Positions 1-64,000 of a stretch of DNA of 64,000 nt are shown here, one piece after another. The notes beneath the pieces are model-generated. The model had not been told where the DNA came from. It was given only the letters and a program-made list of their open reading frames with translations, and did no database searches. A program made the translations under genes and the position numbers. The stretch is from NCBI GenBank assembly GCA_016844745.1, contig JAERMQ010000007.1, forward strand, positions 62,001-126,000, in the 5' to 3' direction. The DNA is from Ignavibacteria bacterium (GTDB lineage: Bacteria > Bacteroidota > Ignavibacteria > Kapaibacteriales > UBA2268). Position 1 is the first letter of the stretch. Each line of letters begins with the position of its first letter.

Positions 1-225
1 CAAATTCAGGTGGTGGATTTCGATTTCCCTATATATGTCCAATGCTTTATTCTTGTCCCCGGCAGCAGATATTTCCATTGCCTTCAATATTTTATTCGTA
101 ATACCGGAACATGCTGAGAGAACAACTATCAGCGGTTCAGCAGAATATTTACGGACAATTGATAATACGGTTTTCATAGCAGTTGCATCTGCTACTGAAG
201 TGCCGCCGAATTTCATAACAATCAT
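1..225 (-). CDS. Aspartate kinase, N-terminal part (cut by window edge)
   Basis: Reading the minus strand from the ATG at 225 gives 75 open codons running off the window. The product begins MIVMKFGGTSVADA, the ATP-binding signature of aspartate kinases (KFGGTSV), followed by an amino-acid-kinase-like stretch with VVLSACSGITN. The family phosphorylates L-aspartate as the first step to lysine, threonine and methionine. An alternative ATG lies at 216, directly before KFGG. Because the C-terminus is outside the window, a monofunctional kinase cannot be separated from an aspartate kinase-homoserine dehydrogenase fusion, so no symbol is given. The identity of the kinase domain itself is close to certain. 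Confidence 0.9.
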   Translation of the reverse strand, partial: MIVMKFGGTSVADATAMKTVLSIVRKYSAEPLIVVLSACSGITNKILKAMEISAAGDKNKALDIYREIEIHHLNL

Positions 226-338
226 AATTTCACACAAATAAAAAGACTTCAAAATTAGTTAAAAATTTTGAATATTAAAATTCAACACTGTAAAAAACGT
301 CTCCAGTTCTTTAAAAAAAATTAATTAGAAAGAATGTT

Positions 339-2843
339 TTGAACTTGAAAATATTTAGAATTTTTTTATTGTTTACACTTGTAATAGCAATCACACCATT
401 TAATTTATTAAGCCAGAAAGATGATAAAGAATCAAATAATAATACACCTTTCGGTCGAATAACAGGCAAAATATTCGAGGCGGATTCATCCAAACCTCTA
501 ATTGGAGTCACAGTTATATTACATCGTGAATTGGATTCCTCACAAGTGACTGGTACATTTTCAGATAAAAGTGGAAATTTCAAACTTGAAAATATTGCAC
601 TTGGCAGATATTATCTTCTCGTCCGTTCAATCGGATACAGGGAATTAAAAATCAGACCGGTATGGATTACTGAAAATCGAAAAGATTATACGCTCAATCA
701 TATTAAACTCTACGCTCAGGCTGTAACCACTGGCGCTGTCGAAGTAACCGGATATAAGGATTTGTTACAGTCAGGATTGGACAAAACAGTTATTCAGGTA
801 GAAAAAAATCTTACTGCCCTCGGCGGTTCTGCAACCGATGTTATGAAAACTATTCCATCAGTAACTGTTGATATCGATGGGAATGTCAGCCTGAGAGGCA
901 GCGCGAATGTCAGGATTTTAGTTGACGGCAAGCCTTCAGGACTTTCAAGTACTGATATATTAGATATGATACCTGCTTCCCAAATTGAAAGTATAGAGCT
1001 GATAACAAATCCATCTGCAAAATATGACCCGGAAAGCTCTGCCGGTATCATAAATATCGTCCTGAAAAAAGAGAGAGACAGCGGTACTAACGGTATGATG
1101 AGCATTAATGCCGGAACCGGAGATAAATACAATGCATCTGTCAACCTGAATTACAGAACTACCGATTTTAATCTATTTGGCAGCTATAATGCAAGATATT
1201 GGAGTATGGCAGGTTATAATCAAATCAATCAAAAAAATACAAAACCTGATACGATTTTTACTATACTTCAGCGCGAAGATTATGGTCGTCATGGTGGATT
1301 CCATAGTATTAGGCTTGGGATTGATTATTTTATTAATCCGGATAATCAATTGACTTTTTCGGCATTACCTCACTTCGGCAAACGTAATAACGGCGAACTG
1401 CTTTCCTTCGATGAGCTTAAAACCCCGATTGGCAGATACAATTATTTTACAAGGCATAACGATGAAAGCTTCCCATTTAACAGCCAGGATTATTCTTTGA
1501 ATTATAAAAACAATTTGGGAAAGAATCATGAACTTACCACCGATGTATTTATGTCATCATCAGAAAGGGATTTTACTTCAGATTACGTTCACAAAGATTA
1601 TTCGGTTGACTCCAATAAAACAATCAGCCCTAACTATAACTCACTTGTATTGAGCCGTACGAGAAATAATAATAAGGGTTTCAATTTCACAGTACAGGCA
1701 GATTACAAGCGTCCGGTAAACGCTCAGGGTTCTTTTCAGGCGGGCTACAAATCGAGTATCCGGTATGCCGATATGGATTTTATTTATAATAATTATGATT
1801 CATTTTCAAATGCATGGCTGAATGATACCAAAAAATCAAATCATTTTATTTATGATGAAACTATTCATGCGGGTTATCTCATTTATTCCAACTCAATAAT
1901 TGGAATCAATTATCAAATTGGATTACGTGGGGAACAAAGCTTAATTACAACCGACCTAAGAACAACAAATGAAAAAAATAATAAAAGTTATTTCAGCTTT
2001 TTCCCGTCAGTTCATTTCAAATACGAAGCGAGTCCTGTTGTTTCATACATGCTAAGCTATTCCAGAAGAATCAACAGGCCAAGCACTCGCAGCCTGAATC
2101 CGTTTACCGACTATGATGACCCTTTGAATTTATCCTCAGGTAATCCCAATCTCGACCCTGAATATCCGAATGTTTTCGAGTTAGGGGGGGCGTTTATTTT
2201 ACCTGATATAACAATAACGTCGAATTTATTTTTCCGCCAGACAAACAACTCAATTACCGACATTAGTGTGATGTTGGATTCGATGGTAACACTGGAGACA
2301 CCTAGAAATCTTGAATTAGTACGAAATTATGGTATGGAATTAATTATGCAGCATGAGTTATTTGAATGGTGGCGTTACGACTGGAATCTGAGTTATTACC
2401 GTCAGGAAGTACGCGGAGAATTTATATATAAGGGAGAGACTAAGGATTTAACAGAAAATCATAATAGTTGGAATGCAAAGTTCAATACATTTTTTAGTTA
2501 TAATAAATTCCTTGAATTTCAGGTTTCCGGATATTATTCTGCGCCGTCGGTATCTGCACAGGTTAGGAACGGAGAATCATATTCATTCGATGCCGGTATG
2601 AAAATTATTCTTATGGATGGGAATTTTTCGATTAATATGCGAGGAGGAGATATTTTCCATACTTATAAGAACCTTTATGTTACCAAAGGAGCAAACGGTA
2701 ACTTTAGTTTTCTTATAGATACCAGGCGAATAAGGGAATCACAGGTTTTTTATCTTGGAATATCTTATAAATTTAACAATTTCTCCCGCCCTAATGACCG
2801 TCGGAATGGGAACGGAGGACAGGATATATTCGATTTGGATTGA
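339..2843 (+). CDS. TonB-dependent receptor-like outer-membrane beta-barrel protein
   Basis: This 834-residue protein starts with a hydrophobic signal peptide (to about residue 25). A carboxypeptidase-regulatory-like beta-sandwich follows at ~37-125 (GRITGKIFEADSSKPLIGV, then GRYYLLVRSIGY). A plug-like segment at ~145-235 contains MKTIPSVTVDIDGNVSLRG and ILVDGKPSG. The rest is a long beta-barrel rich in aromatic, alternating strands, resembling the outer-membrane beta-barrel family common in Bacteroidota. Such proteins take up or bind unknown ligands at the outer membrane. The start is TTG; the nearest upstream ATG (334) terminates at once. There is no SusD partner beside it, so polysaccharide uptake is not supported. 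The substrate is unknown. Confidence 0.85.
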   Translation: MNLKIFRIFLLFTLVIAITPFNLLSQKDDKESNNNTPFGRITGKIFEADSSKPLIGVTVILHRELDSSQVTGTFSDKSGNFKLENIALGRYYLLVRSIGYRELKIRPVWITENRKDYTLNHIKLYAQAVTTGAVEVTGYKDLLQSGLDKTVIQVEKNLTALGGSATDVMKTIPSVTVDIDGNVSLRGSANVRILVDGKPSGLSSTDILDMIPASQIESIELITNPSAKYDPESSAGIINIVLKKERDSGTNGMMSINAGTGDKYNASVNLNYRTTDFNLFGSYNARYWSMAGYNQINQKNTKPDTIFTILQREDYGRHGGFHSIRLGIDYFINPDNQLTFSALPHFGKRNNGELLSFDELKTPIGRYNYFTRHNDESFPFNSQDYSLNYKNNLGKNHELTTDVFMSSSERDFTSDYVHKDYSVDSNKTISPNYNSLVLSRTRNNNKGFNFTVQADYKRPVNAQGSFQAGYKSSIRYADMDFIYNNYDSFSNAWLNDTKKSNHFIYDETIHAGYLIYSNSIIGINYQIGLRGEQSLITTDLRTTNEKNNKSYFSFFPSVHFKYEASPVVSYMLSYSRRINRPSTRSLNPFTDYDDPLNLSSGNPNLDPEYPNVFELGGAFILPDITITSNLFFRQTNNSITDISVMLDSMVTLETPRNLELVRNYGMELIMQHELFEWWRYDWNLSYYRQEVRGEFIYKGETKDLTENHNSWNAKFNTFFSYNKFLEFQVSGYYSAPSVSAQVRNGESYSFDAGMKIILMDGNFSINMRGGDIFHTYKNLYVTKGANGNFSFLIDTRRIRESQVFYLGISYKFNNFSRPNDRRNGNGGQDIFDLD

Positions 2844-2852
2844 GGCGGGATT

Positions 2853-2951
2853 AGGCTTTTAGGCTTTTAGACTTTTAGGCTTTTAGGCTTTTAGGCTTTT
2901 AGGCTTTTAGGCTTTTAGGCTTTTAGGCTTTTAGGCTTTTAGGCTTTTAGG
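2853..2951. repeat. 8-bp tandem repeat (AGGCTTTT), about 12 copies
   Basis: Twelve contiguous in-phase copies of AGGCTTTT plus a partial AGG follow the receptor stop codon. The third copy is a variant (AGACTTTT). It is non-coding. Diverged traces of similar 'cctaaa'-type sequence are visible near 3120-3155 and 13345-13386, suggesting a dispersed low-complexity family. Confidence 0.95.
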
Positions 2952-3189
2952 AAAAAAATGTAATATTCTAATGTCATATCAAGAATTAAGTGACAATCAG
3001 GGATGATTGTCCTACTTTGAATATTAAGATATAAGTAGCTCAATCATCTTGATTGAGTTTGAAAAAGTAGGGTTGAAATGCCACTAGCAGACTGGTTGTC
3101 TTAAAACTTTAATGCTTAAAAACCTTCAGCCTAAACCACTACAGCCTAATACCTTTCAATAATTATTTATTAGTTTCGTTTTAAAGTAA
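2952..3189. other. Gene-free spacer with two small hairpins
   Basis: No convincing gene is seen. Two perfect 8-bp hairpins are present: GACAATCA/TGATTGTC at 2992-3011 and CTCAATCA/TGATTGAG at 3039-3057. They flank a CTACTTT/AAAGTAG pair, so the region may fold as one larger structure or be a decayed palindromic repeat. Confidence 0.5.
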
Positions 3190-3498
3190 ATGACTATACA
3201 AGAAGAAATAAAGCAAGCGGTATTGAAGGTCGAACCGAATGCCGAAGTATATCTGTTCGGCTCCCGCGCTCGTGGCGATTTCCGGGATGATTCGGATTGG
3301 GATTTGCTAATTCTTCTTTCAAACGAAGTAAATTGGAAACGCAAGGACCCAATTTACAACATTCTTTATGATGTTGAATTAAACAAGAATACTATTTTTA
3401 ATACATTTATTTATTCAAATGATTATTGGAAAGACAGCGATTTATTGCATATTACTCCTTTTTATAAAGATATATCAAATGATATTATCAGGTTATGA
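3190..3498 (+). CDS. Minimal nucleotidyltransferase (MNT-type antitoxin)
   Basis: The 102-residue product has the nucleotidyltransferase fingerprint GSRARGDFRDDSDWDLL: the GSxxRG turn followed by the paired acidic residues of the catalytic site. Stand-alone small proteins of this type are antitoxins of HEPN-MNT toxin-antitoxin pairs; the known members modify the HEPN RNase by AMPylation. A reading frame starting in an ATGA overlap with this stop codon (3495-3498) is the expected place for the HEPN toxin, but only a short broken remnant is left there. The antitoxin itself looks complete. Activity is inferred from the family. Confidence 0.85.
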   Translation: MTIQEEIKQAVLKVEPNAEVYLFGSRARGDFRDDSDWDLLILLSNEVNWKRKDPIYNILYDVELNKNTIFNTFIYSNDYWKDSDLLHITPFYKDISNDIIRL

Positions 3499-3573
3499 GC
3501 AAATCAAAAATGGCTGCACGAAGCCGAACAATTTATCAAGGCTGTCAAAGAATATATTGAGTCGATGCAATAA
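3495..3573 (+). pseudogene. Remnant of a HEPN-type toxin gene
   Basis: An ATG overlaps the antitoxin stop (ATGA), giving MSKSK. One frame away the sequence continues as WLHEAEQFIKAVKEYIESM and then TAA (3571-3573). Amphipathic stretches with W, AE and KEYI spacing are typical of HEPN-domain ends. The total is about 25 residues against the usual 100-140, with a frame change, so this is a deletion product. The HEPN assignment rests mainly on its position next to the MNT gene. The RX4-6H active site is absent. Confidence 0.5.
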
Positions 3574-3578
3574 TCCTT

Positions 3579-3779
3579 CTAATCAAATTCTTCTAAGAAA
3601 AAAATTTCCTCAACAGGTTTTTCAAATATTCTTGCTATTTTCAGTGCTAAAGTTGTTGAAGGTATATATTTGCAAAGTTCAATTGCATTTATTGTCTGTC
3701 TGCTCACTTTAGTAAGTTTTGCAAGGTCGTCCTGTGTTATATTCTTAATTGCCCTTTCGATTTTTATTTTATTTTTCAT
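3579..3779 (-). CDS. XRE-family HTH regulator
   Basis: A 66-residue protein consisting of little more than a Cro/C1-type helix-turn-helix: residues ~10-55 include TQDDLAKLTKVSRQTINAIE followed by the usual second half (PSTTLALKIARIFEKPVEEIF). Small regulators of this YozG-like kind usually control an adjacent membrane protein, and here the gene starts inside the 3' end of the membrane-protein gene at 3769-4242 (11-base overlap). The two are probably co-transcribed and the regulator may control its own operon. Targets are unknown. Confidence 0.85.
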   Translation of the reverse strand: MKNKIKIERAIKNITQDDLAKLTKVSRQTINAIELCKYIPSTTLALKIARIFEKPVEEIFFLEEFD

Positions 3780-4242
3780 TCACCTTTAACCTTTTTGATT
3801 TATAAAGAACGAAATTAAACCTAAGAATGAAAATAAATAAAATACTGTAAAGGTTGAAGACTAATATCAAAGCAAAAGGCCAACCATAAAAAAAGAATAA
3901 ACAAAATAAAAGGAAAATGATATTTAAATAGACAGACCAAATAAGAGATTCGAGCCTTAATTTAGTGATATACTCGTCCTCATTTTTTTCTCTTGAAAAA
4001 GCAGTTAAAGTTAAACTTAATATAATTAGTATTCCAGATACAGTGCCGGATAGATCATGTTCGACAAATCCAAAAAGTGTGGAATTTCCGGAATTCCCCA
4101 ATGACCATATAGTGAAAACAGGAAATTTTAATAATAATTCTTCATCGAATAATAACACCACTGAGAATAATAATAAGGAAAAAACCGTTGATAAGAGACC
4201 GATTTTTTTGAATTTGTTCGGAAATAAAAATCTTGTTTCCAT
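3769..4242 (-). CDS. Small four-helix integral membrane protein
   Basis: The 157-residue product has four strongly hydrophobic segments at roughly 13-30, 60-82, 98-118 and 120-142, with a short charged loop (FSREKNEDEYITKLRLES) between the second and third. No catalytic motif is seen. It overlaps the downstream XRE regulator by 11 bases; pairs of a compact HTH protein and a multi-helix membrane protein are widespread in bacteria, but what the membrane partner does is generally not known. Base composition is very AT-rich, like its partner. Confidence 0.7.
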   Translation of the reverse strand: METRFLFPNKFKKIGLLSTVFSLLLFSVVLLFDEELLLKFPVFTIWSLGNSGNSTLFGFVEHDLSGTVSGILIILSLTLTAFSREKNEDEYITKLRLESLIWSVYLNIIFLLFCLFFFYGWPFALILVFNLYSILFIFILRFNFVLYKSKRLKVNEK

Positions 4243-4377
4243 ATATACTCCAAATATGTTAAATTTACTTGTACAAATATATATAATATTTTACATTATG
4301 TCAAGTATATTTTACATATTTGTAATTATTGGAGTCTTCTGAAAAATGTCATTCCTCAGAAAGAGCCTTTGTGAAAA

Positions 4378-4456
4378 GCCAAGAAGAATGTCATTCCTGC
4401 GATGCAGGAATCCATTTGCCGCATGAATACTGGATTCCCACTTTCGTGGGAATGAC
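4378..4456. repeat. Dispersed inverted repeat, 'GTCATTC...GAATGAC' family
   Basis: An imperfect palindrome begins AAGAATGTCATTCCTGC and ends GTGGGAATGAC, with an inner GGAATCCA...TGGATTCC pair. It belongs to a family seen at 8797-8860, 10351-10439, 13210-13293, 31034-31160 and 31550-31575. It is non-coding and sits downstream of the ftcD stop on the minus strand. Confidence 0.75.
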
Positions 4457-4513
4457 AAAAAATGCTTTTTAGAGTGAACTCAATATTTATAACTCATAAC
4501 TTATAATTTATAA

Positions 4514-6136
4514 TTATTTTCCCCTTCCATCAAGTATAGCCAATGTCTCCTTGCATTTTTCCGCAGCCCTTTTGACTATAGTTTCCGACTCGGCTAATAC
4601 TTTTTTCTTGAAGGTTTCATCGGTAATTCCGGGCATATTGATTAAAACATTACGCCATGCACCCCAAATCCCAACTTCGAGCGCACGAGCGCCAACCTCG
4701 ACATCCGACTTCGAAGCTATATTGCCAAAACGCGCGCAATCCAGCATCTGTTCCCATATCGCATCACCTATCCGCATTGTAGTTAGCGGCACATTGATAG
4801 CTTTCATTAACCCATTCTGCATGGCTTCTGCTCTAATCTTTTGCTGTTCGGGAGTATCCTTCGGCAGGCGTATTGCTTCCATATAATCATTGAAAGCATT
4901 CGTATCGGCATCAATCATCGGTATTAATTTTTGTACGGCATTGTGCAGCGGGGGAATGATACGTCTCATCTCACTATCGACATTTTCGAATTTACGAACG
5001 CCATAAGTAAGCTGGGATACCATAGTCCCCAATGCAGTTCCCAATCCAGCCAATAATGCTGATACCGAGCCTCCGCCGGGGGCTGATGTTCTGGCAGCCA
5101 CGGAATTAATAAAATCACGAACAGAAAGGCTTGCCAATGGCTCTGAATTGCTATCCTCTAACATATATTCGATAATCCTTTTCTTCGGTTCGAATTTCGA
5201 TACTGAATTAAGCCCTAAGCGTTCGGCTACGAGTCGGATTTTCTGGTCATCACCGGCGAGCATCAAATTCTCTTTTTCAATGTAATAATCCGCTGCAAAC
5301 AGCATAGCCTCGAGAGGTATCAATCCGACTAACTCCGAGCCGGCAACTCCGACACGCAGAACTGCGGCTAATCGCCGGGCTTCCTCGAATGCAACATGAG
5401 GTGGTGTAACTTTGTAATTTGTAAGGTTAATTGAAATCTGTGCCATGCCGTATTCGTCAACCTGCCAGCCGATAGCCTTACATTCCTTTAATAAGCCCGG
5501 CTCGCCTTCGCCGCGACCGGCTTCACGCATATCGAGGGCAATACGATGAGCCTGTTGGCTGGTACCGAGAATATTAACGTTGTATGCAATTAAAAAGAAG
5601 CGTGCGCCTGTACAGGTAGCGCCCCATTCGGGAATAAATTTGGCAGGTCCGAAATCCGGCTTCCATTCTGATTTGGTAATACGAGTTGGCAACGCTTCAT
5701 AATCGCCTTCCCGGATTTGTGGCAGATGCTTGCGATACTCGAGTGGCTGCGCTTCTTCATACAGATAAATAGGTATTCCAAGTTCCTCGGCAGCGCGCTT
5801 ACCGAATTGTTTGGCAAGCTCGACACATTCCTCCATCGTTACACCGGATACCGGCACAAATGGGCATACATCCATTGCTCCAATACGGGGATGCTCGCCA
5901 TGTTGATTGCGCATATCGATAAGGCGGCGGGCGCAACGGGCGGAATTGAGCGCTCCCTCAACGACTGCTTCCGGCGAACCGACGAAAGTATATACAGTGC
6001 GGTTTGTGGATTTTCCGGGGTCTACATCTAACAAGGTGCAGCCTTCGGTTTTGCGGATAGAATCGGCGATTGCTTCTATTATTTCAGGATTCCTGCCTTC
6101 GGAAAAATTCGGCACACATTCTACTATTCTTCTCAT
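4514..6136 (-). CDS. ftcD: Bifunctional glutamate formimidoyltransferase / formimidoyl-THF cyclodeaminase
   Basis: This 540-residue protein covers the full bifunctional enzyme of histidine degradation. It transfers the formimino group of N-formimino-glutamate to tetrahydrofolate and then deaminates it to methenyl-THF. The N-terminal domain begins RRIVECVPNFSEGRN and has the family's STNRTVYTFVG and RIGAMDVCPFVPV stretches. The formiminotransferase C-terminal subdomain spans ~180-300. The cyclodeaminase domain starts near 335 with a glycine-rich APGGGSVSALLAGLGTALG. No other hut genes are in view, and the gene stands alone between non-coding stretches. Fusion in this order is common in animals and Bacteroidota. 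Confidence 0.93.
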   Translation of the reverse strand: MRRIVECVPNFSEGRNPEIIEAIADSIRKTEGCTLLDVDPGKSTNRTVYTFVGSPEAVVEGALNSARCARRLIDMRNQHGEHPRIGAMDVCPFVPVSGVTMEECVELAKQFGKRAAEELGIPIYLYEEAQPLEYRKHLPQIREGDYEALPTRITKSEWKPDFGPAKFIPEWGATCTGARFFLIAYNVNILGTSQQAHRIALDMREAGRGEGEPGLLKECKAIGWQVDEYGMAQISINLTNYKVTPPHVAFEEARRLAAVLRVGVAGSELVGLIPLEAMLFAADYYIEKENLMLAGDDQKIRLVAERLGLNSVSKFEPKKRIIEYMLEDSNSEPLASLSVRDFINSVAARTSAPGGGSVSALLAGLGTALGTMVSQLTYGVRKFENVDSEMRRIIPPLHNAVQKLIPMIDADTNAFNDYMEAIRLPKDTPEQQKIRAEAMQNGLMKAINVPLTTMRIGDAIWEQMLDCARFGNIASKSDVEVGARALEVGIWGAWRNVLINMPGITDETFKKKVLAESETIVKRAAEKCKETLAILDGRGK

Positions 6137-6432
6137 ATTAGATTAATTAACAAGTTTATAAATCATAACAAGTATAAAATATCAAAATTAGTGATTTTTT
6201 TTGAGATAGTTATTTCAACTCATGAATGGTGAATGAAAGAAAAAATATTTTCACTTGTTTGAAATTTTAAAAAAATTACTTAATTTAATAATCGTGATAA
6301 ATGTATGATGTTTCCGTAACTTTTTATTGAAAAATTTACCATAAGGTCTGATTCGGCGAAGAATACCGGAAATTGTTATTATCATTATAGGTTAAAGCAA
6401 TCAATTTTGGTTTTATATACAAAGGATTCATT

Positions 6433-8718
6433 ATGATAAAGAGATTTATTAGTTTTTTAACAGTTGCCTTACTTTTATCAATTTCTACATTCAATGCCTC
6501 CGGATTCCCCACTTATGACTCCTACGATAAGCTATTGAAAGGTTTGTTAGATATCAATATAACTTCCGGTGAATCTTATAATGCTGAAGGGTATATGCTC
6601 GATATGGACTACGGTGGAATCAGCTTAGAATCAGGAGCAATTTATCCCTTCCAGCCTCTGAATGGACGCACATTCGGATTTTTCTTTAAGGGCAGCGGTC
6701 GTTTCACAATTGATATTCCATGCAAACCGGAAAAAATCCAAATGAGGCGTTTCTTCAAAGAAGAAAGTATCGATGACGAAATTGAATGGGCTATGTTCTT
6801 CTTTGGGGATAGTTCCGTGTATCAAATGGCAATAAGCACACCAAAGTCAATAGCAGGAGAAGTTGATTTCGAGAAGTGTAAAAAGGATTACATTAATTAT
6901 GGATTTGGAAAAGAACAGGTTATATTGACAATACCAATATTCGAATCATATCTTAATGGCAGGTGTGAAAATACTTTATATATCATGATGAAAACAAAGA
7001 ATCATGATATACTTGTTTATGAATATAATCCTTATGATGAAGAGGAAGTGTCTGTAAGTAGAGGTGATTTCTTTATGGGCTATGGGTACATATCAGAAAC
7101 AATTTGTCAATATTATTCGAAAAATTATAATCCCGATTCAGATACAATATTGAGATTGAAGGATGATATAACAATTGATGATTACACTATAGATGTAGTA
7201 TTCAATGAAGATTTGGATATGCAGAGTTCTACAAAAGTTAAAGCTAAGGTTCTAAGAGATTCATGCTTATGGATACCATTATACTTTGGTGATTATTCCC
7301 CATTTAAAAACTTTTTAAAGGTGGATTCAATCTTACTTCCCGATGGCAATGATTTAGAGTTTTATCAACCATCATTAGGGTCATGGATTTGGGTAAAACT
7401 TCCGAAAATATCGAAAAAAGATGATTTTTTCCAAATGACTTTTTATTACCATGGGAATATATTTTTATATAGAGAAGGATATCAGATTATGCGGACTTCA
7501 ACGGGATGGTACCCAAAGGCAAATTATAAAAATAAAGCCAATTTTCATTTAACCTTCACTTATCCGTATAGGTACAAATTGGCGAGTGTTGGGGAGATGC
7601 TTAATAAATCCGAAAAGGAAAAAATGATTACAGCGGTTTGGGAACCTAAATCCAAAATCCGCAATTGTTCATTCAATATTGATAAATACGATATCAAAAA
7701 CGGCAGCGGAAGCGAAGGTGAAACCTTTGATCTATTATATAAAAATATAGAATTTGCAGCAGATGTGATAGATGATGTTAAAAACAGTTGGGCTTTCTTT
7801 TCTAAACTTTATGGGAAATTACCCTATAATAAGTTAAATATAACCGAGTTATTGGCGGGTCATGGTGAAGCTTTCCCTGGTTTACTTCATTTATCCTCAA
7901 TAACATTTGTACAAGGAGGGTCTTATGGATATCAGGAACTTTTTCGCTCGCATGAAGTCTCTCATCAGTGGTGGGGAATTGGTTGTGATTTTCTTTCATA
8001 TCGTGACCAGTGGCTTAGCGAAGGTTTTGCTGACTATTCTGCCCTGATTTACCTCCAATTAATAATGAAGGATAAAGATAAATTCTTTAAAGCTTTGGTA
8101 AGATATAAAGAGCATTTGCTTGAGTTAAGAAAATCATTTTTTGGTAATGGAATTGAACAGGGCGTTATTTCACTTGGATACAGGAACTCAACTATTAAAA
8201 GCCCTGAGGATTATAGTTTAGTTGTGTATGAAAAAGGCGCATGGGTGCTGCATATGATTAGGAATATGCTTTTAGACCTGACAACAATGAAAGAAGACCT
8301 GTTTATGAGCCTTATGAGCGATTTCTATAAAAAATATCAGGGGAAAAATGCTCGGACTATTGATTTTATCAGGATGTTGGAAGATAAGACTAAAATTGAG
8401 TTCGGTTGGTTTTTCGACCAGTGGGTGGACGATAATAAAATACCCAAATATACATTTTCTTACAAAGTTGACCCTACTTCAAATAAATACAAGGTTAGAT
8501 GCCGTGTGCGACAGGAAAATGTTTCGCTCGATTTCAAAATGTTTATTCCTATCAAAGTCGTTTTCGCAGATAAAAAAGTCCATCGAATTCGTGCATTCAT
8601 AACAGGCGCTAATGCAGAATTCGACCTTGCTGTATTCGACAGGGAACCTGAAGAAGTAATCTTCAATGACTTGGAATCCGTTCTTTGCGAAGTGGAAAAC
8701 GAGAAGTGGAAGGATTGA
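6433..8718 (+). CDS. Secreted M1-like (gluzincin) metallopeptidase
   Basis: The 761-residue product has a signal peptide (1-24, ending FNASG). A large N-terminal beta domain (~40-430) is followed by a gluzincin zinc site: HEVSH at residues 507-511 and the third ligand Glu at 530 in LSEGFADY, giving the HExxH-x18-E spacing of M1 aminopeptidases. The GxMEN substrate-recognition motif of classical M1 enzymes is replaced by a diverged segment (ELLAGHGEAFPGLLHL), so exact specificity is unclear. It is probably periplasmic or extracellular; no sorting domain is present. A perfect hairpin directly after the stop could end the transcript. Confidence 0.82.
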   Translation: MIKRFISFLTVALLLSISTFNASGFPTYDSYDKLLKGLLDINITSGESYNAEGYMLDMDYGGISLESGAIYPFQPLNGRTFGFFFKGSGRFTIDIPCKPEKIQMRRFFKEESIDDEIEWAMFFFGDSSVYQMAISTPKSIAGEVDFEKCKKDYINYGFGKEQVILTIPIFESYLNGRCENTLYIMMKTKNHDILVYEYNPYDEEEVSVSRGDFFMGYGYISETICQYYSKNYNPDSDTILRLKDDITIDDYTIDVVFNEDLDMQSSTKVKAKVLRDSCLWIPLYFGDYSPFKNFLKVDSILLPDGNDLEFYQPSLGSWIWVKLPKISKKDDFFQMTFYYHGNIFLYREGYQIMRTSTGWYPKANYKNKANFHLTFTYPYRYKLASVGEMLNKSEKEKMITAVWEPKSKIRNCSFNIDKYDIKNGSGSEGETFDLLYKNIEFAADVIDDVKNSWAFFSKLYGKLPYNKLNITELLAGHGEAFPGLLHLSSITFVQGGSYGYQELFRSHEVSHQWWGIGCDFLSYRDQWLSEGFADYSALIYLQLIMKDKDKFFKALVRYKEHLLELRKSFFGNGIEQGVISLGYRNSTIKSPEDYSLVVYEKGAWVLHMIRNMLLDLTTMKEDLFMSLMSDFYKKYQGKNARTIDFIRMLEDKTKIEFGWFFDQWVDDNKIPKYTFSYKVDPTSNKYKVRCRVRQENVSLDFKMFIPIKVVFADKKVHRIRAFITGANAEFDLAVFDREPEEVIFNDLESVLCEVENEKWKD

Positions 8719-8722
8719 TAAA

Positions 8723-8755
8723 AGATGTCCAACATCTGGCAGATGTTGGACATCT
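8723..8755. repeat. 33-bp REP-like palindrome (15-3-15) after the peptidase gene
   Basis: AGATGTCCAACATCT, spacer GGC, AGATGTTGGACATCT: a 33-bp palindrome whose two 15-mers are each nearly palindromic around a central base (C in one, G in the other). The length and layout are the same as the REP units at the RAYT gene (34383-34415), with a different sequence. It begins four bases after the peptidase stop codon and lacks a T-run, so it may act as a transcript-stabilising structure rather than a classical terminator. Confidence 0.85.
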
Positions 8756-8908
8756 ATCCATTGCCAACAAATGAATACTTGATTCGAAGATTAATTGTCA
8801 TTCGTAAGCGAAGTGAAGAATCCAGAAGCCGCATTGGGACTGGATTCTTCGCTCCTCTCCTAATGAACACTTTATAATAAAATGAGGTTTAAGTTAATGA
8901 AATAATTG

Positions 8909-9000
8909 AATTTACCACCCCCTACCCCCTCCTAAAATAGGAGGGGATTTTAAATTTTTTTTCCCCTCCTATTTTAGGAGGGGGTAGGGGGTGGTAAATT
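8909..9000. repeat. Large perfect palindrome with 39-bp arms
   Basis: Arms 8909-8947 and 8962-9000 are exact reverse complements separated by a 14-base AT-rich loop. Each arm holds an inner hairpin (CTCCTaaaaTAGGAG). The C-block/inner-hairpin design resembles the palindromes at 10725-10804 and 55320-55410 with a different sequence. It lies in a gene-free stretch (8719-9214), which also holds a decayed GTCATTC-family repeat at about 8797-8860 and another near 9047-9102. Confidence 0.95.
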
Positions 9001-9214
9001 TGTTCATTTCAGTGTCAGTGAAAGCTCGCTTTTACTTTTGCCTCTGAATGACATTCTTCCATTTTTGATAATTTTCACACCGTCTCATCCGCAGGAATGA
9101 CATTTCGCTAATTTTTAAAACCATCCTATATTTATTTTGCAACTTTTTGCTCAGAAATTTGTTTATTGTTATGGTTAGGGAGAAGATTGTTCAAATTTAT
9201 TATAAGATGAGAAA

Positions 9215-10117
9215 ATGAAAAACCTGAGAATTTTACTTGTAATAATAATAGCAACGCTATTATCCTGCCAAAATAATGACCCTTTATCGCCTGATACTTT
9301 CCCGGAAATTGTTAAGACCCGTTATTCATTACAAGGAACCGTATGGAAATGGGAAAAATATAAGGACGAAAAAGGGAAAATAATTTTTGTTGAAGATTCC
9401 AATAAGCGCCCTTTTATTTTAGACTTTGTAAACGATTCTTCAATAAAAGGATTGTCCGGTTGTAATGACTTTGGATGTGGTTATTCAATGAACAAAGATT
9501 CAATCATTATCCAAGATGGTCTTACAACTGAAGTTAATTGCTCATTAACGGGTCTATTCTTTTCTTCATTAAGTGGTAAAAGTATTTTTGCTGCGAATGA
9601 CAATGAAATGCTCTTGAAAACAAATCATCCCGAATGCAAAGAAATGTACTTCACGAGGAATACATCTAATCCGAAATTTCACAGAAATGAAATTAAAGAT
9701 ATTGATGTGAATGGCGATGGTATTGTAGATTTTTCGTTTAATTATATTGATTACTATGATACCAATAACATTAACTTAATCAATGAGGGATTATCCGTAC
9801 ATGCTACTAATAAAGGCAATTATTTTACCCCATCTTTTCAATTCAAAAAATTAAATGATACTATCGGTAATAATATCAAGTATTTTGATAAGGTTATTCA
9901 ACAAATATCGGAATGTTGTAAATATTACTTTGGCTGGTATGATTATTGGTTCCCATCTTATACGAAAAAATATATGCCAATAAAAGTAAAATTATCCGAT
10001 GGAGAACACTTAGGCTGGATTTGCATTTCTGTGTCAAGACGAACAGGGGATTTGACAATACATGATTATACACTAAATAAAATAGCAAATATGCCCATAA
10101 TTGCCGGAAAGAAATAA
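9215..10117 (+). CDS. META-domain lipoprotein
   Basis: The 300-residue product has a lipoprotein signal with lipobox LLSC (Cys ~18). A META domain (HslJ-like) spans ~38-150: GTVWKWEKY at its start, then GLSGCNDFGCGYSM and a TEVNCSL segment matching the family's T-x-x-x-C pattern. META domains are found in heat-inducible HslJ and in secreted inhibitors; molecular roles vary. The C-terminal half (~150-300) is not recognised but contains DIDVNGDGIVDFSFNY, a repeat-like calcium-binding-type loop. It stands alone between repeats. Confidence 0.8.
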   Translation: MKNLRILLVIIIATLLSCQNNDPLSPDTFPEIVKTRYSLQGTVWKWEKYKDEKGKIIFVEDSNKRPFILDFVNDSSIKGLSGCNDFGCGYSMNKDSIIIQDGLTTEVNCSLTGLFFSSLSGKSIFAANDNEMLLKTNHPECKEMYFTRNTSNPKFHRNEIKDIDVNGDGIVDFSFNYIDYYDTNNINLINEGLSVHATNKGNYFTPSFQFKKLNDTIGNNIKYFDKVIQQISECCKYYFGWYDYWFPSYTKKYMPIKVKLSDGEHLGWICISVSRRTGDLTIHDYTLNKIANMPIIAGKK

Positions 10118-10325
10118 TCAATTTTCTTTAATAAGCATTTTATAAGAATTAATTTATTTAAAATTTATATTCCTTAGCCTGTTATAGATTTGCTTTGGTT
10201 AAAAAATTCGCCACAAGTGATTGCAATCGCAGAAATAACTATAAAACATTTCAATAAATTTATATTATGCGGATATAATTTTTGGTTTGCTTTTTGCTAA
10301 TCTCAATATATAGTTTTATTAAGGT

Positions 10326-10454
10326 GGGTTCTAAAAATTCAATTTAGGCTGTCATTCTGAGCGAAGCGAAGAATCTATCTTGTTGATTTTAAAGAAAACT
10401 GGATTCTTCGCTTCGATTCTTCGCTTCGCTCAGAATGACAATTTTTAGAACCCC
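10326..10454. repeat. Nested dispersed palindrome (GTCATTC family)
   Basis: Outer arms GGTTCTAAAAATT / AATTTTTAGAACC enclose inner arms GTCATTCTGAGCGAAGCG (10351 onward) and their complement ending at 10439. The right arm has an extra internal copy of a GATTCTTCGCTTC segment. It lies in the gene-free stretch 10118-10491; the rest of that stretch (10118-10325) shows nothing recognisable. The outer arms recur around 52312-52373. Confidence 0.85.
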
Positions 10455-10491
10455 CCTTAATTGTAAAATGTAATATTATATTAGGAGAATT

Positions 10492-10683
10492 ATGAATAAA
10501 ACTTCTGTTTACGACAAAGTAAATTTCTATCGCACCGAGCCTTCGAACAAGAGTTCGAAGTTCCTGAAAGACCACGATATCAGGAACAGGCAGTTGTTAA
10601 TCGATATACTTGGCAACGGTAACCGTCAGCATGTAACAAAAGTAATTCGTGATTGGGTTTCTGCTGCTGAGAGTATGGAATAA
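10492..10683 (+). CDS. Small hypothetical protein (63 aa)
   Basis: The frame MNKTSVYDKVNFYRTEP...VSAAESME is preceded by a good ribosome-binding sequence (AGGAG six bases before the ATG) and has no overlapping competitor. The product is soluble, basic in the middle (HDIRNRQLLIDILGNGNRQHVTKVIRDW), and predicted mainly helical in its second half. No family was recognised. A palindrome (10725-10804) follows 40 bases after the stop. The clear Shine-Dalgarno match is the main reason for calling it real. Confidence 0.5.
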   Translation: MNKTSVYDKVNFYRTEPSNKSSKFLKDHDIRNRQLLIDILGNGNRQHVTKVIRDWVSAAESME

Positions 10684-10724
10684 AGTACTTCCATAAAGAA
10701 AAAATATGGACAAATTGAAAAATT

Positions 10725-10804
10725 AAGAACCCCTCCCTAACCCTCCCCGAAGGGGAGGGAATCTAAGTCCCCTCCCCTTCGGGGAGGGTTAGGGAGGGGT
10801 TCTT
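10725..10804. repeat. GC-rich palindrome, 35-bp arms (CCCTCCCTAACCCTCCCC family)
   Basis: Perfect 35-bp arms (10725-10759 and 10770-10804) each contain the inner hairpin CTCCCCgaaGGGGAG. The same arm sequence is found at 55320-55410 and 55921-56021, on either side of a DUF559 endonuclease gene. Here it is an orphan copy ending six bases before the stop-codon end of the minus-strand multi-haem gene, and could also serve as its terminator. Confidence 0.95.
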
Positions 10805-10810
10805 CGACTT

Positions 10811-13060
10811 TCAATTTATTATATTAAACTGCCTTATATAATCTTTATCACCTATTGTTATTCTCAGGATAAACGTTCCTGACGGCAGTGTGCCTTCAAT
10901 AGGAATATTCTCATTATTCACTCCGGGTTGTCTCGAGCCGTTTGAAGCTTTTATGGGTATTTCGGAGCCATTAATGCCGAACAACCTGAATTCAACCGAT
11001 TCAACAGTATTAAGTTCATAACTGATATTGATTATTCTACCAGCCGGATTGGGATAAACCTTAAGATTTAATATATCGGTAAATTCATTTCCGACATCGT
11101 TTATTGTCGATTCACTCCAGATTTTGAATTTAAAGATATCGCAACTATCGAGTACTGTTTTTGGCGGCATTTTAGCGCATCCACTGCCTCCTGAGACGCC
11201 GCAATACATCAGCTTTCTATTAGCAAGGGAAATTGAATCAATTGTGAAATCCAGTCCATTGGGAGCATCGATACCGTCCCTGTGGCAACTCGTGCAATTG
11301 GCTTTCAGAATCAGTTTGATTGTTTTCAAAAATGAAAATCCTGTCGTATCGCATGGCGTTGTATCCTGGGCGCTGCTCCAAATCCTCAATTTGGTAAGTG
11401 AGCAGGAATCAATAAACAATCCAGGCGGCATGGGTTTATAACCTGATACATGATTCGAAGCTGCATATACCAATTTTCGTGAATTAATAACAACAGTGTC
11501 TATTGATAAATCCAGACCTTTTGGCGGATTCGGTCCACTATGGCATGTAACGCAATTATTCACTATTATTGGTCTGATTGTACCGGAGTAAGTAATATTA
11601 TTAGTATCGCAGGGTTTATTATCTTTCTGCAACGCCCATATTCTGTACTTTGCTGTCGAACATGTATCGAGGGTAATTCCCGGAGGCATCGTTGCATAAC
11701 CGGTTATTTTTGATGTAGCGCCGTAAATTCTTAATGTTGCCCGAATAATAATACTATCCTTAGTATAATCAAGACCTAAAGGCGGGTTAGCTCCGCTATG
11801 ACAGCTTAAGCACTGGGTTTGCATTAATGGTTTAATAGTACCCGAAAATGTAACATTTGAAGTATCGCAGGGTTCCGTAATTTTAGGATAAGCCCAGATT
11901 TTAATTTGCTTCACGGTACAACTATCTGCTTTTATTCCCGGAGGCATTGTTGTATAGCCCGATAATCCTGCAACAGCGCCATAAATTCTTGTTTTATTTA
12001 TTTTAACTAAGGTATCGCTCGTAAAGTCGAGACCCTTAGGAGGATTAGTTCCGCTATGGCAGCTTATGCACTGCTTTTGTAATATCGATTTTATGGTTGA
12101 ATCATAAGTAACGTGGGTAGTATCGCATGGACCCGTAACATTTGGCAAAGCCCATATCCTGATTTTTTTAATTGAGCAGGTATCAGCCTTAAATCCGGGA
12201 GGCATCGCTTTATATCCGGACAATCCGGCAATGGCTCCATAGATTCTCATTTTTGAATTATCTGAAATATTATCATTTGAAAAGTCTAAACCAAGGGGGG
12301 AGCTATAACCGGTATGGCAGGAGAAACATAAATTCTGCAAAATAGGTTTGATTGAACCACTATAAGTGATTTTGGATGTGTCGCATGGTCCTGTTAAATT
12401 ACCAACTACCCATATCCTGATTTGTGCTTTATAACAATCGTTGAGTGTAAATGGCGGAGGCATTGCAACATAGCCGGTTAAACGCAATACCGAACCGAGT
12501 ATTTTCATTTTCATACTCTGTACAATAGCGTCATTACTGAAATCAATACCACCCGAAGGATTAGAACCGCTGTGGCATCCGATGCAATTCGTTTGTAGGA
12601 TTGGTTTGATATTCCCATTATATGAAACATTGCTTGTATCGCATGGAGCATTGCTGCATGATGTATTATTAGCGCCCTCCTGAATCCATTGCCTGATTAA
12701 TGAAATCTGAGACTGGGTTGGTTGTGGGTGGTCAAGAGGGGGCATCCTGTCTTCGGAGTTGGCTTCCACCATTTTTATATATATTTCACTATCATCAGGA
12801 TTACCCGGTTTAAGTTTTGCTTTTATACCGGAATAGTTTGTCAGGTCTATGCCTTCCTTGCGTGTCTTGCTGTCATGGCAACCGCTGCTACCGCAATACG
12901 AAACGAAAAGTGGCAATACATCTCTTGTAAAACAAACAGGGTCAGCAAGTGGTTTTTCTTTGGATTTATTTAATACTCTCAGACCATTTTTTAAATCATT
13001 ACCGAATAGAATAGCAACAACTGATGACAGAACCAATAAAAGTATTATTATCTTTTTCAT
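10811..13060 (-). CDS. T9SS-secreted multi-haem cytochrome-like repeat protein
   Basis: The 749-residue protein has a signal peptide (1-20). A first planctomycete-cytochrome-like module contains CGSSGCH (a CX4CH spacing, Cys56/61) and ends DRMPP...IRQWIQEGA. Six tandem modules of ~80-90 residues follow, each with one CxxCH haem motif (CIGCH, CFSCH, CISCH, CLSCH, CVTCH, CTSCH) and a distal MPP, whose Met may be the second haem ligand. A T9SS type A sorting domain (YPNPAGR ... GTFILRITIGDKDYI) forms the C-terminus. It probably carries electrons at or outside the outer membrane. Haem attachment at CX4CH is uncertain. Confidence 0.85.
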   Translation of the reverse strand: MKKIIILLLVLSSVVAILFGNDLKNGLRVLNKSKEKPLADPVCFTRDVLPLFVSYCGSSGCHDSKTRKEGIDLTNYSGIKAKLKPGNPDDSEIYIKMVEANSEDRMPPLDHPQPTQSQISLIRQWIQEGANNTSCSNAPCDTSNVSYNGNIKPILQTNCIGCHSGSNPSGGIDFSNDAIVQSMKMKILGSVLRLTGYVAMPPPFTLNDCYKAQIRIWVVGNLTGPCDTSKITYSGSIKPILQNLCFSCHTGYSSPLGLDFSNDNISDNSKMRIYGAIAGLSGYKAMPPGFKADTCSIKKIRIWALPNVTGPCDTTHVTYDSTIKSILQKQCISCHSGTNPPKGLDFTSDTLVKINKTRIYGAVAGLSGYTTMPPGIKADSCTVKQIKIWAYPKITEPCDTSNVTFSGTIKPLMQTQCLSCHSGANPPLGLDYTKDSIIIRATLRIYGATSKITGYATMPPGITLDTCSTAKYRIWALQKDNKPCDTNNITYSGTIRPIIVNNCVTCHSGPNPPKGLDLSIDTVVINSRKLVYAASNHVSGYKPMPPGLFIDSCSLTKLRIWSSAQDTTPCDTTGFSFLKTIKLILKANCTSCHRDGIDAPNGLDFTIDSISLANRKLMYCGVSGGSGCAKMPPKTVLDSCDIFKFKIWSESTINDVGNEFTDILNLKVYPNPAGRIINISYELNTVESVEFRLFGINGSEIPIKASNGSRQPGVNNENIPIEGTLPSGTFILRITIGDKDYIRQFNIIN

Positions 13061-13209
13061 TGAAGTCTCTTATTTTATTAGCACAAAACTCATATAGCAA
13101 ATTTATGTAAATTTTCATTAAATGATAATTTTTATTCGTTATAATAAATTGTTATGTTTTATATTGTTGTATGGATTTCATAATACTAAGAGACTGTTGA
13201 AAAAGTCAA

Positions 13210-13293
13210 GAAGAATGTCATTCTGAACGAAGTGAAGAATCCAGAAGCCGCATTGTGACTGGATTCTTCACTTCGTTCAGAATGACATTCTTC
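13210..13293. repeat. Perfect 34-bp-arm palindrome (GTCATTC family)
   Basis: Arms 13210-13243 and 13260-13293 are exact reverse complements around a 16-base loop. A second, outer pair (CTGTTGAAAAA near 13196 and TTTTTCAACAG near 13305) makes a nested structure of about 125 bp. This is the best-preserved member of the dispersed GTCATTCTGA...TCAGAATGAC family. It lies in the gene-free stretch 13061-13389, which otherwise contains a low-complexity 'cctaaa' run at 13345-13386. Confidence 0.95.
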
Positions 13294-13389
13294 CATATAA
13301 TTAGTTTTTCAACAGGCTCCTAAACGAAAACAACAAAAATCCTTAAAATCTAGACCCCTAATAGCCTAAACCCCTAAAAGCCTAAAATA

Positions 13390-15069
13390 TTAATTCTTTT
13401 TCAGATAAATAGAGTAGCAGCCATGCTTCTCTGCAAGAAGATAATTGGAAATAATAAAATCCTGAAGAATTGAGCAGGTAACACTGAAATCCTGTTCGGG
13501 TTTATTATCGTAACCCCAGTTGTCATCATGAATTATTACCTTAGTATTGTGTTTTATTATATCGGAAATTACTTTAAGTTGTTTTTCTTTTGAGGGTCTG
13601 ACAATCAAATCATTGAGCGAATCGAAATAAGTAGGATTCTTCCTTTCGGTGAGTAAATAGAGTGGTGGTGCATCCCAGGGAGTAACGAAAATAAATTCAT
13701 CTTTTTTAGTATTTTTTTCTATAAAATCAATTACGGCCGCTACATCAGAAGCATAAGTTTTATTTGGGTAAAAAAGTGTGCCGTGTTTAGTATTTATTAT
13801 TATCTGAGGATTTTTCTTCAAATATACAAAATTGAATACAGGAATTAATAAAGTCAAACTCATTAAGGATAATGTTCCTCCAATAAATAACCTATTGATT
13901 CCCCTTAGAAGGGATTCTTTGTTCCTGCCAAAGTAAAATACTGAAAGGTACCAGAACATTATTAAATGTGGCGCCGAAGATGTAGAAATATGTGCTCCGT
14001 CCGACCTGCCAAATCCTCTCGGCAGGGATATTAAACCCCATAGAAGCAGTGACAGCGCTATACAAATTACTCTTTTATCCGGTTTTGATTTGACAAATTG
14101 TATGAAAACTATAATAGAAATAAATGGAATTATATATATCAATGTCATTGGAAGTATTTTGATTATATGATATATAAAAAAAATAATCTGCCCGGGACTA
14201 AAATTTGTCATCAAGGTATAAATATCCCTGTTCATTGCCAATGAAATATCGATTGTTTCGAAAAAATAAGGAAGGTTCATCGATGTGCCGTTACTCACAC
14301 TCTCAAATACTACTTCCCGAAAAAATATTGGTAATATATCGTAGAATGGAATTGCAATTACAATAGCTATAAAACAAATCCCGGATAAATATAGTGAAAT
14401 GACTTTCAATTTAAATCTTAGACTTTTTTTATACAATATGCAATAAATAACTAAAGTGAGTAAAAATGCTGCGGCGGCAGCGCCTGCATCGTAGAACCGG
14501 AATGTTAGGCTGCAACCGATAAAGAAACCCGATAGAAAAACATAAACAGGCTTTTCACCTTTGATGTAAAGTGTCAAAGTAATTGCCGATAGCAGAATAA
14601 ATAACAAATATAAATTTATATAATCCGGACCGACATATAATGTAATAACACTTGAATAAAAAAATGTTAGAGTAAGCAATATGGCTCTTGTATTGGTTTT
14701 TACGAGCAACTTACCGAAATAGAAAGTACAAACTCCTGCTGCAGATGAAAATAAAATTGTGGCATTGCGTATGTAATCAATGTTAATACCAAAAAGCTTT
14801 ATTATCAAAGCAGGGAAGTAAACTTCTCCCGGAGTAAATAGTAACCAGAAATCCCTGTAGGGCAGTTCTCCATTCAATATTCTTATTGGATTATTCAGGT
14901 ATTCAGTTAAATCGCACCCAATACGGGACATATTTCTTGAAAAATATGAAATAATGAATAATAATATTAGAATTGAAAAAGCAATTAGATGAGGATTGGC
15001 TTGATTAAATTTATTTACTAATTTATCACCAAATCTAAAAATATCTTTTTTTATTAAATTAATATTCAC
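13390..15069 (-). CDS. Polytopic membrane glycosyltransferase (GT39/ArnT-like)
   Basis: The 559-residue protein has about ten membrane helices after a basic N-terminus. The first periplasmic loop reads GCDLTEYLNNPIRILNGELPYRDFW..PGEVYFPAL, matching the D-x(n)-G-x-xPYRDF...PG pattern of polyprenyl-phosphate-sugar-dependent glycosyltransferases (PMT/ArnT superfamily). The C-terminal ~140 residues form a soluble domain. Such enzymes transfer sugars from lipid carriers to glycans, lipid A or proteins on the periplasmic side; the acceptor is not known here. Its ATG overlaps the stop of the PolX-like gene (15066-15069), so the two are translationally coupled although functionally unrelated on present evidence. 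Confidence 0.78.
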   Translation of the reverse strand: MNINLIKKDIFRFGDKLVNKFNQANPHLIAFSILILLFIISYFSRNMSRIGCDLTEYLNNPIRILNGELPYRDFWLLFTPGEVYFPALIIKLFGINIDYIRNATILFSSAAGVCTFYFGKLLVKTNTRAILLTLTFFYSSVITLYVGPDYINLYLLFILLSAITLTLYIKGEKPVYVFLSGFFIGCSLTFRFYDAGAAAAAFLLTLVIYCILYKKSLRFKLKVISLYLSGICFIAIVIAIPFYDILPIFFREVVFESVSNGTSMNLPYFFETIDISLAMNRDIYTLMTNFSPGQIIFFIYHIIKILPMTLIYIIPFISIIVFIQFVKSKPDKRVICIALSLLLWGLISLPRGFGRSDGAHISTSSAPHLIMFWYLSVFYFGRNKESLLRGINRLFIGGTLSLMSLTLLIPVFNFVYLKKNPQIIINTKHGTLFYPNKTYASDVAAVIDFIEKNTKKDEFIFVTPWDAPPLYLLTERKNPTYFDSLNDLIVRPSKEKQLKVISDIIKHNTKVIIHDDNWGYDNKPEQDFSVTCSILQDFIISNYLLAEKHGCYSIYLKKN

Positions 15070-16745
15070 CTGTTTTGGTATCCTTTTATTCGTTCCAGAA
15101 AATCATCGCAAGACAAGCAATTAACGACATCCTTTGCTTCAATAAAGCCTTTGCGGGCTACCGATAAACCTGAAAAGACATCGCTCATCGTTGTAGTAGA
15201 ATGTGAGTCGGGATTTATTGCAATTTGAACGCCTTTCTCTTTTGCATAAATTATGTTTTCCCAGGGCAGGTCGAGTCTGTACGGATTTGCATTGAATTCG
15301 ATAATCTTTCCGTAATCCGCCGCGGCATCGATTATCTCGGTGATATTTAATTCATAAGGCTGGCGCGTTAGAAGCAACCTACCGGTAGGATGCCCGAGAA
15401 TATGAGTGAATGGGCTCATTAGAGCATAAATTATTCTTCTCGTCATTTCCTGGCGTGTCATTTTAAAATTGGAATGAATCGAGGTTACAACAACATCAAA
15501 ACTACTCAGAACTTCTTCGGGATAATCGAGTGAACCGTCGGGAAGTATGTCGGATTCGACTCCTTTCAGAATCCTGATTCCCAATCCTTCTTTATTCAAA
15601 TTTTCAATTTCCCCATGCTGCTCCGCAACACGTTCGATTGATAAACCACCTGTGTATGCGGCTGCCCTGCTATGGTCGCAAATTGCGATATACTCGAAAC
15701 CAAGTTCCTTTGCGGCTAATGCCATTTCCCGGATTGTATTGCGCCCATCACTCCAAACAGTATGCACATGCAGCATACCCCGTAAATCCTTCGGTTCGAC
15801 AAGTTGCGGAACTTTGTGATTAATAGCAAAATCGAGTGCATCTGGGCTTTCCCTCAATTCGGGAGGAAGGTATTGCAAATCAAGATACTCGTATAATTCC
15901 TGCTCATTGTTAAATGCTAATGGATTTCCATTTTGTACAAAACAACCATTTGTGATTTCAATACCTTTTTCGTTCAGTATTTTGTTGAAAGAGTTTATAT
16001 ATTCATTGCTTCCTGTCTTTTCGTGAAGTGTTGGAATAAAGCCTTCGCTCTTGCAGGTCTGGATAGTTATTGGCAAGTCGATTTTTGAATTGTCGATTTT
16101 CGTACTATAATCATTAAGAAAGGCAGATTCATCCATGGTTTCTACTATTAGAAAAAAATCTGAAATGGTTTCGCAAGCCCTGCGAATCGAACCTGCGAAG
16201 CGAGCCTGTTCGACTGAAGGGAGTTTATTTATTTCATTCAAAAGCTGCTCGGCATCGAGCCTTGCCGATTGTTGATGACGACGACCGCGAGCTGCTTTTT
16301 TGTGGGAAATACCGACTAATATTTCTTCCTGGAATTTCGGGGTAAAACCTTTCAATTCTGTTAGTTTATTATCCAGACAAGCTGATTCGAGTTCTTCGAG
16401 TGTCGATATTTTAAATGTATCGAACAATTGCTTTGTGCGCTTTGGACCCAATCCGCTTATTTTTGTTATTTCAACTAATGATTCGGGCACTTCTGAGGTT
16501 AATTTTTCATAAAATGATATTGAGCCGGCATTGTAATATTCCGTAATTTTATTTACGAGAGCATCGCCGAAACCCTTAATTTCCGAAAGCCGCCCTTCAT
16601 GAGTTAGATATTCCAGATCGTAAACTCCGCTCTTAATTATTTCTGCCGCGTTGGAATAAGCACGGGATTTGAACGGATTCTCTCCTTTTATTTCCAAAAG
16701 AATCGCTGAATTATTCATTATTTTTATTAATTTTTTTATATCCAT
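15066..16745 (-). CDS. PolX-like protein with PHP phosphoesterase domain and degenerate polymerase site
   Basis: The 559-residue protein follows bacterial DNA polymerase X. It has an 8-kDa-like helical domain (1-75), helix-hairpin-helix segments (SGLGPKRTKQLF, LKGFTPKFQEEIL), a pol-beta palm, TGSNEYI, YLPPELRE and a C-terminal PHP domain (~325-559). The PHP ligands look complete: HVHTVWSDG, CDHS, GVESDI, HSN, GHPTGR and NPDSHS. In the palm, the expected paired aspartates after GSxRRxxET appear as SDFF, so the second is lost, and the strand that should carry the third reads ITIQTC. The nuclease is probably active while polymerisation is doubtful. The family acts in base-excision repair. Confidence 0.85.
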   Translation of the reverse strand: MDIKKLIKIMNNSAILLEIKGENPFKSRAYSNAAEIIKSGVYDLEYLTHEGRLSEIKGFGDALVNKITEYYNAGSISFYEKLTSEVPESLVEITKISGLGPKRTKQLFDTFKISTLEELESACLDNKLTELKGFTPKFQEEILVGISHKKAARGRRHQQSARLDAEQLLNEINKLPSVEQARFAGSIRRACETISDFFLIVETMDESAFLNDYSTKIDNSKIDLPITIQTCKSEGFIPTLHEKTGSNEYINSFNKILNEKGIEITNGCFVQNGNPLAFNNEQELYEYLDLQYLPPELRESPDALDFAINHKVPQLVEPKDLRGMLHVHTVWSDGRNTIREMALAAKELGFEYIAICDHSRAAAYTGGLSIERVAEQHGEIENLNKEGLGIRILKGVESDILPDGSLDYPEEVLSSFDVVVTSIHSNFKMTRQEMTRRIIYALMSPFTHILGHPTGRLLLTRQPYELNITEIIDAAADYGKIIEFNANPYRLDLPWENIIYAKEKGVQIAINPDSHSTTTMSDVFSGLSVARKGFIEAKDVVNCLSCDDFLERIKGYQNR

Positions 16746-17052
16746 TGTTTTTTTAACTTTTATTCTTATCAGTTTCTAAACTTCTAATCATTTGAAAGTT
16801 GCCATTCCAGCGAAGTTTCAATTATTTTTTTAAATAAACAAATTTTCAAAATGAATTAATTGTACTTGTATTTATTGATAATTACATATAAATTAAAACA
16901 AAAATAAGATTAATTTTCAAATGAACGCTTTAATAAAATATAATTTTATGGATTTTAAAGTATGAATTTTTTCTTTTTCGACAGAAGTTTATTAATTTGC
17001 AAAGATATGTATAAGGGAAATAACTAATATAAAATATATATAAGAAAAATAT
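16746..17052. other. Divergent intergenic region, nothing recognised
   Basis: This 307-base AT-rich spacer lies between the divergently read PolX-like gene and the IPT/TIG lipoprotein gene, so it must hold both promoters. A near-match to the Bacteroidota -7 element (TTaaTTTG, ~16992-16999) lies upstream of the plus-strand gene. No repeat or RNA gene is evident. Confidence 0.4.
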
Positions 17053-18402
17053 ATGACAAAGAAATTTTATTCTTTAATTTACATTCTTTCATTCATATTT
17101 TTGCTCTCTTTAATTTCCTGCAGCGAGGAAACTAAAGAAGTTCAAACACAAGAAGGTGCTTCGGCTCAAATCAAAGGCATATTCCCGTTGATGTTCAAAC
17201 CTGGCGATACCGTCACAATAACAGGTAAAAACTTTGGTGCAAATCAAGGTAGCAGCTATATAGAATTTATTGGCATTAAAGAAGACAACATACTCTGGAT
17301 AATCGAGAATAATGAAGAAATCAGCAAAGAAGCCGAAGGATATGAATTTTGGAGCGATACGCTTATTAAAGTGATTGCTCCATCGGATGCTGTTTCCGGA
17401 AGGCTCTATATCAATCGGCGTGAAAGTAATGGATTTGAATATCAGATTAACAGACCCACTTACGTAAATGTAATTGATTCGACGGTTAAGGTTTCGCTTA
17501 TTATTTCTATTATTTTTATCTATCTCAAAATCAACAAAATCTGGAAGCGCAAGCATGAATTGGAGGTAGCCGACAGCCAATCCTTAATCGGATTGGGGAT
17601 ATATATTGTTAATTGCATATTATGGGTAAGTTATTACATATTCGTTACCTCCGATACCAAAAGTATGCTGGATACGACAATCTACATTTTCGAAGGGACA
17701 ATATTCTTTATAATCGGTACTGGAATATTCGTCAAAGGACAACGCGGGCAGCGTATCTGGCATTTGATTATACGTTCATTGCGTTTGGAGCGTAAAGAAG
17801 CGGACTACTTAATTAAACGTTTCTTCCGACCGGCAAATGCCGAAAAGATATTGAATATCCTCCACCAGCTTGCTATGATTGATAACGAATTGGCGCCGAA
17901 GGAACAGGAACTGCTCGAATCTTTCGCAAAGGAATGGAATATTGATTACAATGTTGAGAAATTAAACAAAGAGCATCGGAATGACCCGGCAAATAATTTC
18001 ATTCGTCTGAGGAAAAGCCTTGCCGAATATCTCGAGCAAGACCCCCAGAAAGAGCAGGTTTCCCAGTTACGAGATATGATGGATGCCATGATTCAGGCAG
18101 ATGACATAGTAGCTGCAGAAGAAGAGTTAATTTTCAACGAGCTTAAAGGAATTATTGATAATTTCTTAGATAAAGAAAAGCTAAATGCATTGTATCACGT
18201 ATTGATTGTACCACAGAAACATGAGCAGGAAGAGTTGATTTCGGACATGCTGCCGGAAGCTACAATGATACAGATTTCAGGAGGAAATGCATTCCGCATA
18301 GGTTCCTATTATTCGCATAAATATGCTGAAATGATTTGCAATCAATACCGTGATATGAAGCTATTTACAATTGTTTTTAATCCACCTGAAGAAAAAAATT
18401 AG
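17053..18402 (+). CDS. Lipoprotein with IPT/TIG domain, membrane helices and TerB-like domain
   Basis: The 449-residue protein begins with a lipoprotein signal ([10 protein letters not shown], Cys ~23). An IPT/TIG immunoglobulin-like domain follows (~38-135; [21 protein letters not shown]). Three hydrophobic helices come next (~145-162, 178-198, 213-228), then a soluble region with a TerB-like helical stretch ([24 protein letters not shown], ~270-350). The C-terminal segment repeats the [16 protein letters not shown] acidic pattern. The helices place the TIG domain outside and the TerB-like part in the cytoplasm. A lipoprotein signal on a polytopic protein is unusual, so Cys23 may simply sit in a signal anchor. 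purE starts 8 bases downstream. Confidence 0.7.
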
Positions 18403-18410
18403 GAAACAAA

Positions 18411-18917
18411 TTGAACACAACAAATCCAAAAATAAGTATTATAATGGGCTCGGATTCCGATTTGCCCATAATGAACCAGGCAGCGGAAATCTGCAAAAAA
18501 TTCGAAGTTGAATACGAGATGCGGGTAATTTCGGCTCACCGCACACCGAACGATGCAATTGAATATGGCTCCAATGCCAAAAATAGAGGCATTCGGGTAA
18601 TCATTGCCGGCGCCGGTGGGGCTGCACATTTGCCGGGTGTCTTGGCTGCCGTTACGACCTTGCCAGTAATCGGCGTTCCGATATTATCATCAGCATTGAA
18701 CGGCATGGATTCGCTTCTTTCGATTGTGCAAATGCCGCCGGGAGTGCCAGTTGCAACTGTTGGTATTGGCGCAGCTAAGAATGCCGGTTTGCTTGCAATG
18801 CAGATTCTTTCTTTATCCGATTCAGCATTAGCTAAGAAATACTCGGGATATAAAGCTGCATTAGCTGACGAATCGCGGGCAAAGAACAACAGACCGGAAT
18901 TCGGTGGAAAAGATTAA
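18411..18917 (+). CDS. purE: N5-carboxyaminoimidazole ribonucleotide mutase (PurE class I)
   Basis: The 168-residue protein shows the PurE signature from its start: [21 protein letters not shown], then [12 protein letters not shown] with the catalytic His, and the [13 protein letters not shown] and PVIGVP loops. It converts N5-CAIR to CAIR in purine biosynthesis. The start is a TTG preceded by AGGA, because the first ATG would fall inside the conserved MGSDSD motif. It follows the TIG-TerB-like gene by 8 bases and is probably in the same transcript. purK is not in the window. Confidence 0.95.
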
Positions 18918-18967
18918 TTCAACTTAACTTATTCTATAGGCTCTAAATTCATTAGAATCAATAGTAA

Positions 18968-19873
18968 TTAATTGCCGGTTAAACTCTTAAGCTTTTTAAT
19001 TCGGACTTTCGTTAAACCGGTTAATTGAGCTATATCATCAATTGAAAAGCCGCGCATTAAGCAATTTCGGGCAATTTTTTCAACTCCTTCAATGTATCCC
19101 TGCTGCATACCCTGCTGCATACCCTGCTGCATGCCCTGCTGCATACCCTGCTCTTGTCCAATTTTCAAGAATTCCTGGTCGTAACCTAATTCTTTTATTG
19201 CCTTTTTGAAATTTCTTTCCAATGTATTCATAAGCCCCTCCTGTTTTATTATTTTTGATATTTCTAATGAATAAAGTATTGAAGCTATTCTAAGCAAATT
19301 GTCATTATCAGCCGTTCCTTCGCTTTTTGTTAACAAACTTTGTAGGTATTCTCTGCGGTCTTTCTTGCTCGTGAACTCCTTTAATATGCTTATCTCCTTT
19401 TCAAATATTAATTCCAAATCTTCCGCTACAACCACATATACCGGAATGAGAGAAATATTTTCTATAACATATAATCCTTGACGAATAAGTTTGGCTTTAT
19501 ATTGTTTTAAGAATTTCTCCGGTCTTATGCTCGAAACAAGTGTAAAAGTTGTATTCTTTACATTTGCTTCAGGTTCCTTCAAAAGCACTCCGCTAATGTA
19601 TATGCCTAGACGATAGAGGTCATCCCGAATATTGAACCTGTCCTTTTCGGATTTGAATTCTACAATATTGTAACGCTTGAAATAAGTCAATACTTTTACG
19701 TAAGGAGCAATTGGTTCATTAACCTCGATTACGAGTACATCAACCCGCTTAGGCAAATCAATTATTTCATAATCGGTAATAACTTTAGCAAATTTTCCAA
19801 AATATCCTGCCATGAGTATCTTGAAAGACTCATCGTAACCAATCGTTAATTGTTTTTGTCGGTTATTATCCAT
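18968..19873 (-). CDS. Rpn/PD-(D/E)XK-type putative nuclease with GMQQ repeat
   Basis: The 301-residue protein has a PD-(D/E)XK-like core near the N-terminus (DVLVIEV..., then YNIVEFKSEKDRFNIRD, with the EFK triad), as in Rpn-type recombination-promoting nucleases and related transposase-derived proteins. Close to the C-terminus a perfect short repeat GMQQ occurs four times (encoded by 12-bp units at 19098-19145). The last 40 residues, CLMRGFSIDDIAQLTGLTKVRIKKL, form a helix-turn-helix. The family is common in multiple copies in AT-rich genomes, and cellular roles are mostly unproven. It stands alone, convergent with purE. Confidence 0.72.
   Translation of the reverse strand: MDNNRQKQLTIGYDESFKILMAGYFGKFAKVITDYEIIDLPKRVDVLVIEVNEPIAPYVKVLTYFKRYNIVEFKSEKDRFNIRDDLYRLGIYISGVLLKEPEANVKNTTFTLVSSIRPEKFLKQYKAKLIRQGLYVIENISLIPVYVVVAEDLELIFEKEISILKEFTSKKDRREYLQSLLTKSEGTADNDNLLRIASILYSLEISKIIKQEGLMNTLERNFKKAIKELGYDQEFLKIGQEQGMQQGMQQGMQQGMQQGYIEGVEKIARNCLMRGFSIDDIAQLTGLTKVRIKKLKSLTGN
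19098..19145. repeat. 12-bp in-frame tandem repeat encoding GMQQ
   Basis: Four head-to-tail copies of CCCTGCTGCATA (one with G in the last position) lie inside the Rpn-like gene, followed by a diverged fifth. Because the unit is a multiple of three, slippage would change the linker length without shifting frame. Confidence 0.95.
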
Positions 19874-19985
19874 TATGCAAATTCAGAAGAATTTTTTAAT
19901 TTACAAATAAATAAATGCTGGAGAAACATCAATAAATTTGTACGATATAAGCAGCAACCTCGTGTCAAGTCAACGATACTTTAAA

Positions 19986-20047
19986 CAGACAAGAATGTCT
20001 ATTCTACCTTTTTTTAATTAAATTAGTAGGTCGGACATTCTTGTCTG
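19986..20047. repeat. Inverted repeat with 14-bp arms (CAGACAAGAATGTC family)
   Basis: CAGACAAGAATGTC at 19986-19999 and its exact complement at 20034-20047 flank an AT-rich centre. A second copy with an internal duplication is at 52090-52181. It lies in the gene-free stretch 19874-20239; an open but startless frame around 20110-20275 matched nothing known. Confidence 0.9.
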
Positions 20048-20239
20048 ACACGTCAATCTATCATTGACCAGACACTAGTTTTAACTTTATTCATCTGCTT
20101 TTTAGAATCCTCTCAGTATAGAAAATCTTTCGATATTGAATGGTTTGCAAGTAGAGCATATTTCTGCTGTATTGATTGCTGCGGGAAGACAGAAACTATC
20201 AAGATTATCAAAGAATCATAATTATTCTCCCCTTAAAGT

Positions 20240-20944
20240 TCAGTTCGGTGGATTTCTTTTTGGCATTTTCTTTTGAGGAGCAAAAGGCAATCGCTCTTCA
20301 ATAAACAAAAGTAATTCTCCGGAATGTATTTCAACAGAAAACCAATCGGAAAGAGCTACATTGCGTGCGCCTTCCCTTGAACCGAGGCGGAGTTCTTCGT
20401 TGGTTAACTCCCATTTCAAATTTTTAGTTGTTAATATTGCAGCAGGTTGTGGTATTAGTGAAATAATTTCTCCGGCGTGAGTTTGGATTTTAAATGAGTA
20501 GCTAATTGGTAAACAATATCTGCCGTTATCGAAAACGCATAGATTCAATCGTCGGGCAATTTTAATAAGTACACTCCAGTTATTCAGAGTGTGTTCCAGC
20601 AATCCGCCATGAAATCCAAATATTATTAAATTCATATATCCGAGCGATTCTGCAAAAACTAAAGTTTTTTCAAAATCGTTGGTTTCCTGGTCAGGACGTT
20701 CAATAATCTTATGAGCAGGGAAATTTATACTTTCTGGCATTGACTTAAATGAATCCAAATCACCAATTACATAATCTGCTATTATTCCAATTCGATATAA
20801 TTTAATAGCGCCGCCATCAGCCGCAAGAACAGGAATCCCGGCTACCTGGTCAAGTATTTCCCTGGATGGTAAATCACCATCCAAACATACTACGGCGTCA
20901 AATTTTAATTCATTGAAATTAATATTATAGAAATTTTCAATCAT
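20240..20944 (-). CDS. Thiamine pyrophosphokinase
   Basis: The 234-residue protein carries the thiamine pyrophosphokinase motifs in order: LAADGGA (~41-47), YVIGDLDSF (~58-66), the catalytic DQETNDFEKTL (~85-95) and GGLLEHTLNN (~113-122). The C-terminal beta domain that binds thiamine follows (~150-225). The enzyme makes thiamine diphosphate from thiamine and ATP. The gene is single, read on the minus strand downstream of the histidine kinase and separated from it by a hairpin. The proline/lysine-rich tail (APQKKMPKRNPPN) is an extension of no evident role. Confidence 0.88.
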   Translation of the reverse strand: MIENFYNINFNELKFDAVVCLDGDLPSREILDQVAGIPVLAADGGAIKLYRIGIIADYVIGDLDSFKSMPESINFPAHKIIERPDQETNDFEKTLVFAESLGYMNLIIFGFHGGLLEHTLNNWSVLIKIARRLNLCVFDNGRYCLPISYSFKIQTHAGEIISLIPQPAAILTTKNLKWELTNEELRLGSREGARNVALSDWFSVEIHSGELLLFIEERLPFAPQKKMPKRNPPN

Positions 20945-20999
20945 TTAATTTAGTTCATAAAGTTCATAAAGTTGGGTCCTATCTAAAAACCAAAAATTT

Positions 21000-21024
21000 A
21001 ATTCCAAAGTACAACTTTGGAATT
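21000..21024 (-). terminator. Hairpin between histidine kinase and thiamine pyrophosphokinase genes
   Basis: AATTCCAAAGT and its exact complement ACTTTGGAATT surround a 3-base loop, 24 bases after the kinase stop in the direction of transcription. No strong U-run follows, so termination is inferred from position. The adjoining ATTAGTAAGTCTTTGAT recurs near 52218, so it may instead be part of a dispersed repeat. Confidence 0.5.
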
Positions 21025-21047
21025 AGTAAGTCTTTGATATTTCTCAT

Positions 21048-23918
21048 TTAAAAATCAGAAACCGGAATATAAGGAATTGTAAAATAAAATGTGCTCCCTT
21101 TGTTTATTTCCGATTCAACCCATATATTACCTCCCAATTTTTCGATAAGCCCTTTCGAGATAGTCAATCCTAATCCTGCGCCGCCAAAATTACGGGATAG
21201 CAAATTATCATCTCCCTGCCTGAATCGTTCGAATATTATTTTTTGTTTTTCATCGGTTATTCCAATTCCCGTATCTTTGATATAAAATCTTAAGTCAGAT
21301 TCATTTTCCAAAGTACAACCAATTTCCACATAACCCTCGAATGTAAATTTCAATGCGTTCCCAACCAAATTATTTAATACCTGCTTTATTCGGGTATGGT
21401 CTGTCCTGACTATACTATTACAGTCGAGTGTTGAACCAATTATCAATTCAATGTTATTTGGGAATTCATTGTCTTCTTTCAAAGCCCTGAAGGTCTCGAT
21501 TGTCTCCTTTAATAAATGATTTATATCGTCTTCGGTAATACTGAATCTAATCTGGTTTGCTTCGATTTTGGAAATATCCAATATATCATTTATTATATTC
21601 AGAAGGTCATGCCCTCGTTTATTGATGAACCTGATATATTCCTGCTTGTCAGATACAGTTAAATTATTATCAACCAGAAGTTGCGAAAACCCAAGTATTG
21701 CATTCATCGGCGTTCTGATTTCATGGGACATGTTCGCTAAGAATGCGGATTTCAGCCAATCGGATTCTTCTGCCCTTTCCTTGGCATTCATAAGTTCTTC
21801 CTCTACAATTTTCCTATCGGTAATATCATTTATAACTGCCAGAAAAACCTTCTCAGAACGTGAATCGACAAGCTGGAGAAATACTTCGACGGGGTAAAGG
21901 GAAGCATTTTTACGCCGATGCACTGTTTGGAAAATAATTCGAGCTTTCTTCTTTTCAAATAGTGGGCGAACCATTATCCAAAACGAATCTTCGGTAAATT
22001 CAGGTTTAAGGTCAAGAGGAGTTAGTTTTAGTATTTCCTCTTCCTTATAACCAAGATTATCAAGAGCTGCCTTATTTACAAAAAGGAATTTTAATGAATC
22101 GGAATTAAATAAATATATTTCGTTTAGGCTAAGCTTAATTACCTCGGTAAGTTTTATTCTTTCAGCTTCAGTTTTTCTCGATTCAGTTACATCGATAATA
22201 TGAGTTATATAATAAAGAGGATTACCGGTTGATTCCTGGAAAAGGGAGTATGTTATTTGAACATTAACAGGACTTCCGTTTTTATGAAGATACTTCTTTT
22301 CTAATGTATTCCTGATATTTTCAGATGTCTTGCCATTATTGAATGCTTTCAGGCTGCTTTTCAAATCATCCGGATGGGTGATATCGGTAAATTTTAATCC
22401 CAACAATTCTTGTTTTGAATATCCAAGCATTTGGGCAAAGGAATTATTTGTATCTAAAAGTTTTCCATCCATTGCAGTTAGAATTATACCGGCAGGAGCA
22501 TTTTCGAATAACATTCGTAATCTTTCTTCCGAATTCCGGATTTTATCCTGAATTCTCTGCTGTTCGGTTACATCCCGGAATACGAGTATTGCTCCGATTA
22601 TTTTCCCATCTTTATTACGAATAGGAGCTCCGCTATCGGCTATTATTCTTTCTATACCGGATTTTGATATTAATGCCGTATGGTTGGCAAGGCTGACTAA
22701 ATCACCGGTTTTCAAGACCATCTCAACCGGATTGCCTAGCTTTTCTCTTGTAAACTCATCAATAATATGAAAAACATCGTTAATTGGTTGTCCTTTAGCT
22801 TCGATTTCTTCCCAGCCTGTCAGTTCTTGGGCTATTTTATTCATCAATACAATATAACCGTTAATATCAGTGGCAATAACAGCATCGCCTATGCTTTGCA
22901 GAGTAACGAAAAGCCTTTCCTTTTCTTCGAATAACTCCTGCCCGGCTTTTTTTCTTGCGGAAATATCGTGGGAAATTGATAGTATTACTTTTTTTCCGGT
23001 TAAATCAATTATTTTCGAATGCAATTCAACCGGAATAATCGAGCCGTCTTTGCAAATATGCTCGGTCTCGAAATGCAAAATTTCATTTTGAAGTACTCTT
23101 TCAATCCTGTCATAAATAATCCCAGAGTTCTCAGGCGTATTTATTTCACTGATATTTTTCTTCATTAATTCATCTCTTGAATAACCAAGCCGGGAATGAG
23201 CAACTTCGTTAAAATCAATATAATTCCCGTTTAAATCAATTAGGGTAATTGCATCGGAACTGGTTTCGAATATCGAGCGGAATTTCTTCTCGCTCCGGAT
23301 AATATTACTTATTATAGGATTTGTTGTTTTAATAAATAAAATAATACCTATAATAAGTAAAATAATTGCTATGATGGATGTAAATAAGGCAGCTTCATAA
23401 AAAGGAGCATTAACCTCCGAGGTTTCTATTTTGGCAACGATGCCCCATCCCAATTCTTTGATAAAAGTATAACTTACATACACTTCTTTAGATTTATAAT
23501 CAATAGCTTTTTCAAAACCGGTATTGCCACTAAGTGCCTTACTCATTGGAGTTTTTAATAACCGGTTAATTTTCCTGAAACTTCCATAGCTAATAGTATC
23601 TTTGTTCTGAGCCAATAAATAGGATATTGTATCTCCGGATTGTTTCGCAATAACAAACTCGCCTGACTCCCCGATTATTTTTATGGTTCTCTGGAATTTG
23701 GTCATCGATGCTATTATATCATTTTCTTTAAGCGAATTTTTCAAAAGGTTTTTGATTTCGGACTTCTGCATATTTACTAAATCCGAGAGCGAATCTTCAA
23801 TCGTATCTATATATTTCTTATGAACGATTAACAATGATAGGGCAGTTGCAGAAATTGTCACTACTGCCAAAATAATAATCAGGATGACTACATTTTTTGT
23901 TAAAAGAACTTTTTTCAT
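21048..23918 (-). CDS. Membrane sensor histidine kinase with four PAS domains
   Basis: The 956-residue protein has a membrane helix (9-30), an extracytoplasmic sensor region (~31-168), a second helix (~170-193) and four PAS/PAC units (~205-325, 335-455, 462-582, 590-705). Their cores read SSDAITLIDLNGNYIDFNE, SIGDAVIATDINGYIVLMN, NAPAGIILTAMDGKLLDTN and a more diverged fourth. The HisKA phosphoacceptor is FLANMSHEIRTPMNAILGF, followed by a HATPase domain with NNLVGNALKFT, DTGIGI and GAGLGLTISKGL. There is no receiver domain and no regulator gene beside it, so it is an orphan. The signal sensed is unknown. Confidence 0.92.
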   Translation of the reverse strand: MKKVLLTKNVVILIIILAVVTISATALSLLIVHKKYIDTIEDSLSDLVNMQKSEIKNLLKNSLKENDIIASMTKFQRTIKIIGESGEFVIAKQSGDTISYLLAQNKDTISYGSFRKINRLLKTPMSKALSGNTGFEKAIDYKSKEVYVSYTFIKELGWGIVAKIETSEVNAPFYEAALFTSIIAIILLIIGIILFIKTTNPIISNIIRSEKKFRSIFETSSDAITLIDLNGNYIDFNEVAHSRLGYSRDELMKKNISEINTPENSGIIYDRIERVLQNEILHFETEHICKDGSIIPVELHSKIIDLTGKKVILSISHDISARKKAGQELFEEKERLFVTLQSIGDAVIATDINGYIVLMNKIAQELTGWEEIEAKGQPINDVFHIIDEFTREKLGNPVEMVLKTGDLVSLANHTALISKSGIERIIADSGAPIRNKDGKIIGAILVFRDVTEQQRIQDKIRNSEERLRMLFENAPAGIILTAMDGKLLDTNNSFAQMLGYSKQELLGLKFTDITHPDDLKSSLKAFNNGKTSENIRNTLEKKYLHKNGSPVNVQITYSLFQESTGNPLYYITHIIDVTESRKTEAERIKLTEVIKLSLNEIYLFNSDSLKFLFVNKAALDNLGYKEEEILKLTPLDLKPEFTEDSFWIMVRPLFEKKKARIIFQTVHRRKNASLYPVEVFLQLVDSRSEKVFLAVINDITDRKIVEEELMNAKERAEESDWLKSAFLANMSHEIRTPMNAILGFSQLLVDNNLTVSDKQEYIRFINKRGHDLLNIINDILDISKIEANQIRFSITEDDINHLLKETIETFRALKEDNEFPNNIELIIGSTLDCNSIVRTDHTRIKQVLNNLVGNALKFTFEGYVEIGCTLENESDLRFYIKDTGIGITDEKQKIIFERFRQGDDNLLSRNFGGAGLGLTISKGLIEKLGGNIWVESEINKGSTFYFTIPYIPVSDF

Positions 23919-24046
23919 AAATCAAATTTAAAAAAATTCAAAATTAATTATTCCGCAAATATCGAGCCATATACAGAATTGACATATTTAATAATAATAT
24001 AGTTTGAATTGAAAGAAATTAAAATAGGTAACTACTCAGCAGGAAG

Positions 24047-24080
24047 GAATAATGAATAATGAATAATGAATAATGAATAA
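24047..24080. repeat. 7-bp tandem repeat (GAATAAT)
   Basis: Nearly five head-to-tail copies of GAATAAT lie in the gene-free region upstream of the histidine kinase gene. No coding role is seen. Confidence 0.9.
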
Positions 24081-24095
24081 GAACAAAGGAATAAT

Positions 24096-24255
24096 GAACA
24101 AGGATTAACGATTTAAGATTTTAGAAGAAAGTAAAAAGGGAAAGGGAAAAGGCGAAAGGGAAAAGGGGAAAAAGGAATTATATGAGTAATCACGTTCCAA
24201 AATAAATCAAAATTCATTAACGAAATCATAAATCAAAAATCGTTAATCCTTGTTC
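24096..24255. repeat. Inverted repeat with 19-bp arms around a purine-rich core
   Basis: GAACAAGGATTAACGATTT (24096-24114) is exactly complementary to 24237-24255. Between the arms is a one-sided purine run (about 24126-24177, mostly GGGAAA-type units). No ORF is present. The layout suggests a small non-autonomous palindromic element. Confidence 0.85.
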
Positions 24256-24299
24256 TTAAATAATTATTTTCTTCCAATTGCTGAATAGATTCAAATTTT

Positions 24300-24640
24300 C
24301 CGACCTCTGCGTGCTTTGCGAGAGAATTTTTCACGCAAAGCCCGCAAAGGTAAAGAACACTCTCTGCGAAATTTGCGAGAGAATTTTTTCACGCAAAGCC
24401 CGCAAAGGTAAAGAACACTCTCTGCGAACTTTGCGAGAGAATTTTTTCACGCAAAGCACGCGAAGGAAAAGAAAACTCTCCGTGCTTAGCTAGAGAATTT
24501 TTTCACGCAAAGCACGCAAAGGAGAAGAACACTCTCTGCGTGCTTTGCGAGAGAATTTTTCACGCAAAGCAGCAAAGGTAAAGAACACTCTCTGCGAACT
24601 TTGCGAGAGAATTTTATCACTCAAAGCACGCAAAGGAAAA
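24300..24640. repeat. Tandem array of about six ~57-bp hairpin units
   Basis: Six units of 56-58 bp each contain CTTTGCGAGAGAATTTTTTC followed by CACGCAAAG, so every unit can fold as a hairpin (CTTTGCG/CGCAAAG), joined by GGTAAAGAACACTCTCTGCG-type linkers. An open frame crosses the array but is just the repeat read through. The intervals are repeated, not unique, so it is not a CRISPR. Related single units occur at about 40131-40182. The full gene-free stretch is 23919-24824. Confidence 0.92.
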
Positions 24641-24824
24641 TATCTCTTTTGACATTGCATTATTTTATCCAGCTTATTCTATAATGCTCAAATAAAAACA
24701 AATTGGTTATTTAAACGTTTTTGACCTTTTTTAGGTTGGTTATTTTAACTAATTTAATATTTTATTATTATTTGATTTTGAAAGTTCTTATTCATAAATA
24801 TAACAACACTATAAAGGAGAAATC

Positions 24825-25871
24825 ATGGTAGGAATAGTCGGATTCGGCTCTTACGTGCCAAGCTATCGAATCAAAGCACAAACAATAGCCGCACAGTGGG
24901 GCGACGATGCAGCAGCTATCGAGCGCGGCTTAATGCTCAAAGAAAAAACCGTTCCCGGACGCGATGAAGATACTATTACAATTGCAATCGCCGCCGCCAA
25001 GAACGCACTCAAACGCGCCCGAATAGACCCGAAACTAATCGGCGCAGTTTATATCGGCTCGGAATCCCATCCTTATGCAGTTAAACCATCCGGCACAGTT
25101 TTAATTGATGCTCTCGGTATTGGTCCCGACGTTCACGTTGCTGATTTCGAATTCGCTTGCAAAGCCGGTTCGGAAGCGATGTTCGTTGCATACAGCCACG
25201 TTAAATCAGGCAATATGGATTATGCTATGGGAATAGGCGCAGATACTTCGCAAGGCGCTCCCGGTGATGCATTGGAATATTCTGCTTCCGCCGGAGGAGC
25301 AGCATTTATTTTCGGGGCAAAAGATGTTCTGGCAGACGTGAAATTCACTCATTCATATACAAGCGATACTGCAGATTTCTGGCGTCGGGAATATCAGCAT
25401 TATCCCCGCCATGGCGGACGCTTTACAGGTGAGCCTGCTTACTTCAAGCATGTTCTGGGATGCGGCGAAAGGCTATTGGAGAAATCCGGAATGAAGGCAC
25501 AGGACTTCGCTTTTGCTGTTTTCCACATGCCGAATGGAAAATTCCCCTTGAAAGCCGGCAATACTCTCGGCTTTACAAACGAGCAGATGGAGCAGGGCTG
25601 GGTAGTCAATTTAATGGGTAATACTTATTCAGGCTCTTCGCCAACAGGATTAGCAGCCATTTTAGACGTTGCCAAACCCGGCGATAAAATATTCATGGTT
25701 TCCTTCGGTTCCGGTGCGGGCAGTGATGGTTTCATATTCGAGGCTACTGATAAAATTACCGAAACACAGGATTTAGCGTCCAAAACACGCGACCTGCTTA
25801 CAGGTAAAAAATTCTATCTCGATTACGGGCACTATGTTGCTTACAGAAGAAAAATCTTATTTAACGAGTAA
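24825..25871 (+). CDS. Archaeal-type hydroxymethylglutaryl-CoA synthase
   Basis: The 348-residue thiolase-fold enzyme resembles the short archaeal HMG-CoA synthases. The presumed catalytic triad is visible as Glu in GSESHPYAVKPS (~80), Cys in FEFACKAGSEA (~111) and His in VFHMPNGKFP (~233). A C-terminal Gly-rich FGSGAGSDGFIFE closes the fold. It would condense acetoacetyl-CoA with acetyl-CoA to HMG-CoA. The next functional genes, thiolase (27022) and DUF35 (28170), are its usual archaeal partners, where the three form a substrate-channelling complex. Its GC-rich codons contrast with most of the window. AGGAG lies 5 bases before ATG. Confidence 0.88.
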   Translation: MVGIVGFGSYVPSYRIKAQTIAAQWGDDAAAIERGLMLKEKTVPGRDEDTITIAIAAAKNALKRARIDPKLIGAVYIGSESHPYAVKPSGTVLIDALGIGPDVHVADFEFACKAGSEAMFVAYSHVKSGNMDYAMGIGADTSQGAPGDALEYSASAGGAAFIFGAKDVLADVKFTHSYTSDTADFWRREYQHYPRHGGRFTGEPAYFKHVLGCGERLLEKSGMKAQDFAFAVFHMPNGKFPLKAGNTLGFTNEQMEQGWVVNLMGNTYSGSSPTGLAAILDVAKPGDKIFMVSFGSGAGSDGFIFEATDKITETQDLASKTRDLLTGKKFYLDYGHYVAYRRKILFNE

Positions 25872-25896
25872 AAGTAATTTTTTTATTGAGGACATT

Positions 25897-26955
25897 ATGG
25901 CATTATCCCCAAAAGAATTGCAAAAGAAAAAAGAAAAGCAGAAGCAGAAACAAAAGCAGAAAGTTCTTTCTTTTCATCAGAAATTTGATAATATGAATGA
26001 AGACATAGCTGATTTTCCATTTGGCGAATGTTTTATTACTGAAAATGATGAAAATTGCGGATTAGTCAGTATTATAGTAAGCAGGAAATTAGCAAATAAT
26101 AAATTATTGGTTTCAAGTTTTTTAGTTGATATATTTTGTCTTGGTGTAAAGGATTCGTATAGAAATTATTTAAATAAGTACGAATTTGAATCATTAAAAA
26201 GAAAATATACTGAATTTTTACCAATAATTCATATTACTCATGCTTATGCTAAGAAACTTATTGAAGGAGCAATTGGATATGCTAAAGAATTAGGGTTCGA
26301 ACCAGACAAGGATTATGATAAAGCAAAAATAATTTTCGAAGGTGTAAATTCTGATGAATGCATTGATGTTTTTGAATATGGATATAATGGTAAGCCTTTA
26401 TATATTACCGGTGAAAATGACAGTGAATCTTTTATTCAAAATGTTTTAAATAAATTGGAATTAAAATGTGGTATAGATGGTTTCGAATTTGAAAATGATG
26501 CTGAAGATGATGAAGATTGGGAAGTAGAAGAAGAAGATGATGAAGATGATTTCGAAGAAGATGAAATTAATCAAGCCAAAGCTTTACTCAAGTTAATTAA
26601 ATTTGGTCAGAACCTAAAAAAAACATTTAAAAAGCTGGTTATGGAAGATGAAGATAAGCAGAAAGTTTTATCCAAGAAAACATTTAAAGAAATGAAGGAA
26701 GGTTTCCTTGATTCTTTATTGGAAACAAATTTTGATATTATGAATTTAGATAATTATGCTAAAGACGATTTGAATAAATATGAAAATCAGGAATTGATGA
26801 AAATAATTACTACAATTATCACAGAATTTACATACAAAGAATTTCAGGAATTAGATATTTCAGATTTTGATTTTGAAAAAGAATTTGAAACAAATAAATA
26901 TTTTCATAGACCTGAAAATGATAATAACTCTGGAAAAGTAATAAAATTTCAATAG
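25897..26955 (+). CDS. Uncharacterised acidic protein inserted in the HMG-CoA synthase/thiolase cassette
   Basis: The likely start is the ATG at 25897, which is preceded by GAGGA and leaves a 25-base gap to the HMG-CoA synthase stop; the open frame extends further upstream. The product (352 aa) has a Lys/Gln-rich N-terminus (KELQKKKEKQKQKQKQK). The core reads FLVDIFCLGVKDSYRN (about residues 80-95), a pattern recalled from uncharacterised bacterial proteins. A strongly acidic stretch (DAEDDEDWEVEEEDDEDD, ~200) and a helical C-terminal half follow. Base composition is far more AT-rich than both neighbours, which supports later insertion. No function is assigned. Confidence 0.75.
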   Translation: MALSPKELQKKKEKQKQKQKQKVLSFHQKFDNMNEDIADFPFGECFITENDENCGLVSIIVSRKLANNKLLVSSFLVDIFCLGVKDSYRNYLNKYEFESLKRKYTEFLPIIHITHAYAKKLIEGAIGYAKELGFEPDKDYDKAKIIFEGVNSDECIDVFEYGYNGKPLYITGENDSESFIQNVLNKLELKCGIDGFEFENDAEDDEDWEVEEEDDEDDFEEDEINQAKALLKLIKFGQNLKKTFKKLVMEDEDKQKVLSKKTFKEMKEGFLDSLLETNFDIMNLDNYAKDDLNKYENQELMKIITTIITEFTYKEFQELDISDFDFEKEFETNKYFHRPENDNNSGKVIKFQ

Positions 26956-27021
26956 AATAATTACAAGAAGAAATTTAGAAAAATAAATTAAAATAGAATT
27001 AAAAACAAAAATGGAGAATTT

Positions 27022-28170
27022 ATGCGAGAAGTAGCAGTAATCGGCGTCGGGATGACCCGTTTCGGTGAGCTATGGAGCCAAAGTATTCGCGATATGTTCG
27101 CGGAAGCTGCTCTTAAAGCCATGGACGATGCCGGTGTGAAAAAAATCGAATCTCTTTACGTTGGCTGCATGTCCAGTGGGCTTTATACTGCACAGGAACA
27201 TCTCGGCTCTGTAATGGCAGATTATATCGGACAGAGGGGAGCTGCAGCAGTAAGAGTAGAATCTGCATGTGCATCCGGCGGGCAGGCAGTTCGGGCTGCA
27301 TTTATGGAAGTCGCTTCGGGCGCCTGCGATATAGCCCTTGCCGGCGGTGTTGAAAAAATGTGGGATGCCGAAGATAGCTCAATGGTATTGGCAACCGCAT
27401 CGGACCAGGAATACGAAGCATACAGCGGTGTAACATTCCCCGGTCTTTATGCAATGATGGCACGCGCATATATGGAGCGTTACGGCTTGACCCGCGAAGA
27501 GTTGGCAGCCGTTCCGGTAAAAAATCACAAGCACGCAATTAATAATCCACATGCTCAATATCCGCAGCCTCTCACAATCGAAGGCGTATTGAAAGCATCA
27601 TTGGTAGCCGACCCGCTGCGATTGATGGATTGCTCGCCGATTTCGGACGGTGCTGCATGTGTGATTCTTTGCCCCTTAGATAAAGCCAAGCAATATACCG
27701 ATAAACCAGTTAAAATTGTTGGAATCGGCTCTGCATCAGGTCCGATTGCTTTGCACGACCATGCTGATTTCACCCGTCTCGATGCAGTACGTCTTGCAGG
27801 AGAACGTGCCTATAAAATGGCAAATGTTTCGCCCAAAAATATTTCATTCGTTGAAGTACATGATTGCTTCTCGATTGCTGAAATTATCGTTGCCGAAGAA
27901 CTCGGCTTCTTCGAGTATGGCAAAGCAGGCAAAGCAATAGCTAACGGAGCAGGTACTTATGGGAACGGAGTTGTAATAAATCCGAGCGGTGGACTCAAAG
28001 CAAAGGGTCATCCGGTAGGCGCAACGGGAGTAGCCCAGGTGATTGAATGTACTTTGCAATTGCAGGGTAAAGCAGGTAAGCGCCAGGTAGAAAATGCACG
28101 CTACGGAATGGCTCAGAATATGGGTGGTTCCGGCGGAAGTTCAGTTGTACACATTTTGGAGGCACAATAA
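27022..28170 (+). CDS. SCP2-type thiolase (acetyl-CoA C-acetyltransferase) of the HMG-CoA cassette
   Basis: The 382-residue thiolase has the nucleophilic Cys in [14 protein letters not shown] (~89), the [10 protein letters not shown] His motif (~285) and the GHPVGATG loop (~338) of the archaeal/SCP2-type subfamily. In archaea this enzyme makes acetoacetyl-CoA and passes it directly to HMG-CoA synthase in a complex bridged by a DUF35 protein. Here the DUF35 gene overlaps by one base (28170) and the synthase lies upstream beyond an inserted gene, so the same complex is likely. Codon use is GC-rich like the synthase. No other mevalonate gene is in the window. Confidence 0.88.
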
Positions 28171-28559
28171 TGGCAATAAGTCCCAGATATACGCGGGAAA
28201 TCCCGCATCGTTACAGGCTCGAAGCACAGCGCTTTTCGAGCGGATATGTTACATTGGCTAACAGGTATGTTGACCCTGAAACCGGCTCGCGCGAGTTCGA
28301 AAATATTACTTTATCAGGCAAAGGGAAAATCCTTACCTGGACGGTTATTTCAATTGCAGCCGATGCATACACACGGGAAACTCCATTCGTGATTGCAGTT
28401 ATCGAAACGGAAGAAGGCGCTCGCCTGACAGCTCAGGTTGTTGATTGTATGCCTGAAGATGTTAAAACAGGAGCTTCTGTTGAACTTGTTTTCCGTAAGA
28501 TAATGGAAGAAGGTGCATCAGGAATTATCAATTATGGCTATAAAGCAATTTTAATCTGA
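28170..28559 (+). CDS. DUF35 OB-fold protein lacking its zinc-ribbon cysteines
   Basis: The 129-residue protein matches DUF35 acyl-CoA-associated OB-fold proteins: IPHRYRLEAQRF at the start, LSGKGKILTWTVI in the OB fold, and a C-terminal ASVELVFRKIMEEG..GIINYGYK. In the canonical family a rubredoxin-like zinc ribbon (CxxCG ... CPxCG) lies between them. Here the corresponding text is RFSSG and VDPETGS, so all four cysteines are replaced. The protein bridges thiolase and HMG-CoA synthase in archaeal complexes and binds CoA through the OB fold. The gene overlaps the thiolase stop, indicating tight coupling. Confidence 0.87.
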   Translation: MAISPRYTREIPHRYRLEAQRFSSGYVTLANRYVDPETGSREFENITLSGKGKILTWTVISIAADAYTRETPFVIAVIETEEGARLTAQVVDCMPEDVKTGASVELVFRKIMEEGASGIINYGYKAILI

Positions 28560-28590
28560 TAATTCAAAGTTTCTATAATTTATAGATTTA

Positions 28591-28634
28591 CACACCCCTT
28601 AATTCCTCTCTCGAGAGGGGAATTAAGGGGTGTG
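28591..28634. repeat. 44-bp palindrome (CACACCCCTTAATTCC family)
   Basis: CACACCCCTTAATTCC...GGAATTAAGGGGTGTG with an inner CTCTCGAGAG, imperfect by one pair. It lies 32 bases after the DUF35 stop and could terminate the HMG-CoA cassette. A decayed copy is at 49271-49313. Confidence 0.9.
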
Positions 28635-28647
28635 TTATTATTATGGT

Positions 28648-28744
28648 AACTGTCTGAACAATGATTTATATGATTAACAAAATGATTTTCAATTTTACAA
28701 ACATCTTAATCAAAAAAATCATACAAATCATAGTTCAGACAGTT
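28648..28744. repeat. ~97-bp palindromic repeat, copy 1 (AACTGTCTGAAC)
   Basis: Perfect 12-bp terminal inverted repeats AACTGTCTGAAC / GTTCAGACAGTT enclose an AT-rich, partly self-complementary body (ATGATTTATATGATT ... AATCATACAAATCAT). A second copy at 29258-29363 lies on the other side of the hicBA module. Bases after each copy are also related, so the repeated unit may extend further to the right. Confidence 0.9.
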
Positions 28745-28898
28745 TTTATTCTAACACCTCCTCCTTAAATCGGTAAGCAGACAACCAATTACTTTTTATT
28801 ATTAAATGACATTTCCATATCGGTATATTAATTTGACTATATTTTTTATACAAAATAATTTACTTTTTTTTCGTCTCTATTATTTAAAAGGAATTGAT

Positions 28899-29108
28899 AT
28901 GAAAACATATACGGCTGTAGTTGAAAAATGTAAAGATACCAGTTATTACGTTGGTTATATTCCGGGTTTCCATGGCGCTCATTCCCAAGGTGATACAATT
29001 GAAGAATTAAGGCAAAACCTAATAGAGGTTATAGAAATGCTTCTTGAGGACGGTGAGCCGGAGTTGGAAAGTGAATTCATCGGAACTCAAAATTTAATAT
29101 TTGCTTAA
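28899..29108 (+). CDS. hicB: HicB-type antitoxin
   Basis: The 69-residue protein reads MKTYTAVVEKCKDTSYYVGYIPGF followed by GDTIEELRQNLIEVIEMLLED, the compact HicB fold that neutralises the HicA mRNA interferase. The ATG at 28899 is preceded by AAAGGA and matches the family's start; a longer open frame upstream is not supported. It precedes hicA by three bases. The reverse gene order (antitoxin first) is common for HicBA. No DNA-binding domain is present, so regulation would rely on other factors. Confidence 0.85.
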   Translation: MKTYTAVVEKCKDTSYYVGYIPGFHGAHSQGDTIEELRQNLIEVIEMLLEDGEPELESEFIGTQNLIFA

Positions 29109-29111
29109 TTT

Positions 29112-29267
29112 ATGCCTAAATATCCGGTATTAAAGCCAGTAGAAATTTCAAAAATTCTCAAACTCTTAGACTTTGAAGAAATTCGTCAAAAAGGCTCTCA
29201 TAAACAGTTCAAGCATAAAGATGGTCGAATTACAACATTACCATACCATAAAGAAAAAATTGTCTGA
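29112..29267 (+). pseudogene. hicA: HicA toxin, truncated by a palindromic repeat
   Basis: The 51 codons read MPKYPVLKPVEISKILKLLDFEEI and then KGSHKQFKH with the catalytic His of the HicA dsRNA-binding-like fold, up to LPYHKEKIV. The stop TGA at 29265-29267 lies inside the repeat copy (GTCTGAAC) that starts at 29258. The family normally continues through a final helix (GTLRSILKQAGLS-like) which is missing here. The remaining protein is about two thirds of the usual length, so toxicity is doubtful. Confidence 0.75.
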
Positions 29268-29363
29268 ACCTTGATTTATTTGATTTATATGATTACCATG
29301 ATGAAATACAATTTCGCAATCATCTTAATCAAAAAAATCATACAAATCATAGTTCAGACAGTT
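29258..29363. repeat. ~106-bp palindromic repeat, copy 2, interrupting hicA
   Basis: AATTGTCTGAAC at 29258 and GTTCAGACAGTT ending 29363 pair with one mismatch. The right half (AATCATCTTAATCAAAAAAATC...) is nearly identical to copy 1. Its left end supplies the last codons and stop of hicA. The remaining gene-free stretch to mnmE (29364-29651) shows only AT-rich sequence and presumably the mnmE promoter. Confidence 0.9.
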
Positions 29364-29651
29364 TTTTTAATCCATTCCCTCATCCTTAAAACCATAAGCC
29401 GGTAAATAATACATTATCGTTAGCCCCATGTATCACTTTTCAATTTAACGCTCAATTATCTTTTTCCATAAATCTTTAGGTTGAGAGATAGATTAATTAA
29501 TCTTGAAAATTTCTTTATTAAAATCAATTTTGAAATTATTTATACCGTTGGCATGTATTTTGTATATAAAATGATTAATTGGAATTCAAGAAATTTCAAA
29601 GAATTAATTTTTGAAATTTCATTGAACTATTATTTATAAAATATTGGTTTT

Positions 29652-31004
29652 ATGCCTGGAACAATAGTAGCTTTATCAACACCACCGGGAGTATCGGGAA
29701 TAGCCGTAATCAGGATTTCCGGCGATGATGCGTTTACAATTGTTGATAAGGTATTTTCAGGGAAAACCAAACTGAGCCCGGCTCAATCTCATACCATTCA
29801 TTATGGAACAATTTACGATAATGAAACTCCGGTCGATACTGTACTTGCAAGTGTCTTTCATTCACCGAATTCATATACGAGTGAAGATACTGTTGAAATA
29901 TCCTGTCATGGCGGTTATGCGATAACCGGAGAAATAATCAGGGTATTAATTGCAAATGGAGCAGTAGCTGCCGAAGCTGGTGAATTCACAAAGCGTGCCT
30001 TCCTTAACGGTAAATTGGATTTAACGCAGGCAGAAGCTGTGGCGGATATTATTCATTCGGAATCCACGGCAGGCGCTTTAACAGCAGTCAGGCAGCTTCT
30101 CGGTGGATTTAAACGCCGATTGTCGGAACTTCGTTCACAATTAGCCGATATAGCGGCATTACTTGAATTGGAGTTGGATTTTGCAGATGAAGATATTGAA
30201 ATAACAAATAAATCATTAATAATAAAGAAAATTATGGAAGCAGAAACCTATTGTCGTTTACTTTCCGAGTCTTATCATTCGGCGGAAGTATTGAGGAACG
30301 GATATTATATTGGTTTGGCGGGGTACCCCAATTCAGGCAAGTCCACATTATTCAATTCATTGCTCGGTAAAATCAGGGCTATCGTTAGTCCGAAACCGGG
30401 TACTACACGCGATTATATCGAAGATTCACTGATTATTGGCGGTATAGTTGTCAGGTTAATTGATACTGCCGGAATCCGCAATTCGGAAGATGAAATTGAG
30501 GTTGAAGGCATTAAGCTTGCACACAGCGCACTAAAGCAATGCAATATGATTCTAATTGTCAATGATTGCTATTCCGATATAAGGCAATCCGACATGCTAT
30601 TAATGAACATTAAAGATATAAACCCGGATACAAAGGTTATTCTGCTTCAGAATAAAATCGATAAGTTCGAAGGTACTTTTGAATCTATTGTTCCCGATGA
30701 AATCTACATTTCCGCTAAAACAGGTCTGGGGCTTGATTTACTCAAAGAACAAATAAAAACCGAAGCTGAATCGAGCAGTGTCAGGATTAACGATGTTTTG
30801 GTTAATCAAAGGCAGGCTCGATTGTTGGGTAACGCTGCTGACTTGCTTCATACAGCCGGCGATGCGCTTAACCAAGGTGTAGAGAACGAATTAGTTTCAC
30901 TCGATATTCGTAATGCGGTTGATAGCTTAGGCGAAATAAGCGGCGAGCGGTTCAGCGAAGAGGTATTGAACAATATATTCGGACGTTTTTGTATAGGGAA
31001 GTAA
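29652..31004 (+). CDS. mnmE: tRNA uridine-5-carboxymethylaminomethyl modification GTPase MnmE
   Basis: The 450-residue protein is full length. The N-terminal folate-binding domain starts PGTIVALSTPPGVSGIAVIRISG. The helical domain contains the GGFKRRLSELRSQL segment. The G domain (~215-375) has GYPNSGKSTLFNSLLG, the TTRD switch, DTAGIR and NKID. The C-terminal FGRFCIGK carries the essential Cys. With MnmG it installs the cmnm5 group at the wobble uridine of several tRNAs. mnmG is not in the window. It is transcribed alone and followed by a triple 45-bp repeat. Confidence 0.96.
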   Translation: MPGTIVALSTPPGVSGIAVIRISGDDAFTIVDKVFSGKTKLSPAQSHTIHYGTIYDNETPVDTVLASVFHSPNSYTSEDTVEISCHGGYAITGEIIRVLIANGAVAAEAGEFTKRAFLNGKLDLTQAEAVADIIHSESTAGALTAVRQLLGGFKRRLSELRSQLADIAALLELELDFADEDIEITNKSLIIKKIMEAETYCRLLSESYHSAEVLRNGYYIGLAGYPNSGKSTLFNSLLGKIRAIVSPKPGTTRDYIEDSLIIGGIVVRLIDTAGIRNSEDEIEVEGIKLAHSALKQCNMILIVNDCYSDIRQSDMLLMNIKDINPDTKVILLQNKIDKFEGTFESIVPDEIYISAKTGLGLDLLKEQIKTEAESSSVRINDVLVNQRQARLLGNAADLLHTAGDALNQGVENELVSLDIRNAVDSLGEISGERFSEEVLNNIFGRFCIGK

Positions 31005-31033
31005 ATATTTAAAATTTTTAAACATATAAGAAT

Positions 31034-31168
31034 GTCATTCTGAGCAAAGCGAAGAATCTTCTCAAACTTATGATGACTGTCATTCTGAGCGGAGCGAAGA
31101 ATCTTCTCAAACCTATGATGACTGTCATTCCGAGCGAAGCGAAGAATCTTCTCAAACCTATGATGAAT
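31034..31168. repeat. Three tandem 45-bp units of the GTCATTC family
   Basis: Units start at 31034, 31079 and 31124, each GTCATTCtGAGCgaAGCGAAGAATCTTCTCAAAC followed by TATGATGA. The third overlaps the 3' end of the broken GIY-YIG gene on the minus strand, whose stop (TAG at 31158-31160) lies within it. Confidence 0.93.
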
Positions 31169-31541
31169 TAAATTCTTCTAATTTTTCATCATCACCATAC
31201 CAATTCTGACTTAAATCATCCCATTCAGGGTTCATGGATTCAATCAAATCAATTTTTTTAGTTCTTAACTATCCCTTCAATTGTTTCTCGCGTGAAATAG
31301 CGCTCCTAATGTTAATTGTTGATTCAAACCAAACTAATTTTGTAATATTATATTTTTCTGTAAAACCTTTAAGTAGTTTATTCTTATGTTCATAGACCCT
31401 TCTTTTCAAATCATTTGTAACTCCAATATAAAGAGTTTTAGTGATACTGCTCATAATATAAACGTAGTAGCTATTTTCGAGAAGATTATTCACTTCGTTC
31501 AGTTTTTTAGGTTCTGCTCTTAATGTAAGTGAAGAAGCCAT
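31158..31541 (-). pseudogene. GIY-YIG endonuclease gene with in-frame amber codon
   Basis: The first part reads ...YYVYIMSSITKTLYIGVTNDLKRRVYEHKNK, the YIG core of single-domain GIY-YIG (UPF0213-like) nucleases, to EKQLKG at 31272. A TAG at 31269-31271 interrupts it, yet the same frame continues for 36 codons as LRTKKIDLIESMNPEWDDLSQNWY and so on, the normal C-terminus of the family. The interrupted position is usually Trp (TGG), so one G-to-A change explains the break. The first ~20 codons from 31541 come from a dispersed repeat. A more natural start would be the GTG in front of NNLLENS (~31494-31496). Confidence 0.8.
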
Positions 31542-31620
31542 TTTCGAGAAGATTCTTCACTTCGTTCAGAATGACATTCTTCTTGTTTTTGATAAAATCC
31601 AATAAAATAATAATTACACT

Positions 31621-32199
31621 TCAACTTTTCGGAAACAATTCCTTCTCTACAATTTCGCAAATAATATGACCGATTGTAATATGTGCCTCCTGGATTCTTG
31701 GCGTATCAGAAGAAGGAATATTAAGTAATATACCGCATATATCTTTCAACTTCCCGCCCGATTCACCGGTCATCCCGATTGTTATCATCTTCAATTTATT
31801 TGCTTCTTCGATTGCTTTCAAAATATTAGGGGAATTACCGGATGTAGATATTCCGATTAAAACATCTCCTGCTTTACCCATAGCCCGAATGAGTCTTGCA
31901 TAAACTTCATCAAATGAATAATCATTTGCAACTGCTGTTAAATATGAAGAATTGACGTGAAGGGCTTCGGAATAGAGCGGTGGACGGTCGTAATAAAACC
32001 TCCCGGAAAATTCCGCCGCTATATGCTGGGCATCGGCAGCCGAACCGCCATTGCCGCAAAGCAGCACTTTACCGCCATTCCTGTAACAATCGATAATTTT
32101 TTCCGAAGCTGTCCGGATTTTTTCAATTAGCTCATCGCTTCCAATGATTTTATTTTTGACGGATACGGAATCCATCAGCTTTTCACGAATTATGTGCAT
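31621..32199 (-). CDS. gmhA: Sedoheptulose-7-phosphate isomerase (SIS domain)
   Basis: The 192-residue single SIS-domain protein shows LLCGNGGSAADAQHIAAEFSGRF (phosphosugar-binding loop), the TAVANDYSFDEVYARLI segment, GISTSGNSPNILKAI, and the C-terminal QEAHITIGHIICEIVE helix that supplies the active-site His/Glu in GmhA. It converts sedoheptulose 7-phosphate into heptose 7-phosphate, the first step to ADP-heptose for lipopolysaccharide or S-layer glycans. Other heptose genes are not in view. The length is typical. The start ATG lies close to a second possible Met at codon 8. Confidence 0.9.
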   Translation of the reverse strand: MHIIREKLMDSVSVKNKIIGSDELIEKIRTASEKIIDCYRNGGKVLLCGNGGSAADAQHIAAEFSGRFYYDRPPLYSEALHVNSSYLTAVANDYSFDEVYARLIRAMGKAGDVLIGISTSGNSPNILKAIEEANKLKMITIGMTGESGGKLKDICGILLNIPSSDTPRIQEAHITIGHIICEIVEKELFPKS

Positions 32200-32355
32200 T
32201 CAATCTAATTTAAATATTATTAAAAAGATACAATTTAAAACAAATAATAAAATAATTCAAAATAAAAATTGTAATTAAGAAATAATATGGAAAATATTTA
32301 GAAAAATATTGTAACTTTTTCCGTCTTTGTAGTGTTAAGTAATTATAAAAAATAT

Positions 32356-32363
32356 TAAATTTG
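32356..32363 (+). promoter_or_regulatory. Possible Bacteroidota-type -7 element (TAaaTTTG)
   Basis: TAAATTTG matches the TAnnTTTG consensus and would place the transcription start ~30 bases before the esterase ATG. A TTTG at 32326-32329 could be a -33 element, but its spacing is longer than usual. No experimental support. Confidence 0.4.
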
Positions 32364-32399
32364 TTTTTTGATAAAATCAACTAATTTTCGGAGTGAGAA

Positions 32400-34376
32400 A
32401 TGAGTATTATACTGTATCCCAATGAAACTTTCCGAAAGTTGGGAAACTTTCGGAAAGTTTTCCAATTTTCAAATTATTCAATCCTGATAATTTTATTTCT
32501 ATTATTCAATCTCGATGCCAAAAGCCAGCAGAAGGGCATGTACGATGATAATGTGACATTCGGTGGAGGTCAGAGAATGCTCTCTATGTACGTTCCAACA
32601 GATTACGACAGCACAAAAAAGTATAAACTCATGGTCTGCCTGCATGGCGCTGGCGATGCAAGCTCGAATTACCGAAATGCTCTTTTCAGTTCATTGCGCT
32701 GGCAAACATTCATTACAAACACGATTTTTGTTTGCCCCGATGGCGGTAGCAACCCAAACATAGACCCAAGCCGTGATTTCTACACTCCAGCGGGTGACGA
32801 AGGTATTATCAATTTGGCGATTTATTATATTACTACAAGATATAATATCGATACAAATGAAATCTTTCTTCAGGGATTCTCATTAGGCGGACGCAGCGCC
32901 CTGAAATACGGATTAGACCATCCGAAAAGTTTCAAAGGCTTATTGCTTAATACCCCTGCTATTCAAGGTATTGCCGATGCCAATGCTGACCCGCGGCTTG
33001 GCTTCAAACTAAACTTCGCAAATGCAAAGCAAATTCCCATAGCCATTACACATGGTGACCAGGATATTGGATATTTCAATTCGATTGATACAATGTACAT
33101 GCGGCTAATCCAAAATGAAGGTCGGGTTAGATTTACCCGTATTGCCGGAATGCAGCATAGTATCCCCGGTCAGGGAACAATTACCGATTTAGTGGATTTC
33201 CTCAACCGTCCTTATAGGAATAAACTCGATGCGGAAGTTACAAATGTTGCGAATCCTATCAGGATATATACAACAACTTATACACCCCAATTTCGATTAA
33301 GAAATACGGGTGCCGATACAATCACCTCAGCACAATTTACTTATTATATCAATAAAACTCCGGCAACTTCTTCATGGTCTGGTAGCATAACTCCATATTC
33401 AAATGTGATGGTAACCCTCCCGGCAGTAAATTGCACGGAAGGCTTTAATGTTGTGAAAGTCAATCTGACGAATATTAATAATACAGCGGTGAATCCGGCA
33501 TTATCAAAAAAACTCGATACGGCACAATTCCAGCTAATAACGAAGTCTTTAACAACACCATATACATCAAGTTTTGAATCTAATGACAAGACACTAAGTT
33601 TGTGGGACTTGGTACCTTCCGGGCATTACCAGACTTGGATGCTGGATAATTCATCGAAAATTGAAGGCAATACTTCACTTACAATGTTCAACTGGGCTTT
33701 GGTATTTTATAATCAAGGTTATTCAGAAGATATATTATCACCGGTATTTGATATATCAACGCTTACAGAGCCACGTCTGGCATTTTTTGTTGCGTTTAAT
33801 TACCATATTTTTACTTCCGGATATACTTTTTCAGATACCCTGAAAGTATCAATAACGCTGGATAGTGGGAAAACATATACCGAGATTTACAAAAAATCAG
33901 GGATTGAATTAGCGACTAAAACTCCGCCAATATCCAATCCCAGCTCATTTGATGCTTGCATATTCACTACTAAGGTGGCTGACTGGAGACAGGAAATTAT
34001 TCCATTAGACAGTTTTGCTACATCGAAAAATGCCGTATTTAAATTCTCTTACGTTTCAGGTTTGGGAGGAAATATATATCTTGATTACCTTCGCGTTGCT
34101 CCAAATTATATTGTCAATGTGAAAGATGAGGTACAAGCAGGTGAATTGGCTATCTCACCAAATCCTGCCAATGATTTATTCAATATTAAAATTCCGGAAT
34201 ATGCACAAAAGCTGATTATATACAGCTTGGAGGGAATGCCTGTTTACAGCCGGAATATTGATAATTCAGGCTCGGAAATTTCAGTTAATACCGGAAATTT
34301 TGCTGCCGGAGTTTATATTGTGGAGATAGTTTCGCAAGGTCGGATTATAAAAGATAAAGTGGTAATAATAAAATAA
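32400..34376 (+). CDS. T9SS-secreted alpha/beta-hydrolase (esterase/PHB-depolymerase-like)
   Basis: The 658-residue protein has a hydrophobic signal segment (~25-43, ILIILFLLFNLDAKSQ). An alpha/beta-hydrolase domain (~48-270) follows, with LMVCLHGAGD (oxyanion region) and the nucleophile elbow GFSLGGRSAL; a late GMQHSIPG may contain the catalytic His. A CARDB/Ig-like region (~275-360), a jelly-roll-like domain (~385-565) and a type A sorting domain (SPNPANDLFNI...GVYIVEIVSQGRIIKDKVVI) come after. It resembles secreted feruloyl-esterase or polyester-depolymerase types; the substrate is unknown. A REP-like palindrome near the 5' end encodes part of the N-region, so the true start may be TTG 32437. 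Confidence 0.82.
   Translation: MSIILYPNETFRKLGNFRKVFQFSNYSILIILFLLFNLDAKSQQKGMYDDNVTFGGGQRMLSMYVPTDYDSTKKYKLMVCLHGAGDASSNYRNALFSSLRWQTFITNTIFVCPDGGSNPNIDPSRDFYTPAGDEGIINLAIYYITTRYNIDTNEIFLQGFSLGGRSALKYGLDHPKSFKGLLLNTPAIQGIADANADPRLGFKLNFANAKQIPIAITHGDQDIGYFNSIDTMYMRLIQNEGRVRFTRIAGMQHSIPGQGTITDLVDFLNRPYRNKLDAEVTNVANPIRIYTTTYTPQFRLRNTGADTITSAQFTYYINKTPATSSWSGSITPYSNVMVTLPAVNCTEGFNVVKVNLTNINNTAVNPALSKKLDTAQFQLITKSLTTPYTSSFESNDKTLSLWDLVPSGHYQTWMLDNSSKIEGNTSLTMFNWALVFYNQGYSEDILSPVFDISTLTEPRLAFFVAFNYHIFTSGYTFSDTLKVSITLDSGKTYTEIYKKSGIELATKTPPISNPSSFDACIFTTKVADWRQEIIPLDSFATSKNAVFKFSYVSGLGGNIYLDYLRVAPNYIVNVKDEVQAGELAISPNPANDLFNIKIPEYAQKLIIYSLEGMPVYSRNIDNSGSEISVNTGNFAAGVYIVEIVSQGRIIKDKVVIIK
32426..32459. 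repeat. REP-like palindrome inside the esterase signal-peptide region
   Basis: AACTTTCCGAAAGTT, spacer GGGA, AACTTTCGGAAAGTT. Each 15-mer is itself a palindrome around a central C or G, the same construction as the RAYT-associated REPs but with other bases. It lies in frame in the coding region and encodes ETFRKLGNFRKVF ahead of the hydrophobic core. Confidence 0.9.
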
Positions 34377-34382
34377 AAGATA

Positions 34383-34415
34383 AGTCATCCGATGACTGGG
34401 AGTCATCGGATGACT
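34383..34415. repeat. REP, left boundary of the RAYT element
   Basis: AGTCATCCGATGACT, GGG, AGTCATCGGATGACT (33 bp). It is the exact reverse complement of the REP at 35001-35033. The first two possible RAYT start codons (34392 and 34410) are inside it. Confidence 0.95.
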
Positions 34416-34445
34416 ACTAAAATTCAAGAATTCATTCCAAAATAT

Positions 34446-35036
34446 ATGAAATTTTTCGAAAATCAATATTATCATATTTATAATCGTACAAATAATGATG
34501 AAGCATTATTCAACTCGAAAGAGAATTATTTATATTTCCTGAAAAAGTATAGGTTTTATTTAGATGCTTATTTAGAAACTATTGCTTATTGTTTGATGCC
34601 AACCCATTTTCACTTCTTGGTAAAAGTCAAGAATTTAGATAAGTCATCCGATGACTTCCAGTCATCGGATGACTATAGTAAAACAATATCTAATCAAATT
34701 GCAATTCTATTACGCTCATATTCAAGAGCCTTCAACAATATGTGGGGTCGTCATGGAAATTTATTTAATCAAAAAACTAATGCAAAACTAATTGAAAATG
34801 TTGAATATTATATAGCATTAGCTACATACATTCATCAAAATCCTGTTAGAAGTAAATTAGTTTCAAAATCTGAAGAATGGGAATTTTCAAGTTATCAGGA
34901 TTATATTGAATTGAGAAAAGGAAGTCTTCCCAAGAAGGAATTATTATTAGGAAGATATACAATTGAGGAATTAAAAGAAATAACAAATAAAATAATAGAA
35001 AGTCATCCGATGACTCCCAGTCATCGGATGACTTAA
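34446..35036 (+). CDS. REP-associated tyrosine transposase (RAYT, IS200-like Y1)
   Basis: The product from the ATG at 34446 begins MKFFENQYYHIYNRTNND, a typical Y1/IS200-like start. The metal-binding HUH motif is THFHFLVKV, and the likely catalytic Tyr is in ATYIHQNPVRSKLV. Two earlier in-frame ATGs (34392, 34410) lie inside the left REP, so the downstream start is preferred. An internal REP inserts about 11 residues (KSSDDFQSSDDYS) between the HUH motif and the next helix, and the final residues and stop come from the right REP. RAYTs nick and join REP single strands and are thought to spread REPs. Confidence 0.88.
   Translation: MKFFENQYYHIYNRTNNDEALFNSKENYLYFLKKYRFYLDAYLETIAYCLMPTHFHFLVKVKNLDKSSDDFQSSDDYSKTISNQIAILLRSYSRAFNNMWGRHGNLFNQKTNAKLIENVEYYIALATYIHQNPVRSKLVSKSEEWEFSSYQDYIELRKGSLPKKELLLGRYTIEELKEITNKIIESHPMTPSHRMT
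34642..34674. repeat. REP inside the RAYT coding sequence
   Basis: AGTCATCCGATGACT, TCC, AGTCATCGGATGACT. The arms are identical to those of the two terminal REPs; only the 3-base spacer differs. It is 33 bp long and keeps the reading frame, adding eleven residues. Confidence 0.95.
35001..35033. repeat. REP, right boundary of the RAYT element
   Basis: AGTCATCCGATGACT, CCC, AGTCATCGGATGACT: the exact reverse complement of the left boundary REP. It encodes the last residues of the transposase; the stop codon TAA (35034-35036) follows directly. Confidence 0.95.
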
Positions 35037-35048
35037 ATACTAGAAAAT

Positions 35049-35615
35049 ATGCCAACACACATACCAACCCGCCATGAAGCATTAGAGCTGCTTTTGAAGT
35101 ACAACAGCAGCCAATCACTGATTAATCATGCAAAATCAGTCGAAGCCGTTATGCGCTACGCAGCCCGCCGCCATGGCGATGATGAAGAAAAATGGGGAGT
35201 CATCGGGCTTGTCCATGATTTGGATTACGAGAAATATCCCAAACAGCATTGCACGATGACAAAGCAAATACTTACCGAAGCCGGCTGGGACGAAGAATAT
35301 ATCCGGGCTATTCTATCCCATGGCTGGGGTATTTGTTCGGACATTGAGCCACTTTCGCTTTTGGAGAAAACACTTTTTGCAATCGACGAATTAACCGGCT
35401 TGGTCACGGCATGTGCATTGGTGCGACCATCGAAAAGCGTTATGGACATGGAAGTGAAGTCGGTTAAAAAGAAGTGGGGAAATAAACAATTTGCAGCCGG
35501 CGCTAATAGAGATGTAATTGAAAAAGGCGCTGCCATGCTTGGCTACACAATTGATGACCTCATCGAAATGACAATAAATGGAATGAGGGAAGTAGCAGGG
35601 GAAATAGGTTTGTAA
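35049..35615 (+). CDS. HD-domain phosphohydrolase-like protein
   Basis: The 188-residue protein has a small HD domain: NHAKSVEAVM with the first His, GLVHDLDYEKYP with the HD pair (~55-56), ILSHGW and a later FAIDELTGL with the final Asp. Sequences of this YfbR/HDIG-like family are widespread and usually annotated as hydrolases; the substrate is unknown. Its GC-rich codon use differs from the adjacent RAYT. It begins 15 bases after the right REP. Confidence 0.85.
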   Translation: MPTHIPTRHEALELLLKYNSSQSLINHAKSVEAVMRYAARRHGDDEEKWGVIGLVHDLDYEKYPKQHCTMTKQILTEAGWDEEYIRAILSHGWGICSDIEPLSLLEKTLFAIDELTGLVTACALVRPSKSVMDMEVKSVKKKWGNKQFAAGANRDVIEKGAAMLGYTIDDLIEMTINGMREVAGEIGL

Positions 35616-35861
35616 CTATTTTACCCCTCTGCGAGATTTGCTTGAAAATATCTCTCAATAAAAACTCAATAGACTCAATCGAAAAATAAATAACTTCAAA
35701 TCATAGGATTTATTGAAAAAAATAGCTATTTTAATTGTTATTTTATTCACAGTAAATACGTGAATATGCAATTTGAAGGGTATATCCGGCTGAATAATTA
35801 TTCAGTCCAATCGCTTTAAGACAAATTTTTTAAATAATTTTTAAATTTTTAGGAGTTTAAA

Positions 35862-37253
35862 ATGAAATATTTTTACATCTCTTTTTTATTTATCTTGTCT
35901 TTTATGACAGCTATTTCCCGAGATAATGAAAATCAAAAAGGGAAAGAAACAACCATCCTGAGCAACCCAGACCTTGTTGAAAGCATAATTGTATATTCAA
36001 CAACCGGTAATTTAAAGCGTTCCTATACTTATGACTCAAACGGGAATGATACTTCAATAACTGAACGATGGCTAAACGGACAATGGGTGAATTATACCCG
36101 AAATAACAACACATATGACTCAAACGGGAATCAGCTTACTTTTTTTACTGAACAATGGCAAAACGGACAATGGGTGAATCTTCAACGTGGTAACTACAGA
36201 TATGACTCAAACGGGAATCAGCTTACTTTTTTTACAGAACTATGGCAAAACGGACAATGGGTGAATCAATTACGATATACCTACACGTATGACTCAAATG
36301 GGAATAAGCTTACTTATTTATGGGAACAAGGTCAAAACGGGCAATGGGTGAATAATTACCAGGGAACCTACACATATGACTTAAACGGGAATAACCTTAC
36401 TTTTTTTAGTGTAAAATGGGAAAACGTGCAATGGGTGAATTATTCTCGAGGAACCTACACTTATGACTCAAATGGGAATCAGCTTACTTCTTTTGGTGAA
36501 TTCTGGGAAAACGGACAATGGGTGAATTCTAAGCGATATACCTACACTTATGACTCAAAAGGGAATCAACTTACATCTTTTTATGAAAAATGGGAAAACG
36601 GGCAATGGGTGAATTATTCTCGAGTTTCTTACACTTACGATTCAAACGGTTACAAACTTTCAGAATTAGATGAAGATTGGGTTAGCGGGCAATGGATAAA
36701 TTCTACCCGATATACTTACAGATATGACTCAAACGGAAAGCAACTTACTGATTTATATGAACAATGGCAAAACGGGCAATGGGTGACTTCAGGTAGATAT
36801 ACCAATACATACAACCCAAACGGGAATACATTAACAATGCAATATGAATCATGGTTGAATGGGCAATGGACTAATACTAATACCAGATTAACTTTTCAGG
36901 ATTCAAAAGGACATAAGACCTATTTTACCGGATATAAAATTGAAGTTACATATAAAGGGACAACTCCTGTAACAGAAGAAACCAACAATACTTCATTTTC
37001 CTTAAATAGTACTCCTAATCCTGCAACCGGTTTAACAACGATAAATTATTCTGTTACAAAACCGGGAACGGTATCATTAACAATAACTAATTCATCGGGA
37101 ATTGAATCGGTAAGGATTTACGATAATCAAATGCAGGAATCAGGCAATTACAGCATAAATTATAATGTCGGAAATCTTCCTTCAGGAGTTTATTACCTGA
37201 CAATCAGAGCAGGGAATAATGCCGAAACAAAGAAATTTATAGTGGTAAAATAA
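35862..37253 (+). CDS. T9SS-secreted YD-like tandem-repeat protein 1
   Basis: The 463-residue protein has a signal peptide (1-19). Roughly eleven tandem units of ~28 residues follow, with the pattern TYDSNGNQLT-(x)n-E.WQNGQWVN, reminiscent of YD/RHS-type beta repeats. The type A sorting domain (STPNPATGLTTINYSV ... GVYYLTIRAGNNAETKKF) is at the end. The repeats are nearly identical at the DNA level in places, so recent expansion is likely. A homologue (40217) flanks the next gene on the other side. The likely role is a cell-surface structural or adhesive protein, inferred from architecture alone. AGGAG lies 7 bases before ATG. Confidence 0.8.
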   Translation: MKYFYISFLFILSFMTAISRDNENQKGKETTILSNPDLVESIIVYSTTGNLKRSYTYDSNGNDTSITERWLNGQWVNYTRNNNTYDSNGNQLTFFTEQWQNGQWVNLQRGNYRYDSNGNQLTFFTELWQNGQWVNQLRYTYTYDSNGNKLTYLWEQGQNGQWVNNYQGTYTYDLNGNNLTFFSVKWENVQWVNYSRGTYTYDSNGNQLTSFGEFWENGQWVNSKRYTYTYDSKGNQLTSFYEKWENGQWVNYSRVSYTYDSNGYKLSELDEDWVSGQWINSTRYTYRYDSNGKQLTDLYEQWQNGQWVTSGRYTNTYNPNGNTLTMQYESWLNGQWTNTNTRLTFQDSKGHKTYFTGYKIEVTYKGTTPVTEETNNTSFSLNSTPNPATGLTTINYSVTKPGTVSLTITNSSGIESVRIYDNQMQESGNYSINYNVGNLPSGVYYLTIRAGNNAETKKFIVVK

Positions 37254-37278
37254 ATTTACTAAATTAAAGAGGAATATC

Positions 37279-40122
37279 ATGAAAAATACTCTGCTCATTA
37301 TTTTTTTGGTCGTTTTTTCTTACACAATAAATGCCCAAACAAAGCAAGGGTCTAAAGACACTACGGCTGGATTTACACTCATGCCTTATAACCCTAATAC
37401 CGCATCAAGACAACAAGGAAAAGATAATGAAGCCATATGTGAAGAGGATTATCCAAACGAAACACAAACCCGTTGGGACCGTTATGAATACGATCTAATG
37501 CGACTTATGGACCCCAAAACAGGATGCCTGCCTGAAAACATACGCAAAAAAGAGTTAGAGTTCGCTTCCCAAATGACTTATAATAATATTTATAATGCGT
37601 TTAAACAAACCAATGGCTCACAGATTCAGAATGTTAACTGGATTTCCCGAGGTCCGGCTAATATTGGAGGAAGAACCCGCGCTTTGGGTATTGATGTAGC
37701 AAATGAGAATATTATTCTTGCCGGTGGAACATCCGGCGGGATGTGGCGTTCGGTTGACCGTGGCGCTTCTTGGCAGAGGACAACTCCATTATTTGATTTA
37801 CCAAGCACTACGTGTCTTGTTCAGGATAAACGGGTAGGGAAAACTAATACCTGGTACTATGGAACCGGCGAATTAGGGGGCAATACTGCGGCATATCCCC
37901 TCTGGCTCAATGATGGTCCATATAATTGGGGTGCCTATTACGGCAACGGCATTTTCAAATCAACTGATAACGGTATAACCTGGAACATTCTTAAATCCAC
38001 CTTTACTGACAGCATTGGCGGTTTGTATCAACCATTCAATATTGTCAACGCTTTGGCTATAGACCCATCGAATAATTCTCAGGATGTGATTTATGCGGCA
38101 GTAGCCGGAGGAATTGAAAGGTCGTCCAACGGCGGAGCAACATGGTCATTAGTACTTGGAAGTTTCCCCCCCGGTGCATTGTTTACAGATGTTACTGTTA
38201 CCAAGAAAGGTGTGGTTTACGCTGTTTTAGGAACGAATCCTCCAAAATGGGGAGTTAAAAATTCATCAGACCAAGGTATCTTCCGTTCAACTGACGGAAT
38301 TCGCTGGACGAATATTACCCCTGATGGATGGCCATATTCAGGCTCATACTATGTTAGTGTAGCAGTTGCACCATCTAACGAGAATGTGGTGTATGTAGTT
38401 TTAGATTCAATGTCAAGTGCTAATTACTGGGAAGTTAAATGGTCAAATGTACTTTGGAAATATTCCTATCTTTCAGGTGACGGTTCCGGTAGCGGCGGTT
38501 TCTTCGAAGACCGCTCTGCTAATTTGATACTTTCGGGAGTTTCATGGGTTGATTATATTAAAGTAAAGCCTGACGATGAAAATACTGTTTTCGTTGGAGG
38601 TCTATATCTGGTAAGGTCCACAGATGGATTCGCAACTCAAAACAAAACAACAAGTATGTATTCTCCCCATGTTGATCAGAATTCAATGGATTTCTTCCCT
38701 TCAAAACCTGAATCTATGGTTATAGGCACTGATGGGGGACTCTACTATACTGCAAATAATCTTGCAGGCAATATAAACTGGACAAATCTTAACAACAACT
38801 ATATTACTACACAATTTTATACTGTTGCAATTGACCATTCGACCCCCGGAGATATGACAATTGTAGGAGGAATGCAAGATAACTTTACTTGCATCACAAC
38901 CACAACTGATGCTACAAAACCATGGAAATCCGTTCTTGGCGGTGATGGAGCATTCTGCGCAATTGCAAAAGGAAAAAGCTCATATTTTGTTTCCTATCAA
39001 TGGGGTATGACCTATCGCTATATCCTTGACTATCAGGGTAATCGCCAGGCTTCCGGCAGGATAGATCCTATCGGTGGTGAGAAGTATCTCTTTATCAATC
39101 CATTCTGTCTGGATCCAAACAATAATGACATGATGTATTTAGGGGGTGGTAACTTAATATGGCGCAACGACAGCTTATTTATTTTGATGAATGGAACAAG
39201 TCCAACAAGTGTTGGTTGGACAAAACTAACGAATACGACTGTTTCTTCGATTAGTTCTAAAATTATAAATTGTAGAATTTCTTTTATCTCAAGCTCTAAA
39301 AATCCCGCAAACCGAGTTTATTACGGTACGAGCGATGGACAGTTATTCCGGATTGATTCGGCAAATGTCGGAAATCCAATCCCTAAGTCAATTTGGGAAT
39401 CTAAAGGTTTACCTCCCGACTCATATGTAAGTTCTATTGCTATTGATTCCGAAAATGCGGATAATGTCCTTGTCGCTTTTGCAAATTATAATATTATGAG
39501 TCTATTCTATACCTCAAATGGTGGTACTTCTTGGACATCTGTTAGTGGAAATTTGGAAGAATTTCCTGACGGTTCAGGAAACGGACCTGCTTGCAGGACA
39601 GTTGCAATACTCCATTCAGGTGAAGGTATTATCTATCTCGTAGGGACAAGCATCGGGCTTTTTTCGACATCAGAACTCAATGGAATGTCAACGGAATGGT
39701 CTCTCGAAGGGGCAGATAAAATCGGAAATAACATAGTTAATATGATTGATGTTAGAGATTCAGATGGAATGGTTGCCGTTGCAACTTGTGGACATGGTGT
39801 GTTTAGCGGTAACTTCGAACCTGCTACTTCTGTAAGTTCCGATACCTCACTTTCAATGGAGGTTTCAATCCTTGAGCAAATTCAACCGAATCCGTTTAAT
39901 TCGACGACAATAATAAAACTCAAGCTTACACAATACAGTAACGTGAATTTATCTATTTATGATATACTTGGAAATAAAGTTGCTGCTTTAGTGAATGAAT
40001 ATTTAAATCCGGGAATTCATGAAGTTGAATTTGATGCTACTAACTTACAATCCGGTATTTACTTTTGCCGGATAAATGCAGGAAATCATTTCGAGTCAAT
40101 GCAATTTGTAGTTATTCGATAA
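37279..40122 (+). CDS. T9SS-secreted BNR/VPS10-like beta-propeller protein
   Basis: The 947-residue protein has a signal peptide (1-19, ending NAQ). A pro-like region contains RWDRYEYDLMRLMDPKTG. A large beta-propeller with many Asp-box-type turns (STDNGITWN, SVDRGASWQRT, SSNGGATWS, TSNGGTSWTS) spans ~120-850. The sorting domain reads IQPNPFNSTTIIKLKL...SGIYFCRINAGNHFESMQF. Propellers of this sort occur in sialidase-like and sortilin-like extracellular proteins; no catalytic residues could be identified. It follows the repeat protein by 25 bases and probably shares its transcript. Confidence 0.82.
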   Translation: MKNTLLIIFLVVFSYTINAQTKQGSKDTTAGFTLMPYNPNTASRQQGKDNEAICEEDYPNETQTRWDRYEYDLMRLMDPKTGCLPENIRKKELEFASQMTYNNIYNAFKQTNGSQIQNVNWISRGPANIGGRTRALGIDVANENIILAGGTSGGMWRSVDRGASWQRTTPLFDLPSTTCLVQDKRVGKTNTWYYGTGELGGNTAAYPLWLNDGPYNWGAYYGNGIFKSTDNGITWNILKSTFTDSIGGLYQPFNIVNALAIDPSNNSQDVIYAAVAGGIERSSNGGATWSLVLGSFPPGALFTDVTVTKKGVVYAVLGTNPPKWGVKNSSDQGIFRSTDGIRWTNITPDGWPYSGSYYVSVAVAPSNENVVYVVLDSMSSANYWEVKWSNVLWKYSYLSGDGSGSGGFFEDRSANLILSGVSWVDYIKVKPDDENTVFVGGLYLVRSTDGFATQNKTTSMYSPHVDQNSMDFFPSKPESMVIGTDGGLYYTANNLAGNINWTNLNNNYITTQFYTVAIDHSTPGDMTIVGGMQDNFTCITTTTDATKPWKSVLGGDGAFCAIAKGKSSYFVSYQWGMTYRYILDYQGNRQASGRIDPIGGEKYLFINPFCLDPNNNDMMYLGGGNLIWRNDSLFILMNGTSPTSVGWTKLTNTTVSSISSKIINCRISFISSSKNPANRVYYGTSDGQLFRIDSANVGNPIPKSIWESKGLPPDSYVSSIAIDSENADNVLVAFANYNIMSLFYTSNGGTSWTSVSGNLEEFPDGSGNGPACRTVAILHSGEGIIYLVGTSIGLFSTSELNGMSTEWSLEGADKIGNNIVNMIDVRDSDGMVAVATCGHGVFSGNFEPATSVSSDTSLSMEVSILEQIQPNPFNSTTIIKLKLTQYSNVNLSIYDILGNKVAALVNEYLNPGIHEVEFDATNLQSGIYFCRINAGNHFESMQFVVIR

Positions 40123-40130
40123 ATTCTGAG

Positions 40131-40182
40131 GACTTAGCGAGAAAATAATTTTTTCTCGCAAAGCTCTCAGAGTACGCAAAGG
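40131..40182. repeat. Single hairpin unit related to the 24300-24640 array
   Basis: GAGGACTTAGCGAGAAAATAA and TTTTTTCTCGCAAAGCTCTC can pair imperfectly; the wording matches the CTTTGCGAGAGAATTTTTTCACGCAAAG units. It lies between the propeller gene and the second YD-like repeat gene. Confidence 0.65.
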
Positions 40183-40216
40183 AAAAAAATATGATTAATA
40201 AATTATTGGAGTTTTT

Positions 40217-41632
40217 ATGAAATCTTTGTACATCTTATTCGTATTTTCACTTTTTTCTTTGATTGCTATCTCCCAAGCAAAGGAAATTCCTAAAGGTGGG
40301 AAATCAGATATCCTGATTAAACAGGAATTTGTTGAGAGTGTAATTACCTATTCATCATCCGGACAAACTAAATATTCCTATCTTTATGATACAACCGGGA
40401 ATATTATTATTACTTTATCAGAAAAATTGCAAAACGGGCAATGGAGCAATAATAATCGTTATTCATACGCTTACGATTCAAACGGTAATCAGCTTACTTA
40501 TTTTTTTGAGATATGGAAAAACGGACAGTGGCTCAATGTTAACCGGAATTCCAGTACTTATGATACAATAGGAAATGAACTTACTAATTTAGGCGAATTA
40601 TGGCAAAACGGACAGTGGCTCAATGATTCCCGGACTACTAATATTTATGATTTAAGTGGTAATCAAATTACTTATTTATATGAAGAATGGGTTAACGGTC
40701 AATGGGTCAATTCTTCAAAAGGATTTTACACTTATGATTCATTAGGTAATCTTCTAACATATTATTGGGAAGAATGGGTTAACGGTCAATGGGTGATTTC
40801 TGAAGATACAATGCGAGAGATTTTTACTTATGATTCAAATGGTAATTTGCTGACTTTTTTAACAGAAATACGTTCGAACGGTCAATGGGTGAAATCTAAT
40901 CGTGACACATACACAAACGACTCAAAAGGTAACAGGCTTACTTTTTTATACGAAATTTGGGAAAATCCACAATGGGTGAAAACTAATCATGGTACATTTA
41001 CTTATGATTCATCTGGAAACAGGCTTTCTTCCTTATACGAAATTTGGGGAAACGTGCAGTGGGTGAATGCCTTACATGATACCTATACATACAACATAAA
41101 AGGAAATGAAGTCTCATATATTTCCGAAGAATGGGAAAATGGTCAATGGATAAACTCTGAGCGAAGAATTTCTACTTCTAATTCTGATGGCAATATTTTA
41201 TCAATTCTTTTTGAATCGTGGATATCCGGAAAATGGGAAAATACTGATGAATTTTTAAATTTTCAAGATTCAAAACACCATTGGTTCTCATATAGCAACA
41301 TATATAAACTAGATGTAACTTATCAGGAATCAAATGATGTAAAAGAAGAAAAAAATAATATAACTTTTTCTTTAAATTGCTCTCCCAATCCTGCAACTGA
41401 TTTTATAGAAATATCCAATATAGAGACGTTGCATGCAAATACCTTTCAAGTAAAGGCGTTGCATGCAACGTCTCTACAGGAAAATATCATATTATACAAT
41501 ACATTGGGAGAAATAATGAAGACATTAAAGTTAGATGATAATCAAACAATAAGTATCGATATCTCTTCCCTGCCGAAAGGATTGTATTTTGTGCGAGCTG
41601 GGGATAAAGCAGGGAAGTTTGTAAAAATCTGA
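40217..41632 (+). CDS. T9SS-secreted YD-like tandem-repeat protein 2
   Basis: This 471-residue paralogue of the protein at 35862 has a signal peptide and about eleven TYDSNGN...W.NGQWVN units, more diverged from one another than in the first copy. The sorting domain starts SPNPATDFIEIS but is then broken up by a palindrome-encoded segment (IETLHANTFQVKALHATSLQ) before resuming as ILYNTLGEIMKTLKL...GLYFVRAGDKAGKFVKI. Whether the insertion affects secretion is unknown. Its neighbours have comparable insertions at the same place. Confidence 0.8.
   Translation: MKSLYILFVFSLFSLIAISQAKEIPKGGKSDILIKQEFVESVITYSSSGQTKYSYLYDTTGNIIITLSEKLQNGQWSNNNRYSYAYDSNGNQLTYFFEIWKNGQWLNVNRNSSTYDTIGNELTNLGELWQNGQWLNDSRTTNIYDLSGNQITYLYEEWVNGQWVNSSKGFYTYDSLGNLLTYYWEEWVNGQWVISEDTMREIFTYDSNGNLLTFLTEIRSNGQWVKSNRDTYTNDSKGNRLTFLYEIWENPQWVKTNHGTFTYDSSGNRLSSLYEIWGNVQWVNALHDTYTYNIKGNEVSYISEEWENGQWINSERRISTSNSDGNILSILFESWISGKWENTDEFLNFQDSKHHWFSYSNIYKLDVTYQESNDVKEEKNNITFSLNCSPNPATDFIEISNIETLHANTFQVKALHATSLQENIILYNTLGEIMKTLKLDDNQTISIDISSLPKGLYFVRAGDKAGKFVKI
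41421..41476. repeat. Palindrome inserted in the sorting-domain coding region
   Basis: TAGAGACGTTGCATGCAA (41421-41438) is exactly complementary to 41459-41476; the loop contains a further CCTTT/AAAGG pair. It is in frame, with no stop. Closely similar GAGACGTTGCATGCAACGTCTC palindromes are recalled as abundant in cyanobacterial genomes. Confidence 0.95.
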
Positions 41633-41718
41633 TAAAATTTGTGACTTTTCTTAATAATAAGTGTTCATTGAGTATAAATATTAAACAATTTGTTCTTTGT
41701 GAATTATTAGGAGATTGT

Positions 41719-44157
41719 ATGAAAAAAATATTACTTATTACATTATTTTTTGTTCTTTGTCTTCAATTTACTTCAGCCCAACCGGCATTGTTAGAACCGC
41801 CCGACGGCAGGGTATATCACGGCGTTCAATTAATGACCTACGAAACAGGAGGCGACCCACTTGCCGGATATCTGGGAGCTTTGAATGACCAGACTATCCA
41901 ACCTGCAGTTCGTGGATTCTTTTTCAGCATACCCGGCGAACGCGGACCTGCCAATACTTTTATGGGTTTAAAAAACTTTTTTCATGCTGCGGATTCTATC
42001 GGCTTTATTCCCGAAATAAGCATCTTCTTTATTGGCAAGGCTGCAACCGATAGTATCATTGCTGTTTCAAATCAATATGATTATATATTAGATAGTATCA
42101 TAACTCTCAGCAAAAATTATGGTAAAAAAATGTTCCTGCGAATTGGCGGAGAATTTAACGGCGCTGGTCCAGGCTGGAACGGCGGCGGTTATCATCCTTA
42201 TTTGTATGTAACGGCATTCAGAAAAGTTGTCGATAAGTTTGCTGCCCGCGGTTTCAGGGATTCGGTAGCAACGAATTGGTGCTATGAACCCGATGCAGCA
42301 AATGATTTCGATTCGGTTGATACAAAAGGTGCACGTTGGTATCCGGGAGATAATTATTGCGATTGGTTCGGGCTGGATGTATTCGATGCCGACCATTTCG
42401 ATAAAGCTAAACCGGATTTCGACAGAGGTACAATCACCAAAAAAGGCAAATCCGAAAGGTTCCTTGCTATGGCACGAACGAAAGGTAAGCCTGTGTTCAT
42501 GAGCGAAACATCGGCAAAGGGAATTAATATCAGCAATGATAATCAGGATGGAATTAATGACTGGAATAACTGGTTTGCTAAGTTTTGGGAATTTATAGAT
42601 TTACATAAGGAAATAAAGGGATTCGGCTATATTAACGCAAATTGGCCCGCGGGAGCATATCCTAACTGGGGCGATTCAAGAATACAGAATAGTCCTTATG
42701 TTACAGGCAAGTATAAAGAGGAAATGAAAAACCCGAAATATATTCATCTGAATCAACAAATGCAAAATGGTCCATGGAACAGTCCGCTAAAATTTGCGTT
42801 ATCCAATGATGGTACTAATTTTAATTCCGAGAAAATATTTCAGGATTCAGCAGGTGTACCATCTGTAATCAAATGGAAAGGCGATACTTTGGCTTGCGTG
42901 TTTCAGTGGTTCAGGCAACCGGTTAATTCTTTGTCCTGGGATAGAGTTGCCGTTAAGTTTTCTTATAATTTAGGTATAACCTGGACAGAGCCTGTTCCAA
43001 TTGTTGTTACAGGTATTCCTGCAAATTACCAGAGACCATTCGACCCAACATTAACGGTTATTGAAAATAATAAGCTCAGGATATATTTTTCATCCAGCGA
43101 TGGTATTCCAAAGGGAATGGATACATCCATCAACACATATTCAGCCACAAGTAGTGACGGGATTAATTATCAATTCGAAAGCGGCGCAAGATACGATAAC
43201 CTCCAAAGCAAAGTAATTGACCCGGCAGTTATCTATTTTAATAATGAATGGCATTATCTTAGTCCGGCAGGAGCGCCTCAGGATGGAGCTTTCCACTGTA
43301 CTTCAACTGATGGTTTGGTTTTCACTGAAAAGCTGAAAATTCAATCGGACAATACACATAACTGGACCGGGAATTTCGTAGTTGAAAATTCGGAGGAACT
43401 ACGCTTTTACGGTTGCGGGCAGAATATCTGGTTCAATAAATCCAATGATGGTTTTGTATGGAATTCATATACCAATACAAATATTAAAGGCGGCGACCCG
43501 AGTGTAGTGAAGTTAGCAGAAAATAATTACCTGATGGTTTTCGTTGGACAGTCAAATAATCAAATTAATCCTCCCGGTAAGGTTATTCTTTCATCCCCCG
43601 ACAATTACAGCGGCATATTAAAAACGCAACAATTATTAAGCTGGCACTATGTCCCTGATGCCGTTAAATATCAATTACAAATAAAAAATAATAATATAAC
43701 TGTATTTAACGATTCAACTATTTCAGATACATCATATAATTTCACAAAAATATTGAATTTTTCTCCCTACTATTGGAAAGTAAGGGCAGGAAATTCGAAG
43801 GGATGGGGAATGTGGAGCGATGAATGGAGCTTTATGATTATTGATGGTGTTGAAGATGATGAACAAAACAAACAACAAAATGATTTAATAATTTCTCCGA
43901 ATCCTGCAATCGATTTCATCGAAATATCATTGTCTGGGGCCGGGGGGCAGGGAATGGGGAACAGGGAACAAGGAACCGACCCCCGACCCCCGTCTCCCGA
44001 CCTCAGATATATCCAAATTTATAATTCAATGGGTGAAATGGTGATGAAATTAAAGGTTGAAGATAATCAATCATTACGAATCGATGTATCTTTCTTGCCA
44101 TTAGGAATTTATTTTGTTCGGGTGGGGGAAAAAGTTATGAAGTTTGTTAAAATATAA
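41719..44157 (+). CDS. T9SS-secreted GH26-like glycoside hydrolase (beta-mannanase type)
   Basis: The start at 41719 has AGGAG upstream and begins a signal peptide (MKKILLITLFFVLCLQFTSAQ). The catalytic (beta/alpha)8 domain shows RIGGEFNG with the likely acid/base Glu and FMSETSAKG with the likely nucleophile Glu, as in GH26 mannanases. A five-bladed-propeller-like region (~380-620) with ASP-box-like wording and a fibronectin-III-like segment (~625-715) follow. The sorting domain (SPNPAIDFIEISL ... GIYFVRVGEKVMKFVKI) contains an inserted GAGGQGMGNREQGTDPRPP segment from G-rich/C-rich DNA. The substrate (mannan or related) is inferred from the family. Confidence 0.8.
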   Translation: MKKILLITLFFVLCLQFTSAQPALLEPPDGRVYHGVQLMTYETGGDPLAGYLGALNDQTIQPAVRGFFFSIPGERGPANTFMGLKNFFHAADSIGFIPEISIFFIGKAATDSIIAVSNQYDYILDSIITLSKNYGKKMFLRIGGEFNGAGPGWNGGGYHPYLYVTAFRKVVDKFAARGFRDSVATNWCYEPDAANDFDSVDTKGARWYPGDNYCDWFGLDVFDADHFDKAKPDFDRGTITKKGKSERFLAMARTKGKPVFMSETSAKGINISNDNQDGINDWNNWFAKFWEFIDLHKEIKGFGYINANWPAGAYPNWGDSRIQNSPYVTGKYKEEMKNPKYIHLNQQMQNGPWNSPLKFALSNDGTNFNSEKIFQDSAGVPSVIKWKGDTLACVFQWFRQPVNSLSWDRVAVKFSYNLGITWTEPVPIVVTGIPANYQRPFDPTLTVIENNKLRIYFSSSDGIPKGMDTSINTYSATSSDGINYQFESGARYDNLQSKVIDPAVIYFNNEWHYLSPAGAPQDGAFHCTSTDGLVFTEKLKIQSDNTHNWTGNFVVENSEELRFYGCGQNIWFNKSNDGFVWNSYTNTNIKGGDPSVVKLAENNYLMVFVGQSNNQINPPGKVILSSPDNYSGILKTQQLLSWHYVPDAVKYQLQIKNNNITVFNDSTISDTSYNFTKILNFSPYYWKVRAGNSKGWGMWSDEWSFMIIDGVEDDEQNKQQNDLIISPNPAIDFIEISLSGAGGQGMGNREQGTDPRPPSPDLRYIQIYNSMGEMVMKLKVEDNQSLRIDVSFLPLGIYFVRVGEKVMKFVKI
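43934..44012. repeat. G-rich/C-rich inserted repeat in the GH26-like sorting domain
   Basis: A G-rich run (CTGGGGCCGGGGGGCAGGG at 43935 onward) is followed by a C-rich run (CCGACCCCCGACCCCCGTC), giving an imperfect inverted repeat that keeps the frame. It lies between the codons for FIEIS and those for IQIYNSMGE. Confidence 0.8.
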
Positions 44158-44185
44158 ATATTATCAAAATAAATAATGTTAATCT

Positions 44186-44632
44186 ATGAGTAATATTAAA
44201 TTATTTGAATCAAAGAAAATTCGTTCTGTTTGGAACGACCAGGAGCAAAAATGGTATTTTTCTGTTGTTGATGTTGTAGAAGCATTAACGGAAAGCAGTG
44301 ACCCAAAGGATTACTGGTATCGAATGAAAAATAGAGAGAAATTGACCGGAATTGAGTTATCGACAATTTGTCGACAACTGAAATTAGAATCTTCTGATGG
44401 CAAAAAATATCAAACTGATTGTGCTAATGTCGAAGGATTATTACGAATAATCCAATCCATTCCGTCACCAAAAGCAGAACCATTCAAGCGTTGGCTTGCA
44501 AAGGTAGGTTTTGAAAGATTGGAAGAAATAGAAAATCCTGAATTAGAGAAAAAATCCGGACGAAAAGTCTCAACCAAAACCAATTTTAAAGTTCTGCCGG
44601 AAAAAGAAATCAGGAAGAAATTGAAAAATTGA
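44186..44632 (+). CDS. BRO-N-family protein with apparent internal deletion
   Basis: The 148-residue protein begins with a BRO-N (phage antirepressor-like) domain: IRSVWNDQEQKWYFSVVDVVEALTES, YWYRMKNRE and FKRWLAKVGFERLEEIENPEL (~1-120). It then passes directly to EKKSGRKVSTKTNF, the pattern found at the very C-terminus of longer (~270 aa) relatives. About 100-130 residues of the middle therefore seem to be missing while the frame stays open. The BRO-N domain binds DNA in characterised relatives. The stop codon overlaps the remnant of a sorting domain. Confidence 0.75.
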   Translation: MSNIKLFESKKIRSVWNDQEQKWYFSVVDVVEALTESSDPKDYWYRMKNREKLTGIELSTICRQLKLESSDGKKYQTDCANVEGLLRIIQSIPSPKAEPFKRWLAKVGFERLEEIENPELEKKSGRKVSTKTNFKVLPEKEIRKKLKN

Positions 44633-44712
44633 TGTATCCTCGCTGCCGCAAGGTTTGTATTTTTTTGCGGATAGGAGATAAAGTAACAAAGTTTATGAAA
44701 ATATTACAATAA
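44628..44712 (+). pseudogene. Remnant of a T9SS sorting-domain end
   Basis: In one frame this reads IDVSSLPQGLYFF and, after a shift, RIGDKVTKFMKILQ and a stop. This is the same ending as in the upstream GH26-like protein (RIDVSFLPLGIYFVRVGEKVMKFVKI). It is the tail of a lost T9SS cargo gene, or of a duplicate, and is fused to the end of the BRO-type gene. Confidence 0.75.
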
Positions 44713-44740
44713 TCGAAGAATTTTTTCGTAACATTAAATA

Positions 44741-44887
44741 ATGATAAAACAAGAACATATTGAATATTGGCTCAATACTTCAAATGATGATTTTGAAGTA
44801 TTTAATGTTTTATATGAAAATAAAAATTACTTGCATGCTTTGTTCATTGCCCATTTGTCAATCGAAAAATTAATTATTATAAATTAA
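44741..44887 (+). pseudogene. HEPN toxin gene, truncated
   Basis: The 48 codons give IEYWLNTSNDDFEVFNVLYE followed by YLHALFIAHLSIEKLI, the first two helices of a HEPN domain (W...A/S..D...A, then HLSIEK). The frame then ends at TAA. The RX4-6H catalytic motif and the following helices are gone; a possible scrap of the C-terminus (ENIVPKIKEF) is visible at 44919-44952. The intact nucleotidyltransferase gene at 44955 is the matching antitoxin. Confidence 0.75.
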
Positions 44888-44954
44888 AAATAAAAAAAAT
44901 GCTGACAATTGAATATTTAGAAAATATTGTTCCAAAGATTAAAGAGTTTAGATT

Positions 44955-45272
44955 ATGTTTAGTAAAAACGATTGCATAAAATACGCCCAGGAATTTGTAG
45001 ATAAAGTCATTGCTAAGGGTATTAATATAAAATATGCGAAATTATTTGGTTCGTATTCAAAAAATACTCAAACAGTAGACTCAGATATAGATATATTATT
45101 AGTATCTGATGAATTTAAGGGTGTCGGATTTATTGACAATGTTCTGATTGCAAATGAACTATATGAATTTGAATATATTCAGGTAAAAACATATTCAGTA
45201 AATGATTATGAAGAAGGCGACCCTTTTGTTGAAGAAATCAACAAATCAGCGTTACAATTGAGAATTAATTAG
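44955..45272 (+). CDS. Minimal nucleotidyltransferase (MNT-type antitoxin)
   Basis: The 105-residue protein has LFGSYSKNTQTVDSDIDILLV: the GSxxxxxxxxxSDxDxLL core of nucleotidyltransferases. The ATG directly follows the eroded HEPN gene, the usual HEPN-MNT order in which the HEPN RNase toxin comes first. The protein appears complete. Together with the pair at 3190-3573, this is the second HEPN-MNT module in the window with only its antitoxin intact, here with the genes in the opposite order. Confidence 0.85.
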   Translation: MFSKNDCIKYAQEFVDKVIAKGINIKYAKLFGSYSKNTQTVDSDIDILLVSDEFKGVGFIDNVLIANELYEFEYIQVKTYSVNDYEEGDPFVEEINKSALQLRIN

Positions 45273-45376
45273 AATTATTCAAAAAATTGGTTCGGAAGAT
45301 ATTTTATCTATAATACTTTGATAAAATTCTCAATTATTTCTTAAATTTAATTTTACCTTCGTTAAAGGAGTATTTT

Positions 45377-47623
45377 ATGAAGAAGCTTTTATTACTGTTA
45401 TTCTTTTTTATTTTTCCCTGTATCAGTCTATTTGCAGATGAACAATACAATTTACAACCAACTAACGGTCCTTATGGCGGATTCATAAGTAGTTTCTGTT
45501 ATGACAGCAGCAATAAAAATTTATTTGCTAATTCGGAACATATTTATAAACTTAACAGGGCAACAAATAAGTGGGAAAGACAATTTGAAGGACTTGATTC
45601 AAACAAGTATTATTCTTATACCTTAGTATATACAGATAGTATATATCTTATGAATTATGTTGAGGGTAGTAGTGACATGGTTTGGGGTGAGGGATTTCTA
45701 AGGAGTTCAGATAAGGGTAAAAGCTGGAACAAAGACACCAATTTAATAGTTTCGTTATATAACGTTCTGAAATTAAACAATTACTTATTTGCTGCATGTG
45801 GAGGTCCGTATGGTTTGTATCGAAGTGCTGATAAAGGTTTGACTTGGACAAGAAGTTTGAATGGAATGGACTCATTAACATTAGGGTCTGGGAGTTTTGA
45901 CCAGGTGGAAACAATTAAGACTACAAACAAAGATTTCTTATTTTTAAGGGATTATTCAAATGGAATTTTTCGTTCTGATGATTATGGTGAGTCATGGCAG
46001 AAAGTCTCTGGCGCACTGCCTACATCGAAAAATTCTACTTTAACGAATTATACAGCTATGACCACAACGCCTGATAATAAAATATTTGTTTCGTCTGATG
46101 CAGGAATTTTCAGGAGCACTAATTTCGGAGATACATGGCAAAAAATGATTGATGGACTTGCAGAATTTTATTCCTTTGACATGGATTATTTAAAAAGCGA
46201 TGCAAACGGAAATGTTTTTGCATCTGCTTATGGCATAGGCATAATTCGACTAAAGCAGAATGATACTACATGGCAGTTTATTAATAACGGATTGGTTCAA
46301 ATATCAACCTGGGACATTTTCTTTGATGAATCTTTAGGTATCTTCTCCGCAACCTACGGTGGTGTTTACAAATCCACTAATTTTGGGGATAACTGGGTTT
46401 ACTTTAACGATGGAATTAATCAACCTCTCAGAATCAAATGCCTTGCTGTCTCAAAAAACGGGTTATTTGCCGGAACAGAGCAAAACGGAATATATTATAC
46501 ATCAGACAAAGGTAATAGTTGGAAACCCGTGAATAATGGAATATATGAGAGTGAAATTGTTATATTAAAAATTGATTCAAAAGGTAATATTTATGCTAAA
46601 TCAAAAAGTGGAATAATTTTTAAATCTTCCGATAATGGTTCAAGTTGGGAGAAAATAAATTTAGGGGTTCCTGAAACAGATTCCGGAATAGGCGAACTGA
46701 CAATTAATTCCAGGGATGAAATTATTCTATCTTATTACAGTACAAAATCCCGGTCTGGTAGTTTAATATTGAGCAAAGACGGAGGAAAAAATTGGGAACA
46801 TATTAATTTCCCTTATAAGAGAATTTCTATATTAACTTATGATAAAAAGGATAATCTTTTTGTTATGGCAGATTCTACTATCTACAGGAGCAGCAATAAC
46901 GGATTATCATGGTTGGCTGTTCATAAATTTGACCATTTCTTTTATGTTAATTGCTTTTATGTAACGAATAATAATTCGATTTTCTTATTAAACAGAAATT
47001 ATGAAATTTTCAGAAGTATTGATAATGGTTATTCATGGATAAATTTAACCCAGGGTTTGCAGAAGAGTAGTAAAATTACTTGCATAACTTCGCTTGATAT
47101 GGATAAACGATTAATATGCGGTGATTACATTGAAGGTTTTTATATCAGTAATGACAACGGAGATTCATGGAATCATTATAATGATAATCTGCCTTACTAC
47201 GATGCTTTCCCGACACCTGAAAAATTCAGGGATTTCGCTTATGACGGCAATGGTACTATATATGCAGCAACTTATAATGGTGTATATAAAATGGCTAATA
47301 TATTATCAGTACAACCTTCATATAACGAAAATCCAATTTTAGAAATTTCACCAAATCCAGCAACTGATTTCATTGAAATATCATTGACAGGGAACTGGGG
47401 TCTGGGGTCTGGGGTCTGGGAACTGGGAACTGGAAAATTTCTAAAACCCCATACCCAAAACCCTGACCCCAGATATATCCGCATTTATAATACAATGGGT
47501 GAAATAGTGATGAATGTAAAGGTTCAACAGATTGAAACTCATCGAATCGATGTATCTTCCCTCCCGAGCGGACTTTATTTTGTGCGGTTTGGAGGGTATG
47601 TGTGCAAGTTTGTTAAACTATAA
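45377..47623 (+). CDS. T9SS-secreted BNR/sortilin-like beta-propeller protein
   Basis: The 748-residue protein has a signal peptide (1-20) and a run of Asp-box-like turns along its length (SSDKGKSWN, SADKGLTWT, SDDYGESWQ, STNFGDTWQ, TSDKGNSWK, SSDNGSSWE, SIDNGYSWI, SNDNGDSWN) making one or two beta-propellers. The sorting domain (SPNPATDFIEISLTG ... GLYFVRFGGYVCKFVKL) holds an inserted NWGLGSGVWELGTG-type segment. Function is probably carbohydrate or protein binding outside the cell; enzymatic activity cannot be claimed. A mismatch-containing hairpin after the stop may terminate the transcript. Confidence 0.8.
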   Translation: MKKLLLLLFFFIFPCISLFADEQYNLQPTNGPYGGFISSFCYDSSNKNLFANSEHIYKLNRATNKWERQFEGLDSNKYYSYTLVYTDSIYLMNYVEGSSDMVWGEGFLRSSDKGKSWNKDTNLIVSLYNVLKLNNYLFAACGGPYGLYRSADKGLTWTRSLNGMDSLTLGSGSFDQVETIKTTNKDFLFLRDYSNGIFRSDDYGESWQKVSGALPTSKNSTLTNYTAMTTTPDNKIFVSSDAGIFRSTNFGDTWQKMIDGLAEFYSFDMDYLKSDANGNVFASAYGIGIIRLKQNDTTWQFINNGLVQISTWDIFFDESLGIFSATYGGVYKSTNFGDNWVYFNDGINQPLRIKCLAVSKNGLFAGTEQNGIYYTSDKGNSWKPVNNGIYESEIVILKIDSKGNIYAKSKSGIIFKSSDNGSSWEKINLGVPETDSGIGELTINSRDEIILSYYSTKSRSGSLILSKDGGKNWEHINFPYKRISILTYDKKDNLFVMADSTIYRSSNNGLSWLAVHKFDHFFYVNCFYVTNNNSIFLLNRNYEIFRSIDNGYSWINLTQGLQKSSKITCITSLDMDKRLICGDYIEGFYISNDNGDSWNHYNDNLPYYDAFPTPEKFRDFAYDGNGTIYAATYNGVYKMANILSVQPSYNENPILEISPNPATDFIEISLTGNWGLGSGVWELGTGKFLKPHTQNPDPRYIRIYNTMGEIVMNVKVQQIETHRIDVSSLPSGLYFVRFGGYVCKFVKL
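47392..47475. repeat. G-rich/C-rich inserted repeat in a propeller sorting domain
   Basis: GGAACTGGGGTCTGGGGTCTG at its start and ACCCCATACCCAAAACCCTGACCCC at its end form an imperfect inverted repeat, in frame. It falls between FIEISL and IRIYNTMGE, the same place as the insertions in 40217-41632 and 41719-44157. Confidence 0.8.
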
Positions 47624-47654
47624 AAGCATCTGAGAAAATTTAATTGTCATTGCT

Positions 47655-47698
47655 GTGAATACAGGAATCCCCTGCTGATAGGAGATTCCTGCATTCAC
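47655..47698 (+). terminator. Possible terminator hairpin after the propeller gene
   Basis: GTGAATACAGGAATC pairs with GATTCCTGCATTCAC with one mismatch around a 14-base loop, 32 bases after the stop. There is no pronounced T-run directly after it. Confidence 0.5.
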
Positions 47699-47882
47699 AT
47701 GAATAACATATTTAATTTCTCTACTTTAAGAGGTTCCAATTTTATTATGGGAAAAATATTTCATGAATTTGAAGGAAATAAATAATTTTCTATAAGAGAA
47801 TTAATACTATCCTCAATAAAAATTTATTAATTTTGCTTTTTAATATGTGAATAAATTATTATAATTGATATAGGAATAAACC

Positions 47883-48551
47883 ATGAAAAAATCATTAAAA
47901 ATTCTATTAGTCATAATATCAGTTGCAATTACATTTTCCTGCGCCAGCTTGACTTACAGCCCATCTCTCAATTTGCCGGATAAAATTCAAAAAGATGAAA
48001 CCAAAGTAGCCGCCGCTTATGAACTTCTTCCATTGACAAATGACAATGAGGACGGAGATGATATTGTCCATGGCATGTTTGTCTCAATCCAACATTCATA
48101 TTCATCGCGCTTCTGTATGCAGGCAAAGTATTGGGCAGAAATTAATTCATTCAAGGCAGGTAAGGATTACAATCATGGCGCTGCGTTAACATCATACATC
48201 CTTTTAAATGATACTAATGCAGTTAATAAGTTTTATTTAGCGCCTACTATCGGGATGTCATTAATAGAAAATAAAATTGATATGGGTACCATTGGCAGTT
48301 GGATTGCGATGCAAACGCAAAAATATTCCGTTTTCGAACCTTATGCTGCATTAGGTATAATATATGGCAATACTAATTTTGATAGAAATGAGTGGGGGCT
48401 TGGATTAATTCCTAACGTTGGGACAAACATAAGTATATTTAATAATTTGATGCTGAACATTGAAATCTCATTTCCTCAATTGATAAATTCTGATTTTGAA
48501 TTTGTGAGATATTATTTCTGCCCAACGGTAGGTTTTAGTTATGGAATTTAA
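47883..48551 (+). CDS. Hypothetical outer-membrane lipoprotein
   Basis: The 222-residue protein has a lipoprotein signal (ITFSCASLT, Cys ~20). The body contains alternating hydrophobic strands (FYLAPTIGMSLIEN, YAALGIIYGNTNF, LMLNIEISFPQL) and ends with an aromatic strand FCPTVGFSYGI, as in small outer-membrane beta-barrels. No family was recognised. A TAatTTTG at 47828-47835 is a possible -7 promoter element. It is followed by the split membrane-protein gene. Confidence 0.65.
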   Translation: MKKSLKILLVIISVAITFSCASLTYSPSLNLPDKIQKDETKVAAAYELLPLTNDNEDGDDIVHGMFVSIQHSYSSRFCMQAKYWAEINSFKAGKDYNHGAALTSYILLNDTNAVNKFYLAPTIGMSLIENKIDMGTIGSWIAMQTQKYSVFEPYAALGIIYGNTNFDRNEWGLGLIPNVGTNISIFNNLMLNIEISFPQLINSDFEFVRYYFCPTVGFSYGI

Positions 48552-48612
48552 AATTTAGAAAAATGATAATAAGTTTTAAAAATTTATAAACAAAAAAGTA
48601 ATTTAGGATTAC

Positions 48613-49146
48613 ATGAGATTATCAAAAAAAGAAAAAATTGATATTATGCATAACTTGCAGAAATTTTCATTCGATAGTTTTAAGGAAAGAAGACAATATC
48701 AATGGAAAATTTCAATTTCATTATGGACTATATTAATTTTATTAATCTATGCCTTAATGAAAGAAGAGATCAAGACTGATTTACAATCATTTCCTTTGAT
48801 ATTATTTCTTGTACTTTATACAATTTAGATATTGCATTTTTTTTGGATAATAAATATACAAAAAAGATGTGATTCCGACTTAAAAGTGAGCTATTTTTGG
48901 GAAAAGCAAATTATGGGAAGTATAAATGTTACTTATTGGGATGAAATAGAATATGGTTTTAAAAAAATTGAAATCGGGAAAAATAAAATATTTCATTGGG
49001 CTACAATTTTTCAAGTATCAATTACTTTATTACTTGTAATTATTATTTTTTCTATTATTTATAATTCAAGTTTACATCATAAATTTCTTATTATTTTCTT
49101 TAATCAGATTGGATATAATTGGTTATTTATTTTCATAAAACTATAG
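48613..49146 (+). pseudogene. Small membrane-protein gene split by an in-frame amber codon
   Basis: Codons from the ATG at 48613 run to LILFLVLYTI, where a TAG (48826-48828) occurs. The same frame then continues open for 105 codons (ILHFFWIINIQKRCDSD ... NWLFIFIKL) to the stop at 49144-49146. The halves fit one protein: a basic N-terminus, a helix pair, a soluble segment and a final helix (IFQVSITLLLVIIIFSII). It is likely a recent nonsense mutation. The alternative is two small genes, the second beginning at a TTG (48832) without a ribosome site. The family is unknown. Confidence 0.55.
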
Positions 49147-49270
49147 CTATTTAATTAGGAACAAAGACTAACGGGTTGAAAAAAATAGGTCGGGTTTATA
49201 GTTCATCGACTTATATCTTGACAATTATCTGTTAATCTGAGACCAAATATATTGAAGCTGAAAAATAAAC

Positions 49271-49313
49271 ACACCCCTTAATTCCGCTCTCCGGAGCAGG
49301 ATTAAGAGTTGAG
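49271..49313. repeat. Decayed copy of the CACACCCCTTAATTCC palindrome
   Basis: ACACCCCTTAATTCCGCTCT and its partly mutated complement (CGGAGCAGGATTAAGAGTTG) form an imperfect stem, 22 bases downstream of the transglycosylase stop on the minus strand. It matches the family at 28591-28634. Confidence 0.75.
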
Positions 49314-49334
49314 CTATTTTAAATATTATTTTTT

Positions 49335-51713
49335 TTACTGTATCCTAATCTTCTGCCCAACTGCAAGTTTATTCGATTTAATCGTGGGATTCTTCGATTT
49401 AAGCGAACCAACGCTAACGCCGAACTTCTTTGCTACAGTACCGAAAGTTTCACCTTTCCGGATTGTATAATATTTCGGCAGCTTATTGATTTTTTTGGAC
49501 GAAGCAACCGAACTGCCCTTATCAGGCTGATTGGTGTATATTTTCAGGCGGGAACCTTTGTAAACCGTATTACCGGTAACTTTCCCCTTATTCCATTTCT
49601 TAATCAGGTCTTCGTCAACGCCATATTCCGCTGCTATTGTACCAAGTGATTCGCCTGCCTTAACTTTATGCACGACAACCGACTTCGATGATGTTTCCTT
49701 TGTTGAGGCGCGTTCGGTGGCAGTGTATTTGGAGCCGTCAACCTTGATTTTCAGGACCTGTCCGGTGAATATACTTTTCTTCTTCAACCTGTTAGCGCCA
49801 ACGATGTCTTCAATTGAGACATTATAATTATCGGCAATTTTAGCAAGAGTTTCGCCTTTTTTAACTTTATGCTTAACCGTTTTGACGTTCTTCAGTTTTG
49901 CAATAGTGGTAGTTGAATTATCTTCCGAAGAGCGTTTTTTCTTGGCTATTATCAGTTCCCTGCCGGCATCGAGTTTATCATCATCGTAAGAAATATTATT
50001 CAGGTTGCGGAGGTCGGCAAGCCGCACGCCATATTGTGCTGCAATGCTATACAAAGTTTCACCCTGAACGACAGTATGGGTAACATTATCACCTTCGGTG
50101 TTGAGTTTTTTCGATGTAACCGGAACCTGTTTTTCGGAAGAACTTGCCTCTGATGAACCGGGTAATTGCTGTGAAAGCGGCACGCGAAGAACAGTCCCGG
50201 CTTTTACTTTTGTTTTGTAGCTGCTCAATCCGTTAATGGAAGCCAAATCACGCGAGGAGACATTGTACTTCTCGGCTATTGTAAGCAGGTTTTCGCCTCT
50301 TGCAACTTTATGATTTATCCAGGGCTGCTTTTCTTCCTCGGTAAGTGAGGCGAAGTTATTCATGAAATTATTCTTCGTGCCGACCGGAATCTTTAGGGTG
50401 TAATTTGTTACATCCGGTGGAGTACAGGACTTTATAAGTTCGCAATTCAGCAATGCAAGTTCTTCGGTAGAGACACCGGCGCATTTTGCAAGAGCTTTCA
50501 TACTAATGGCGCCAGGCACCTGAATTGTTTCGTAAACATATTCCGGCTGGAAGTTCAATTCTGCACGCTTGAACCCGTAATATTCGGGCTGAAGCATTAT
50601 TTTCGTAGCTGCAATATATAACGGAACATATTTCCTGGTTTCTTTAGGAAGATTATTTCTTATATCCCAGAAAGTAGGCTTATCGATTTTTGTTTTTGTT
50701 TTAGCACGATTAACGCAATTAATACCACAATTATATGCGGAAAGAGATAAGTGCCAATCGCCTAACTCGTTATATAAATCCCTCAGGTGACGGACAGCAG
50801 CGCGTGTTGCTTTTTCGGGGTCGCGACGTTCGTCGATCCAAACAGATGAATTTGTATTTAAGCCATAAAGAGCGCCGGTCGAGCGGATGAATTGCCAAAG
50901 CCCAACTGCCTGTGCTCGTGAAACTGCATTCGGGTCTAATCCACTTTCTGTCATCGATAAGTAAATAATTTCTTGTGGCACACCCTCTTCGGCTGCAATT
51001 CTCTTCATCATGGGGAACCAGCGGGAGGAGCGTTCGAGCCATTTCTTATAATATTTCCTGCCCTGATTCTGCGCTAAAAACACTATGGCTTTATCTACCA
51101 ATTCATTATCGTCCAACGGAACCATAGTTTGGAATGAAATTGTCGAAGGTTTGATAGTCGCAGTATCTTTATTTTTTTGAATTGTTGAGACAGGTGTTTC
51201 GGCTGTTAAAACCTTTTCGGCTTCCTGATAGAATTTTTCGCGCAGAATGAAGAAAGATGAGTTTTCGTCTAATTTACTTAAATCGTGAATGTAATATTCA
51301 AAGTCTTCCACAATAGATGTAACTAAATCGGTGAAGTCCTGGTTTTGTTCGATACCCGGATAGCTTGCCAAAACGTTCAGTATATCTATGGATTGCTCGA
51401 AATACTTCGCTGCAGTTAGAGTATCTTTATTGGAAATTAAAATCAGTGCCTGCAAATATTTCTGCCGTGATTTTTCAAGAGTGGAGAGGACGAATTCATC
51501 TTTGGTATATGCGGGAGTGGGTACATCGTCTAATTCGGAATATTTATCCGGGAAGATTTGCGTCTGTTGCAAATCGCCTTTCTTGGCTTCAGCCTTGCGT
51601 TTAGCAGGAGTTTGTGCAGTAAGCGACAAAGTAAATCCAGTGACAAGCAACAGCGTGACGAACAGATTCAATATCCTTATTTTCGATGTTTTTACTTTTT
51701 TATAATAACCCAT
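49335..51713 (-). CDS. MltD-like lytic transglycosylase with five LysM domains
   Basis: The 792-residue protein has a signal segment (~11-32). An SLT catalytic domain (~235-360) carries the active-site Glu in LSMTESGLDPNAVSR, AQAVGLWQF and LSAYNCG. Five LysM peptidoglycan-binding domains follow: HKVARGENLLTIAEKY, HTVVQGETLYSIAAQY, HKVKKGETLAKIADNY, HKVKAGESLGTIAAEY and YTIRKGETFGTVAKKF. It cleaves peptidoglycan glycan strands with formation of 1,6-anhydro ends in the periplasm. Five LysM domains is more than the two typical of E. coli MltD. Confidence 0.93.
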   Translation of the reverse strand: MGYYKKVKTSKIRILNLFVTLLLVTGFTLSLTAQTPAKRKAEAKKGDLQQTQIFPDKYSELDDVPTPAYTKDEFVLSTLEKSRQKYLQALILISNKDTLTAAKYFEQSIDILNVLASYPGIEQNQDFTDLVTSIVEDFEYYIHDLSKLDENSSFFILREKFYQEAEKVLTAETPVSTIQKNKDTATIKPSTISFQTMVPLDDNELVDKAIVFLAQNQGRKYYKKWLERSSRWFPMMKRIAAEEGVPQEIIYLSMTESGLDPNAVSRAQAVGLWQFIRSTGALYGLNTNSSVWIDERRDPEKATRAAVRHLRDLYNELGDWHLSLSAYNCGINCVNRAKTKTKIDKPTFWDIRNNLPKETRKYVPLYIAATKIMLQPEYYGFKRAELNFQPEYVYETIQVPGAISMKALAKCAGVSTEELALLNCELIKSCTPPDVTNYTLKIPVGTKNNFMNNFASLTEEEKQPWINHKVARGENLLTIAEKYNVSSRDLASINGLSSYKTKVKAGTVLRVPLSQQLPGSSEASSSEKQVPVTSKKLNTEGDNVTHTVVQGETLYSIAAQYGVRLADLRNLNNISYDDDKLDAGRELIIAKKKRSSEDNSTTTIAKLKNVKTVKHKVKKGETLAKIADNYNVSIEDIVGANRLKKKSIFTGQVLKIKVDGSKYTATERASTKETSSKSVVVHKVKAGESLGTIAAEYGVDEDLIKKWNKGKVTGNTVYKGSRLKIYTNQPDKGSSVASSKKINKLPKYYTIRKGETFGTVAKKFGVSVGSLKSKNPTIKSNKLAVGQKIRIQ

Positions 51714-52549
51714 ACTTACCTCATTTTTTACAAAACGGTATTATTGATAAAATATAATATAAGTATTTTAAATTAGAATAGCAAGAAAATTTATTTAATC
51801 TTTTTGTTAAATGACAATAATTTAATCGTTTATAATGAAGGATTTAAATTAATTATGAATTATAAATTATAAATAATGAATTATGATGTGTCATTCACGA
51901 TGGTGCATGAATCCTTGCAGGAGCGGTTTTTTAAGAAATTCAACTTTAAGAAAGTTTCCCTACTTCGGATAGTTTTCTTTTTTGCTATTTCTTGCTAAAA
52001 ATTCACGAATTTTAAAATATTGAGTTCTAACTAAAATCCGAAAATTGAAGTCCCAAGTACAACAGGTGTCATGTCTATTGTACTTTGAACAGACAAGAAT
52101 GTCTATTCTACTATTAATTTCATTAAATTATCTATTCTACTATTAATTTCATTAAATTAGTAGGTCAGACATTCTTGTCTGACGCGCCCATCTATGCTTG
52201 ACTTGACAATAGGGGAATTAGTAAGTCTTTGATGTATTAAATTTCAAAATTCTATCTATGAATGTAATTTTCACCAAAAATGCTTTTGATAGCGGACTCA
52301 ATTATGGGGAGTTCTAAAAATTGTCATTCCTGCATCCACTGGAATGACATTCTATAATATTTAGAACCTCGCTCAAATTATTTTTATACAATTTGTAACT
52401 AAAAGCAATTTGAACTGTTAATTGTTAGAGGATACTTTTGGAAATAATATTTTTTTAAAGTATATTTGGATATTGAATAGCACGAAAATGATTTTTTCAA
52501 GTTCTTAAAATCGGGAATTAATTTGTCAAAAATATAGAGGGAAACTCTA
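51714..52549. other. Gene-free, repeat-rich region
   Basis: This 836-base stretch between two divergent genes has no credible ORF. It contains AT-rich runs (51841-51885), a weak hairpin with GAAAGTTTCC (~51949), the duplicated inverted repeat at 52090-52181, the tail AATTAGTAAGTCTTTGAT shared with 21022-21040, and a GTTCTAAAAATTGTCATTCC palindrome at 52312-52373 related to 10326-10454. A near-consensus -7 element TTaaTTTG lies at about 52518-52525. Confidence 0.6.
52090..52181. repeat. Inverted repeat (CAGACAAGAATGTC family) with internal 29-bp duplication
   Basis: The arms CAGACAAGAATGTC (52090-52103) and their exact complement (52168-52181) are the same as in the copy at 19986-20047. The centre contains two consecutive identical 29-bp blocks (52102-52130 and 52131-52159), beginning TCTATTCTACTATTAA. 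Confidence 0.93.
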
Positions 52550-55288
52550 ATGAAAACAATTTTTACCTTTACACTTACACTATTTATTTGTTTGCAAATA
52601 GCAGCAACAGCACAAGAACGCGAATTGCCTGAATGGTTAGGCGCCCAGAATAGCGGCAAAGAATACTGGTTCACTGTTCCACCCAGTTTTGCTGATGAAT
52701 CAGGCGGAGGACAAAACTTTATTAAGGTTTATGTAACATCCCCAGTGAAAACTCTTGTAACCTTAGAAATCCTTGGAAAAAATAAAAAATTTACCAAAAT
52801 GTCGGTTGCAAACGATGTAATTGGGTTTGACTTAATACCTGGAGATGCTCAAACTTTTGAAAAAACAGGAAAAGCAGCAGAAGTTGAAGAAAAAAATTAT
52901 CCCGGATACGGTATCCATGTTTATGCAGAGGATTTATTGGTTGTTTACGTTTTAGTCCGTTTCAGGGCAACAAGCGACGGATTTTTGGCTGTGCCTGTAT
53001 CATCGCTTGGAAAAGAATATATTTGTGGTTCATACAATACCGACCCAATGTTTTCGGCAGTTTGGGGTTATCACCTACCTTCGATGTGCGGCATAACGGC
53101 TGCTTATAACAACACAAGAATGACATTTACAATGGGAGGCAATCCGGCAACGACTACGGCAGGAGGATTAAAACCCGGACAAAGTACAACAATAACAATG
53201 AATAAAGGTGATGTTTTCATGGTTTCATCAAAGGGAGACTATGGAGACTTAGCCGGTAGTAAAATAGTTGCAGATAAACCGGTATCAGTAGTATCCGGTA
53301 ACCAATGCGACAATATTCCAGCCGGAAATCAATGGTGCGATTATTGCGTTGAGATGGAATTGCCATTATTTACCTGGGGAAATGATTATCATGTCCCATC
53401 GGTACCGGGAAGAAAATGGCCCTCCTTGATGCGTGTATTTGCAAAAGAACCAAATACCATTGTATTTAGGGATGGAAAACAAATTGCTACTTTAAAAAAC
53501 GCCGGAGGAATAATTGGTGAAGCATATTATGAAGGCAGAATAACACCAATGGACGAAGCACAAAAGCCCGTCGTAATTTCCGGCGATAAACCCATTGGAG
53601 TGATGGTCTATAATTGCGGAGTTCAAGAAGACGGCTACCCACTTCCGAACAGCGACCCATTCTGGATGGTGATGACTCCATTATCTCAATACCAGAAGGG
53701 AATTACATTTTGTACACCTGCCACACGTGGTGGTTTGGGTTTCGAGGAAAATTATTTAAACCTGGTTTTCCAAACCGATGCAAATTTAAAGATGCCTGAT
53801 GATGTTATGATTGCTGAGGTAAAAGGGGGAAAATACTCATGGATGCCTGTTAATCAAAAATATTCCGGAATAGATAAACAATTTTCTTATGATTTTAATG
53901 ATAAACACTATGCAGTTCGAACACTGATATTGCCACGCGAAGGAACATTTAAAATCAAGGCGAGCCAGCCTTTTGCCGCATATTCATTTGGCTACGACTG
54001 GTGCGATTCTTATGGTTATCCGACTGCCGGCGCATTTAAAAAGAACGACCCTGATGATAAAGAATGTCCGAGAGTGGCTTATACAAAAAACCAGGATGAG
54101 AGCGTTAATGGTACGGTTCAGGATAAAAATTTATCCTTAATTTTAATGCTTACTGATGATAGTTATAATTATAATCTGACTTATCCCGAATTTATTGCCG
54201 GGGATGATATTAATACTACATGGAAGCTCGATAAAATTGATACAAAAGATAGCGCCCGCGCCGTTATTGCATTTGCCGACCGCTGCGGGTACGATACAAT
54301 AATTACAATTGGAGCAATGCCGAGACCCAATATAGATGTGCCGAAAATTGTATTGAGCGCTAATGAACTGCAATTCCAGGAAGTAATATTGACTTTAAAT
54401 AAAGCCCTGACTTTAACGGCAAGCAATTTGGGGAGTGATATTTTACAAATTACATCTGCAAGAATAACAGATGATGTTAACAAATCCTTTAATTTATCCG
54501 GCATGAACTACCCATTGAATATAGATATTAACGGGAAAGCTACATTCTACATTTCTTTCATTCCGACTGTATTGGGCAAATCTACCGCTACCCTTGAATT
54601 ATTAACTAATGACCCAGCAAATAAAACTATCAGAATTCCTTTAAGCGGTATTGGTCTGCCTCCATCTGCCCTGATAACAACAAACATCACAAAAATTTTA
54701 TTTGGCAATGTTAAATTGGAACAATCAGGTTATCAAAATTTTCAATTTATAAATTCCGGGAATACTGACTTAGTGATAAATAAAGTAATTATTACTGATG
54801 ACGCTAATAATGCATTCAGTATTGTTTCGCCGCCAACATTCCACCCTTATTTAACAAAGGGTGCGAGTGAAAATTTAGTAATAAGATTTATACCATATCA
54901 AAGACAACCTTATAAGGCAAATCTTCATATTGAAACGAATGCAGCTAACAATCCTATCCTTGATATTCCGATTGAAGGTAATGGCGGTGATATAAATGAT
55001 GTTCCAATTGTTATTCCTGATAATAATATTTCGTTATCAGTTAAGCCGAATCCTATTATCAAGACTGCTACTATTGAATATAAAGTAAATTTTGAACGCG
55101 CTGATTTGATGAAAATTACGGTTGTGGATATAACGGGCAAGGAAGTGGTTTTGATATTGAATCAAATAGTTGAACCGGGAGAAAGCGCTGTTCAATTCAA
55201 TGCAGAAGGACTTGCTGCTGGTAAGTATTTTGTAATAGCGAATTTTGGAAATGAAGCGGCAAGGCTGCCGGTAGTGATTGAGAAGTAA
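52550..55288 (+). CDS. T9SS-secreted protein with IgGFc-binding-like N-terminal domain and choice-of-anchor repeats
   Basis: The 912-residue protein has a signal peptide (1-23). A long region (~35-500) follows, resembling IgGFc-binding-type N-terminal domains (GKEYWFTVPPSF, VYVTSPVKTL, VYAEDLLVVYVLVRF, and disulphide-suggestive Cys). Two Hydin/ASPM-like beta-sandwich units (~590-800; AKIVLSANELQFQEV-like and TKILFGNVKLEQSGYQNF) precede a type A sorting domain (VKPNPIIKTATIEYKV ... GKYFVIANFGNEAARLPVVI). Such proteins are generally surface adhesins or gliding-related. IgG binding itself is not implied. Confidence 0.78.
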   Translation: MKTIFTFTLTLFICLQIAATAQERELPEWLGAQNSGKEYWFTVPPSFADESGGGQNFIKVYVTSPVKTLVTLEILGKNKKFTKMSVANDVIGFDLIPGDAQTFEKTGKAAEVEEKNYPGYGIHVYAEDLLVVYVLVRFRATSDGFLAVPVSSLGKEYICGSYNTDPMFSAVWGYHLPSMCGITAAYNNTRMTFTMGGNPATTTAGGLKPGQSTTITMNKGDVFMVSSKGDYGDLAGSKIVADKPVSVVSGNQCDNIPAGNQWCDYCVEMELPLFTWGNDYHVPSVPGRKWPSLMRVFAKEPNTIVFRDGKQIATLKNAGGIIGEAYYEGRITPMDEAQKPVVISGDKPIGVMVYNCGVQEDGYPLPNSDPFWMVMTPLSQYQKGITFCTPATRGGLGFEENYLNLVFQTDANLKMPDDVMIAEVKGGKYSWMPVNQKYSGIDKQFSYDFNDKHYAVRTLILPREGTFKIKASQPFAAYSFGYDWCDSYGYPTAGAFKKNDPDDKECPRVAYTKNQDESVNGTVQDKNLSLILMLTDDSYNYNLTYPEFIAGDDINTTWKLDKIDTKDSARAVIAFADRCGYDTIITIGAMPRPNIDVPKIVLSANELQFQEVILTLNKALTLTASNLGSDILQITSARITDDVNKSFNLSGMNYPLNIDINGKATFYISFIPTVLGKSTATLELLTNDPANKTIRIPLSGIGLPPSALITTNITKILFGNVKLEQSGYQNFQFINSGNTDLVINKVIITDDANNAFSIVSPPTFHPYLTKGASENLVIRFIPYQRQPYKANLHIETNAANNPILDIPIEGNGGDINDVPIVIPDNNISLSVKPNPIIKTATIEYKVNFERADLMKITVVDITGKEVVLILNQIVEPGESAVQFNAEGLAAGKYFVIANFGNEAARLPVVIEK

Positions 55289-55319
55289 AAAAATAACACT
55301 TTGCCAATCTATGAGGAAA

Positions 55320-55410
55320 AACCCCTCCCTAACCCTCCCCGAAGGGGAGGGAATTGAAAAATAAGATAGTTACTTATTCCCTCCCCTTCGGGGAGGGTTA
55401 GGGAGGGGTT
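55320..55410. repeat. GC-rich palindrome, 35-bp arms, upstream of DUF559 gene
   Basis: Arms 55320-55354 and 55376-55410 are exact complements and hold the inner CTCCCCgaaGGGGAG hairpin. Arms are almost identical to those at 10725-10804. The element begins 31 bases after the T9SS gene stop. Confidence 0.95.
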
Positions 55411-55528
55411 ATTCCGGCTGAATTTAGTAGACATTCTTAAATTTCAAAAGAATATTTGTGAGTGAATTTAGATTAGGTCAAGGTGAGTTCTTTCGGCAAT
55501 TAGTAAATTTAATGAAAAAGAATTAACA

Positions 55529-55936
55529 ATGAGATACATTTTAACTGACAAAAAAACATGGCATAAGTTAAAAGATTTTGTTAAAGAAAACAGAAAAGAG
55601 CAAACCTATGCCGAACAAATCATCTGGGAAAATTTAAGAAAAAAACAATTAGGAGTTAGATTTAGAAGACAACATGCGATTTACCAATTTATTGTAGATT
55701 TTATCTGTATTGAAAAGAAATTAATTATTGAAATTGATGGTGATTCACATTCTGATAAACAAGACTACGACCATGAAAGAGAAAGGATTCTGGAAGGAAT
55801 GGGTTTCAAAGTTTTAAGATTCACAAATGAAGAAGTTACTGGAAATGGCAATAAAGTAATCGAAATGATTAAGGAAAATTTGAAGGACATTAGCTTTGAG
55901 AACTCTTTTAACTCTGAGGGAATAACCCCTCCCTAA
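55529..55936 (+). CDS. DUF559 (Vsr-like) endonuclease-type protein
   Basis: The 135-residue protein shows the DUF559 pattern: AEQIIWENLRKKQLGVRFRRQHAIYQFIVDFICIEKKLIIEIDGDSH, with the F-R-R-Q core and the PD-(D/E)XK-like D...E.DG.H. The family is related to very-short-patch repair nucleases, and its biological role is not established. Its last codons (ITPP and the stop) are the first bases of a GC-rich palindrome at 55921. An intact palindrome of the same family ends 118 bases before the start. The body is AT-rich. Confidence 0.88.
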   Translation: MRYILTDKKTWHKLKDFVKENRKEQTYAEQIIWENLRKKQLGVRFRRQHAIYQFIVDFICIEKKLIIEIDGDSHSDKQDYDHERERILEGMGFKVLRFTNEEVTGNGNKVIEMIKENLKDISFENSFNSEGITPP

Positions 55937-56021
55937 CCCTCCCCGAAGGGGAGGGAATTTTTTACTTTTATTCTACTTCTACTTCTATGTTCTATTTCTA
56001 TAACCGGGTTAGGGAGGGGTT
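55921..56021. repeat. GC-rich palindrome overlapping the DUF559 3' end, right arm shortened
   Basis: The left arm (55921-55959, ACCCCTCCCTAACCCTCCCC plus inner hairpin) is complete. The right arm retains only GGGTTAGGGAGGGGTT (56006-56021). Between them is an unrelated 45-base T/C-rich run (TTTTACTTTTATTCTACTTC...). This looks like a rearranged or partly replaced copy. Confidence 0.88.
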
Positions 56022-56109
56022 TTTCTTTCAAGGTTAAATGATATTTTTTTGAAAGGTTTTTTCTTTTAATTTGACTTAGTAGTAATTGAAAAAAATAAGT
56101 GTAGTAAGT

Positions 56110-57444
56110 ATGAAGAAGTTTTTAATTTTGACGGCAGTAATTGGGCTGCTGCTTTCGCTCAATGCCTGGTCACAGCCAAAATATAAAGATATGGTTTGGC
56201 TGACCCCGACGGATGATATTAAAGCTTTCTGTTTCTCGCCGGACAGCAAGTTTATAGCTTGCGCCGAAGGAAATTATATCAACATTCTCGATGTTGCAAC
56301 CGGGCAAAGCATAAAAAAACTTTGGCTAAGCGACAATCATTCTGAAAATATCGATTTTACAGATGTCAAATGGTCAAATGACGGACGTTATATAATAGCA
56401 CCTAATCAGAAAAACGTCCAGGTCTGGGATGCTGCCACTTTCGATACGCTCAATTTTTTAGTGGACAATGCCACCCCAGGAAAGCAAATCGGAATTTCAA
56501 ATGATTGTAAATATTTAGTTGCAAGTACCAGAACAAGCGAAATAAAGGTATGGAATCTTCAAACCGGAAAATTAATAGCCAAGAAAAGGGTATTGCCACC
56601 CAAAGATTATACTAATCCTACTATTCAAGAAATGGCTCTGAGCCCAACAGGAGATTTTATTGTTATTAGAGGTTTTTTTGAGCCGAGTACAAATCCAAAA
56701 GCATCTACAATTTTATTTGATAGTGTTTATAAAACCAATAATTTAAATATGTTACCCATAAGTTTTCCTGGAAAAGCTTATGTATTTTCATCAACAGGAA
56801 ATTATTTATCAGAATTTTTGTTTAAAAGAGATAATAGCACTATCATCGATACATGTATAAGAATAACTGAATTGAAAAATAATAAAATTATAAAAAATTT
56901 TTCAATGAAAATTGGGGAATATTTTAGATTTCCTGAATTTTCTTATGATGATAAATATTTTCTTACAATTAAAAGAAATGGATTTGAATTAGTTGTTTAT
57001 AACATTCAATCATGGGATTCGGTTTATTCGTATATACTGAATAATGAACGAAAGTTTTATTTATTGAAATCATCACCAAATGGTAAATATATTGCTGCTA
57101 AATGCTCGGATTATTCATTAGGAGCCATTATTCTATTAAAATCTTTTTGGGGCAACACACTTGTAAATGAACAAAATAACAGTAATACAGAAATTTTGAA
57201 CTACTACCCGAATCCAACGTTATCTCAAATTGATATTGAATATAACATTGGGCTAAGCGGAAATGTATTGATTTATATAAGCAATTTAAATGGGGAAAAG
57301 ATTGTTACCTTACTTGATGAATATATCTCACAAGGCAAACACACAATAACTTGGAATATAGCAGGAGTAAGTTCCGGCGCTTATTTCATCAACTTAATTG
57401 CTGACGGAAAAAGTTTAAGCAAGAATATTATTGTTATAAAATAA
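56110..57444 (+). CDS. T9SS-secreted WD40-like beta-propeller protein
   Basis: Starting at the ATG 56110 (an upstream TTG would add eight residues), the protein begins with the signal peptide MKKFLILTAVIGLLLSLNAWSQ. WD40-like blades follow over ~30-340 (DDIKAFCFSPDSKFIACAEGN, WSNDGRYIIAPNQKNVQVWDA, ISNDCKYLVASTRTSEIKVWNL). The type A sorting domain (NYYPNPTLSQIDIEYNI ... GAYFINLIADGKSLSKNI) ends it. Function is unknown; propellers usually mediate protein binding. The next small frame begins 10 bases downstream. Confidence 0.82.
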   Translation: MKKFLILTAVIGLLLSLNAWSQPKYKDMVWLTPTDDIKAFCFSPDSKFIACAEGNYINILDVATGQSIKKLWLSDNHSENIDFTDVKWSNDGRYIIAPNQKNVQVWDAATFDTLNFLVDNATPGKQIGISNDCKYLVASTRTSEIKVWNLQTGKLIAKKRVLPPKDYTNPTIQEMALSPTGDFIVIRGFFEPSTNPKASTILFDSVYKTNNLNMLPISFPGKAYVFSSTGNYLSEFLFKRDNSTIIDTCIRITELKNNKIIKNFSMKIGEYFRFPEFSYDDKYFLTIKRNGFELVVYNIQSWDSVYSYILNNERKFYLLKSSPNGKYIAAKCSDYSLGAIILLKSFWGNTLVNEQNNSNTEILNYYPNPTLSQIDIEYNIGLSGNVLIYISNLNGEKIVTLLDEYISQGKHTITWNIAGVSSGAYFINLIADGKSLSKNIIVIK

Positions 57445-57454
57445 GGGGTTCAAA

Positions 57455-57619
57455 ATGAAAATCAAATCTTCATTATTAGCAGTAATAATATTATTACTTT
57501 GCTTAAATGCAAATTCGCAGGAAGTTATCAATCCGCCAAAGCTTGATATTTTATTATTAAAGCCGGGAATTTATTTTATAAAATTTCGTAATTTTACGAA
57601 TATTTTTGTAAAGGAATAA
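57455..57619 (+). pseudogene. Secreted-protein stub: signal peptide joined to sorting-domain tail
   Basis: The 54-codon frame starts 10 bases after the previous stop and begins with a good signal peptide (MKIKSSLLAVIILLLCLNANSQ). After PPKLDILLL it passes straight into KPGIYFIKFRNFTNIFVKE, the end of a type A sorting domain. The mature body and most of the sorting domain are absent. It is most simply the remnant of a T9SS cargo gene after a large internal deletion; a genuine small secreted peptide cannot be excluded. Confidence 0.65.
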
Positions 57620-57652
57620 AAAAACTAATTTAAAAACGAATATTGGAGTTAA

Positions 57653-58885
57653 ATGAAATTAATTATTTATGTGTTAGTTATTATAGCAATTCAACTTAAT
57701 GTCTGTAATGCAGTGTCCGATTCTGCAAATACAAATTATCCCAAAATCTACTTTGATTGCGATTTCTGCGATAAAGATTATTTGAAATCGAAACTTATGT
57801 ATGTCAATATGGTTCGGGATAGGTTCGAAGCCGATATTTTCGTGAAAGGATATTCAAGCGATTTGTCAGGTGGTGATATGCTTACATTGGATATCTTCGG
57901 TCAGAACAGGTTCGACGGTATGAAAGATACAGTTTCAATATTCAGGCTGGAATCCCATTCCCAGGATTTAATAAGGGAAAAAATTGCCGAAAAAATTAAT
58001 TTGACCTTGATTAGGTATCTTTTGAAAACCGAATTAGCCGACAGTTTGAAAGTAAATTATAAGCCGGTATCTCAAAACGCAGCATCACAACCGGTCGATG
58101 ACCCCTGGGATAGATGGGTTATCAAATTTTCCCTTAATTCAAACCTGAACGGCGAACATTCGTTTAAATATTCTTCTTTATATACTTATGCAGAACTTAA
58201 ACGCATAACCGAGGATATGAAGTTAAATTTTGGCGGCTATAATTCTTTTAATGAAACTTTTTACAAGCTCGAAACTGAGGACGTAATCGCCGATACACGT
58301 TCCAACGGAGCCTGGGCAAATATCATCTTAGCAATTGACAGCAATGTTTCTTACGGCGTATGGACAGAAATCAGCAATTCATCTTATTCCAATATCAAAT
58401 ACAAATTATATTCGGCTGCCGGTATTGAGTATAACTTTTTTCCATACAGCGAATCCATCCGCCGGCAACTGAAATTCAGGTACAGGCTTAGTCCGACATT
58501 TGCAAAGTATATGGAAGAAACAATATTCTTTAAAACTGAGGAATTAAGACTTGCTCATTCTATCGAAGCAGTGGTAATTATTTCGGAGAAGTGGGGTTCC
58601 ATCGATTTATCAGTCACATATTCCAATTATTTACATGACTTTACAAAAAACCATATTAATGTCAATATGGAATTGAATTTACCTCTATTCGAAGGTTTAT
58701 CGTTTTTTGTATGGGGGAGTTACTCTGCCATTCACGACCAACTATCATTAGTAAAAGGTTCGGGCGACGTTGACGTATATACAAGAAGGAAGCAGCTTGA
58801 AACGAATTTCAATTATTCGAGTTATATCGGAATATCGTATTCTTTCGGCTCGATTTATAATAATATCATCAATGCAAGATTTTGA
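57653..58885 (+). CDS. Hypothetical outer-membrane protein
   Basis: The 410-residue protein has a signal peptide (1-20). An N-terminal soluble region (~28-135) contains DCDFCDKDYLKSKLMYVNMVRDRFEADIFVKG. A second part (~145-410) is built of alternating aromatic strands (KLYSAAGIEYNFFPY, IDLSVTYSNYLHDF, LSFFVWGSYSAIHD) and ends in IGISYSFGSIYNNIINARF, as in outer-membrane barrels. The final Phe is typical of barrel proteins. No family was recognised. Codon use is more GC-rich than the preceding stub. It ends convergently against the restriction cluster. Confidence 0.68.
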   Translation: MKLIIYVLVIIAIQLNVCNAVSDSANTNYPKIYFDCDFCDKDYLKSKLMYVNMVRDRFEADIFVKGYSSDLSGGDMLTLDIFGQNRFDGMKDTVSIFRLESHSQDLIREKIAEKINLTLIRYLLKTELADSLKVNYKPVSQNAASQPVDDPWDRWVIKFSLNSNLNGEHSFKYSSLYTYAELKRITEDMKLNFGGYNSFNETFYKLETEDVIADTRSNGAWANIILAIDSNVSYGVWTEISNSSYSNIKYKLYSAAGIEYNFFPYSESIRRQLKFRYRLSPTFAKYMEETIFFKTEELRLAHSIEAVVIISEKWGSIDLSVTYSNYLHDFTKNHINVNMELNLPLFEGLSFFVWGSYSAIHDQLSLVKGSGDVDVYTRRKQLETNFNYSSYIGISYSFGSIYNNIINARF

Positions 58886-58891
58886 ATAATT

Positions 58892-59788
58892 TTATAGGAA
58901 TTTCCATATATCAGTAATAAGCAAATTATCAATGGTTTTAATATGGTCTTTCAATATTTTTTCCGTTCTCATATTTGGTCTAATATCACAATAATAAACA
59001 CCGTCCAAAGGGTTTAGTTTTACGGTATATCCTTTGAAATGACCGGGTAAAAATGTGGAATTGATTCCGTATTCGTTTTCTTTTCTTGTATTTTTTCTCT
59101 GAACATCATTTAAAAATATTGCAATGTGTGGAATTACTGTTTCTGTTAATTTGCTATAAAGAAATTTATCAATAAATATTTTATCCAGTCTGTCTTTGCT
59201 TGAAGTTTTGATTGAACCAATTAATTTTATTTCATTATTATTTTCAATTATTAAATCATGTTGATAGTTAATATTGAAAGCAAATTCGCCTTCAATATTA
59301 ACTGGAACCTGAACCACACCTGCTTTAGCTTCAATGCCAATTGAATTCAAAATAATCCTTATAAAATTTTCAAATAGGTCACCGTTTAATTTTCTTGCTG
59401 TATTTGATTTACCTGCAGGAAGTGCATCCAGACATGCGCCAATTGATTGCTGAATTGTATAAATTGAATTATTTATTATATTTCTGGCTTCAATATTTTT
59501 AATTTTAATATCTCTTATACATTTTAAAATATTGAAAAAGTCACTATTTATTTTATCACTATTTTCTGCATTATACATTAAATTAGAATTAATTGGTCTT
59601 GTGATTTGGAAATTGCCTTTTCTATTATATTGAAAGAATTGATAATTATTTTCATTTTGAGAAATAATTACGGCTTGTAAATTTTTCGGGATAAACTCTA
59701 AATACTTAATACAAAAAATTATATAATCATTTAAATCCTTGAAATTCTTTTTATCAGTTACTAAATTTAATAAATCTTTCAAATTCAT
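58892..59788 (-). CDS. Type II restriction endonuclease-like protein
   Basis: The 298-residue protein carries a nuclease-like segment INYQHDLIIENNNEIKLIG followed by SIKTSSKDRLDKIF: an Asp, then an S-x-K within a KTSSKDR block, consistent with a PD-(D/E)XK variant of type II restriction enzymes. Its ATG overlaps the stop of the upstream beta-class methyltransferase by 4 bases (59785-59788), which supports a cognate restriction-modification pair. The recognition site cannot be deduced. The gene is AT-rich, typical of transferred RM systems. Confidence 0.72.
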   Translation of the reverse strand: MNLKDLLNLVTDKKNFKDLNDYIIFCIKYLEFIPKNLQAVIISQNENNYQFFQYNRKGNFQITRPINSNLMYNAENSDKINSDFFNILKCIRDIKIKNIEARNIINNSIYTIQQSIGACLDALPAGKSNTARKLNGDLFENFIRIILNSIGIEAKAGVVQVPVNIEGEFAFNINYQHDLIIENNNEIKLIGSIKTSSKDRLDKIFIDKFLYSKLTETVIPHIAIFLNDVQRKNTRKENEYGINSTFLPGHFKGYTVKLNPLDGVYYCDIRPNMRTEKILKDHIKTIDNLLITDIWKFL

Positions 59789-60747
59789 CTAATAGAATTC
59801 CTTCTCTTTAAATTATCAAAATCGTATTTAATCCACCTATCAATATCCCATTCTTCAACGATTTTTATTCGCTTAACAGCCCAATCAAGATAATCACTCG
59901 ATATATCGCAAGCCAGCCATTTTCGGTTTAATTGTTCTGCGCATACCGGAGTAGTCCCCGAACCACAAAATGGGTCTAATATTATATCGTTTTCATTCGA
60001 TGATGCTAAAATAATTTTTCTTAACAATTCTTCCGGTTTTTGCGTTGGATGAGGTGTTTTTTCGTGCATTCCATTGCATGTTGTTGGAATTTCAATAACA
60101 TCTTTTGGTTTTGCTCCATTAGGATTTGGTTCCCAAGCCTGATATTTTTCGGCATTTCCTCCGTATTGACTTGTTTCAGCCTGTGGGTGTGTTGGATATT
60201 TTAAAGTATGCTCGCTGTATGGAATACGAATGGTATCAATATTAAAGGTAAATTCTTTTGATTTACGAAAATGCAGTATGCTTTCATGGCTACGTCCCCA
60301 GTCGTTACCAAGATTGGCTTTGTTTTTATAATGCCATACAATCCAACGGCAGGATTTAAAGTATTTGCTTGCCGGATGTTTCAAATCTGCAAGAATTTCG
60401 GAAAAGCCGCATATAAAAAGAGTACCGTTATCTTTCAATATTCTTGATGCTTCTTTAATCCATAACATAGACCATTTTATATATTCTTCCTGACTTTCAA
60501 AAGTGTCCCAATCCGCTTTTTTTATATTATAAGGGGGGTCGGCAAAGATTAAATCAATACTTTTACTTTGCAAGGTTTTTAACCATTTAATGCTATCTCC
60601 GTACCATAATTCACCGTTTTGATGTTTAAAATAAAGTTGTGGTATATCAATATTTAATTGAGTATTAATTTCAACGGTTTCACCCTTTTGTTGGATTTCA
60701 CCAAAGAATGATGGTATTACTTTATTTCTAAGCATTGTTTTTTGCAT
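59785..60747 (-). CDS. Beta-class DNA N-methyltransferase (N6-adenine or N4-cytosine)
   Basis: The ATG at 60747 is chosen; an upstream TTG (60762) would add five residues. The catalytic motif IV, IDLIFADPPYNIKKADWD, comes before the SAM-binding motif I, ILDPFCGSGTTPVCAEQL. This is the beta-class order. PTQKPEELLRKI separates them. DPPY favours N6-adenine methylation but does not exclude N4-cytosine. It should protect DNA against the endonuclease at 58892. The 20-base gap to the NgoMIV-like gene and shared strand suggest one operon of two RM systems. Confidence 0.88.
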   Translation of the reverse strand: MQKTMLRNKVIPSFFGEIQQKGETVEINTQLNIDIPQLYFKHQNGELWYGDSIKWLKTLQSKSIDLIFADPPYNIKKADWDTFESQEEYIKWSMLWIKEASRILKDNGTLFICGFSEILADLKHPASKYFKSCRWIVWHYKNKANLGNDWGRSHESILHFRKSKEFTFNIDTIRIPYSEHTLKYPTHPQAETSQYGGNAEKYQAWEPNPNGAKPKDVIEIPTTCNGMHEKTPHPTQKPEELLRKIILASSNENDIILDPFCGSGTTPVCAEQLNRKWLACDISSDYLDWAVKRIKIVEEWDIDRWIKYDFDNLKRRNSIR

Positions 60748-60784
60748 AATAATTTTGTGCAAATTTATAAATTTATTATATTAT

Positions 60785-61624
60785 TTAAATTGCTAAATCA
60801 AAAGGTAAATCACTTATATCTCTTAATCGTTTACCTTGAACTAAAGTTTCTATTAAATCTGTAGCAACTTCATTTTTTAATTTTTCTATCGAAATTAATA
60901 ATTCTCTAAGTGCAAAATGATAAACACAATCTATATCACCAGTACCGAGCGCTAATGATGCAATCCTTTGAGGATATGGCTCGCCGGTAACAATAACAAT
61001 ATGTGGGGTATGTCCCTTCCTATTGCGGATTAAATTCAATCCTTCTGTTCTTGAATTTTGAGACCTGTCACTTCGAATTGTCCACTTACAGGAAATACTT
61101 GCATGTAAAATAGGCTTTTGAGAATTGCTCATTCGCAAAGGTGTTAAATTAGCATTTTTATCATTCGGTTTAATCAATTTCTTGTTTTTGTTTATTTCTT
61201 TATCATCAATAGGTATTCTTCCAATTACAATATCTGGACAAATAAGATAATCACCTACTGCAGCTCTTAATTGTCGGTTATTTTTCAATGTTTCGGCAAG
61301 CATTGATAAATGTTCATATTGTTCAAACCCATCGATTGATTTGCCAAGGCAAAACTCGAATTTCCCGGTTCTTAAATGATTTATTTCATTAAAGACTTTT
61401 TCAAGAAAATAATATGTTAATTTTTCAAAAGATTTACCCATTGTTTGTCCTGACAATTTAACTGTATTTGTTTGAATTGCAATTTCCTCAACAATACCTT
61501 TTGCCAAAGCAACACTTATCTGGCTGTATTTGTCAGCATTATTGGGTATTTTCTTTTCATCAACAGATAGTAATTCTTTAAATATCAATGCATGATATTC
61601 TTTTCTTAAATCTTCAAGTAACAT
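60785..61624 (-). CDS. NgoMIV-family type II restriction endonuclease
   Basis: The 279-residue protein resembles R.NgoMIV over its length. VGDYLICPDIVIGRIP supplies the active-site Asp. ASISCKWTIRSDRSQNSRTEGLNLIRNRKGH carries the S-x-K and the downstream Glu of the unusual PDxn(S)CK variant. HIVIVTGEPYPQRIASLALGTGDIDCVYHFAL matches the family's C-terminal core. Characterised NgoMIV cuts GCCGGC as a tetramer; specificity here is assumed, not shown. It sits 9 bases downstream of the N4-type methyltransferase gene, its probable partner. Confidence 0.88.
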   Translation of the reverse strand: MLLEDLRKEYHALIFKELLSVDEKKIPNNADKYSQISVALAKGIVEEIAIQTNTVKLSGQTMGKSFEKLTYYFLEKVFNEINHLRTGKFEFCLGKSIDGFEQYEHLSMLAETLKNNRQLRAAVGDYLICPDIVIGRIPIDDKEINKNKKLIKPNDKNANLTPLRMSNSQKPILHASISCKWTIRSDRSQNSRTEGLNLIRNRKGHTPHIVIVTGEPYPQRIASLALGTGDIDCVYHFALRELLISIEKLKNEVATDLIETLVQGKRLRDISDLPFDLAI

Positions 61625-61633
61625 ATTAACACC

Positions 61634-62983
61634 TTATTTCCAAAAGCCGATAACAAACTCTTTATGCATTCGGTTTTCTATTTGTAATTTAATACTATTT
61701 CTACTGATTGGCATCATTCGTTTATCCCTTTGAATGTTTCGTTCACCTATATGCACTAATTCAAATCCAGCATGTTCACCTAATTCTTTAAAACATTTAT
61801 CAATCCGGATATCAATTCCATTTAATATTGAAGAGGCTACTACTATTACACATGCTCTTTGGGGTTTTAATACTCTATACATTTCTGAAATTACTTGTTG
61901 TATTTCGGAATAATAGCGTTCGACAGAGTTCCCTTTACTTATATTTATTTTTTTAAAATTACTAACTATAGAGCAGGTTAATTCTGGCAATTGTTTAATA
62001 TTTCCTTTAATCAATGACTCTGCTCCAATAAATTTTTTCCGGGTATTCTTAAGCTCATTTATTGAAAAGTTAAACCATATCAGTGAAAATTTATGAGCCC
62101 TCATATAATCAATAGCATTATTGGCATAAGGTGGAGAAGTAACAATTAAATCAACAGAATTATCCGGTAATGAAAGTTGTTTTGCATTACCTTCATTTAA
62201 TTCAAAATTTTCAGGTAAATCAATATATCCATTATTTAATATTTTTGTAATTTTCTTATTAAACTCAATAAAAGCTGAATTAATTGTCTTATTTTTTACC
62301 TTATGTGGCCTTGTATGTGCAAGATCGTAAGATAGTGTAACTCCACCTGATTTAGTGATTATTATACTGGAAAATATGAGTTGTAAAAATTCTTTAGCCT
62401 TTTGATTTTCAATTTTTTCTATCTGAAGGATTAATGAAATTAATTCTAATTGTGATTCTTTTGAATACCAAAAATTCAAAAAATCGAATGTTTCCTTATC
62501 AAATCTACTAACCAATTCTTTTTCCAAATCGTTTTTATTATAAATAAAAACTTTATATGCCCTATTCAATATACTATTACCAATTTCTTTTATCTCAAGT
62601 TTATTAATATTTTGAAGTTTTGCTTTTCCAATCATCAAAGAGAGTGGGTCAATATCAAAACCATAACCTTTACGATTTAGATAAACACTTTCTAAAAGGG
62701 TTGTGCATGAACCTGACATTGGGTCTAATATAACATCGTTGATTTGAGTAAGGTTTTCAATAAATAATTTTGGTAAAGCGGGTGGAAATTTAGCTGGGAA
62801 AGAATGCCAACCGTGCCTTGATATCACATTATTTTCTTTACCAAAATCCAAATTAGAATTTAGTAATATATAAAAAAGTTCCTTCTTGTTTATTGAAGAA
62901 TTAGCTTTGATGGCTTTTTCAATATTATTTTTATCAAATAAATTCATTTCATATTTCATCTGACTTCCAATGCTATATTCCAT
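61634..62983 (-). CDS. DNA N4-cytosine-type methyltransferase
   Basis: The ATG at 62983 is preferred over a TTG nine bases upstream. The 449-residue protein has VILDPMSGSCTTLLESVYLNRKG (SAM motif I) near residue 70 and VDLIVTSPPYANNAIDY (catalytic TSPPY) near residue 275. TSPPY is typical of N4-cytosine methyltransferases. HGWHSFPAKFPPALP precedes motif I, as in similar enzymes. It is followed by the NgoMIV-like endonuclease, so it probably methylates the same site. It starts two bases after the stop of the truncated dehydratase gene. Confidence 0.86.
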   Translation of the reverse strand: MEYSIGSQMKYEMNLFDKNNIEKAIKANSSINKKELFYILLNSNLDFGKENNVISRHGWHSFPAKFPPALPKLFIENLTQINDVILDPMSGSCTTLLESVYLNRKGYGFDIDPLSLMIGKAKLQNINKLEIKEIGNSILNRAYKVFIYNKNDLEKELVSRFDKETFDFLNFWYSKESQLELISLILQIEKIENQKAKEFLQLIFSSIIITKSGGVTLSYDLAHTRPHKVKNKTINSAFIEFNKKITKILNNGYIDLPENFELNEGNAKQLSLPDNSVDLIVTSPPYANNAIDYMRAHKFSLIWFNFSINELKNTRKKFIGAESLIKGNIKQLPELTCSIVSNFKKINISKGNSVERYYSEIQQVISEMYRVLKPQRACVIVVASSILNGIDIRIDKCFKELGEHAGFELVHIGERNIQRDKRMMPISRNSIKLQIENRMHKEFVIGFWK

Positions 62984-62985
62984 CT

Positions 62986-63726
62986 TCAACAAAATGCGCC
63001 GGAAAAGAACTCGAACAAATTATCACTGTACTCATTGACTTCTTCGGCTAACAAATCATTGATGTTTTTCAGTATTTCGTTGTGCTTTTCAATCGGTATC
63101 AGAAGCCCTGAGAATACAGTATTATACAAATCTTCCTGAGATATTTTGTCGGGATAGCGCTGCCGGATTGCATAGATTTTTTCCGTCAGCCGAAGGTTCG
63201 ATTTATATAATTGTATCGAATCCTCGAAACTCTCCTTCGAGACTCGAACACCATTGATTTTGTGGATTTCTTCCAGCACGTCATGCACGAAATAGTTATT
63301 AATAACATCGCCGATTATAGTCTGGAAATACTGCGGAAAAGAAATGTACTTGATGAATTTACTCGTTTTCGTTATTTCAATTATTTCAGGATACGCCTTC
63401 ATAGCATTGCATTGAGTTGGCAGGATGAATCCGTCGAAATCCAAATGTGCGCCGCTATTCACCAATTCAAATATACCGGTAAGCATACTGCATGAGTGCG
63501 GGTCTTCTTGCGAAGATTTATGATGCTCCGGGTCGCGGTATTCACTGCCGACCACTCCAACAGCCAAACCGCCTGCTGCATGAATGATTTCGCGGGGGAT
63601 ATAATTGGGGATAATTCCGATAAGAACACGGTCTTTTAATTCCGCCTTCCAGTTTTTAGCAATAGAGAAATTGCCGTCGAATACTATATTCTCACATTCC
63701 GAGAAGATTTTTGAAGTGTTACTCAT
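62986..63726 (-). CDS. 2-hydroxyacyl-CoA dehydratase / benzoyl-CoA reductase-type subunit, truncated
   Basis: The 246-residue protein resembles the N-terminal part of HgdB/BcrC-like subunits. It includes RVLIGIIPNYIPREIIHAAG, DPHSCSMLTGIFEL, FDGFILPTQCNAMK (iron-sulphur Cys region) and KYISFPQY. Full-length relatives are ~380-430 residues. Here the protein stops after the helical middle (INDLLAEEVNEY) with a unique ending SDNLFEFFSGAFC. The second Rossmann-like half and its Cys are missing, and the methyltransferase gene begins immediately. An RM insertion probably cut the gene. The remaining protein is unlikely to act as a dehydratase. Confidence 0.75.
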   Translation of the reverse strand: MSNTSKIFSECENIVFDGNFSIAKNWKAELKDRVLIGIIPNYIPREIIHAAGGLAVGVVGSEYRDPEHHKSSQEDPHSCSMLTGIFELVNSGAHLDFDGFILPTQCNAMKAYPEIIEITKTSKFIKYISFPQYFQTIIGDVINNYFVHDVLEEIHKINGVRVSKESFEDSIQLYKSNLRLTEKIYAIRQRYPDKISQEDLYNTVFSGLLIPIEKHNEILKNINDLLAEEVNEYSDNLFEFFSGAFC

Positions 63727-63799
63727 AGTCTTACTTTTCTTAATTAATTATTTATTTACTTAATTAAACAAAAATAATGAAAAATATTCAAATTTTCCT

Positions 63800-63807
63800 T
63801 ATTTTTG
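63800..63807 (+). promoter_or_regulatory. Bacteroidota-type -7 element upstream of the riboswitch
   Basis: TATTTTTG fits TAnnTTTG exactly. Initiation about seven bases downstream would start the transcript at the first bases of the riboswitch stem (63815). No convincing -33 TTTG is seen. Confidence 0.5.
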
Positions 63808-63814
63808 TAATTGT

Positions 63815-63934
63815 AATGCAGCCGAGATTCATAAGTATATGAATGCGGGGGACCCAAATTATGGGGCGCATTTTTGCAGTAAGCAAAATAGGATACTTCC
63901 ATATCCGAGCCCGTCAGCTAACCTCGTAGGCATT
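63815..63934 (+). ncRNA. c-di-AMP riboswitch (ydaO/yuaA type)
   Basis: The sequence shows the ydaO/yuaA conserved elements in order: GCCGAGATTC (63821), GCGGGGGACCCA, TGGGGCGCA, then CCGAGCCCGTCAGCTAACCT and CGTAGGCATT. AATGC (63815-63819) pairs with GCATT (63930-63934) as the closing stem. These aptamers bind c-di-AMP and usually switch off genes for cell-wall hydrolases or ion and osmolyte transporters. The controlled gene lies beyond the edge; an ATG at 63982 may be its start. Confidence 0.92.
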
Positions 63935-64000
63935 TGGGAGAGCGTTTTCCAGGTTTTGGTTTTGTTTACCTTACCTCCAAAATGCACTCAATATTTTTTT

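Follow-up and report, generated by a model that had tools for sequence, protein, structure and literature searches.

A small DUF559 nuclease gene between two triplex-capable repeats in an Ignavibacteria genome, a probable mobile cassette of the homing type

Introduction

Palindromic repeats of the BoxC/PIT/TM class, known since the 1990s, are present in hundreds of genomes. Like the repeats described here, they consist of a Y arm, an R arm, a short linker and an antiparallel purine third strand, and are found as inverted pairs, at unstable loci and in many phyla (PMC4666352). Folding of TM-ECO oligonucleotides into triplexes was demonstrated in vitro, BoxC/PIT/TM repeats reportedly form no stable triplexes in vivo, and no mobility gene was recognised near BoxC/PIT/TM-ECO repeats in the 2015 study of Holder et al. 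(PMC4666352). The repeats considered in the present work differ in being tied to DUF559 nucleases and, whereas the repeats of this class in E. coli K-12 are reported to be always intergenic, many of them lie in frame inside open reading frames. DUF559 is a large family for which, to our knowledge, no function has been agreed upon. A literature search limited to open-licence papers yielded none that connects DUF559 or YcjD with palindromes.

Several other described systems resemble the locus in part. In REP/RAYT elements, as here, palindromic repeats enclose a small nuclease gene; non-autonomous copies are dispersed, inverted dimers occur, repeats are occasionally present inside genes and the stop codon is supplied by the repeat (PMC3733652). 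The DUF559 enzyme is however an unrelated PD-(D/E)XK protein (PF04480) and not an HUH Y1 transposase, and its repeat carries a mirror-image G/C-rich third strand instead of a GTAG/CGTC tag. EDxHD homing endonucleases such as I-Bth0305I have a homologous catalytic domain, insert into conserved genes and are known from occupied and empty alleles; in contrast, the DUF559 cassette contains neither intron nor intein, its short protein has no DNA-binding extensions, and it displays palindromes at both ends, with further copies of the repeat dispersed elsewhere. Rickettsia palindromic elements (RPE) and intragenic REPs are likewise in-frame palindromes read through in the host protein, but have no nuclease gene between two copies; no DUF559-like nuclease is named in the 2013 REP survey, which includes RPE-4 and RPE-6 (PMC3733652). 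Finally, the Vsr mismatch endonuclease (1vsr) has a similar fold, whereas the short DUF559 genes seen here reside in palindrome cassettes and display no evident link to a cytosine methyltransferase.

Materials and methods

All coordinates refer to the window, i.e. the whole stretch of 64,000 nt analysed here, from contig JAERMQ010000007.1 of an Ignavibacteria bacterium (GCA_016844745.1). Genome-wide copy counts in this organism's own genome originate from pattern searches. The wider survey comprised 80 DUF559 loci, with flanks of up to 10 kb, from 84,980 species genomes covering Bacteroidota, Pseudomonadota, Nitrospirota, Acidobacteriota, Cyanobacteria, Chloroflexota, Verrucomicrobiota and CPR. 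These loci were found with patterns derived from palindrome-bearing members, and the figures given below apply to the short standalone clade and not to all DUF559 domains. A triplex motif was defined as a hairpin with an exact mirror third strand.

Results and discussion

The features of the locus and its relatives within the window are collected in Table 1. The arms of the left palindrome measure 40 nt with a complementarity of 98%, and the top hairpin score of the region 55001-56400 is 97, compared to 27 for the highest of 100 shuffled sequences, which rules out a chance palindrome. A known structured RNA was rejected as well, Rfam giving only sub-threshold matches to miRNA-type hairpins, as expected of any long hairpin. 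An earlier note, made from the letters alone, had described one palindrome before the DUF559 gene and another overlapping its end, an arrangement borne out by the sequence, the hairpin score and the PF04480 match. It had also attributed the last codons of the gene to palindrome bases: the codons ATA ACC CCT CCC TAA (I T P P stop) are indeed part of the right palindrome, and the stop codon at 55934-55936 is the TAA linker of the right-hand repeat. The orphan palindrome of the same family that it reported elsewhere in the window was confirmed, and the non-autonomous copies that it supposed to lie elsewhere do exist, about 34 copies of the element being dispersed across the 5.0-Mb genome.

Table 1. 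Positions of the cassette components and of related palindromes in the window
Feature	Position	Strand	Description
Left palindrome	55320-55410		two inverted intrastrand-triplex units
Left palindrome, unit 1			third strand 55322-55329, linker TAA 55330-55332, hairpin 55333-55351
Left palindrome, unit 2			hairpin 55379-55397, linker TTA 55398-55400, third strand 55401-55408
DUF559 nuclease gene	55529-55936	+	135 aa; PF04480, E=1.2e-35
Right palindrome	55924-56021		hairpin 1 kept; hairpin 2 replaced by another genomic repeat, TTCTACTTCTACTTCTATGTTCTATTTCTATAACC
Right palindrome, intact unit 1	55924-55955		third strand 55926-55933, linker/stop 55934-55936, hairpin 55937-55955
Dispersed repeat TTCTACTTCTACTTCTATGTTCTATTTCTATAACC	55956-56005		stands in for hairpin 2 of the right palindrome
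Right palindrome, unit 2 remnant	56006-56021		linker and third strand, GGGTTAGGGAGGGGTT
Orphan copy	10728-10801		non-autonomous copy of the left-palindrome element
Orphan palindrome, ACCACCCCCTACCCCCTCC family	8898-9011		same family flanks DUF559 genes L004 and L005 of the own genome

The repeat at 55956-56005 (GGTTATAGAAGTAGAACATAGAAGTAGAAGTAGAA; L038-L067) has 49 matches in the genome; it substitutes one hairpin in many DUF559-type palindromes and is also found directly 3' of several tRNA genes. A further palindrome, ACACACCCCTTAATTCCTCTCTCGAGAGGGGAATTAAGGGGTGTGT at 28590-28635, looks like an additional family of similar style.

Each half of the window palindrome constitutes a perfect 8-triad intrastrand-triplex motif, a property that had escaped the earlier note. 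The unit is composed of the Y arm CCCTCCCC, the R arm GGGGAGGG, the linker TTA and the third strand GGGAGGGG. The C-rich tag adjoining each hairpin mirrors the stem arm, an A being faced by A or T, which is what an antiparallel purine-motif third strand requires. Upon comparison of the third strand with the purine arm, mirror order wins in 140 hairpins and direct order in 41 (p=7e-14). The TTA linker is also that of the E. coli TM-ECO type A (PMC4666352). The succession that defines the class (Y arm, loop, R arm, linker, antiparallel purine third strand) is complete and, on the basis of the mirror third strand, the eight triads and the linker, the window repeats are assigned by sequence to the BoxC/PIT/TM class of intrastrand-triplex repeats. 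A single-stranded repeat, with its hairpin and mirror third strand, would be able to form an intrastrand triplex; this designates a folding potential only, as folding into a triplex has not been shown for the window repeat.

The association of such repeats with DUF559 genes extends well beyond this locus. Seven DUF559 matches were found in the own genome, which holds DUF559 genes and repeats of several different types, and for five of them (L001-L005) C-rich/G-rich palindromes are present on both sides of the gene or next to it. All full-length short DUF559 genes of this genome are accompanied by palindromes, of differing families. No palindromes adjoin the remaining two matches, which are a 281-aa variant (L006) and a Vsr-like gene (L007), the only one located beside a methyltransferase. 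Nearly all the DUF559 loci read in 60 relatives share the palindrome-flanked layout. Among the window's relatives, polypyrimidine stems were found at 24 of 32 DUF559 loci and triplex motifs at 26 of 32, compared to none of either at 29 GIY-YIG loci. Over the 80 surveyed loci, triplex motifs amount to 5.28/kb within 150 bp of the gene and to 0.07/kb at 2-10 kb, a local enrichment of about 75-fold over background that is observed on both sides and across phyla. A motif within 300 bp is present at 69/80 loci and in 2/59 control windows, and the enrichment of palindromes near DUF559 genes on which the earlier note had staked its proposal is strongly supported. Polypyrimidine stems follow the same course, with 5.4/kb upstream and 7.1/kb downstream within 100 bp, and 0.05-0.08/kb beyond 2 kb. 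C-terminal prolines derived from C-rich palindromes, which the earlier note had mentioned for other DUF559 proteins, were indeed seen in other loci. Four additional DUF559 loci came independently from records classed as plasmids and carry such repeats as well, in Neisseria gonorrhoeae (the source of the solved DUF559 structure 3hrl), Klebsiella, Picosynechococcus and Sphingomonas. Ordinary intergenic terminators, or chance palindromes unlinked to the gene, would be compatible with the intergenic position of many solo copies and with the convergent T/A flanks, which could act in termination, but hardly with the 75-fold local enrichment, the identity of left and right repeats or their location inside open reading frames. 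The element ends also lack a U-run and PIT elements display no terminator or promoter activity (PMC4666352), leaving this explanation with next to no credit.

In profile searches, the protein encoded by the window gene matched 3hrl with E=5e-32 and I-Bth0305I, a homing endonuclease, with E=4e-4. Its predicted structure (pLDDT 84.9) was matched by Foldseek to 3hrl with a TM of 0.92, to I-Bth0305I (PDB 3r3p; E=1e-4) with a TM of 0.67 and to Vsr (1vsr) with a TM of 0.40. The conserved DUF559 residues are R47, Q48, D57, E68, D70 and G71, the catalytic-type positions being invariant or almost so. The window protein satisfies the description of an EDxHD/Vsr-like catalytic domain with conserved residues and is, judging from the modelled fold and these residues, a PD-(D/E)XK enzyme resembling Vsr/EDxHD homing endonucleases, for which cleavage is inferred. 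The near invariance of the catalytic-type residues indicates a nuclease under selection for activity, in the absence of any biochemical data.

In two groups of organisms, a given site could be compared with and without its insertion. At one gene pair of Hymenobacter, the various species present a gap of 35-84 bp, a cassette of 540-610 bp or, in one case, a solo hairpin. The cassette is bounded by terminal inverted repeats of about 75 bp, in which two hairpins are contained. The sequence of hairpin 2 is swapped wholesale between copies with pairing kept: 99% of the cells are paired, 57 changes are two-sided, and the covariation score is 0.728, against 0.191 in shuffles (0/500). In the hrpA gene of Gallionellaceae, most species have nothing inserted at the codon site RFSKHF|SGAPVLQVSGRTYP, several have an in-frame solo repeat there and at least 7 an in-frame repeat-DUF559-repeat. 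Empty sites, for which the earlier note had proposed to look, exist in both groups; ancient gain followed by loss could also produce these patterns. MetH, HsdM, HsdR and MmeI likewise harbor in-frame cassettes, the host domains being preserved before and after the insertion. The direct observations comprise one and the same site found empty, with a solo repeat or with a full cassette, as well as insertion in frame, the fold and a conserved folding potential. In-frame DUF559 cassettes often reside in restriction-modification genes (HsdM, HsdR, MmeI-like, type IIG), as at L071, L076, L176, L160, L152, L161, L003 and L084.

The sequences bordering the insertions are also informative. In the own genome, the host sequences bordering solo copies to the left and right are complementary to each other in a site-specific manner (0.65 versus 0.47 expected; 0/2000 permutations). 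The right flank in Hymenobacter looks like the left flank in inverted orientation, the latter being single in the empty species. IS and MITE elements combine terminal inverted repeats with direct target-site duplications; in Hymenobacter, the flank repeats outside the terminal inverted repeats of about 75 bp are inverted, not direct. The inverted flanks arise either from the insertion itself, which would duplicate a short stretch in inverted orientation, or from template switching at a later stage, which would lengthen the palindrome; both origins imply that the long hairpin forms in the cell. The enzyme might instead belong to the host, removing folded triplex/hairpin DNA or mismatches, in which case the repeats at its own gene would be regulatory or protective. 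The Vsr-like fold is in keeping with such a role, and the DUF559 protein VsrA of Caulobacter causes SOS in cells without cytosine methyltransferase (PMC12907096). In-frame cassettes in unrelated genes, several DUF559/repeat types per genome, patchy presence and empty sites are however signatures of mobile DNA, and the short DUF559 genes seen here are tied to methyltransferases only as insertion targets. A host repair or structure-processing enzyme is consequently considered improbable.

If the nuclease and the repeat belong together, as in the mobile cassette that we favor, their types can be compared locus by locus. The median similarity of the left and right flanks is 29.5 within a locus and 12.5 between different loci, and the best match of a flank is its own-locus partner in 35/72 cases. 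Protein and repeat similarities over 90 loci give a Spearman coefficient of 0.37, the permuted maximum being 0.13. The closest protein to that of the window (75% identical) is encoded at L073 in genome G009, which belongs to another genus, and its palindrome is the same. In a census of the window repeat in 60 relatives, 64 half-copies were counted in the own genome, 18 in G009, 16 half-copies or near-matches in three other genomes (2 to 8 each) and none in the remaining 55; G009, with its 75%-identical nuclease, is thereby the only other genome in which the repeat is plentiful. Association, specificity, co-variation of protein and repeat and the existence of non-autonomous copies are direct observations. 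Two DUF559 genes of Pedobacter with equal scores (L195, L204; G069:C1:1044274, 1044925) are located 651 bp apart and appear to result from a tandem duplication of the cassette.

A known member of the repeat class adjoins a DUF559 gene in E. coli K-12, where a BoxC copy (L333 2706-2743) lies beside fabI and next to ycjD. Besides this BoxC copy at one of its sides, the K-12 ycjD gene (L333 2700-3310) has a perfect hairpin of different sequence, TCACCTCATTCTGACAA...TTGTCAGAATGAGGTGA, just ahead of its start. The 38-nt BoxC repeat is present in 5,395 of 5,426 complete E. coli genomes, with a median of 16 copies, and ycjD in 3,366. BoxC copies number 1-3 in B2-like strains and 14-27 in many others; O157:H7, devoid of ycjD, has 12. 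The relation of BoxC copy number to ycjD presence is suggestive only, being confounded with phylogroup. No clean empty ycjD site could be obtained in E. coli, as the genomes lacking ycjD carry the eef efflux operon at this position, a finding also made elsewhere (PMC12817139). DUF559 is the likely mobility partner of repeats such as BoxC, whose origin was previously unexplained. At the tktB-ypfG intergenic spot of E. coli (L340-L345), REP is found in some strains and BoxC in others, a polymorphism that shows strain-level turnover without showing the order of arrival.

The census and the E. coli data also bear on the possibility that DUF559 is mere cargo. Triplex palindromes would then spread by other means (replication slippage, template switching, recombination or another transposase) and the gene, caught between two copies, would profit from their mobility. 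Palindromes far outnumber genes in the own genome (about 34 per gene), some ycjD-less E. coli genomes retain BoxC copies, and quasi-palindrome correction could likewise produce the inverted flanks of solo copies. On the other side, protein and repeat types co-vary and no other gene family was found tied to the repeat class, RAYTs having their own palindromes and GIY-YIG genes none of this class. We regard the cargo explanation as unlikely, without being able to dismiss it.

The feature is best described as a selfish mobile cassette of the homing type, in which a small PD-(D/E)XK nuclease gene is carried between two triplex-capable repeats. This is held to be probable; cleavage, binding and transposition are inferred, and so is the role of the palindrome as nuclease substrate, no cutting or copying of the repeat having been shown. 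The nuclease would recognise the folded repeat, the unoccupied target or both, and would nick or cut there, probably on single strands exposed at replication. Repair could then transfer a copy of the repeat to the target in a homing-like manner, either alone or together with the gene. Solo repeats, those of BoxC in E. coli included, would represent non-autonomous copies or remnants.

The parallel with RAYT/REP drawn in the earlier note holds for the mode of operation, with its flanked gene and non-autonomous copies, and fails for membership; RAYTs were rejected as owners of the repeat, since those of the same genome carry other palindromes. In its mode of operation the cassette also resembles a free-standing homing endonuclease, although without the intron or intein of the classic ones. 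The RAYT-type genes (L177-L182) are accompanied by ATCCCTTTAGGGAT, ATCGCTACGCGAT and AACAATGGAGCATGCTCCATTGTT, one of these genes lying within an open frame of 1258 aa. Small GIY-YIG genes have flanking palindromes of yet another class (GTCATTCTGAACGAAGTGAAGAATC, with variants including GTCATACCGACGCAGGTCGG) at window 31254-31469 (L184, a copy with an internal stop), at L183 and L186, and in relatives (L294, L300-L302, L305, L306), and possibly form a parallel nuclease/palindrome system.

Conclusion

With a confidence only slightly better than even, standalone DUF559 genes and triplex repeats may be seen as one class of mobile elements, present in much of the bacterial domain and homing into tolerant sites, even in frame in conserved enzymes, with triplex/hairpin DNA as the recognition signal. 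In E. coli, BoxC would represent the non-autonomous form of this class and YcjD the enzyme; the pairing of GIY-YIG genes with GTCATTCTGA-type palindromes, like that of RAYTs with REPs, would illustrate the same principle independently. The link between DUF559 and the repeats gives each a partner, the repeats having had no known mobility gene and the family no agreed job. The question can be addressed in E. coli K-12, where ycjD adjoins BoxC, the carriage of ycjD by only part of the E. coli genomes offering a natural comparison. If confirmed, these cassettes would provide a nuclease system acting on, or at least travelling with, triplex-forming DNA, and an example of a nuclease domain repeatedly inserted in frame into conserved enzymes without intein or intron.

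Follow-up and report, generated by a model that had tools for sequence, protein, structure and literature searches.

A c-di-AMP-class riboswitch aptamer ahead of a truncated KimA-type gene in a Bacteroidota genome

The last bases of a 64-kb stretch of DNA from an Ignavibacteria bacterium resemble a c-di-AMP riboswitch of the ydaO/yuaA class, which raises the questions of whether the element is genuine and which gene it serves in this host. The whole stretch that was analysed, referred to here as the window, corresponds to bases 62001–126000 of a 148-kb contig from an assembly of 5.0 Mb in 128 contigs that is 93.5% complete. Because the contig continues beyond the window, the gene behind the riboswitch can be read just past the window edge. 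Kapaibacterium is a member of Bacteroidota and of the FCB group. The label "T9SS-bearing", which a preliminary description had attached to the genome, agrees with the presence of T9SS type A sorting domains above the cut-off in two nearby proteins.

The preliminary description had recognized a nearly textbook ydaO/yuaA aptamer, and this assignment is confirmed. The Rfam covariance model RF00379 of the c-di-AMP (ydaO/yuaA) aptamer matches the forward strand over its full length of 134 positions, with a score of 90.2 bits (E = 8e-20) that is far above the gathering score of 38 bits (Table 1). It is the sole Rfam match above gathering in the 64-kb window, and a scan of the 5.0-Mb genome has identified this single copy of RF00379. 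The aptamers of the family have scores of 83–92 bits.

Table 1 Features of the riboswitch locus; positions are those of the window
Feature	Position	Strand	Basis
Divergent neighbour, 246-aa HGD-D (2-hydroxyglutaryl-CoA dehydratase D-component) domain protein	62986..63726	-	Domain match
TATTTTTG, putative -7 promoter element of the preliminary description	63800..63807	+	Motif match
c-di-AMP riboswitch aptamer (RF00379)	63810..63947	+	90.2 bits, model positions 1–134, covariation
Closing helix P1, 5' strand GCC	63821..63823	+	Pairs with 63929–63931 (GGC)
Pseudoknot loop strand CUUCC	63896..63900	+	Partner is GGGAG, 63936–63940
Pseudoknot tail strand GGGAG	63936..63940	+	Partner is hairpin loop, 63896–63900
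Candidate translational expression platform: 5' arm and loop of predicted hairpin	63973..64000	+	Folding only, z -1.96
kimA-like start codon	Window-equivalent 64010 (outside window)	+	Reading frame behind GGAGG

The structure of the aptamer has been evaluated by projecting the Rfam structure onto an alignment of 15 RF00379 copies from Bacteroidota. In this alignment, 92.7% of the structure cells are paired and 14 pairs have changed on both sides, whereas pairing is only 34–54% in the control in which the partners are slid by one to three columns. Two of the three pairs of P1 are invariant, and the third is C-G or U-G. The register of the loop-tail pseudoknot is constant across the 15 copies and is realized by three different sets of sequences: CUUCC with GGAAG or GGGAG, UUCUCUC with GAGAGAA or GAGGGAA, and CUAUC with GAUAG. 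Taken by itself, the pseudoknot of the window copy does not exceed shuffled sequences (p = 0.54), and the pseudoknots of single sequences are mostly not significant when taken one by one. The support for the pseudoknot therefore comes from the conservation of the register across copies and not from the significance of single sequences. By class, this is a bona fide c-di-AMP riboswitch aptamer, which would be expected to bind c-di-AMP.

The promoter proposal is weaker. The preliminary description had placed a TAnnTTTG promoter so that transcription would start at the closing stem. The element is present at the proposed position; however, the window contains 93 matches to TAnnTTTG, with 87 expected, and the motif is found upstream of the aptamer in none of the six family relatives. 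The motif was rejected as a supported promoter on account of its chance frequency and lack of conservation, and the transcription start is therefore not established. The divergent HGD-D gene lies outside the riboswitch operon.

A reading frame of 92 codons begins 63 nt past the aptamer, behind the sequence GGAGG. The encoded fragment is identical in 63 of 88 residues (72%) to the N-terminal start of a 660-aa protein that is encoded behind the orthologous riboswitch of the related genome G044, and the only PDB match of the latter protein is KimA (6s3k, E = 3.9e-62, residues 11–490). By this homology, the gene downstream of the riboswitch, whose identification the preliminary description had proposed as a check, is the start of a KimA-type K+ importer truncated at about codon 88. 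A gene for potassium, osmolyte or wall functions, as used to check membership in the class, is thus present downstream in the form of the KimA-like start, but it is truncated.

The kimA-like frame runs into a 115-bp inverted-repeat MITE-like element (G000:C6:126277–126391) that has 54 matches in the genome and at least eight copies, 91–97% identical, on other contigs. Recorded as an element of about 110 bp (GGGTAGTTCTAAAAATTGTCATTCCCGCGAAAGCGGGAATCC...), it is located at L002:6277–6392 and at 53 other places in the genome, with copies up to 97% identical. A comparison for target-site duplication, made over eight copies only, gave no resolved duplication. The repeat is followed by unrelated genes: first, on the opposite strand, one for a WD40-like protein with a T9SS tag, and after it one for a group II intron reverse transcriptase. 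The remainder of the kimA-like gene was not found anywhere in the assembly, and the sole other KimA-like gene of the genome, on contig C117, encodes a 664-aa paralogue (45%) without a riboswitch. Over the 88 codons, identity is 55–63 between the fragment and the intact copies and 52–61 among the intact copies themselves. The fragment thus diverges from the intact copies no more than they do from one another, which gives no hint of prolonged decay, and the loss, or misjoin, is recent. The target gene has probably been lost recently or misassembled, and in this assembly the switch probably has no working transporter to control. With its target truncated, the riboswitch is only a candidate regulator of a working gene in this genome.

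The c-di-AMP cyclase that the preliminary description predicted elsewhere in the genome is present; with the covariance score far above threshold as well, the class assignment withstands the refutation test set out in that description. The genome encodes one DAC-domain protein, a CdaA equivalog at G000:C35, which scores 219.6 bits against TIGR00159 (NCBIfam cut-off 188.8) and also bears the CdaA N-terminal membrane domain. One 7TMR-HD (PgpH-type) protein is encoded about 8.5 kb further on from CdaA in the same contig; 7TMR-HD is the domain of PgpH-type c-di-AMP phosphodiesterases. The presence of the cyclase is a weak test of the riboswitch, because DAC is near-universal in the relatives (56 of 60 genomes), whether or not they have the riboswitch, which is present in 7 of 149 related genomes. 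In Bacteroidota as a whole, the riboswitch is rare yet not unique (12 of 395 sampled genomes).

Orthologous switches precede full-length kimA in four genomes of the family (G004, G009, G010 and G044) and a beta-barrel porin gene in two genomes of one genus (G020 and G050, the G050 contig ending inside the porin gene). The riboswitch of G020 (L057:3622–12924) is followed by genes for a BBP2 porin, kdpA, kdpB, kdpC, a kdpD without the kinase domain, a kimA fossil consisting of the last 40 codons (the 3' end), and a ComEA-like gene. In G044, which is congeneric with G020, the riboswitch is followed by kimA and later by the same ComEA-like gene. The fossil and the shared position of the ComEA-like gene indicate that the porin and kdp genes took the place of kimA behind the same riboswitch. 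The riboswitch-linked KimA-like genes form a clade with 100/100 support, and the other KimA-like genes are without the riboswitch. A protein from a Spirochaetes MAG is positioned inside the riboswitch-linked clade and is 73% identical to that of G044. Together with the matching aptamer and terminator that accompany it, this suggests that the riboswitch–kimA cassette has been transferred between phyla. A kimA paralogue of G004 without a riboswitch (L004/L075 region, G004:C3:23457–25317) is split into two frames of 268 and 373 aa and is possibly broken.

Bacteroidota also contain a second lineage of RF00379, located upstream of CPA2-type Na+/H+ exchangers (L046, L047, L048, L049, L050 and L055, in G297, G485, G332, G255, G166 and G198, respectively). 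The Usp domain is present in all four of the exchangers that were scanned, and the lineage is likely linked to efflux instead of uptake. In several members of this lineage, the aptamer is followed by a long, conserved stem that lacks a U-run and has a left arm complementary to the aptamer tail, and the element may be an ON switch. In three further loci (L052, L053 and L054, in G408, G288 and G395), the riboswitch precedes a conserved cluster of a 220-aa protein, a CPA2-type exchanger and an APC permease; the APC permease of G408 carries fused PTS_EIIA_2 and TrkA_C domains.

Between the aptamer and the start codon, 9 of the 11 leaders with this type of aptamer have a hairpin with a U-run. The search relied on a custom scan with shuffles because the built-in scan overlooked bulged stems in a relative, and the terminators of the nine leaders are exceeded by only 0–4 of 200 shuffles. 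Neither scan found an intrinsic terminator in the leader of the window copy, and none was found in the leader of G010, though its kimA is intact. The predicted hairpin of the window copy covers the Shine-Dalgarno sequence GGAGG (64001–64005, just outside the window), and this fold suggests translational control. The Shine-Dalgarno sequence has an unpaired probability of 0.01–0.07 in the free, aptamer-forced and forced-alternative folds, so that the modelled platform is closed in every state. An anti-anti-Shine-Dalgarno pairing of 63930–63938 with 63976–63985, although appealing on inspection, was rejected, because it is no better than shuffles (p = 0.25) and is not favoured in folding.

It is probable, and we hold this with good confidence, that the locus as a whole comprises a genuine aptamer belonging to a family of OFF switches for K+ import, the target of which has here been recently truncated or misjoined. 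High cytoplasmic K+ would lead to high c-di-AMP, which would lock P1 together with the pseudoknot of loop and tail. Downstream of the locked aptamer, the leader would then fold into a terminator, in most relatives, or into a hairpin at the ribosome site, and the KimA-type or Kdp importer would not be made. The window copy, which is without a terminator and has a hairpin over its Shine-Dalgarno sequence, may act by translational control.

In Bacillus, kimA and kdp are under the control of this switch through c-di-AMP-promoted termination (PMC6488665), and for Dehalobacter an alternative pairing of P1 and pseudoknot nucleotides with the left arm of the terminator has been described (PMC9337991). 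The terminators in 9 of 11 related leaders fit this known OFF logic on K+ importers (PMC6488665; PMC9337991). The locus shares with the ydaO (kimA) riboswitch of Bacillus subtilis the aptamer class (RF00379), a KimA-type APC K+ importer as the target within the family, and terminators in most relatives; however, the host is a Bacteroidota relative of Kapaibacterium and Ignavibacteria, the target is truncated, and the window copy has no terminator. The arrangement in G020, with the same class ahead of kdpABC and a kdpD-like gene, resembles the kdpFABC riboswitch of Bacillus thuringiensis (PMC6488665), but G020 belongs to Bacteroidota, its porin gene comes first, and a kimA fossil follows kdpD. 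Riboswitch-controlled kdp has been reported as restricted to Bacillales (Wang et al., PMC6488665). The tandem Na+/c-di-AMP riboswitch of Dehalobacter (PMC9337991) has the same aptamer, and a strand of its P1/pseudoknot has been proposed to form alternative pairs with the platform; by contrast, a single aptamer is present here, and the window copy has no terminator.

The state of the window copy can be read in other ways. It could be a decaying relic without present function, in which the aptamer is intact merely because the loss of its target is very recent. This is quite possible, at somewhat less than an even chance: the target is truncated, the terminator is absent, and no other gene is clearly in the operon, but the score of the aptamer is in the same range as those of family members whose targets are intact, and the covered ribosome site has been retained. 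Alternatively, the truncation could be an assembly misjoin at the multi-copy 115-bp repeat, and the real genome would then have an intact riboswitch-controlled kimA. The break exactly at a MITE-like repeat with highly similar copies on other contigs, the fragmentation and incompleteness of the assembly, and a kimA fragment without decay all point in this direction; however, the remaining kimA sequence is nowhere else in the assembly, and the contig passes unbroken through the repeat into unrelated genes. We regard a misjoin as a tentative possibility, on the doubtful side.

It is unlikely that the window switch is transcriptional too, with a terminator that escaped the scans through weakness or an unusual form, such as the CCUCCAAAA...UUUUGGAGG hairpin followed by UUUUAUG. 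Terminators are the rule among the relatives and four U directly follow this hairpin, but both scans lack a terminator-like site here, the Shine-Dalgarno sequence sits within the hairpin, and the family relative G010 does without a terminator while its gene is intact. It appears distinctly improbable that the riboswitch has outlived its gene, either as a leader on its own or as a variant that acts on translation without a terminator, at a locus that keeps its switch while the K+ importers under its control are repeatedly disrupted or replaced (kdp for kimA in the sister lineage).

The preferred reading, a genuine aptamer of a potassium-import OFF switch with a recently truncated or misjoined target, places a riboswitch class that is already known in a phylum from which it has been less reported; the surprises are the truncation of the target and the rewiring seen in sister genomes. 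Bacteroidota are missing from the list of phyla given in PMC6488665, and with this locus the range of c-di-AMP riboswitches comes to include the Kapaibacterium/Ignavibacteria branch of this phylum. In that branch, the riboswitch is tied to a Bacillus-like physiology of potassium import by KimA and Kdp. With a gene replaced under a retained riboswitch, a fossil left behind, and a cassette common to Spirochaetes, the family offers useful material for investigating the spread and rewiring of riboswitch regulons.
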